A DNA stretch of 29,196 bases, taken from a virus. Position 1 is the first letter of the stretch. Every line of letters starts with the position of its first letter. Under the pieces are notes generated by a model. That model was not told where the DNA came from. It saw nothing but the letters and a program-made list of their open reading frames with translations, and did no database searches. Of the stretch, positions 1 to 29,196 are shown piece by piece. The stretch is taken from the IMG/VR virus record IMGVR_UViG_3300032240_001224, positions 1 through 29,196 of that record, one strand, 5' to 3'. The translations under genes and the position numbers were made by a program.

Positions 1-594
1 AATCAAAAAGATCCAGTATCAGAATACAACTCTATTCTGTGGAACTCAGGCATTGAAGCAAACAAAGAAATCGCACGTAAACAAAAACGCCGTTTAACTT
101 ACATCGCAAACATTCTAGTAGTCTCTGACCCCAAAAATCCAGAGAATGAAGGTCAAATCAAACTGTACAAGTTCGGTAAGAAAATCTTCGACAAAATCTC
201 GGAAGCAATGAATCCAGAGTTTGCAGATGAGACACCGTTGAATCCTTTTGACTTCTGGGAAGGTGCTAACTTCAAAATCAAGATTCGTCAAGTTGAAGGT
301 TATCGCAACTATGACAAATCAGAGTTTGATTCTATCACTCCAGTTGATGGTGATGATGATAAACTTGAAGCAATCTGGAAAAAAGAATACTCACTCAAAG
401 AGTTTCTTGAACCTAAACAATTCAAGTCTTATGATACACTGAAAGCAAAGTTGGATAAAGTTTTAGGTCTTGATGGTGTTGCACCAGTAAAGACTAAAGC
501 GGAAGATACAGTTTTGAATACAGCGAAATCAGCACCTAGTTTGGATGAGAATGATGAAGAACTAGATTACTTTAGGTCTTTAGCAGAAGATTAA
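1..594 (+). CDS. 32: Single-stranded DNA-binding protein gp32, C-terminal part (5' end outside window)
   Basis: The frame is open from base 1 and ends at TAA 592-594, giving 197 residues of a longer protein. The stretch with NILVVSDPKNPENEG followed by LYKFGKKIFDKI closely matches the T4 gp32 OB-fold core, as does WEGANFKIKIRQVEGYRNYD further on. The protein ends in an acidic tail (DENDEELDYFRSLAED), the feature that in T4 gp32 contacts replication, recombination and repair partners. The family coats single-stranded DNA at replication forks and recombination intermediates. The N-terminal cooperativity motif and the zinc site lie upstream of the window. An in-frame ATG at 208 is internal and is not the gene start. 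The gene runs convergently into the minus-strand tail operon and is followed directly by a hairpin terminator. Confidence 0.95.
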   Translation, partial: NQKDPVSEYNSILWNSGIEANKEIARKQKRRLTYIANILVVSDPKNPENEGQIKLYKFGKKIFDKISEAMNPEFADETPLNPFDFWEGANFKIKIRQVEGYRNYDKSEFDSITPVDGDDDKLEAIWKKEYSLKEFLEPKQFKSYDTLKAKLDKVLGLDGVAPVKTKAEDTVLNTAKSAPSLDENDEELDYFRSLAED

Positions 595-603
595 TCTCTA
601 CGA

Positions 604-628
604 ATGCCACCTTCGGGTGGCATTTTTT
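604..628 (+). terminator. Rho-independent terminator of gene 32
   Basis: A perfect 8-bp stem (ATGCCACC at 604-611 pairing with GGTGGCAT at 616-623) is closed by the stable TTCG tetraloop and followed by six T residues at 623-628. It starts 10 bases after the gp32 stop. The stop codon of the convergent minus-strand gene (627-629) overlaps the end of the T-run. On the minus strand the hairpin is not followed by a T-tract, so it is mainly a plus-strand terminator. Confidence 0.9.
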
Positions 629-2783
629 ATGCTGGCACTTCTCTTCTCAATTGCGTAGATTCAACAACGGTAGTGTTTGTGACACTTGCGTTTATCACCG
701 TAGGATTTTTTGGTTTAGATTGATTACGCTGTTCAACGGCAAGTTCTGTTGATGACTTACCAACATTTAATCCTTCACCTTTTGCTTGTCCCGTAGCAGG
801 ATCGATTGTGGCGCCAGTCTTGGATGTTACGGTATCATCATCTGGTGTTGGTGGAGCACCTGCAATTGTAACATGCCAATCTTCACCTTTAACATTACGA
901 ATCAAACCGAATTTCTCTAACCAACCAGTAGATTTATCTCTAGTTCCAGCAAGAGTATTCAGTCCATCATCACCCTTGCTGTTAATATCAATACCAAAAC
1001 CTTTAATATGAACACTACCTATACCTGAACCTAACGGTGCCATAGGTTGTGCTACTTTACCACTTGGTTTACCATTGTTCTTTGCTAGATCAGCATCATA
1101 TAATTGTTTTTGTTTTTCATTCGAACGATAACCAGAAGTGATTAACAACATCTTACCAGTTTCTTGTTTGAATGCCGCGGCCATCGTTTCAACACGACTT
1201 TGAAACGTAGGATTGAAACTAGAAGTATCTACACCAGCATCGGCCTTCTTTGTAAGACTATCTAAGTTTCCTTTTGGTACTTCCGTTTGGGCAACAACAG
1301 GAGTTGCACCCCCACCACCACCAGACCCCGCTGGCGTTGCGGCAGTTTGTGTTGGTTGTTCTATCGGAGCAAAAACTGATTTACTGGATCTATACTTTGG
1401 AGGTGGTGCGGGTGGAAGTACAATAGGTTCAACTTTCTTGCCACCCCTTTTCTGTTCATCCCTTTTTGCAATGAGTTCTTTTAGTTTATCTCTTTTCCAA
1501 GTGAGTCCTTCGATATCCGAATCGAGAACATCTAACTGTTCCACAATACCAGCGTATGGATCAATTGGTTTTTCTTTCTGGCCTGGTTTTGTTGCTGACG
1601 GTTCGATTCCTAAAACATTTTTATCTAATGACCGTCCTATGCCTTTTAGTTTGTCGGCAATCCAATTACCTATACCACCTAAAAACTCACCGATTCTTCT
1701 TGTCACAGGAGATATAAAATCACCAATTGTGTTCAATACTTTTGCGGCATCTTCTTTAGTGATTAATCCAAACGATAAAAACTCAATCAGTTTAGATGCT
1801 TCTTTTACGAATGCTGCACCCCAATCGGTAGAGCCGAAGAAATCATTGAATGCAGATTTCAAGGATTCAATACCCATTGATATGATACCTTCAACACCAC
1901 CAAGACTTTCAATGATGCCTAAAATGGCATCTTTGTTCATGAATAGAGCAAATGCTATTCCTATTACAAGCGTCATTAGACCATCAAGAATACTATCTAA
2001 TATATTTTTAAAGAAACCTTTTACTTTCTTTTTTACATTCTTTTTACGTTCGGCTTTTTTTGTTTTTTTAGTTTCTTTATCGACTTCGTTAGGTTTAAAC
2101 AGATTGGTCAGTTTTGAACCAACATCTGGTTTTGCTACTGCTTTCACACCTTCAAGTTTGGCAAATTGACCAAAGCCTTTACTGATGAGTTTGAGTTCTT
2201 TACTTATTCTACGGAAAAGAATTGTGTTCTTCGCAAATATTTTGAGTGCTGCTACACCTTCCAGCGTAGGACTCTTTGCACTCTCTTTCTTTTTAAATAG
2301 ATCACCAAAAGATGATTTTTCTTGTTTATCATCTTGTTTCTTTTCGTCCTGTTTTACTTGTTCCTTAGTTGATTGTGATGGAGCATGTGGTTCTTGTTTT
2401 TCTAATACTTTACCAACAGGAAGTTCTTTACCTACCTTTTCTTCAGCATCAACACGTTGTTTTGCTGCATTCTCAATTGCATCTAGTCGGGCTGCAATTA
2501 AATTTTTAATCGACTGATTTTTTGTAAATTCATCATGACCAGGAAGTTTCATAACTTCCTTCTCTCTTTGCTCAAGAGTTTTTTCGGACATCTTCCGTCC
2601 GACATCTTTAAGTATTTTTAATTCATTTTTTGATAATCCAGTTCCACCATTGCTTAAATATTTGTTTAATATTTGTTGTTCTTTTTTAGTGTCAACAGCA
2701 CCTTCAGAGAGTTTTTCAAATCTCTGTTCTCTTAATATCTTTGCTTTTTTTAATCTACCTTTTCTGATATCATCACTTGTCAT
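627..2783 (-). CDS. Tail/baseplate-associated protein with C-terminal M15 (VanY-type) peptidase domain
   Basis: 718 aa. The N-terminal 1-170 is charged and probably helical. A segment at 177-212 (around KIFAKNTILFRRISKELKLI) and a hydrophobic stretch at 265-300, followed by FLSFGLITKEDAAKVL at 335-350, resemble equivalent segments in the two proteins encoded upstream. A Pro/Gly linker (about 455-500) leads to an M15 metallopeptidase domain at about 505-642. It has SVHIKGFGIDI, giving zinc ligands His592 and Asp599, and EDWH, giving catalytic Glu634 and zinc ligand His637. M15 enzymes cut peptide cross-bridges of peptidoglycan. No signal peptide is seen. It is the last gene of the minus-strand operon, and its ATG overlaps the previous stop (TAATG) with AAGGG upstream. 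Role in the virion is inferred: local wall opening during DNA injection, possibly as a tape-measure-like or hub-attached chain. The peptidase call is firm; the structural role is less so. Confidence 0.8.
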   Translation of the reverse strand: MTSDDIRKGRLKKAKILREQRFEKLSEGAVDTKKEQQILNKYLSNGGTGLSKNELKILKDVGRKMSEKTLEQREKEVMKLPGHDEFTKNQSIKNLIAARLDAIENAAKQRVDAEEKVGKELPVGKVLEKQEPHAPSQSTKEQVKQDEKKQDDKQEKSSFGDLFKKKESAKSPTLEGVAALKIFAKNTILFRRISKELKLISKGFGQFAKLEGVKAVAKPDVGSKLTNLFKPNEVDKETKKTKKAERKKNVKKKVKGFFKNILDSILDGLMTLVIGIAFALFMNKDAILGIIESLGGVEGIISMGIESLKSAFNDFFGSTDWGAAFVKEASKLIEFLSFGLITKEDAAKVLNTIGDFISPVTRRIGEFLGGIGNWIADKLKGIGRSLDKNVLGIEPSATKPGQKEKPIDPYAGIVEQLDVLDSDIEGLTWKRDKLKELIAKRDEQKRGGKKVEPIVLPPAPPPKYRSSKSVFAPIEQPTQTAATPAGSGGGGGATPVVAQTEVPKGNLDSLTKKADAGVDTSSFNPTFQSRVETMAAAFKQETGKMLLITSGYRSNEKQKQLYDADLAKNNGKPSGKVAQPMAPLGSGIGSVHIKGFGIDINSKGDDGLNTLAGTRDKSTGWLEKFGLIRNVKGEDWHVTIAGAPPTPDDDTVTSKTGATIDPATGQAKGEGLNVGKSSTELAVEQRNQSKPKNPTVINASVTNTTVVESTQLRREVPA

Positions 2784-4987
2784 TATGTTGCCCTTGCCAA
2801 TAATGCATCATTGCCGTTAATTTTCTTATCTACGGCAGCAACTTTTGTATCTGTTACTTTGGTATTATTAGTCTGTGCAACGTTCACGGTATTAACATCA
2901 GTTGGTTTCATTTGCTCTCGTTGACCTTGCGATACTTCTTTACTTGTACTATCAAGTGCTAAATTTTCATACTTACTTGCTGCCTCTAACTGTCCTCTGT
3001 TTGTTGCTGCAAGTTTACTTGTAGTAAATGCCGCTTCAACTTTTGCCATGTCACCACCAAGACCACCCATGGCAACATTACCAATTATAACTTTCAACGC
3101 CGTTTTAAAATCAGGCATCTTGTTTAATACTGCTAAACCTTTTTCTTTATTACCTTGACCGACAGAATTAAGTATGTAACCTGCTGCTGCTTTCGATGCG
3201 ATATCAAAGTCACTCATTATCGAATCTGGATTATTTTCCAGATCGACTCCAATTATCTTACCAATATTTTTGTATATGCTGCGACCAGTAATCTGTATAA
3301 AACCACGACCCCTAAACAAATAACCGTCACCAGGTTTGCTATTTGTTGTTAGTCCATCATAAACCATTGAGAAGAATGCTTCATCACCTTTTGACCAAAT
3401 CTCTTTTAGTTTTTCTGGCGACACACCATTTGGTTCGTTCATCAATTTTGCAACACGACCGCCAGGACCCAACTGAGGAAATTTATTATAAATGTAAGAG
3501 ATACCACGATTATTTAATGTTGCAAGCCATCCTTTTGCACCAATCTCTTTAGACTTTGGATCCAATCCAGATTCTTTTGCTGCTGTTGCCACCAATGCTT
3601 GAATTGCATATACATTTCTAATACCTAAAGATGCAACCGCTTCTGCAAATTGTTTTGCTCTACCTCTCATACCTTCTGGAGCAGGAGATGGCTTACTTGG
3701 TGGTAAGACGGGTCTAGGTGCTGCTGCTTCTTTTCGCATAGCACCTTCTTTTTGTATTGCATTGTCTAACGCTTTTTCTGTTTTACGAAGTTCTTCTTTT
3801 TTCTTAATTACTTGTTCAGTCTCTTCAGTCTTTTTACCATAAGCATCAACCTCAAGCGCAGCAATCTCATTAATCAGTTCATCTCGTTGTTGTGTTTTCT
3901 GTTCAACTAATTGTTTTGCTCTAGCCAAATTTTCTGCAAGTTTTTCATTTTTCTTTTGTAACTCATCCTGCTCTTTTGCTCTCTTTACAGCATCCTCTGC
4001 AATCTTTGCGAAGTCTGCATCAGTCATAGGTTTAGGTTTCAATGGATTCATATCCGATATTTTTTTAACCAAACCTGAAACTATATCATCAACTGCCTTT
4101 GCCGTATCGGATACAAATTTACCTATATTTTTTGGAATGTCTTTAAGAAAGTCTACAGTACCATTAATTACTTTAGCGGCAGTTTCTTTATCGAAAAGAC
4201 CAAACGTTAATGAATCAACTAGACCAGAAATACCTGCCACCAAAGTTTTATACCAATCACCAGTTTCTTGCCAAGTATCCCACGCATCCGTCAATCCATC
4301 CCACAACGTCCATATAATCAATACAACCCAACCCACTGGACCAGATGCAACTGCGGCAGTTCGTGCTGCAACTTTTACTGCCGCTTTACCTACTTTCTTT
4401 GCTGCTTGTTTTGCAAGTTTGACGCCTTCTTTTTTTTGTAATTCTTTTATCTTATCACCAACAATTTTATCGGAAAGTTCAGTAAGATACTTCCAAGCAT
4501 TCTTTGCATAGTCTTTAACTTTATTGAGTAGTTGTTTCGCAAACTTTTTTATATTATCCATTAACGACTTGAATAATTTTTTTGCTTGATCCTTAACTTG
4601 TGTTGCTAACTTCTTGGCATTTTCTGCTAGTTTTTTTGCGCCCTCTTTAATTTTTTTAAATTTTGCACCTTTAGAACTTTTAGGATCATCTTCTGCGGTT
4701 GGAGTTCTGGCAGCAATTTCTTTTCCTTGATCTACTGCAAATTTCTTTTCTACCTCATCCTCTTTCAGCAAATGCATATCTTCTTTATCGGCAGATTTTA
4801 CACCATACAATCCAACAAGCGTGATTATATTTTGCCGAACAATATTGAGATCACTAGCCGCTTTTGATAAATCGGCATAGTTCAATGCTGCTTTCTTTAA
4901 AAGTTTGTGGGCAGGAACTACTTTTTTTGATGAGTCCTCATTCAGGACTTTCTTTTTGATCGTAAGACCTAAAATATCTGATAACAC
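2783..4987 (-). CDS. Tail/baseplate-associated protein with C-terminal GH19 (chitinase/endolysin-type) domain
   Basis: 734 aa from a GTG start at 4985-4987. The next Met in frame is residue 71, so GTG is preferred although no clear ribosome binding site precedes it; it follows the upstream stop by one base and is probably translationally coupled. Residues 28-62 contain LNIVRQNIITLVGL, close to NVLRQNISKLVNL in the 584-aa protein. A Lys/Ala-rich helical region spans 105-210. A hydrophobic segment (216-235) leads to the shared motif SLTFGLFDKETAAKVI (259-274). Coiled coil is likely at 330-420, then a Pro-rich linker, then a GH19 domain at about 440-665. The GH19 signature is YLFRGRGFIQITGR (556-569). 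Candidate catalytic acids are Glu472 (KESG) and Glu481. Phage GH19 enzymes cleave the murein glycan. Its place in an operon with tail genes suggests a virion-borne lysin rather than a lysis endolysin. Confidence 0.8.
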   Translation of the reverse strand: MLSDILGLTIKKKVLNEDSSKKVVPAHKLLKKAALNYADLSKAASDLNIVRQNIITLVGLYGVKSADKEDMHLLKEDEVEKKFAVDQGKEIAARTPTAEDDPKSSKGAKFKKIKEGAKKLAENAKKLATQVKDQAKKLFKSLMDNIKKFAKQLLNKVKDYAKNAWKYLTELSDKIVGDKIKELQKKEGVKLAKQAAKKVGKAAVKVAARTAAVASGPVGWVVLIIWTLWDGLTDAWDTWQETGDWYKTLVAGISGLVDSLTFGLFDKETAAKVINGTVDFLKDIPKNIGKFVSDTAKAVDDIVSGLVKKISDMNPLKPKPMTDADFAKIAEDAVKRAKEQDELQKKNEKLAENLARAKQLVEQKTQQRDELINEIAALEVDAYGKKTEETEQVIKKKEELRKTEKALDNAIQKEGAMRKEAAAPRPVLPPSKPSPAPEGMRGRAKQFAEAVASLGIRNVYAIQALVATAAKESGLDPKSKEIGAKGWLATLNNRGISYIYNKFPQLGPGGRVAKLMNEPNGVSPEKLKEIWSKGDEAFFSMVYDGLTTNSKPGDGYLFRGRGFIQITGRSIYKNIGKIIGVDLENNPDSIMSDFDIASKAAAGYILNSVGQGNKEKGLAVLNKMPDFKTALKVIIGNVAMGGLGGDMAKVEAAFTTSKLAATNRGQLEAASKYENLALDSTSKEVSQGQREQMKPTDVNTVNVAQTNNTKVTDTKVAAVDKKINGNDALLARAT

Positions 4988-4988
4988 T

Positions 4989-6743
4989 TTAGGCCGTCAT
5001 ATAGTTGTTGATAAAACTTGTATTATAGACACTAGCAATATTTTCAGGCTCTCTACCTTTTGTTCCTGCTTGATTATTTGTTGTGGGTGCATCAATTGTA
5101 ACACCAGAATCTGCGGCAGAATCCATTCGTTGGCCTTCTGCAACTTCGGATGATGCTGATGATAATGCTGCACCAGAAACTGAAGGTGATGATTCCGATG
5201 ATGGGCTTGGTGATGCACCTACAGAACCGCCACCTGATGATGTTCCACCAATATCACCACCCGTTGATGGCATTGATGCTGCTGGCGCTGCTGTTGGTAT
5301 TGTTACTGGTGTTGCTGCTTTTTGTCCTCTGGCATTTTGAAGAATCTTTGTTGGATCACCACCAACTGCGGCAACTTCTTGACGAACTGCTTCCTCTGAT
5401 AGTTGTTCACCAGTTTTATCATCAATAAAACCTGTTGTCGAATTTGGATCAACGGTAATACCCAGTTTAGTTTTTAGAAAACCAACAGCACCCTTTTGAT
5501 CTTTTTCAGCATTCTTTGCACTATATGGATCTTCTTTTGAAGGTGATGTCCCAAGTTTTTCTTCTAGTTTGCCTGCCGCTTCTGGTGTTGTACTTGCTGC
5601 TTTGTCTTTTTCTTTTTGTTCTTCTTTTGCTTTTCTTGCTTTATCATAAAAAACACCCTCACCACTATCAAGTTTGGCTTGATTTTCTTTTAGTGCTGTT
5701 GTTGCACTTGATGTATAACTTTCTTTTGCACCACTTGATGGATTACTTTTGAATGGATACCATGCAGGCGTTCCTGGTATAGTAACATCATCTAAAACAT
5801 TACCTTTAAATGAACCTAATTTACCAAGGTCTATATCGTATGCTGTTAATTTCTTAAACGGAATTTTAAATGGGGGTGTACCTGGCCAACCAACGTTATT
5901 TTTAATCCAAGTGACTACATCATCAAAGAATTGCGTAACACTTAACATCAAAGGATTTAGATACGTTAGTGCTGTATCCATTCCTTTGCGTAGATCATTT
6001 TCGTTGAATAAACCAAAAGTGATGAATTGTAAAAAACCACCCATAGCAGATATGAGTGTATCGGTAATACTGCCAGTTTCTTTGAACGTATTGATACCGT
6101 CCATGATGCCATTGATTAATCCACCAATGATCATAGCAGGTAAAAATATTTTGCTCAGAATAGCAAATATAGTACCACCACTAAACAAAGCACCAAATGC
6201 ACCAACGATTCCCATGAACAAACCTTTTAGTAAGTTCACTGGATTAAGCATATCCATTAAACCAGATAGAAGTCCACCACCATCTTTCTTTGCTTCTGTC
6301 GGTTCTTTCTTATCTTTTCCTTCTTTAGTCGGTGTGTTTTTCTTTCGTTCATCCTCTAGTTTTGCTTCACGGGCATCTTCAGTCTGGAAGAATTTGTCTG
6401 CTTTACCTTCCGCTTTTACTTTGCTCTCTTTACCTTTTAGATTAACCAGTTTAGAAATATTCTGGCGAAGCACATTCATATCACGTGCCATACCAGGCAG
6501 AACAATAGAGTTCTTAGCAATTACATTTAAAAATGGTAAAACATCTGCACTTATTCCACCAGCAGATTCGGCTTGAGCACCTTCTGCACCTTCTTTTGAT
6601 GGAGAAGTTTCCTCTTTCTTTTTACCTCCAAATAATGACATGAACGAAAAACCCGAGTCTTTATTGCCGACAGACTCTTTCATTTTATCAAAATTTTTAT
6701 AACCTAGACTTTTGGCTAGTTCTTCTAAATTCTTTTTTGCCAT
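4989..6743 (-). CDS. Probable tape-measure-like tail protein (gp29 position; founder type of a three-gene family)
   Basis: 584 aa, close to the 590 aa of T4 gp29. Residues 68-104 hold a segment around NVLRQNISKLVNL. Residues 172-217 are strongly hydrophobic and Gly/Ala-rich, and FLQFITFGLFNENDLRKG (237-254) matches motifs in the GH19 and M15 proteins downstream. The C-terminal third (about 350-584) is Ser/Thr/Pro/Gly-rich, without a recognisable enzyme domain. The ATG overlaps the stop of the preceding short ORF (TAATG) and has GAAGG just upstream. Its position after a tube-like gene, gp26 and a -1-frame extension is the usual place of the tape measure gene in tailed phages. I see no direct sequence match to T4 gp29, so the role is inferred from position, size, hydrophobic core and operon; a structural baseplate-hub protein is the alternative. 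Confidence 0.55.
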   Translation of the reverse strand: MAKKNLEELAKSLGYKNFDKMKESVGNKDSGFSFMSLFGGKKKEETSPSKEGAEGAQAESAGGISADVLPFLNVIAKNSIVLPGMARDMNVLRQNISKLVNLKGKESKVKAEGKADKFFQTEDAREAKLEDERKKNTPTKEGKDKKEPTEAKKDGGGLLSGLMDMLNPVNLLKGLFMGIVGAFGALFSGGTIFAILSKIFLPAMIIGGLINGIMDGINTFKETGSITDTLISAMGGFLQFITFGLFNENDLRKGMDTALTYLNPLMLSVTQFFDDVVTWIKNNVGWPGTPPFKIPFKKLTAYDIDLGKLGSFKGNVLDDVTIPGTPAWYPFKSNPSSGAKESYTSSATTALKENQAKLDSGEGVFYDKARKAKEEQKEKDKAASTTPEAAGKLEEKLGTSPSKEDPYSAKNAEKDQKGAVGFLKTKLGITVDPNSTTGFIDDKTGEQLSEEAVRQEVAAVGGDPTKILQNARGQKAATPVTIPTAAPAASMPSTGGDIGGTSSGGGSVGASPSPSSESSPSVSGAALSSASSEVAEGQRMDSAADSGVTIDAPTTNNQAGTKGREPENIASVYNTSFINNYMTA

Positions 6744-6883
6744 TACCTTCTACTTTGTTTTTGTTGATTGATACGTTCTTTTTCCTCTTCAAGGTATTTT
6801 ACTAATAACGAAACGTAAATGCTTCTTTCCCAAGGTATCATATTTTCAAGTTCAGACAAACTATATTTGTGATGTTGCATCAT
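6743..6883 (-). CDS. Short -1-frame ORF after gp26: probable frameshift extension (gp51-like / tail assembly chaperone second ORF)
   Basis: This 46-aa ORF is read from ATG 6881-6883 to TAA 6743-6745. Its frame is open further upstream, to the slippery site at 6937-6946, with 18 more codons and no stop. It contains HKYSLSELENMIPWERSIY and then a Leu/Glu-rich helix (LLVKYLEEEKERI), a pattern typical of the frameshift-made C-terminal part of tail assembly chaperones (aromatic, S.xE, WE, then a helix). No ribosome binding site precedes the ATG, which favours synthesis as a gp26 fusion of about 306 aa (6743-7662) over separate initiation. In T4 the gene after 26 is 51 (hub assembly catalyst), but T4 gp51 is far longer, so that name is not firm. 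The stop overlaps the next gene's start. Confidence 0.65.
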   Translation of the reverse strand: MMQHHKYSLSELENMIPWERSIYVSLLVKYLEEEKERINQQKQSRR

Positions 6884-6930
6884 CGCAAAGTTTGTCTGAT
6901 AGTAATTACCTAGTGATTCATGACGAAATA

Positions 6931-7662
6931 TTAAACGAAAAAATTTTGTAGACCTTTAATCTCAATGTCTTCCTCGTATCCACACTTGCCGCATTTGAAG
7001 TGAACATCTTTTTTAATTTCAGGCATCGTATCAAAGAACTTTTTAATTTTCTCAAGGTCTTTCTGTTGCATAGAATCGATGAACTCCATCAACTCCTCTT
7101 TGGGTGTATCTTTAGCGTAGTATACTTGTTCATCATCGTACAAATAATCGATACAATCGATCAGTACATTTACCAGAATTTGATTCTCGTCCATGTTCTC
7201 ATAGTTCTGAATCATCTCAAATGTTGGATATTTCAAACAGATACCAACTTTTTCATTTAACATAAACTTTGTTTCATGATCTTCATGTTTTGTTGGTTCA
7301 ATTTCTAACAAGTTCAAACTGAAATCTACTGAACCAGCACACTTCTTTCTCTCACCTTTATCATCGGTAATATCATTGTTACACTTATACTTCAGTTCAA
7401 CAACTTCTTCCACTGATCGAGCACGAAGATTCATAAACAAATATTCGAGATCAAATGTAGGCAAGTTATCAATATCAAGTTCATCGATTACACAGTTCTT
7501 TAAAACTTGACGAATGGTATTGATTGTCTCTTTTGGGTCCTCTGATTCTGCCGCCATCAGAAACAACTTTTGTTCTTTTACTAGGAATGGACGAATGCGA
7601 ACATCCTGACCATTTGAAATGAGTTTGATAGTATAGATTGGTACATCAAGTTTTGGTAACAT
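6931..7662 (-). CDS. 26: gp26-like baseplate hub / tail assembly protein (T4 baseplate protein family)
   Basis: 243 aa; T4 gp26 is about 208. The N-terminus (LDVPIYTIKLISNGQDVRIR, then PFLVKEQKLFLMAAES) and the middle segment DLEYLFMNLRARSVEEVVEL match the family of T4-type gp26 proteins needed for hub assembly. Four cysteines in two pairs (Cys94 and Cys108; Cys224 and Cys227 in FKCGKCGYE) could form a zinc ribbon. The start ATG (7660-7662) has a strong site, GAGAGGA, at 7667-7673. The gene lies 13 bases after the gp54-like gene. The last codons carry a slippery sequence, so a minor longer product is likely. In T4 gp26 is essential for the hub; a chaperone role for the tape measure is inferred here from gene order. 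Confidence 0.8.
   Translation of the reverse strand: MLPKLDVPIYTIKLISNGQDVRIRPFLVKEQKLFLMAAESEDPKETINTIRQVLKNCVIDELDIDNLPTFDLEYLFMNLRARSVEEVVELKYKCNNDITDDKGERKKCAGSVDFSLNLLEIEPTKHEDHETKFMLNEKVGICLKYPTFEMIQNYENMDENQILVNVLIDCIDYLYDDEQVYYAKDTPKEELMEFIDSMQQKDLEKIKKFFDTMPEIKKDVHFKCGKCGYEEDIEIKGLQNFFV
6937..6946 (-). promoter_or_regulatory. Candidate -1 ribosomal frameshift site at the end of gene 26
   Basis: Read on the minus strand the codons are CAA AAT TTT TTC GTT TAA. This gives two overlapping slippery heptamers, A AAT TTT and T TTT TTC, two codons before the gp26 stop. A -1 slip enters a frame that stays open for 64 codons (18 plus the 46-codon ORF) to 6745. An SD-like AAAGG lies at 6953-6957, about 14 bases before the shift codon, a spacing known to stimulate -1 shifting in other genes. 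No clear downstream pseudoknot was found by eye. Confidence 0.6.
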
Positions 7663-7675
7663 AATTTCCTCTCAA

Positions 7676-8404
7676 TTAGAATGATAATAATCTTGTTGCT
7701 GCACTGCCACCCAATGAAGTGAGTGTTTGTCCAATATCATATTTACCTTCAAAGATAGAACGATATTTCTGGTATGTAAATTCAACAGATAAACGATGGA
7801 ATCCATCATCACCCCAACTCAGTGCTTGGGGTGAAATGCCAGTTGGAAATGCGTCAATCAAATCTACGGCATAAATTTGACGAACAACATCGTCATATTG
7901 TATAATACGAATGTCCGTCAAGTATCTTGAAACTTGACTTTTAGGAAAACGTGGATTGTTTGTGTCAGAAGGAATGATTGCGTCCATCCAACGTTCAAAT
8001 AATTTACGTTCATAAAAATCATTTGTACAAATGAATGTTAATGTTGTTTTTGTATATTGCATACGATATGGAACTTCAAAAGAAGGACCATATATTTTAA
8101 CAGGTACTGTTTCTAATGTACGTCCAGGCAATTCTGCTGCTTCACATTGAAGAGCAAGATACCTAGATACGGAAGGATTTGATGATTTCATTCCATCCGA
8201 TTCACTACCCATAGCATTATTGATTGCATCAGATACGTCAGTAAATATTGAATTTGGAAAGTTTAGTACCTTTTCCAAAAATGAATTACCTATTGACTGA
8301 CCAATATAAGGTGGGATAGGCAACACAACTTCAAAACGATTTGTCCTAGCAGGACCACCTTTGCCATTGATGTTTGATAGAAATAGATTGGGTGAAAACG
8401 ACAT
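7676..8404 (-). CDS. 54: gp54-like baseplate tail-tube initiator (gp19-type tube fold)
   Basis: 242 aa, against 320 in T4 gp54. It starts with RTNRFEVVLPIPPYI, followed by CEAAELPGRTLETVPVKIYG, the pattern of T4 gp19/gp54 tube proteins. The C-terminal part ISPQALSWGDDGFHRLSVEF aligns with the T4 gp54 region where a Tyr/Trp-Asp-rich turn precedes the last strands. These proteins form the ring on the baseplate from which tube polymerisation starts. The ATG overlaps the upstream stop (TAATG) and has AGAGGA before it. Being followed by gp26 puts a tube-type gene ahead of the chaperone, as in other tailed phages. The major tube protein gp19 itself is the alternative, but that protein is shorter (163 aa in T4) and normally sits next to the sheath gene. 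Confidence 0.65.
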   Translation of the reverse strand: MSFSPNLFLSNINGKGGPARTNRFEVVLPIPPYIGQSIGNSFLEKVLNFPNSIFTDVSDAINNAMGSESDGMKSSNPSVSRYLALQCEAAELPGRTLETVPVKIYGPSFEVPYRMQYTKTTLTFICTNDFYERKLFERWMDAIIPSDTNNPRFPKSQVSRYLTDIRIIQYDDVVRQIYAVDLIDAFPTGISPQALSWGDDGFHRLSVEFTYQKYRSIFEGKYDIGQTLTSLGGSAATRLLSF

Positions 8405-8988
8405 TAGAATTTATCCTCTGATTCTGACCATACTTTGTTTTTCTTTGCTTTGGCAAATGATTCAACAGGCAACATTACTGCAATGTCCCACTCATCTGCT
8501 GTTATTTCTAAAAATCTAGATTGAATTTGACTAAACAAATATCGCTTAATACATGGTTTAGCCTGATACATTTTTGATGCTTTTGCTAGGTAATCATAAC
8601 TAATTCTGAGTCTAGTTTTCTCATCGTAGTTATCGTCAGTGAGTAATGTACTCAATTTATCTAAAAGAAGTATACGTTGCTTTGGACTGATGTAATGTAG
8701 ATTGAGTCCTAAAAATCCGTCTGGATATCGTTCTATTGGAATGACCAATGGGAACTTATCGTAGTATGGCAACGAATCTTTCGTTTTTGGATCATAGAAA
8801 TAAAAGTACATTCTACCAATAAAAGACCTTTCTCTAAGTCTTTGTTTGTCACGCATCAAGTCGGCCTTGGTAGGTTTAAGTGCGCCCGTTTTTGCTTTGA
8901 GCCAATTTCTTGCCTCACGGGATCGCATTTCAAATCCCTGCTTTGCAAGAGAATCTTTGATTCTGTCTATGAGTGTTCTGGTAGCCAT
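8404..8988 (-). CDS. Conserved T4-like phage protein of unknown function
   Basis: 194 aa. I do not recognise a named T4 homologue with certainty. It has a basic N-terminus (about residues 1-55, with REARNWLKAKTG), then an aromatic, hydrophobic core including GRMYFYFYDPKTKDSLPYYD, FPLVIPIERYPDGFLGLNLH and YISPKQRILLLDKL, and a basic C-terminus. No signal peptide, transmembrane segment or catalytic motif is evident. It lies between the gp4 head-completion gene and the gp54-like gene, overlapping the latter by one base, so a virion structural or assembly role is likely. The ATG is preceded by a late-promoter-like ATAAATACTA only three bases away and has no good ribosome binding site. The basic N-terminus could suggest nucleic acid contact, which is speculation. 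Confidence 0.75.
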   Translation of the reverse strand: MATRTLIDRIKDSLAKQGFEMRSREARNWLKAKTGALKPTKADLMRDKQRLRERSFIGRMYFYFYDPKTKDSLPYYDKFPLVIPIERYPDGFLGLNLHYISPKQRILLLDKLSTLLTDDNYDEKTRLRISYDYLAKASKMYQAKPCIKRYLFSQIQSRFLEITADEWDIAVMLPVESFAKAKKNKVWSESEDKF

Positions 8989-8992
8989 CTAG

Positions 8993-9000
8993 TATTTATC
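8993..9000 (-). promoter_or_regulatory. T4-type late promoter motif GATAAATA (minus strand)
   Basis: Read on the minus strand this is GATAAATACTAG, seven of eight bases of the T4 late consensus TATAAATA and sharing the downstream CTA of the motif at 9430. It lies in the 12-base gap between gp4 and the 194-aa gene. The start site would fall at about the ATG of the latter, so it more likely serves downstream tail genes or yields a nearly leaderless message. Confidence 0.4.
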
Positions 9001-9432
9001 TTAGATTCCTAGATGTTTTTCTGTGATGACTTGAAATTCCCATCCGTGATCTTTGCAGAACTCTGTTGCTGCTTTCCACTTGGATTGATTGATAACATAA
9101 GTTGCCGCTTCTTGAATGTAGCGTTTAGTCTTACGTTTTTGAGTTGGGGGTTTAGTTTGAGCCTCTGGTTTGACTTCAATGACAAACGTTTTGACTATAC
9201 CGTTCTTCTGCTTTATCTTAGCAACGAAATCTGGAAAGTATCGATGTTTTTTATTGTCAACTGGACTCCAATATGGTATAACAAGTTCTTCAGAACCCCA
9301 CCAAATGACATCTGGATGATCATCTAAATATTTCATGACTTTTACTTCCCATGACGATCGATAGATAATGTTGGTCGCATCCCCTTTATATTTTTGTGGG
9401 TTTTTGGGAGTAAATTTACCTTTATATGACAT
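9001..9432 (-). CDS. 4: Head completion protein gp4 (gp50), PD-(D/E)XK nuclease-like
   Basis: 143 aa; T4 gp4 is 150. The opening GKFTPKNPQKYKGDATNIIY, with RSSWEVKVMKYLDDHP next, and the central VIPYWSPVDNKKHRYFPDF match the T4 gp4 family, which finishes the head after packaging so tails can join. Residues Glu29, Asp68 (FPDF) and Glu86-Val-Lys88 (IEVK) follow the spacing of a PD-(D/E)XK / TnsA-type endonuclease core, and the motif looks intact. It is the first gene of the minus-strand operon, starting 33 bases from the divergent gp48 gene. No clear ribosome binding site precedes the ATG, and the plus-strand late promoter motif overlaps its start codon. Confidence 0.88.
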   Translation of the reverse strand: MSYKGKFTPKNPQKYKGDATNIIYRSSWEVKVMKYLDDHPDVIWWGSEELVIPYWSPVDNKKHRYFPDFVAKIKQKNGIVKTFVIEVKPEAQTKPPTQKRKTKRYIQEAATYVINQSKWKAATEFCKDHGWEFQVITEKHLGI

Positions 9433-9437
9433 AAATA
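9430..9437 (+). promoter_or_regulatory. T4-type late promoter motif CATAAATA ahead of gp48
   Basis: The sequence CATAAATACTAT differs from the T4 late consensus TATAAATA by one base. It lies in the divergent gap between gp4 (minus) and gp48 (plus), 28 bases before the gp48 ATG. That allows a short leader containing the ribosome binding site AGGA at 9457-9460. No -35 element is expected for gp55-type late promoters. Confidence 0.65.
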
Positions 9438-9465
9438 CTATCTAGTCAACCTACTTAGGACAACC

Positions 9466-10704
9466 ATGGCATTTTTCGGTTTATCTGATATAACAATTTC
9501 CCAAGAAGAAAATAGACAAGGGCCTTTAGCGGTACTCTACGAAGAGGGCAAAAAAACAGGCAAACTTGCTAATACGTTTAGATATCCCCTCGATGTTGGA
9601 AATTATGATAAAGGTCACTACATGATTTTTCATATTTTCCAGCAAAATAATTCTCAATTTGAGGGTATAAAAAGAAGTCCAGAACAAGAAACCTTAAAGA
9701 ACTACAAGGGTGCTTCCAAGCCAAGTACAAGTTTTGCATCACAAATTAATAGTAAAATTGATTCTGCCGTCAACGATTTTACTAAAGGTAAAACTTTATT
9801 TGGTAAAGAAATCTCTACATCTTTTGGTGCATCATCCGCAACTGTTTCCAAACAATCCTTTAGTAAAGATCAATATGTAGAAAGCGTCAAGGATATTGAA
9901 AACAAATCTCTTTTACAAACGACAAAAATAACATCAGACTCTATTGTCTTGTACATGCCAGATACGATAAGTTTTGATCACAGTCAAGATTGGGGTCCTT
10001 TAGAACTTGGAAAAGAATTGGGGGGCAAATTGGCTACCGCAGGTAAATCTCTAATTGAAGGTTCTAAAGAAGGTAGCGTTGCAAATAAAGCGGCCGATAC
10101 TGCAATTATTGCTGCTGCTCAAGCACTACAAGAAAAAGCAGGTAAATTTATTGGACAGGGTTCGGCAACAGCGGGAGCATTCTTAGCACTTGGTGGTGTT
10201 AATAATCCTATGTTGGAACTCATTTATCAATCACCATCATTCCGTGAGTTTTCTTATGAATTTATGTTCTATCCACGTGACGAAAGAGAAGCATTAGAAG
10301 TTCAAAATATTATTGAAAGATTCCGTTTTCATCAAGCACCCGAAATTGATGCTGGTAGTTCGGGTCTGTTATTAATTCCACCGTCACAGTTTGATATTCA
10401 ATTTTACTATGGTGGCAAACCTAATCCAAATATACCAGCAATTGGTCGCTGCGTGATGACTGGCATACAAGTTAATTATGCACCAAATGGTTGGTCTGCT
10501 TATGAGATGCCAGGTGAAAATACTCCTGCTTTAGGTCGCACAGGTATGCCTACAGCAATACAAATGACTTTAAACTTTAAAGAAACTGTCATTGTTACTA
10601 AACAAGCGTTCAGAACAGGTCCAGGTGGTTATAAAGGTAGAGCCGCATTCAATGCTGCTGATAAATTGAAAACTGCTTGGAAAGGTATGACAGAGAAACA
10701 ATAA
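9466..10704 (+). CDS. 48: Baseplate tail-tube cap gp48
   Basis: 412 aa; T4 gp48 is 364. The N-terminal segment NTFRYPLDVGNYDKGHYMIF and the C-terminal half match the gp48/gp54 tube-like family. Within the latter, SYEFMFYPRDEREALEVQNI, QFDIQFYYGGKPNPNIPAI, VNYAPNGWSAYE and IQMTLNFKETVIVTK are clear. gp48 forms the second ring above the hub, after gp54, and caps the tube start. An Ala/Gly-rich helical insert sits at about 185-245. The ATG has AGGA five bases upstream and a late promoter motif at 9430. It begins the plus-strand baseplate operon; in T4 genes 48 and 54 are adjacent, while here they are on opposite strands. Confidence 0.85.
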   Translation: MAFFGLSDITISQEENRQGPLAVLYEEGKKTGKLANTFRYPLDVGNYDKGHYMIFHIFQQNNSQFEGIKRSPEQETLKNYKGASKPSTSFASQINSKIDSAVNDFTKGKTLFGKEISTSFGASSATVSKQSFSKDQYVESVKDIENKSLLQTTKITSDSIVLYMPDTISFDHSQDWGPLELGKELGGKLATAGKSLIEGSKEGSVANKAADTAIIAAAQALQEKAGKFIGQGSATAGAFLALGGVNNPMLELIYQSPSFREFSYEFMFYPRDEREALEVQNIIERFRFHQAPEIDAGSSGLLLIPPSQFDIQFYYGGKPNPNIPAIGRCVMTGIQVNYAPNGWSAYEMPGENTPALGRTGMPTAIQMTLNFKETVIVTKQAFRTGPGGYKGRAAFNAADKLKTAWKGMTEKQ

Positions 10705-11372
10705 TGGCAAAATATTTTAATTTTTTCCCAACTACACCATATACAAATTCGAATGATTCGACTGCATATGATACGGTTACAAATATTATTTCTCGATTTG
10801 GATTTGAAGATAGTCTAAAACAGAATTCATCAATATTTTATCCTTATGAAATTCAAGATGGTGATACGCCAGAAATGATCGCATCAAAGTATTATGGTTC
10901 ACCAGAAAAACATTGGATCGTTTTGATGTTCAATAATATCATTGATCCACAGTATGATTGGCCATTAGATCAACGAACACTTATCAAATATATTAATGAA
11001 AAATATACAGATAATGGTGCCAGACATACACCATTCCTAACGGGAATACAATGGGCGATGGATGCAGGTAATGTTAAAGCATACTATAAAACTATTACTC
11101 GTCTAAGTTCTAAATCAACCAAAAATCAAATTGTTGAAAAGATTGAGATTGATGAAACAACACATACCAATTTGCCTGTAACATCTACAACATATACCTT
11201 GAGTGATGGTAGTAGGATTACGCAAACAATTTCAAAATCAACTCTAACTTATTATGACTATGAGGTTGAGTCGAATGATACCAAACGAAAAATAAGATTA
11301 CTAAGATCCGAATTTGTTACCGAATCTGGTTTGATGAACGAATTTAAACGTGTAATCACGTTGAGTGAATAA
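10704..11372 (+). CDS. 53: Baseplate wedge protein gp53
   Basis: 222 aa from ATG 10704-10706, which overlaps the gp48 stop (TAATG). A TTG nine codons upstream is in frame but inside gp48 and is not chosen. T4 gp53 is 196 aa. The N-terminus KYFNFFPTTPYTN and the central segment FYPYEIQDGDTPEMIASKYY, then GSPEKHWIVLMFNNIIDPQY, match gp53: a LysM-like fold in which the pattern of aromatic residues and HWIVLM is conserved. gp53 joins wedges to the central hub. A Thr/Ser-rich extension at about 140-195 is absent or shorter in T4. Confidence 0.88.
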   Translation: MAKYFNFFPTTPYTNSNDSTAYDTVTNIISRFGFEDSLKQNSSIFYPYEIQDGDTPEMIASKYYGSPEKHWIVLMFNNIIDPQYDWPLDQRTLIKYINEKYTDNGARHTPFLTGIQWAMDAGNVKAYYKTITRLSSKSTKNQIVEKIEIDETTHTNLPVTSTTYTLSDGSRITQTISKSTLTYYDYEVESNDTKRKIRLLRSEFVTESGLMNEFKRVITLSE

Positions 11373-12721
11373 TGTCGGTATCTTTTCCAGAACAAGCATC
11401 TAGATTTAACCTAAACGAACTTTCTATAGTTACGAAAAAGGGTGTGTTGGACATCTCCAAAATATATGGGGAGATAAACATTTTTGATTCTATTCTATCT
11501 CCTGTTATGACTGGAATTATAAGCATTAATGATTCGGTAGGTCTTTCTGGTAAACTTATTTTTGATGGCTCAGAAGTGTTGCTAGTAAATATAGGTAAAG
11601 ACACAGACTCTGCCGCATTCCGTTTGAAGAAAGCATTTAGAATATACAAGCAGTCCGAACGTAAGAACACAAATCAAAATAGTGAGACATACAACTTAGA
11701 ATTTGTATCTGATGAATTTATTTTCTCAGATCAACAGAGAATTAATCAAGCATACAAAACAACTTACACCGATATCGTTCAAAAGATATTGGTAAACTAT
11801 CTTAAAGCACCAAGTACAAAATTAAATGGTTTGTTTGAGAATACTTCTGGTATTCGTGATATTGTTATACCTAATTTGAAACCGCTAGAAGCAATAGAAT
11901 GGTGTGCTAAAAGATCGATAGATGAAAAGAAGTCACCAAATTATGTTTTCTTTGAAAACAATCTAGGTTACAACTATGCATCTCTATCGACATTATTATC
12001 ACAAGATAGTCTATTTAATATAAGGTTTTCTGCAAAGAATTTGAATGATACAAATGCGGTAAATGATTTGTTAAGTCCAAGAAGTTACGAAGTAATCAAT
12101 CAGACTGATAAGATAGAACAAACACGATCCGGTGTAAACGCAGGTACATTTATTGGATTCGATCCTATTACAAGATCGATTGGCACAAAAAAAATAGGAT
12201 TTGAAGATCATTACAATGCAATGAAGCACGGCAATAAAACTCCTAACTTAGCACAGTCTACAAATCGTGGCGGTGAGTTGGCAACTGAAGCATACAACTC
12301 TAAAAAAACTGTAAGTAGTTTTGGTGCTAATAGAAAATATAGTAACTATGTAAAGAAGTATGATCCTACGTCAATATCAAAAGTTGAGACGCAAGAAGAT
12401 TTTGTATTTCAGCGTAAAGCAGTTATGACCAATTTGATGAATAAAAGAATCAAGTTAGTTATGCCTGGCAATTTTCAATTGACATCAGGATTTAATCTAA
12501 ACATGAGAGTACCAGACTTTTCTATAAAAGAATCTGGTGATGATGAAAATGAAGATCGTGGATTGAGTGGTAAATATTTGATTGTTGCTACTCGTCACAT
12601 TATTGGATTTGAAAAGCATGAAACAGTTTTGGAAGTTGCTACAACATCTAACGAACTTGGATTTGTACCACAAGGTGTGGCAGATCAAAATCAAGCAATA
12701 AAGACCTATGGATCATACTGA
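11372..12721 (+). CDS. 27: Baseplate central hub subunit gp27
   Basis: 449 aa; T4 gp27 is 391. It begins with a beta-rich domain (LSIVTKKGVLDISKIYGEIN and then IFDSILSPVMTGIISINDSV) typical of gp27/gpD hub proteins. It continues with a helical segment (YTDIVQKILVNYL), a second hub-type barrel (LKPLEAIEWCAKRSID) and a C-terminal domain with GKYLIVATRHIIGFEKHETV. gp27 trimers form the torus that links the gp5 spike to the tube. The ATG overlaps the gp53 stop, and the 3' end overlaps gp5 by 14 bases, in keeping with the hub partnership of gp27 and gp5. Residues about 255-330 are polar and low in hydrophobic content, probably a surface loop. Confidence 0.82.
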   Translation: MSVSFPEQASRFNLNELSIVTKKGVLDISKIYGEINIFDSILSPVMTGIISINDSVGLSGKLIFDGSEVLLVNIGKDTDSAAFRLKKAFRIYKQSERKNTNQNSETYNLEFVSDEFIFSDQQRINQAYKTTYTDIVQKILVNYLKAPSTKLNGLFENTSGIRDIVIPNLKPLEAIEWCAKRSIDEKKSPNYVFFENNLGYNYASLSTLLSQDSLFNIRFSAKNLNDTNAVNDLLSPRSYEVINQTDKIEQTRSGVNAGTFIGFDPITRSIGTKKIGFEDHYNAMKHGNKTPNLAQSTNRGGELATEAYNSKKTVSSFGANRKYSNYVKKYDPTSISKVETQEDFVFQRKAVMTNLMNKRIKLVMPGNFQLTSGFNLNMRVPDFSIKESGDDENEDRGLSGKYLIVATRHIIGFEKHETVLEVATTSNELGFVPQGVADQNQAIKTYGSY

Positions 12722-13661
12722 AGATAATAAAGATTTTGCTGGTAAAAATGGATTCATTTGGTTTGTTGGTGTTGTCGAGGCAATCAATGATCCGCTGAAA
12801 CTAGGTCGTTGTCGTGTCCGATGTGTTGGTTGGCACACAGACAATAAATCATTACTGCCTACGGATTCATTACCTTGGGCACAAGTAATGTTACCAACAA
12901 ACAATACTAATCCATATCCACCGAGACAGTCTGATATGGTAGTAGGTTTTTTTTCTGATGGTAATAATGGACAAGATCCAATTATTATAGGCACACTTCC
13001 AGGTATTCCTTTGTCTGCTGGAAATCCACAACAAGGTTTTTGTGATCCAAGAACATCTACTGAACTTGCGGCAGCACCTGTAAAACCTGATGAGTCTGCT
13101 ACAAATTATCCACGTAAGTTGGATGAACCAACAACATCACGTTTAGCAAGAAATGATTCCGATTATCCATCGGCAATCAATGTAGCAAAGAAAGCAAAGA
13201 AGGCAAGCAAGGTAGAACCAGATTCATACTATGCTGCCAAGTATCCATACAATAATGTTTATGAATCTGAATCAGGACACGCATTAGAGTTTGATGATAC
13301 CAAGGGTGCCGAACGAATTCATTTGTATCATCGTTCAGGTTCTTATGTTGAATACGGTCCATTAGGTGATCGTGCTGAAAGAATTCAACGCAACAAATTT
13401 ACTGTAGTTGTAGGTACTGATTCTGTATATGTTCAAGGTTCCGTAAAGATGTATGTGGATGGTGACTACGATTTGAACGTTACGGGCGATATCAGAATCA
13501 ATGGTAAAACAGTTAATATTAATAAAGGAACGATGGGTGCTGCACGTATTGGTGATACTGCTGATACTGGTGATCAGGGTACTGGAAATGAAAAAGATGT
13601 GAACTCGGCAGGAACTAATGTAATTGAGACTGGTTCAGGTACAGTGTTCATCGGAGACTAA
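12708..13661 (+). CDS. 5: Baseplate spike protein gp5, without lysozyme domain
   Basis: 317 aa against 575 in T4. Residues 15-100 are the OB-fold domain: IWFVGVVEAINDPLKLGRCR and VRCVGWHT are very close to T4 gp5 (WFVGVVE...DPLKLGR), and GFFSDGNNGQDPIIIGTLPG closes it. Residues about 105-180 are a polar linker. From about 183 the VgrG-like beta-helix domain begins (ESESGHALEFDDTKGAERIH), followed by short-period strands and a Gly/Thr-rich end. The lysozyme domain that lies between these parts in T4 gp5 is missing; no HxE or GH24-like segment is present. The trimer would pierce the outer membrane and carry gp27. There is no good ribosome binding site, so coupling to gp27 through the 14-base overlap is likely. 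Confidence 0.9.
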   Translation: MDHTEDNKDFAGKNGFIWFVGVVEAINDPLKLGRCRVRCVGWHTDNKSLLPTDSLPWAQVMLPTNNTNPYPPRQSDMVVGFFSDGNNGQDPIIIGTLPGIPLSAGNPQQGFCDPRTSTELAAAPVKPDESATNYPRKLDEPTTSRLARNDSDYPSAINVAKKAKKASKVEPDSYYAAKYPYNNVYESESGHALEFDDTKGAERIHLYHRSGSYVEYGPLGDRAERIQRNKFTVVVGTDSVYVQGSVKMYVDGDYDLNVTGDIRINGKTVNINKGTMGAARIGDTADTGDQGTGNEKDVNSAGTNVIETGSGTVFIGD

Positions 13662-13669
13662 GATAAATA
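13662..13669 (+). promoter_or_regulatory. T4-type late promoter motif GATAAATA ahead of gene 25
   Basis: GATAAATA matches seven of eight bases of the T4 late consensus. It sits in the 12-base gap between gp5 and gp25. The motif ends four bases before the gp25 ATG, so transcription would begin at or just inside that codon; it may serve gene 6 and later genes, or make a leaderless gp25 message. Confidence 0.4.
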
Positions 13670-13673
13670 AAAC

Positions 13674-14096
13674 ATGTCAACAACAATAACATCAATCGAT
13701 CCAACTATTATTGCAGAAAGGTCATTTAAAGACCTTGATCTGAACTTTACTCGTCATCCTATTAAAAAAGATGTGAGTAGGCATTACAATGAAAAGGCAA
13801 TTATAAATGCTGTCAAGAATTTGGTTTCTACTAATTTTTATGAGAAACCATTTCAACCAGACTTTGGCGCAGGAATTAGAGGTTTATTATTCGAACCTGT
13901 TGATTCCGTTTTTGGTGCTTCAATTGAGCGTAAGTTGAGTGAAGCAATAAACAACTATGAACCTAGAGTAGCAATTGAATCTATCACTGCAATACCAGCA
14001 CCAGATGAGAATGGATATAAAGTTAGAATGGTGTTTTTCATCGTCAACTCCCCAAATCCAGTAACGATTAACTTCTTTTTAGAGCGTATAAGATAA
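13674..14096 (+). CDS. 25: Baseplate wedge protein gp25 (GPW/gp25 family)
   Basis: 140 aa; T4 gp25 is 132. FKDLDLNFTRHPIKKDVSRH, AIINAVKNLVSTNFYEKPFQ and DFGAGIRGLLFEPVD carry the family signature (basic-F-R-P-G-x-G), with P and G residues conserved. gp25 sits at the wedge core and connects to the first sheath ring, linking baseplate rearrangement to sheath contraction. It lies in the conserved order 5-25-6 seen across contractile systems. Confidence 0.93.
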   Translation: MSTTITSIDPTIIAERSFKDLDLNFTRHPIKKDVSRHYNEKAIINAVKNLVSTNFYEKPFQPDFGAGIRGLLFEPVDSVFGASIERKLSEAINNYEPRVAIESITAIPAPDENGYKVRMVFFIVNSPNPVTINFFLERIR

Positions 14097-14097
14097 C

Positions 14098-16155
14098 ATG
14101 ACAGACCGTCTAAGAGTAACTGAACTTGATTTTGATCAAATCAAGCAGAATCTAAAAACATTTTTACAAGCACAATCCGAATTTACAGACTATGATTTTG
14201 AAGGTTCTGGTCTGAATATTCTGCTGGATATTCTTGCTTATAATACTCATTATAATTCTTATTATCTGAACATGGTTGCCAACGAATCGTTTTTGGATAC
14301 AGCACTGCTTCGTGATTCGGTTATTTCTCATGCTAAAGTTTTAGGTTATGTTCCATATTCACGTAAGGCTCCACGTGCAATTTTAAATTTTACTGTAGTA
14401 ACAAATTCTACCACGCCAGCAACATTGACTATTCCAAAAGGATTTTCTTTCTTGTCTGATGAGATTGATGGTATTAGTTATAACTTCGTAACACTTGAAG
14501 AAACAGTAGTAACAAAATCTAATACAAACTTTTCATTCTTAGAGTTACCTATACAAGAAGGTCAGTTAGTAACATATAATTATACTTACGATCAACAAAC
14601 AAATCCGAAACAAATTTTTTCAATACCCGATTCTGGAATAGATACATCAACAATTTCTATAACTGTACAATCATCCTCAACAAATACTGCTATTGAAACT
14701 TTTAGTTTGGCTACAGATTCAAGCAATGTTATAACAACTTCTCCAGTATTTTATTTGCAGGAAAACAGAGGAGAAAGATACGACATTTATTTTGGAAATA
14801 ATGTTATAGGTAAGAGTATAACAAATGGTAATATCGTATCAATGTCCTATTTGATTACAAATGGTACCGCTGCAAATAAAGCCAACAATTTTGTGGCAAC
14901 AGGAACATTAGCAGATTCTTTAGGTAATTCGCAAACAAACTTTATAATTAATCCAGTGAGTGAAGCATCTGGTGGTGCCGAACGTGAATCTGTCGATGAG
15001 ATTAAATTTGGCGCACCACTTCAGTTTACCACACAGAATCGTTTGGTAACATTTAAAGACTATGAATCATTTATCAAAAAGAATTATCCTGCTATAGACT
15101 CGGTGTCGGTGTGGGGTGGTGAAGATGAAACGCCACCAACATATGGTCGAGTATTTGTTGCACTTAAACCTAAACAAAATTATTATCTTTCCGACACAGA
15201 AAAACAAAGAATTATTGATGATATCATTACACCAAAGGCAGTGGTTGCAGTACAAACAATTATTCGTGATCCTGAATATTTGTATTTGTTAATTTCATCT
15301 ACTGTGACCTATGATCCGAAGAAAACAATTCTAACTACAGATCAATTAAAAACTGGTATTCGTGATGCAATTCTGTCATACAAAGCAACTTATTTGGACA
15401 AGTTCGATTCTAAATTTATTTTGTCTAAAGTTCAAGATAGTGTAGACAATACAGATTCAAATTCAATTATTGGTTCAAAAGTTTCTGTACGAGTACAAAA
15501 AAGATTTAAACCAGTAACTTCACAATCTAAACCTTATTTTATTTACTTCAATGTTCCACTTCGTCGCGGTACAATCAATAATAAGTTATCGTCAACGTTC
15601 TTCACAGTAGTAGACTCGAATGGTAATGATCAATTAGTTCAATTCGATGAGATACCACAATCATTCTCTGGTATATCTGGAATTAGCGTTTTAAACGCTG
15701 GCCAAAATTATACAAGCGCACCAACAGTCACAATTTCTGGTGATGGTGTAGGAGCAAATGCTTCTGCAACGATTGTAAATGGTAGAGTTCAAAGTATAGA
15801 AGTTATCAGTCGCGGTATTGATTATACACGTGCTACCATAACAATTTCTGGTGGTGGTGGATATGGTGCAACTGCTGAAGCAATTATTGATGCTCGTACA
15901 GGTGAACTAAGAACTGTCTATTATGATTCGAATGCTCAACGTCAAATCGTAGATGAAACTGCTGGTACTATTGATTATGATGCGGGCATAGTTACAATTA
16001 ACAACATATACATAAAATCGGTGTCATCGACGGATGGATATATTCGATTATCGGTTGAGTCTGAAAAAGGTATTATTAGCACAACTAAAAACACAATTGT
16101 TACTTTGGATATAGAAGATCCAACATCAATTAGCACAACACTAGAAACTGTATAA
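14098..16155 (+). CDS. 6: Baseplate wedge protein gp6
   Basis: 685 aa; T4 gp6 is 660. The N-terminus LRVTELDFDQIKQNLKTFLQ and GLNILLDILAYNTHYNSYYL, and the region GGAERESVDEIKFGAPLQFT with RLVTFKDYESFIKKNYP, are diagnostic of gp6/J-type wedge proteins. gp6 dimers join neighbouring wedges into the inner baseplate ring. The ATG is two bases after gp25. A Gly-rich double module at about residues 529-600 (LNAGQNYTSAPTVTISG and its second copy) resembles modules in three other proteins of this window and is probably a surface insertion. Confidence 0.92.
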   Translation: MTDRLRVTELDFDQIKQNLKTFLQAQSEFTDYDFEGSGLNILLDILAYNTHYNSYYLNMVANESFLDTALLRDSVISHAKVLGYVPYSRKAPRAILNFTVVTNSTTPATLTIPKGFSFLSDEIDGISYNFVTLEETVVTKSNTNFSFLELPIQEGQLVTYNYTYDQQTNPKQIFSIPDSGIDTSTISITVQSSSTNTAIETFSLATDSSNVITTSPVFYLQENRGERYDIYFGNNVIGKSITNGNIVSMSYLITNGTAANKANNFVATGTLADSLGNSQTNFIINPVSEASGGAERESVDEIKFGAPLQFTTQNRLVTFKDYESFIKKNYPAIDSVSVWGGEDETPPTYGRVFVALKPKQNYYLSDTEKQRIIDDIITPKAVVAVQTIIRDPEYLYLLISSTVTYDPKKTILTTDQLKTGIRDAILSYKATYLDKFDSKFILSKVQDSVDNTDSNSIIGSKVSVRVQKRFKPVTSQSKPYFIYFNVPLRRGTINNKLSSTFFTVVDSNGNDQLVQFDEIPQSFSGISGISVLNAGQNYTSAPTVTISGDGVGANASATIVNGRVQSIEVISRGIDYTRATITISGGGGYGATAEAIIDARTGELRTVYYDSNAQRQIVDETAGTIDYDAGIVTINNIYIKSVSSTDGYIRLSVESEKGIISTTKNTIVTLDIEDPTSISTTLETV

Positions 16156-19100
16156 TGTCATTCGTAGATTTAAAAACATCAATACTCGTTAATCGACAAG
16201 TCCCAGAATTTGTTAGGGATGAATATCCTACATTTGTTACATTTCTGGAAGCATATTATCAGTTTCTAGAAGGAACTGCTAACACTGGCACGACAGCAAA
16301 TAATCTTGTCACAACTTCTAAAAATCTTCGTGATATCCGTGATGTTGATTCATCACTAGAAAATTTCCAAACAAATTTTTATAATACATACGCTTCACTA
16401 ATACCTCTTGATGTTCAGGCAAACAAAGAACTTTTGTTTAAACATCTTGTATCATTATACAAATCAAAAGGTAGTGATTCCTCATTTAAATTATTGTTTC
16501 AGTTGCTTTTTGGTGTAGATATTGATTTAGTATTACCGAAAAATAATGTTCTAAAAGCATCTAGCAGCAAATGGCAAATTGATAATAAACTCCGTATCAA
16601 TCAGGATATTGCATCGGTTTATACTGGCGATGGTGTAACAAAAACATTTACATTAGCACAGATTGTTAGTGCTGATGATATCAGTGTGTTTGTAAATGGA
16701 GTTCTTCAAGACGCCACATTTTTTATAAACAGAGAATATAGAAAATTAAATTTTATAACAGCACCTACAAATAATTCAATTATTCGTGTTGTTTATAATA
16801 ATTTTGATGCTGATCTTTTAAATAATCGTAAAGTTATTGGTATTAAATCTGGTGCATCTGCAATCATTGAACAGGCAAATCGTCGTATCATTTCTGATAC
16901 TTTAAATCTTGGTTTACCTATTGAACTGTTAATTAACACAAATTCGTTAGACGGTAATTTTCTTAATGGTGAATTTGTAACTATACCGATTATTAATCCT
17001 GATGATCCTTATGGTAATACTATAACCATTCAAGCATCAACTTTTTCAATTGTTAAACAATTCAATATAATTGATGGGGGTTTCAATTATCAAGTAGGTG
17101 ATCCTGTCTTAGTTACTGGTGGTAATGCTTCGGCAAATGCTGTTGGTACTGTATCATCTATCTTTAGAGGTTTGATTGAAACTGTTTCCGTTTCTAGTGG
17201 TGGCGCAACTTTTGCTAATCTTTCACCTGTTACAGTAACAGGAAATGGTGGAGTTACATTAACAATTACTGTTGACGGTATCGATCAGTCGGGTATAAAT
17301 GCTGCAAATAGTTTTATTGTGGTTAGTGATGTTATTGCTTCATTTAACGGAAACACAAATTCAGTCAACACATTAATCAGTTCGGCAAATTATGCATTTG
17401 CGAATTCGATTACCGTAACAAGTCCAAATTTAAACACTCGAATTGTTGATGTTCTTGGTTTTCAAACTTTAGCAGTTGGACCAATTACAAATGTTAAAGT
17501 TCTTTTGACATCTGGTGCAACACCCACAACGCCAGGACTTGATGCGTTTGGTGCTCCTTATGGTCCTCTTGCAGCACTTCGTTCACCTAAGAGTTTAAGA
17601 TCAGTTGGTCGTATTAAAGTTAATAATGCTGGTTCCGGATATGCTATTGGTGATGAAATTTTGTTTGGTATTAATCCACCAGGTACATATGGACAGGCTG
17701 CTGCTGCTACGGTAGAAGCAATTAATGGAACTGGTGGTGTTGTTACGATTGGAATGGCAAACACACGTATAGTGGGTACGGCAACTATTACAAGTTCATC
17801 AGTATCAGTTGGTGGATCTGGAACAAAATTTTTAACTGATCTTCGTGTCGGTGATAAAATTGATATTAACAATGAATCCAGAATAGTTTCATCTATTTCT
17901 GACAACACAACATTATCAGTTACTACACCATTTACATATTCTGCATCAAGTAAAAAAATTGGCGTATTTGGTCGTAATCCAAAGGGTGGTCATAGTTATA
18001 CGCAGAACAATTTTCCATCTGTAACAATATCTTCTACTGGAGGTATTGGTGCAAATATACAAATCGATTCTTTAGTTTCTGATGGTGAATCTATGTTCCC
18101 ATCTGGTGTGGGGCAACCAGGTAAGATTCTTTCTATTCAAGTATTAAATCCTGGTTCTGGTTATGAATATATTCCAATTGTAACTATTACTGGTGGTTCT
18201 GGGACAGCATCCGCAAATGCAGATATTGAAAGATCGTATCTATCATCACCAGGTCGTTGGATAACTTCAGATTCTATTATATCATCAACAGAAAGAAAAC
18301 TTGCTGGTCAAGATTATTATGTCGATTACTCATATGTGATATCTTCACAAGTAGAATTTTATCGCTATAAACAAATTCTAAAAAATTTATTGCATCCCGT
18401 TGGCTTTGTTAATTATGCGGAATTTAATAAATTAAACACAATTGATTTGACTGATGTTAGTGTTAATACAATTAATGTGGCAACTGATGGACAATTCTTG
18501 ACGATTTCTGGAACAGTAAATGTTGGTAATGGTAGAATTACTGTTACTGGTACAAACACTAAATTTAACGCTGCGGTTTCTCGTGGCGCAATTACCGCAG
18601 GATCCCGAATTGCAGTAAATGGTGAAATACGCACGGTGAATTCTGTGGTAAGTAATACATCGTTGTTGGTGTCATCTAATGTCAATGATATCTGGATTGC
18701 AAATGCTGGTTCAAGTTATTCAAATGGATTCCTTCTGTTTGCAAATGGTGGCGGGACAATAACAAGTCTATCAATTCAGAACACTGGTTCTGGTTATGAA
18801 AATGGTGATGTTGTATTGTCGAGTGCGGATGAAGCAATTCCCGCTGTTGCTACTGTAGTTGCAAACGGTACTGGACATTTGCAAAGTGTTACATTGGTAA
18901 GCGGTGGTTTATATTCAAATAAACCTATTGCTTTACCGTCAAGCGATTCACATAAAGTTCTTTATGCAAATTCTATTACTATCACAAATCCTGGTGCGGG
19001 TTATGCTAATGGTTTCTTAGATTTTACTGGTGGTGCCCCTCTTCGTGCAGCGAATGTTTCTGTTGAGGTGTATAATTCAAACGGCGCAATTAGAACACTT

Positions 19101-20222
19101 ACCGTTAATGATTCTGGTTTGTATGAAAGTAATCCAACTTCAGCAACCCCAAATACAAGTGCAAATGTTGTAATTGCTAATGTTTTCTCTTCCACAATTA
19201 ATGTTGGTGGAGCACACTCTAACGGTATAATTATTTTTTCTGGTGGTGGTACTGCAAATCGTTCAGCACAAGTTGCGGTTGAAGTCTACTCGTCAAATGG
19301 TGCAGTTCGTAAGTATACGATTTTGGATTCTGGACTCTATTCATCAACACCAACTGCTGTATTGAATACAACTCCAGTTTCGATTGCGACTGTTGCTGCA
19401 AATACCGTAACATACAATGGTGTAGCACTTGCAAATGGCAATCTTGTATTCACTGGAGGTAATCCAGTTATTGACGCTACAGGAACATATGAAGTTCATG
19501 CTGCTAATGGTGTAATTCGTAGAATTACAATTACAAATGTTGGGCTGTATCGAACAACTCCAACCGTGACCACAAACACCGTAGCGACTTCAATCACTGA
19601 AGTATTTGCTACCGATGGTGGTTCTGGATATGTCAACGGTTATATAACTTTCACTGGTGGTGGTGCAAACTCAGTTGCCAACGTTTCCGCAGTGGTAAAT
19701 GCCACTGGAGCAATCATAAGAACGGTGATAAATAGAACGGGATTATATGCAAATGGTAATAATATTACAGTTCTAAATGTTATAAATCCTGCGACAGGAT
19801 TGGCACAAAGTCCATCAATACCTGCGTCATTCCGAATTTCATATAATGCAAATACAAGTAATGCTGCAAATTTAATTGCTACAACATCTTCAAATACAAG
19901 ATATACAGCAAACGTAACAATTACAGCAAACAGTAATGTGGTAACAAACGCTACATTTACAATGTCTGGTGTATCAAATACTGAGACATTGGCAGTAATT
20001 AATGTTGGATTTACAGGTACCAATACAGCAGCACAAAGTTCAATTGAAGTGTATCCATCAAATGGTGCCATTCGTAGAGTAAGTATTAGTTCGCAAGGTA
20101 ATTATTTTTATGCTCCCGATATTACACCAAACAGTGGTGGTACTGGAGCAGTTATAAAGGTCAACAGCGTAGGAACATTTAGCCAGACCGCAAATGGTCA
20201 GGAAATGATTATATGGAAATAA
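16155..20222 (+). CDS. Giant baseplate protein in the gp7 position, with repeated Gly-rich beta modules
   Basis: 1355 aa; T4 gp7 is 1032. The N-terminal 1-130 (RQVPEFVRDEYPTFVTFLEA, then YYQFLEG) is the conserved head of this family in aquatic T4-like phages. Residues 150-205 form a fibre-type module (TGDGVTKTFTL ... VFVNGVLQD). The rest is a chain of beta modules: GSGY-type units (near 490, 670, 855 and 880), two GTKF/GTNTKF-type units near 555 and 800, and tandem units of about 70 residues from about 878 to 1220. The ATG overlaps the gp6 stop, and gp8 follows, so it holds the place of gene 7, whose product forms the outer wedge arm. Direct similarity to T4 gp7 is not evident to me, so the name is positional. 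Confidence 0.75.
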   Translation: MSFVDLKTSILVNRQVPEFVRDEYPTFVTFLEAYYQFLEGTANTGTTANNLVTTSKNLRDIRDVDSSLENFQTNFYNTYASLIPLDVQANKELLFKHLVSLYKSKGSDSSFKLLFQLLFGVDIDLVLPKNNVLKASSSKWQIDNKLRINQDIASVYTGDGVTKTFTLAQIVSADDISVFVNGVLQDATFFINREYRKLNFITAPTNNSIIRVVYNNFDADLLNNRKVIGIKSGASAIIEQANRRIISDTLNLGLPIELLINTNSLDGNFLNGEFVTIPIINPDDPYGNTITIQASTFSIVKQFNIIDGGFNYQVGDPVLVTGGNASANAVGTVSSIFRGLIETVSVSSGGATFANLSPVTVTGNGGVTLTITVDGIDQSGINAANSFIVVSDVIASFNGNTNSVNTLISSANYAFANSITVTSPNLNTRIVDVLGFQTLAVGPITNVKVLLTSGATPTTPGLDAFGAPYGPLAALRSPKSLRSVGRIKVNNAGSGYAIGDEILFGINPPGTYGQAAAATVEAINGTGGVVTIGMANTRIVGTATITSSSVSVGGSGTKFLTDLRVGDKIDINNESRIVSSISDNTTLSVTTPFTYSASSKKIGVFGRNPKGGHSYTQNNFPSVTISSTGGIGANIQIDSLVSDGESMFPSGVGQPGKILSIQVLNPGSGYEYIPIVTITGGSGTASANADIERSYLSSPGRWITSDSIISSTERKLAGQDYYVDYSYVISSQVEFYRYKQILKNLLHPVGFVNYAEFNKLNTIDLTDVSVNTINVATDGQFLTISGTVNVGNGRITVTGTNTKFNAAVSRGAITAGSRIAVNGEIRTVNSVVSNTSLLVSSNVNDIWIANAGSSYSNGFLLFANGGGTITSLSIQNTGSGYENGDVVLSSADEAIPAVATVVANGTGHLQSVTLVSGGLYSNKPIALPSSDSHKVLYANSITITNPGAGYANGFLDFTGGAPLRAANVSVEVYNSNGAIRTLTVNDSGLYESNPTSATPNTSANVVIANVFSSTINVGGAHSNGIIIFSGGGTANRSAQVAVEVYSSNGAVRKYTILDSGLYSSTPTAVLNTTPVSIATVAANTVTYNGVALANGNLVFTGGNPVIDATGTYEVHAANGVIRRITITNVGLYRTTPTVTTNTVATSITEVFATDGGSGYVNGYITFTGGGANSVANVSAVVNATGAIIRTVINRTGLYANGNNITVLNVINPATGLAQSPSIPASFRISYNANTSNAANLIATTSSNTRYTANVTITANSNVVTNATFTMSGVSNTETLAVINVGFTGTNTAAQSSIEVYPSNGAIRRVSISSQGNYFYAPDITPNSGGTGAVIKVNSVGTFSQTANGQEMIIWK
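18786..19823 (+). repeat. About five tandem protein-level repeats (~67-71 codons each) in the gp7-position gene
   Basis: Units begin with a Gly-x-Gly-Tyr-x-Asn-Gly type turn at about 18786, 18993, 19206, 19419 and 19620, giving spacings of 207, 213, 213 and 201 bases. Each unit has an FTGG-like strand, then (in most) a V-V-x-S-N-G-A-I/V-R stretch, then SGLY-like and PT. A degenerate further copy follows (SSIEVYPSNGAIRRVSI near 20039-20091). The DNA is divergent between copies, so the repeats are old and kept at protein level. Confidence 0.75.
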
Positions 20223-20224
20223 CA

Positions 20225-20232
20225 AATAAATA
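20225..20232 (+). promoter_or_regulatory. T4-type late promoter motif AATAAATA ahead of gene 8
   Basis: AATAAATA lies in the 16-base gap between the gp7-position gene and gp8, ending six bases before the gp8 ATG. It differs from the T4 consensus by the first base. As with the motifs before gp25 and the 194-aa gene, the predicted start leaves almost no leader. Confidence 0.35.
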
Positions 20233-20238
20233 CAAGTT

Positions 20239-21795
20239 ATGACTTCAGCAACCTCTAAAAAATTAGCATATATTGCAGCATCACAGTTCAAAGAATCGTT
20301 CTATGAACCATCTCCGACTGTAGGTTATGTATTCATTGGTAATCATTTGGCGTATACCAATGAAAACACGCCACCATCAATCAAAGATTCTTTGTCTGAT
20401 GAGAGATATACATGGGATAATATGATTGGTGCCAAAAAAATTACTGGTAACGATGTAGAATTTGTTATCCCAAGAGTCGCTTGGACGGCAAGTACAAAAT
20501 ATAAACAATATGATGATGTCGTTTCATTTGATGAATTATTAACTGGTAACACCTCGTTGAATGTTAAACCGATGTATATTATGACTTCGGGTAGAAATGT
20601 TTATAAATGTTTATCAAATAATGCATCAGCGAATTCTACAGTGGAACCAACTGGCGATTACACATCTTCAAATGGTAATATTGCTACTTCGGATGGTTAC
20701 ATTTGGAAGTATATGTTTAATGTCAAACCATCAAATAAATTCTTAACTAATACTTGGATTCCTGCACCCACATCTACAGCACAAATCGACTATGGTGTTA
20801 ATCAAATTGGTGTGGTCGATGGTGAATTATCCACGATTGTTGTAACAAATTCAGGTTCTGGTTATTATGAAAATAATGTGTCTGCTACACTAACATTCGC
20901 AACAGGTTGTACAGTTTTGACTCTTGCTAATACCACAAACGTTGCTGCAAATATGGCAGTTACTGGAATAGGAATTACACCAGGAACCTATATTTCTTCG
21001 GTTGATATTCCAAATAATAAAATCACATTGTCTACATCAACAACTGCTGCTGGTGGTGGTGGATCCGCAGCAAATCAATTATCACTGACTACTAGAATTT
21101 ATGTTGATGGTGACGGCACAAGTGTAACGGCAACTCCCGTTGTAAATGCCGCGGGTTACGTAACCAAAGTTATTGTTTCAACAATTGGAATTGGTTACTC
21201 ACGTGCTAATGCTTTTGTTTATGGAACGGGTAGCAATGCTACTCTTCGTTGCATTGGTGATCCAAAATATGGTCATGCTTATAATCCAGCAAAAGAACTT
21301 GGCGCAAATAATGTAATGGTTGCAGTTAAGATCGGTGAAATCGACTCAACCGAAAATGGAAAAATATCAGCAAATACTACGTTTAGGCAATATGGCATTT
21401 TTGTAGACCCCCATAAATATGCTGATATAAATGTAATATCTCAAGCAAATGCCAACTCTGTAGTATCATTAACTACGGACATTTCAGTTGATACTGGTGC
21501 AGGATATACATTAGATGAATTCGTTTATCAAGGAACATCACCAGCAACTGCAAGTGCATATGGATTTGTTGTAGATCAAAGTTCGAGTGTAATTAAATTG
21601 ACTAATGTTAAAGGATCGTTTACAACAGGTCTATCATTAATTGGTGCAACTTCAGGTACCAGTCGTTTGATTATTGGTTCGGGAACACCAGCATTTCAAC
21701 CATATTCGGGTGATGTTCTTTATACAGAAAATGCAGTTAAGACCACTAGAGCAGATGGTCAAGCAGAAAATATCAGACTTATTGTTAGATTTTAA
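20239..21795 (+). CDS. 8: Baseplate wedge protein gp8
   Basis: 518 aa; T4 gp8 is 334. The conserved points are WDNMIGAKKITGNDVEFVIP-R, YKCLSN, the segment SDGYIWKYMFNVKPS (T4 has GDGYVWEYLFEI), and the C-terminal strand DVLYTENAVKTTRADGQAEN followed by IRLIVRF. gp8 dimers sit on gp7 and gp10 in the wedge. Residues about 202-340 are an extra block of Gly/Thr/Asn-rich beta modules, including SGSGYYENN and GIGYSRANAF, which accounts for most of the length difference. It follows the gp7-position gene as in T4. Confidence 0.88.
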   Translation: MTSATSKKLAYIAASQFKESFYEPSPTVGYVFIGNHLAYTNENTPPSIKDSLSDERYTWDNMIGAKKITGNDVEFVIPRVAWTASTKYKQYDDVVSFDELLTGNTSLNVKPMYIMTSGRNVYKCLSNNASANSTVEPTGDYTSSNGNIATSDGYIWKYMFNVKPSNKFLTNTWIPAPTSTAQIDYGVNQIGVVDGELSTIVVTNSGSGYYENNVSATLTFATGCTVLTLANTTNVAANMAVTGIGITPGTYISSVDIPNNKITLSTSTTAAGGGGSAANQLSLTTRIYVDGDGTSVTATPVVNAAGYVTKVIVSTIGIGYSRANAFVYGTGSNATLRCIGDPKYGHAYNPAKELGANNVMVAVKIGEIDSTENGKISANTTFRQYGIFVDPHKYADINVISQANANSVVSLTTDISVDTGAGYTLDEFVYQGTSPATASAYGFVVDQSSSVIKLTNVKGSFTTGLSLIGATSGTSRLIIGSGTPAFQPYSGDVLYTENAVKTTRADGQAENIRLIVRF

Positions 21796-21805
21796 AGGTT
21801 AATAA

Positions 21806-24800
21806 ATGGCACTAACTACAAATTTTAATGTTGATCCATACTATGATGATTTCGATGAAGATAAGAATTTTCATCGGATTATGTATAAACCCGGATACGC
21901 TGTTCAGTCCCGTGAATTAACTCAATCTCAAACAATTCTACAAGATCAAATCAAAAAATTTGGTGATCATGTATTCAAGTCTGGTTCTATAGTTACTGGT
22001 GGACAAATCTTTGTTCAGAATACGGCATATATCAATCTATCTTCCACTTATTCAGGTAATGATATTGCCGCTTCAAATTTTGATCAAAAGTACATTACTA
22101 ATGCTTCAGGCACAAAAAAAGCATATGTTCTAAAGGCATATTCCGCGGATTCTACTGCTGGTGAACCAATTACTCTTATTGTAAATCCAATGTATGGTGG
22201 TGACTTTACCACAAGTGAAACAATTATTACTGCAAATACTGATGCAAATGCTATTAATTATTATGCAAATACTGCGTCAAGTGATGCAATTGGTAACTCA
22301 AAAACATTCTCAATTAATAGTGGAGTTTTCTATTATGAAGGTTTCTTCGTAAAGAATCAACCACAATCAGTAGCAGTTTCAAAATATGATCGTGCTAACT
22401 CAACCGGACTTATTGGTTTTCAAGTAACCGAAGAATTAGTAAATTATACTCAAGATACATCTTTACTTGATCCTGCACAATCAGCATCTAATTTTCAAGC
22501 ACCTGGTGCGGATCGTTATAAAATTACACTGACTCTAACAACTCGTCCAACCAATAGTATTGACCTTTCACAATTTATTCAATTGTCCGAGTTTCAAGAT
22601 GGTATTCAAAAAAGTGTTATTCAAACTCCAATATATGGTCCTCTTGGTGATGAACTTGCTCGTCGTACATATGATGAATCTGGAGACTATATTGTAAAAT
22701 CATTTGATATCAGTATGTCTGACAATTCAGCAAACACTGCATATGCAAATGTTACTTTGAGTCCAGGTAAAGCATATGTTAAAGGATATGAGTTTAATAC
22801 AATATCACCGACAACAATTGTTGTAGATAAACCAAGAACAGTTTTAAATGTAAATAATCAACGTATTAGTGCCGATTTTGGATACTACGTTTATGCGAAT
22901 TCTTTTTTCGGTAACTTTGCTACAAATCAAATTGGTAACGTTGACATATATTGTGTTGATACTGGACAATTAATAAATTATGCAGGTAACACTTCTTTCC
23001 TTGCAAATCTTAAAATTGGTACTGCAAAAGTAAAATTAATTAGTTATGATTCATCCGCAAATTCATCAGATTCTAATACGTATGTTTATAAACTGTTTGT
23101 AACAGATGTAAACACCCGTTCAATTATTAACTTGACTGATCCGTCTGGTGCTAATGGTTATTTTATTAATACTGCTGGCAACACAACGACATTCACTTTA
23201 CCAACAGGTTTTTCTGGTAACAATGATTGCTACGTTGGTGCAAGAATTCGTATGATTGGCGGTAATGGTACTTTTGATACTGCAAGAACCATTAAGTATT
23301 ATGAGGGATCAACACGGAATGTAACAGTTGATCGTTCATTTTCACAACCTATTGGCTCAAATAGTGGACCATATGTTCTAGCAACATCACCATATTTTCC
23401 TTCAAATAGTAAGTTTGTGATTGATTTTGATATCGGTCAAGCAGAGTCTTTTGCTTTTTTTAGTGGTACAACAAGGATAGCAAGTGCAAATGTACATCCA
23501 TATTCTAAACGTCAAGTAACAACTTCTGGTGGTGTATTGCACTATCCAGTATTCATTTCCGAAACTGATGCCGAGCCATTACTTCTTAAAATTGGTGAAG
23601 ATAATGTATCACCAAACACTTTAGCAGATTTCAGTTTTTCTTATTCTAGGTTGTATCAGAGTATTTCATTTGATGGTGCTGGTCTTTCAACTTCATTACC
23701 GATCGGTGTAGGTGAATCATTACAAGCAGCATCAACAACATCAGCACTACAGCAATATTATACTATTGTGGTTACATCTGGTAATGCAACTTATTCTACA
23801 GGTTCAATTGTTCCTGCAACCGGTATTGTGAGTGTTAGTACATCGACTCGTCAAATTGATCTTGGATCGCCTGGAGCATCGATAACTGCTAACATTTATG
23901 CTACAATTAGTGGTACAAATCCAACATCAAAAACAAAAACATTTATCAAAGCAAATACCATTTTAGTTGATCCTGCTGGTGGTGGTACAAACAATATTTT
24001 TGGTGCTGGGAATACTTCAGTATATGTTTCAGCACTTGATGGTCAGACTGCAATCACCAGCAATACAATGTTGGTAAGAACACCTGGTGTTCCACAATCT
24101 TTATTTGTTTCCGATGTGCATTCTATTAATGCTATTTTTGACTTTCAGGGTCAAACAATTAGCACGGCAAACTATAATGCATTAGATAAATCTACATCAT
24201 CGGCATACAATGTAACTTCACGTTATGTTTTAACTACGGGTCAAAAAGACTCATATTACGATTGGGGTTCGATTCGTTTAAAACCTGGACAAACACCACC
24301 GACTGGTCCGTTGCTGATTCGTTACAATCGTTTTAAATCATCAGGTACTGGTTATTTTGATGTTGATTCATATACTCGTTTAGGTCCAAATAATTTGGCT
24401 TATGAAAATATTCCCTCATACTCTACAGAAGATGGTGTATCATATTCTTTGAGTGATTATTTGGATTTTCGTCCTATTCGTAAAGATGCAACAGAAGCAT
24501 CTACCGCAAATAATTATGTGTTTGATGTTGAAGAAAACAATGCCGGTCCTAAAATTCCTTCAGTAGGTAGTGCTATTGTTGTAGATTACAGTTATTATTT
24601 ACCACGTGTTGATAGAGTTATTCTTAACAAAATAGGTACATTTGAAGTTATTCAAGGTGTTCCTTCAAGAACTCCAGTTGCTCCAGCGGAACCTGATGAA
24701 GCAATGACTCTGTATGTTTTATCTTATCCTGCTTATCTTGGTTTTGCATCATCAACAAGTATACAAACGTTTAAAAACAAACGTTACACGATGAAAGATA

Positions 24801-27800
24801 TTGGTGGCTTGGAAAAACGTATTCAAAATCTTGAATATTATACTTCTCTTTCTTTGTTGGAACAATCAACTGTTAATAAACAAGATTTATCAATTCTCGA
24901 TTCTACTGGATTGCCACGTTACAAAAATGGTGTAATGGTAGATTCATTTATTGATAAAACTGTTTCAAACTTTGTTGCCCGTGATTTTAGTGCGTCTATT
25001 GATATTGTCAATAATTTGGCACGTAATACATATAATCTAACATCAACAAAAATATTTTCTAACAATAGTGTTTTTGATACTGGTGTTGAATATAATGGTC
25101 CATTACTGACACTTTCAGGAACAGACGAAACATTTATATCGCAAAATCTTGCCTCAAAATCAGTAAATATTAATCCATTTAATGTAATTAACTATATTGG
25201 TTCGGTTAAACTTGATCCATCATCTGATGTTTGGACATCCGACACTAGAGTTGAAGCACAAAATATTGACTTGACTGGTGGTGATGCTGCCCGTGATGCG
25301 TGGTCATCAATTCAAAGCACTTCATGGGGTGCATGGGAAACAACTTGGACTGGTGTAGATAAACAAGCAATTGGTAGCGCAAAAACATCGACACAAGAAA
25401 CACGACTTAGCAAAAAACAATTACAAATATCGTCAACCACAACACAAGATTTCTTAGTAACAACTACAACTAATGAATCTCGTTCTGGTATTCTATCACA
25501 GATTGTACCGCAACAACTTTCAAAATCATTAGGTGATCGTGTTGTTGATGTGACGATTGTTCAGTTTATGCGTAACATAAACATTCTTGCAGTTGGAACT
25601 GGATTCAAACCATCGACAACTTTATATACATTCTTTGACAATACTAACGTTGACAAATATGTGTATCGTGCAAATCTTGTTAAGTTTGCCAACAACCAAT
25701 TAAGTTATAGAACTACGATCAGTGATCCAGAAAGTGTGGCATTCTACGATGTCGCTACGGGTTCATTGATGGGTTCTGGTAATGTTGTATTGACTGCGAA
25801 CAATCACGCATTTATTACCAATATTGTTTCTCGTACTGCATACGGTTCTTGGTCAACTGCTACTGGTGGTATTCGTGTAGTTGGTTCCAGTTCTGGCGCA
25901 ACTAACATTCTAACAACAATAGACCACTTCTCAGGCACTGCGTTAAGCGCAACTTCTTCGACAATAGTTCTCGACTACTCTGCAGGAGGTTCTTCAAATA
26001 CAGCCGACTATGTTGGTCAAACAATTCGTATCATTGGTGGTACAGGCTCAGGCATATCGGCAGTTATTTCTGGTTATGTTCCTGCAACTCGTACAGCAAC
26101 CATTACTGGTACATGGACAACAACTCCAGATTCAACATCATCATACTCAATCGGCACATTAACATCATCGATTGAAGGTGCTGTTGCTGGTGTATTTTCT
26201 GCACCTACCGATACATTCCGTACTGGTGAGAAACTTTTCCGTTTGATTGATGATCCAAGAGGAACAGTTGAAAGTTCAACGACAAATGGTGATGCATCAT
26301 TCTTCTCACAAGGTCTAATTCAAACAAAGCAAGAAACTTCTGTTTCGGTATTTGTTCCTGGCGTGGTAAGAAGTGATGTGACCGAAAGTAGAACCACATC
26401 AACATCTGGAATTCAAAATATTCAAACTGCTTCAAGCAGATACATTAAACACGTTGATCCGCTTGCGGAAACATTCTTAGTAAATTCGGATCAGTATCCA
26501 CAAGGTATTATGTTATCAAGTGTTCGTGTTTGTTTCAAGACTAAAGATGTAACAGCACCAGTAAGATTACAAATTCGTCCAGTGATTAATGGATATCCAT
26601 CATCGTCTGTCATTTATCCATATGCTGATGTATCATTGACTCCCGATAAAGTTAATACATGTGTGATACCAAGTATTGAGGATTCTGCAAAATATACTCA
26701 ATTCACTTTTGAAGTTCCAGTGTTCTTATTGCCAGGTGAACATTCAATAGTTTTATTATCGAATAGTATTGGTTATGAGACATTTGTAGCAGAAAAAGAT
26801 CAAGTTAATCTGGCATCATCTGCTAAAATTTCCAAACAAGCATATACTGGATCATTCTTTGAATCTCAAAATGGATCGACATGGACAGCAGAACAAAATT
26901 CAGATATGATGTTCAGTCTACAAAAGAAAGTATATACTAACAATTATGGTTATGCTTATTTTGAAGTTGATATGTCAAATAGAAATTCAAATTCGGTATT
27001 CGATTTGATGCAAGTTATGTCAACTGATGTAGTGTTGTCGAATACATCAATCGATTATGAATTCATCTCTCAACAAGATGGTACTGGAACAACACATGGA
27101 TTCTTACCATTCATACCGAATAATGATTATAAGATGGTGGACGGATTTGGTCGTCGTGTTCTCAACACCGTAAGTGGAAATGCTACATTTGTTTTGAGAA
27201 CTGCAATGCAGAGTAGCAATCCAGATATTTCTCCAATGATTGATACCACTCGTTTAAATTTATTGACTATCGAAAATAGAATTAACAACTTAGGTTTATC
27301 AAATTCTGATATTGTTGTCGCTAACGTTGGTCAGAATATGCAAGATGGTATCTACTCATTAAGTTTATCTGGAGGTGGTGGTACAGGTGCATCAGCAAGT
27401 GCAAATGTTGTTGGTGGTAAACTTAATCGTGCATGGATTGTTTCTTCTGGTTCTGGTTACACAACTTCACCAACAATCAACTTGTTCGCATCAAATGCTA
27501 TAACCGCATCTGGTTATACTGGTGCAATTTGCGTAGGTACCTCAGCAAATGGTGCATCAATCATCATCAACGGTGAAGATAAAAAAGAAGGTGGTAATGC
27601 AAAAGTTCGTTATCTGACTCGTAAAGTTCAGTTAGCGTCTGGATTTGTCTCTGGCGATATCCGCGTTTATCTTTCAGCATATAAACCATCACTTTCAAAT
27701 ATCTACGTTTATGGTAAGTATTTGTCGCCAGGTGATGCGGAATCTTTCAATGATAAAAACTGGAATTTGTTGACTCAGATTAATAACACCAATTTTGTAT

Positions 27801-28012
27801 CTGCCGATGAAGCAGATTATCGTGAACTGACTTTTGCTCCTGGTACAAATGGTGTTGTAACCAATCAGATCACATATACGAATTCTACTGGCTCACAAAC
27901 ATTTACCGATTTTGCTACTTTTGCGGTTAAAGTAGTTATGTCTGGTCAGAGCACAGTTGACGTTCCAAAAATTAAAGATTTGCGTATCATTGCTTTACCT
28001 GATGGTCTGTAA
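21806..28012 (+). CDS. Very large DUF4815-like virion structural protein
   Basis: 2068 aa. The N-terminus (FNVDPYYDDFDEDKNFHRIM, YKPGYAVQSRELTQSQTILQ) is the hallmark of the DUF4815 family found in structural regions of T4-like phages. A central segment with DIGGLEKRIQNLEYYTSLSL (about 993-1012) is a likely coiled coil. Residues about 1375-1452 form a common phage beta module (GQTIRIIGGTGSG ... TWTTTPDSTSSYSIG). The segment DPLAETFLVN, followed by KDVTAPVRLQIRPVINGYPS, starts a jelly-roll-like region. A GSGY module lies at about 1847-1900. It is placed where T4 has genes 9-10, so an outer baseplate or fibre-attachment role is likely but not shown. AAAGG at 21794-21798 is its ribosome binding site. 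No N-terminal signal or catalytic motif is visible. Confidence 0.8.
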   Translation: MALTTNFNVDPYYDDFDEDKNFHRIMYKPGYAVQSRELTQSQTILQDQIKKFGDHVFKSGSIVTGGQIFVQNTAYINLSSTYSGNDIAASNFDQKYITNASGTKKAYVLKAYSADSTAGEPITLIVNPMYGGDFTTSETIITANTDANAINYYANTASSDAIGNSKTFSINSGVFYYEGFFVKNQPQSVAVSKYDRANSTGLIGFQVTEELVNYTQDTSLLDPAQSASNFQAPGADRYKITLTLTTRPTNSIDLSQFIQLSEFQDGIQKSVIQTPIYGPLGDELARRTYDESGDYIVKSFDISMSDNSANTAYANVTLSPGKAYVKGYEFNTISPTTIVVDKPRTVLNVNNQRISADFGYYVYANSFFGNFATNQIGNVDIYCVDTGQLINYAGNTSFLANLKIGTAKVKLISYDSSANSSDSNTYVYKLFVTDVNTRSIINLTDPSGANGYFINTAGNTTTFTLPTGFSGNNDCYVGARIRMIGGNGTFDTARTIKYYEGSTRNVTVDRSFSQPIGSNSGPYVLATSPYFPSNSKFVIDFDIGQAESFAFFSGTTRIASANVHPYSKRQVTTSGGVLHYPVFISETDAEPLLLKIGEDNVSPNTLADFSFSYSRLYQSISFDGAGLSTSLPIGVGESLQAASTTSALQQYYTIVVTSGNATYSTGSIVPATGIVSVSTSTRQIDLGSPGASITANIYATISGTNPTSKTKTFIKANTILVDPAGGGTNNIFGAGNTSVYVSALDGQTAITSNTMLVRTPGVPQSLFVSDVHSINAIFDFQGQTISTANYNALDKSTSSAYNVTSRYVLTTGQKDSYYDWGSIRLKPGQTPPTGPLLIRYNRFKSSGTGYFDVDSYTRLGPNNLAYENIPSYSTEDGVSYSLSDYLDFRPIRKDATEASTANNYVFDVEENNAGPKIPSVGSAIVVDYSYYLPRVDRVILNKIGTFEVIQGVPSRTPVAPAEPDEAMTLYVLSYPAYLGFASSTSIQTFKNKRYTMKDIGGLEKRIQNLEYYTSLSLLEQSTVNKQDLSILDSTGLPRYKNGVMVDSFIDKTVSNFVARDFSASIDIVNNLARNTYNLTSTKIFSNNSVFDTGVEYNGPLLTLSGTDETFISQNLASKSVNINPFNVINYIGSVKLDPSSDVWTSDTRVEAQNIDLTGGDAARDAWSSIQSTSWGAWETTWTGVDKQAIGSAKTSTQETRLSKKQLQISSTTTQDFLVTTTTNESRSGILSQIVPQQLSKSLGDRVVDVTIVQFMRNINILAVGTGFKPSTTLYTFFDNTNVDKYVYRANLVKFANNQLSYRTTISDPESVAFYDVATGSLMGSGNVVLTANNHAFITNIVSRTAYGSWSTATGGIRVVGSSSGATNILTTIDHFSGTALSATSSTIVLDYSAGGSSNTADYVGQTIRIIGGTGSGISAVISGYVPATRTATITGTWTTTPDSTSSYSIGTLTSSIEGAVAGVFSAPTDTFRTGEKLFRLIDDPRGTVESSTTNGDASFFSQGLIQTKQETSVSVFVPGVVRSDVTESRTTSTSGIQNIQTASSRYIKHVDPLAETFLVNSDQYPQGIMLSSVRVCFKTKDVTAPVRLQIRPVINGYPSSSVIYPYADVSLTPDKVNTCVIPSIEDSAKYTQFTFEVPVFLLPGEHSIVLLSNSIGYETFVAEKDQVNLASSAKISKQAYTGSFFESQNGSTWTAEQNSDMMFSLQKKVYTNNYGYAYFEVDMSNRNSNSVFDLMQVMSTDVVLSNTSIDYEFISQQDGTGTTHGFLPFIPNNDYKMVDGFGRRVLNTVSGNATFVLRTAMQSSNPDISPMIDTTRLNLLTIENRINNLGLSNSDIVVANVGQNMQDGIYSLSLSGGGGTGASASANVVGGKLNRAWIVSSGSGYTTSPTINLFASNAITASGYTGAICVGTSANGASIIINGEDKKEGGNAKVRYLTRKVQLASGFVSGDIRVYLSAYKPSLSNIYVYGKYLSPGDAESFNDKNWNLLTQINNTNFVSADEADYRELTFAPGTNGVVTNQITYTNSTGSQTFTDFATFAVKVVMSGQSTVDVPKIKDLRIIALPDGL

Positions 28013-28021
28013 GGAGAATAA

Positions 28022-28258
28022 ATGTTCGTTCGTATAGAAGAAGAAAAGCATTTGATTCGTGATACGACTAATAGAGCAATTCTAAATACTGATCGTGCAG
28101 GTCTAGAAAGTTATTTGGCACAGCGACAATTAGCAAAACAACGATTGACCGAACAGGAAGAAATGAAAAACAAAGTAAACAAACTAGAAGAAGATATCAC
28201 GGACATCAAAGATATGCTCCGCGAACTTGTACAGATGAAAGCACCAGATGGCAATTAA
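28022..28258 (+). CDS. Small coiled-coil protein, function unknown
   Basis: 78 aa, not recognised as a named family. The N-terminal half is basic and polar (IRDTTNRAILNTDRAGLESY); the C-terminal half has a heptad pattern (NKVNKLEEDITDIKDMLREL), a probable coiled coil of about four heptads. The ATG has a near-perfect ribosome binding site, AAGGAG, at 28011-28016, overlapping the stop of the DUF4815-like gene, so strong translation is expected. The 3' end overlaps the next gene by 11 bases. A small linker or assembly protein is possible. Confidence 0.75.
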   Translation: MFVRIEEEKHLIRDTTNRAILNTDRAGLESYLAQRQLAKQRLTEQEEMKNKVNKLEEDITDIKDMLRELVQMKAPDGN

Positions 28259-28604
28259 TCAATTAAATACCAATAATACTTTCTCGGAATGGGTATCAAC
28301 TACATCGTATTTGGTGGCAGTTGCTAATAATCTTACTGATGGTGCAAACGGATCAGCATTCATTGCTAACAGTCAAATAGATATTTCTGGTGTAAATGCA
28401 AGTCTGAATGTTCGTAATAGTAGTGCAATTAATCAATTATATGCAAACACTGCGAACGTTATTACTGCAAACGTTACGGGTAATATGTTCCTAAGTAATG
28501 TAGCAATCACTGGTACATTTACTGGTGCCCCAAATAATGCAATTTATAGCACAATTACTTCGGCAATTGATGCATCGATTGCATTCTCAATTGCGCTTGG
28601 TTAA
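28248..28604 (+). CDS. Small virion-type protein, function unknown
   Basis: 118 aa, rich in Asn, Ala, Ser and Thr. It starts INQLNTNNTFSEWVSTTSYL, an opening typical of small fibre/neck-region proteins in T4-like aquatic phages (short helix with FxEW). A segment with repeated A-N-x-I/V-T strands follows (NTANVITANVTGNMFLSNVA), suggesting beta-repeat or triple-helix fibre architecture. It overlaps the previous gene by 11 bases (ATG 28248-28250), so translational coupling is likely. Position among fibre-like genes supports a virion role; nothing more specific can be said. Confidence 0.7.
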   Translation: MAINQLNTNNTFSEWVSTTSYLVAVANNLTDGANGSAFIANSQIDISGVNASLNVRNSSAINQLYANTANVITANVTGNMFLSNVAITGTFTGAPNNAIYSTITSAIDASIAFSIALG

Positions 28605-28610
28605 TAAATA
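28603..28610 (+). promoter_or_regulatory. T4-type late promoter motif AATAAATA before the 110-aa gene
   Basis: AATAAATA matches seven of eight bases of the T4 late consensus and starts within the stop codon of the previous gene. The next ATG is at 28632, so the predicted start (about 28616) leaves a short leader that contains GAGGA at 28623-28627. This spacing is like classic T4 late genes. Confidence 0.55.
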
Positions 28611-28631
28611 TTTTACAAAACAGAGGATTTA

Positions 28632-28964
28632 ATGGCTAATACGTTTAAAAATAACACTCTTAAGGCTGCTGGAATTACAGCACAGAATGCTTATGCTGCT
28701 GGTGTGGGTGTTTCAGCAACAATCATTGGCATGTCAATTGCCAACATGATTACAACACCAATTTCTGCCAGTGTTATTTTAAGTGGTGGAACAATCACTG
28801 GTAATGTGTTCTTGGTTAAAGATGCGACAATTGCTCCTGGTGGTGCATTAGTACCTATTGGAGGAGATCAAAAAGTGGTATTGGAAGCAGGTGATTATAT
28901 ACAAGTAAATACTTCTATAGCATCTTCTGCTGATGTTATCACTTCGATTCTGGAGATCACCTAA
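28632..28964 (+). CDS. Small virion-type protein with own late promoter, function unknown
   Basis: 110 aa, Ala/Gly/Val/Ile-rich. The sequence runs NTFKNNTLKAAGITAQNAYA, a hydrophobic stretch (VSATIIGMSIANM), then strands with KDATIAPGGALVPIGGDQKV and VLEAGDYIQVNTS, suggesting a compact beta sandwich. Its own late promoter motif and good ribosome binding site (GAGGA, five bases before the ATG) suggest a protein made in quantity, such as a decoration or fibre-associated protein. I do not recognise a named family. The hydrophobic segment is too polar at its ends for a confident membrane call. Confidence 0.75.
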   Translation: MANTFKNNTLKAAGITAQNAYAAGVGVSATIIGMSIANMITTPISASVILSGGTITGNVFLVKDATIAPGGALVPIGGDQKVVLEAGDYIQVNTSIASSADVITSILEIT

Positions 28965-29196
28965 TGTCCTATCTTGGCAATTCACCCGAATTAAATACTT
29001 TTACGGTTGGCGTTGAAAAATTCAACGGTTCAGGTGCTTGTACTCAATTCATACTAACGAGAGATATTGACGATCCAAACTACATTGAAGTTGTTGTTGG
29101 GGGTGTACAATTAACTCCACGTGATGCATATACTGTTACTGATGGTATAATTTCATTTACGTCACCACCCGTAGTTGGCGTAAATAATATAGTTGT
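28964..29196 (+). CDS. Fibre-like structural protein, N-terminal part (cut by window edge)
   Basis: The ATG at 28964-28966 overlaps the previous stop (TAATG), and the frame stays open for 77 codons to the window edge. After MSYLGNSPEL, residues about 15-70 form a beta module common at the N-terminus of phage tail fibres: GSGACTQFILTRDI, then EVVVGGVQLTPRDAY, then ISFTSPP. The same type of module is seen at residues 150-205 of the gp7-position protein. A tail-fibre or fibre-adaptor role is therefore likely, but the receptor-binding or other downstream domains are not in view. Confidence 0.75.
   Translation, partial: MSYLGNSPELNTFTVGVEKFNGSGACTQFILTRDIDDPNYIEVVVGGVQLTPRDAYTVTDGIISFTSPPVVGVNNIV

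Follow-up and report, generated by a model that had tools for sequence, protein, structure and literature searches.

The gp26-family gene of an uncultured T4-type phage, carried on the 29,196-nucleotide stretch analysed here (IMG/VR record IMGVR_UViG_3300032240_001224, referred to as the window), very probably encodes both a short protein and a -1 frameshifted long form of it, which together would make up a tail assembly chaperone pair of the lambda G/GT type. The gene (6931..7662, minus strand), labelled as baseplate protein 26, specifies a 243 aa protein, the short chaperone form (TAC-N or "G"), that matches PF12322 (E-value: 1.1e-60, passing the cut-off) and phrog_150 (E-value: 2e-68). The majority of ribosomes would end at the gp26 stop codon to give this 243-residue form. 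A predicted minority would slip one base back on a T_TTT_TTC heptamer, with both Phe tRNAs re-pairing with TTT TTT, pass the stop codon in the -1 frame and extend the protein by 64 residues (RLIFRHES...) to yield a 306-residue long form. If the pair acts as lambda G/GT does, the short form would coat the tape measure protein, the extension would recruit tail tube subunits and neither form should stay in the virion.

Conservation of the proposed slip site

On the minus strand, the gp26 frame ends with CAA AAT TTT TTC GTT TAA. This sequence contains two overlapping slippery heptamers, T_TTT_TTC (6937..6943) and A_AAT_TTT (6940..6946). An earlier note on this DNA gave the correct coordinates for both but placed them two codons ahead of the gp26 stop codon (6933-6931), when only a single codon (GTT) lies between T_TTT_TTC and the stop. 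Past the slip, the -1 frame reads CGT TTA ATA TTT CGT and continues, as the note had also read it, for 64 open codons (6746..6937, minus strand) to a stop codon (6745-6743) whose bases run into the ATG that starts the next ORF (TAATG). Going upstream, the same frame is closed by a TAA at 6958-6956. Because the chance of 64 open codons in the window is approximately 2%, the single sequence proves little and it is conservation that decides.

Conservation was followed across 173 loci, comprising 80 close IMG/VR relatives (71-100% identity), 80 cyanophage-like IMG/VR relatives recruited with a Kyanoviridae-type alignment and 13 reference loci. T_TTT_TTC and the -1 phase are present in all 80 close relatives, in each of which the extension is open, up to the contig end where the contig stops. 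The heptamer is likewise found in 80/80 cyanophage-like relatives, with the extension in the -1 frame in all 80 and in the +1 frame in none. This alignment, which the earlier note had suggested, agrees with its reading of the gp26 stop region as a programmed -1 frameshift giving a long form: site and phase are kept in 160/160 IMG/VR relatives and the phase in 13/13 reference loci. Within the window's group, the slippery site, the -1 phase and the open upstream part of the frame are all retained; no stop between 6937 and 6883 and no variation in relative phase, either of which the note would have counted against its proposal, was found there. It is also practically inconceivable that the extension was once part of a fused gene and is now a remnant, split off by decay or by sequencing error. 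A fused form does exist in T4, but 173/173 loci keep the phase, with an intact extension over whatever length of it the contig covers, which decay or error would not produce, and the reading is refuted by this conservation.

A_AAT_TTT is not conserved, as AAT is replaced by AGT in several close relatives. T_TTT_TTC is therefore the functional candidate and the overlapping heptamer is probably incidental. The two Phe codons of the slip site are TTT TTC without synonymous variation, and these are the only such Phe columns in gp26. The codon preceding them specifies Ser, Asn, Ala or Gly and ends in T in 80/80 cyanophage-like relatives, while at other positions 31-79% of the codons for these residues have a final T (codon usage, here and below, is given as raw counts from relatives that share ancestry). 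Protein-level conservation of the extension starts at the slip and takes in the part ahead of its first ATG: over the 18 codons from the slip to this ATG, variable sites at the first, second and third positions of the -1 codons number 7, 2 and 14, a pattern indicating that the stretch is translated as protein although it has no preceding start codon.

Many cyanophage records, including those of P-RSM6 and S-PM2, annotate a separate gp51 at this place, and some Ackermannviridae, as well as Vibrio phage D510, have an ATG (or ATT) that shares bases with the gp26 stop. Both observations would fit a small ORF that is an independent gene (a short gp51), translated from its own ATG through reinitiation coupled to gp26 termination. 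In the window, the first ATG of the -1 frame is at 6883 and the second at 6880. Since the frame is closed at 6958-6956 and there is no in-frame ATG, GTG or TTG between this TAA and 6883 in the window, no conventional start is available ahead of 6883. We consider an independent gene very unlikely and reject it for four reasons. First, protein-level conservation begins at the slip, 18 codons ahead of the window's first ATG. Second, the ATGs are inconstant: ATG is found at 6883 in 12/48 unique relatives and at 6880 in 42/48, the others having ATT, ATC, GTG or TTG, so that the small ORF has no conserved strong start. Moreover, the ATG at 6883 lacks a ribosome binding site, as the earlier note had stated, with no Shine-Dalgarno motif in the bases that precede it (CAGACAAACTTTGCG). 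Third, an independent gene leaves the invariant T_TTT_TTC unexplained. Fourth, the extension is fused to a gp26-like domain in T4 gp51 (see below).

The proposed frameshift may be stimulated by a Shine-Dalgarno-like tract, AAAGG (6953..6957, minus strand), that lies 9 nt ahead of the heptamer. Upstream Shine-Dalgarno stimulation of -1 frameshifting has dnaX as its comparison case. The tract is too distant from any start codon for use in initiation and, with a spacer of approximately 9 nt, appears to be placed where such a stimulator would be expected; AAAGG, or GAGGG in other phages, may act by pairing with 16S rRNA. Purine-purine-GG is retained at this position in the window's close relatives. 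Among the cyanophage-like relatives, the Glu codon 14-12 nt ahead of the heptamer is GAG in 64/80 (80%), giving GAGG or GAGGG, compared to 14-42% GAG at other conserved Glu columns.

The enrichment of this tract points to the ribosome and bears on a further alternative, in which transcriptional slippage on the T6 run (an extra U in some mRNAs) yields the long form. The run at the site is six T long, and seven or eight T long in the phages Cr30 and Melnitz, in line with this; for slippage by RNA polymerase a run of six is short, however, and nearly all relatives preserve the tandem-slip form with its C at the end. The codon register of the heptamer is by itself indecisive on the type of slippage, because the site is homologous throughout. 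Taken together, we regard transcriptional slippage as extremely unlikely.

Just downstream of the slip, the predicted folding of individual sequences is somewhat more stable than that of their synonymous shuffles (mean z approximately -1.8 to -2.1; -3.1 for the window). RNAalifold detected only a weak 6-bp stem as conserved downstream structure in the close relatives and nothing in the cyanophage-like relatives. No shared downstream structure is claimed, as the individual hairpins differ. An inverted repeat found by self-match, TCAGACAAACT / AGTTTGTCTGA (6852..6899, minus strand), could form an RNA hairpin inside the extension, 37 nt past the heptamer; it has 11-bp perfect arms and a 26-nt loop. 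The codons beneath both arms (CAG ACR AAC TTT and TAT AGT TTG) hardly vary in the close relatives, and several of the residues beneath them vary more freely in the cyanophage-like relatives.

Relationship to T4 gp26 and gp51

The extension, the "T" part of the predicted long form, matches phrog_634 (gp51; E-value: 1.1e-28). It also matches the far end of the phrog_150 gp26 profile (232-279), directly past the end of gp26's own match, because T4 gp51 also belongs to the gp26 family, with a PF12322 domain at its residues 1-201 (E-value: 3.9e-52). In profile comparisons, gp26 matches the N-terminal part of T4 gp51 (3e-13) and the extension matches its C-terminal 48 residues (199-246; E-value: 1.8e-6). 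T4 gp51 is thus an in-frame fusion with its own gene, divergent from gene 26, while T4 gp26 has no extension and the -1 frame that follows it is gene 25. The same two domains are therefore present in both systems, with T4 gp26 ending where the unshifted product of the window ends and gp51 ending with the extension; unlike the window, where both forms would come from one gene, T4 has them in two divergent genes and uses no frameshift. It is because gp51 joins a gp26-like domain to the extension and T4 gp26 corresponds to the short form that a G/GT-type pair is the best reading of the locus. The earlier note's recasting of gp26 and gp51 as a GT-like chaperone pair stands in this respect, although it does not extend to frameshifting in T4 itself.

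In a tree of the N-terminal domain, the T4-type gp26 proteins form one group and the T4-type gp51 proteins another, joined with 89/82 support and with long branches. This topology favours, but does not prove, a single duplication in the T4 line. Cyanophage gp51 has been described as lacking the first ~200 residues of T4 gp51 (Sullivan et al. 2010, PMC3037559), in a text that makes no mention of frameshifting. Most likely, cyanophage "gp51" is the frameshifted end of gp26, with no separate small gene, and the T4 "hub assembly catalyst" gp51 is the fused counterpart of this frameshift product.

A chaperone function is predicted for both forms. Hub assembly chaperone is the role listed for T4 gp26 and gp51 in PMC3004832, and gp51 is absent from the particle, in which it resembles lambda G and GT. 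When an AlphaFold model of the window gp26 (pLDDT 85) was compared to the PDB with Foldseek, the top probabilities were for the HK97 tail assembly chaperone 2ob9 (0.69 and 0.60) and for 3fgx (0.66), and the remaining listed matches had probabilities of 0.11 or lower. No match in this search was significant by E-value (1 to 2 for these top matches; for the 0.69 match to 2ob9, E-value 0.96 and rmsd 3.2 over 62 columns), and the modelled likeness to the HK97 chaperone is suggestive only. A fold search of the PDB with a gp51 model found nothing, and against viral models it recovered mainly its own family. A sequence search of solved structures gave no match.

The gene is part of a minus-strand T4-type tail cluster that contains head-closure, DNA-end-protector, tail-tube-like and gp26 genes and three long ORFs. 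The tail-tube-like gene (7676..8404, minus strand; phrog_45 tail tube, E-value: 1.3e-36) is just upstream of gp26. The next ORF after the extension (4989..6743, minus strand; 584 aa), which the earlier note had taken to be of tape measure size, is a tape measure candidate based on its position after the chaperone pair, its two hydrophobic stretches and its length, which is close to that of T4 gp29 (590 aa); position and size thus fit, but the ORF had no Pfam or PHROG match. In Cr30, a large ORF two genes past gp26 is annotated as the tape measure. The three long ORFs past the chaperone (627-6743, minus strand; 584, 734 and 718 aa) are mutually related over 100-280 residues (BLASTP E-values: 2e-11, 3e-7 and 6e-11) and each has a hydrophobic stretch; the second has a GH19 domain and the third a VanY domain. 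These features suggest a tandem family of tape-measure-like proteins.

Reference phages and loci without the heptamer

The 13 reference loci were picked for diversity from phages of Synechococcus, Prochlorococcus, Pelagibacter, Methylophilales, Caulobacter, Aeromonas, Vibrio, Stenotrophomonas, Rhizobium, Klebsiella and Salmonella. The extension is in the -1 phase in all of them, and T_TTT_TTY is present in 10/13. The joined product is annotated in none of the 13 records. In the S-WAM1 record, the extension is unannotated and the gp26 start is approximately 38 residues late compared to P-RSM6. Pelagibacter phage Mosig differs from most of the other phages in that approximately nine codons separate the slippery site from the stop of the short form; its -1 extension is nevertheless intact.

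The canonical heptamer is missing in 3/13 reference loci. In Vibrio phage D510 and the Ackermannviridae (two reference loci and 18 from IMG/VR), a conserved extension is still found in the -1 phase, with ATT TTC or CTT TTC at the place of the heptamer (for example, GAR ATT TTC ATY TAA and CTT TTC AAG TAA TGG). These heptamer-free extensions are mostly unannotated, and the Ackermannviridae records that were opened show an apparent gap past the gp26-type gene. An IMG/VR search with the Vibrio 6E35 protein found no relatives.

Tentatively, and with somewhat less than even confidence in the scheme as a whole, we propose that the long chaperone is made by three routes: a Shine-Dalgarno-assisted -1 frameshift on T_TTT_TTC; duplication followed by in-frame fusion; and a -1 extension without a canonical heptamer. 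Under this scheme, frameshifting would probably be ancestral and used in most of the marine, freshwater and soil lineages seen, fusion would be the route of T4 and its kin, and the Ackermannviridae and some vibriophages would use a non-canonical slip or start-stop coupling.

Comparison with known systems

T4-type phages are among the most abundant viruses in water, and nearly all of them have this gene pair, whose usual annotation is corrected by reading gp26 and its extension as a short and a frameshifted long form. A tape measure chaperone is also a testable role for two T4 proteins whose function has long been unclear. The locus offers a clean case of one expression strategy swapped for another. 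The principle of the chaperone pair has already been published.

The predicted pair resembles lambda G/GT in having a short protein, a low-frequency -1 slip near the 3' end of its gene and a C-terminal extension, and in its location between a tail tube gene and a tape measure candidate. It differs in that no sequence homology was detected between the two systems and in that gp26 is larger, with a Cys-rich part in many members. The lambda slippery heptamer also differs from T_TTT_TTC. The lambda -1 frameshift and the related ones of P2 and HK97 have been reviewed (PMC5009743), and this 2016 review describes G-T frameshifting as conserved "except T4". The TAC locus of Pseudomonas phage Adele (PMC12846349) is similar in its conserved -1 frameshift, its poly-T site and its being routinely missed in annotation; it belongs to another family (Vandenendeviridae) and has the motif GTTTTT.

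The earlier note knew of no firm description of frameshifting for T4-type gene 26. According to two papers that cite it, however, Vladimirov, Gautam and Davidson (2022, Virology 566:9-15) identified the tail assembly chaperones of T4-like phages, with short-plus-fusion gene pairs (PMC10885494) and poly-T slippery sites (PMC12846349), and the arrangement is therefore not new in kind. The window shares with those chaperones, as the citing papers present them, the same pair of short and long proteins, while belonging to an uncultured lineage whose gp26 is at most approximately 40% identical to that of named phages. What may be new here is this lineage, the synonymous-site evidence and the phages in which the extension is possibly expressed without a slippery heptamer.
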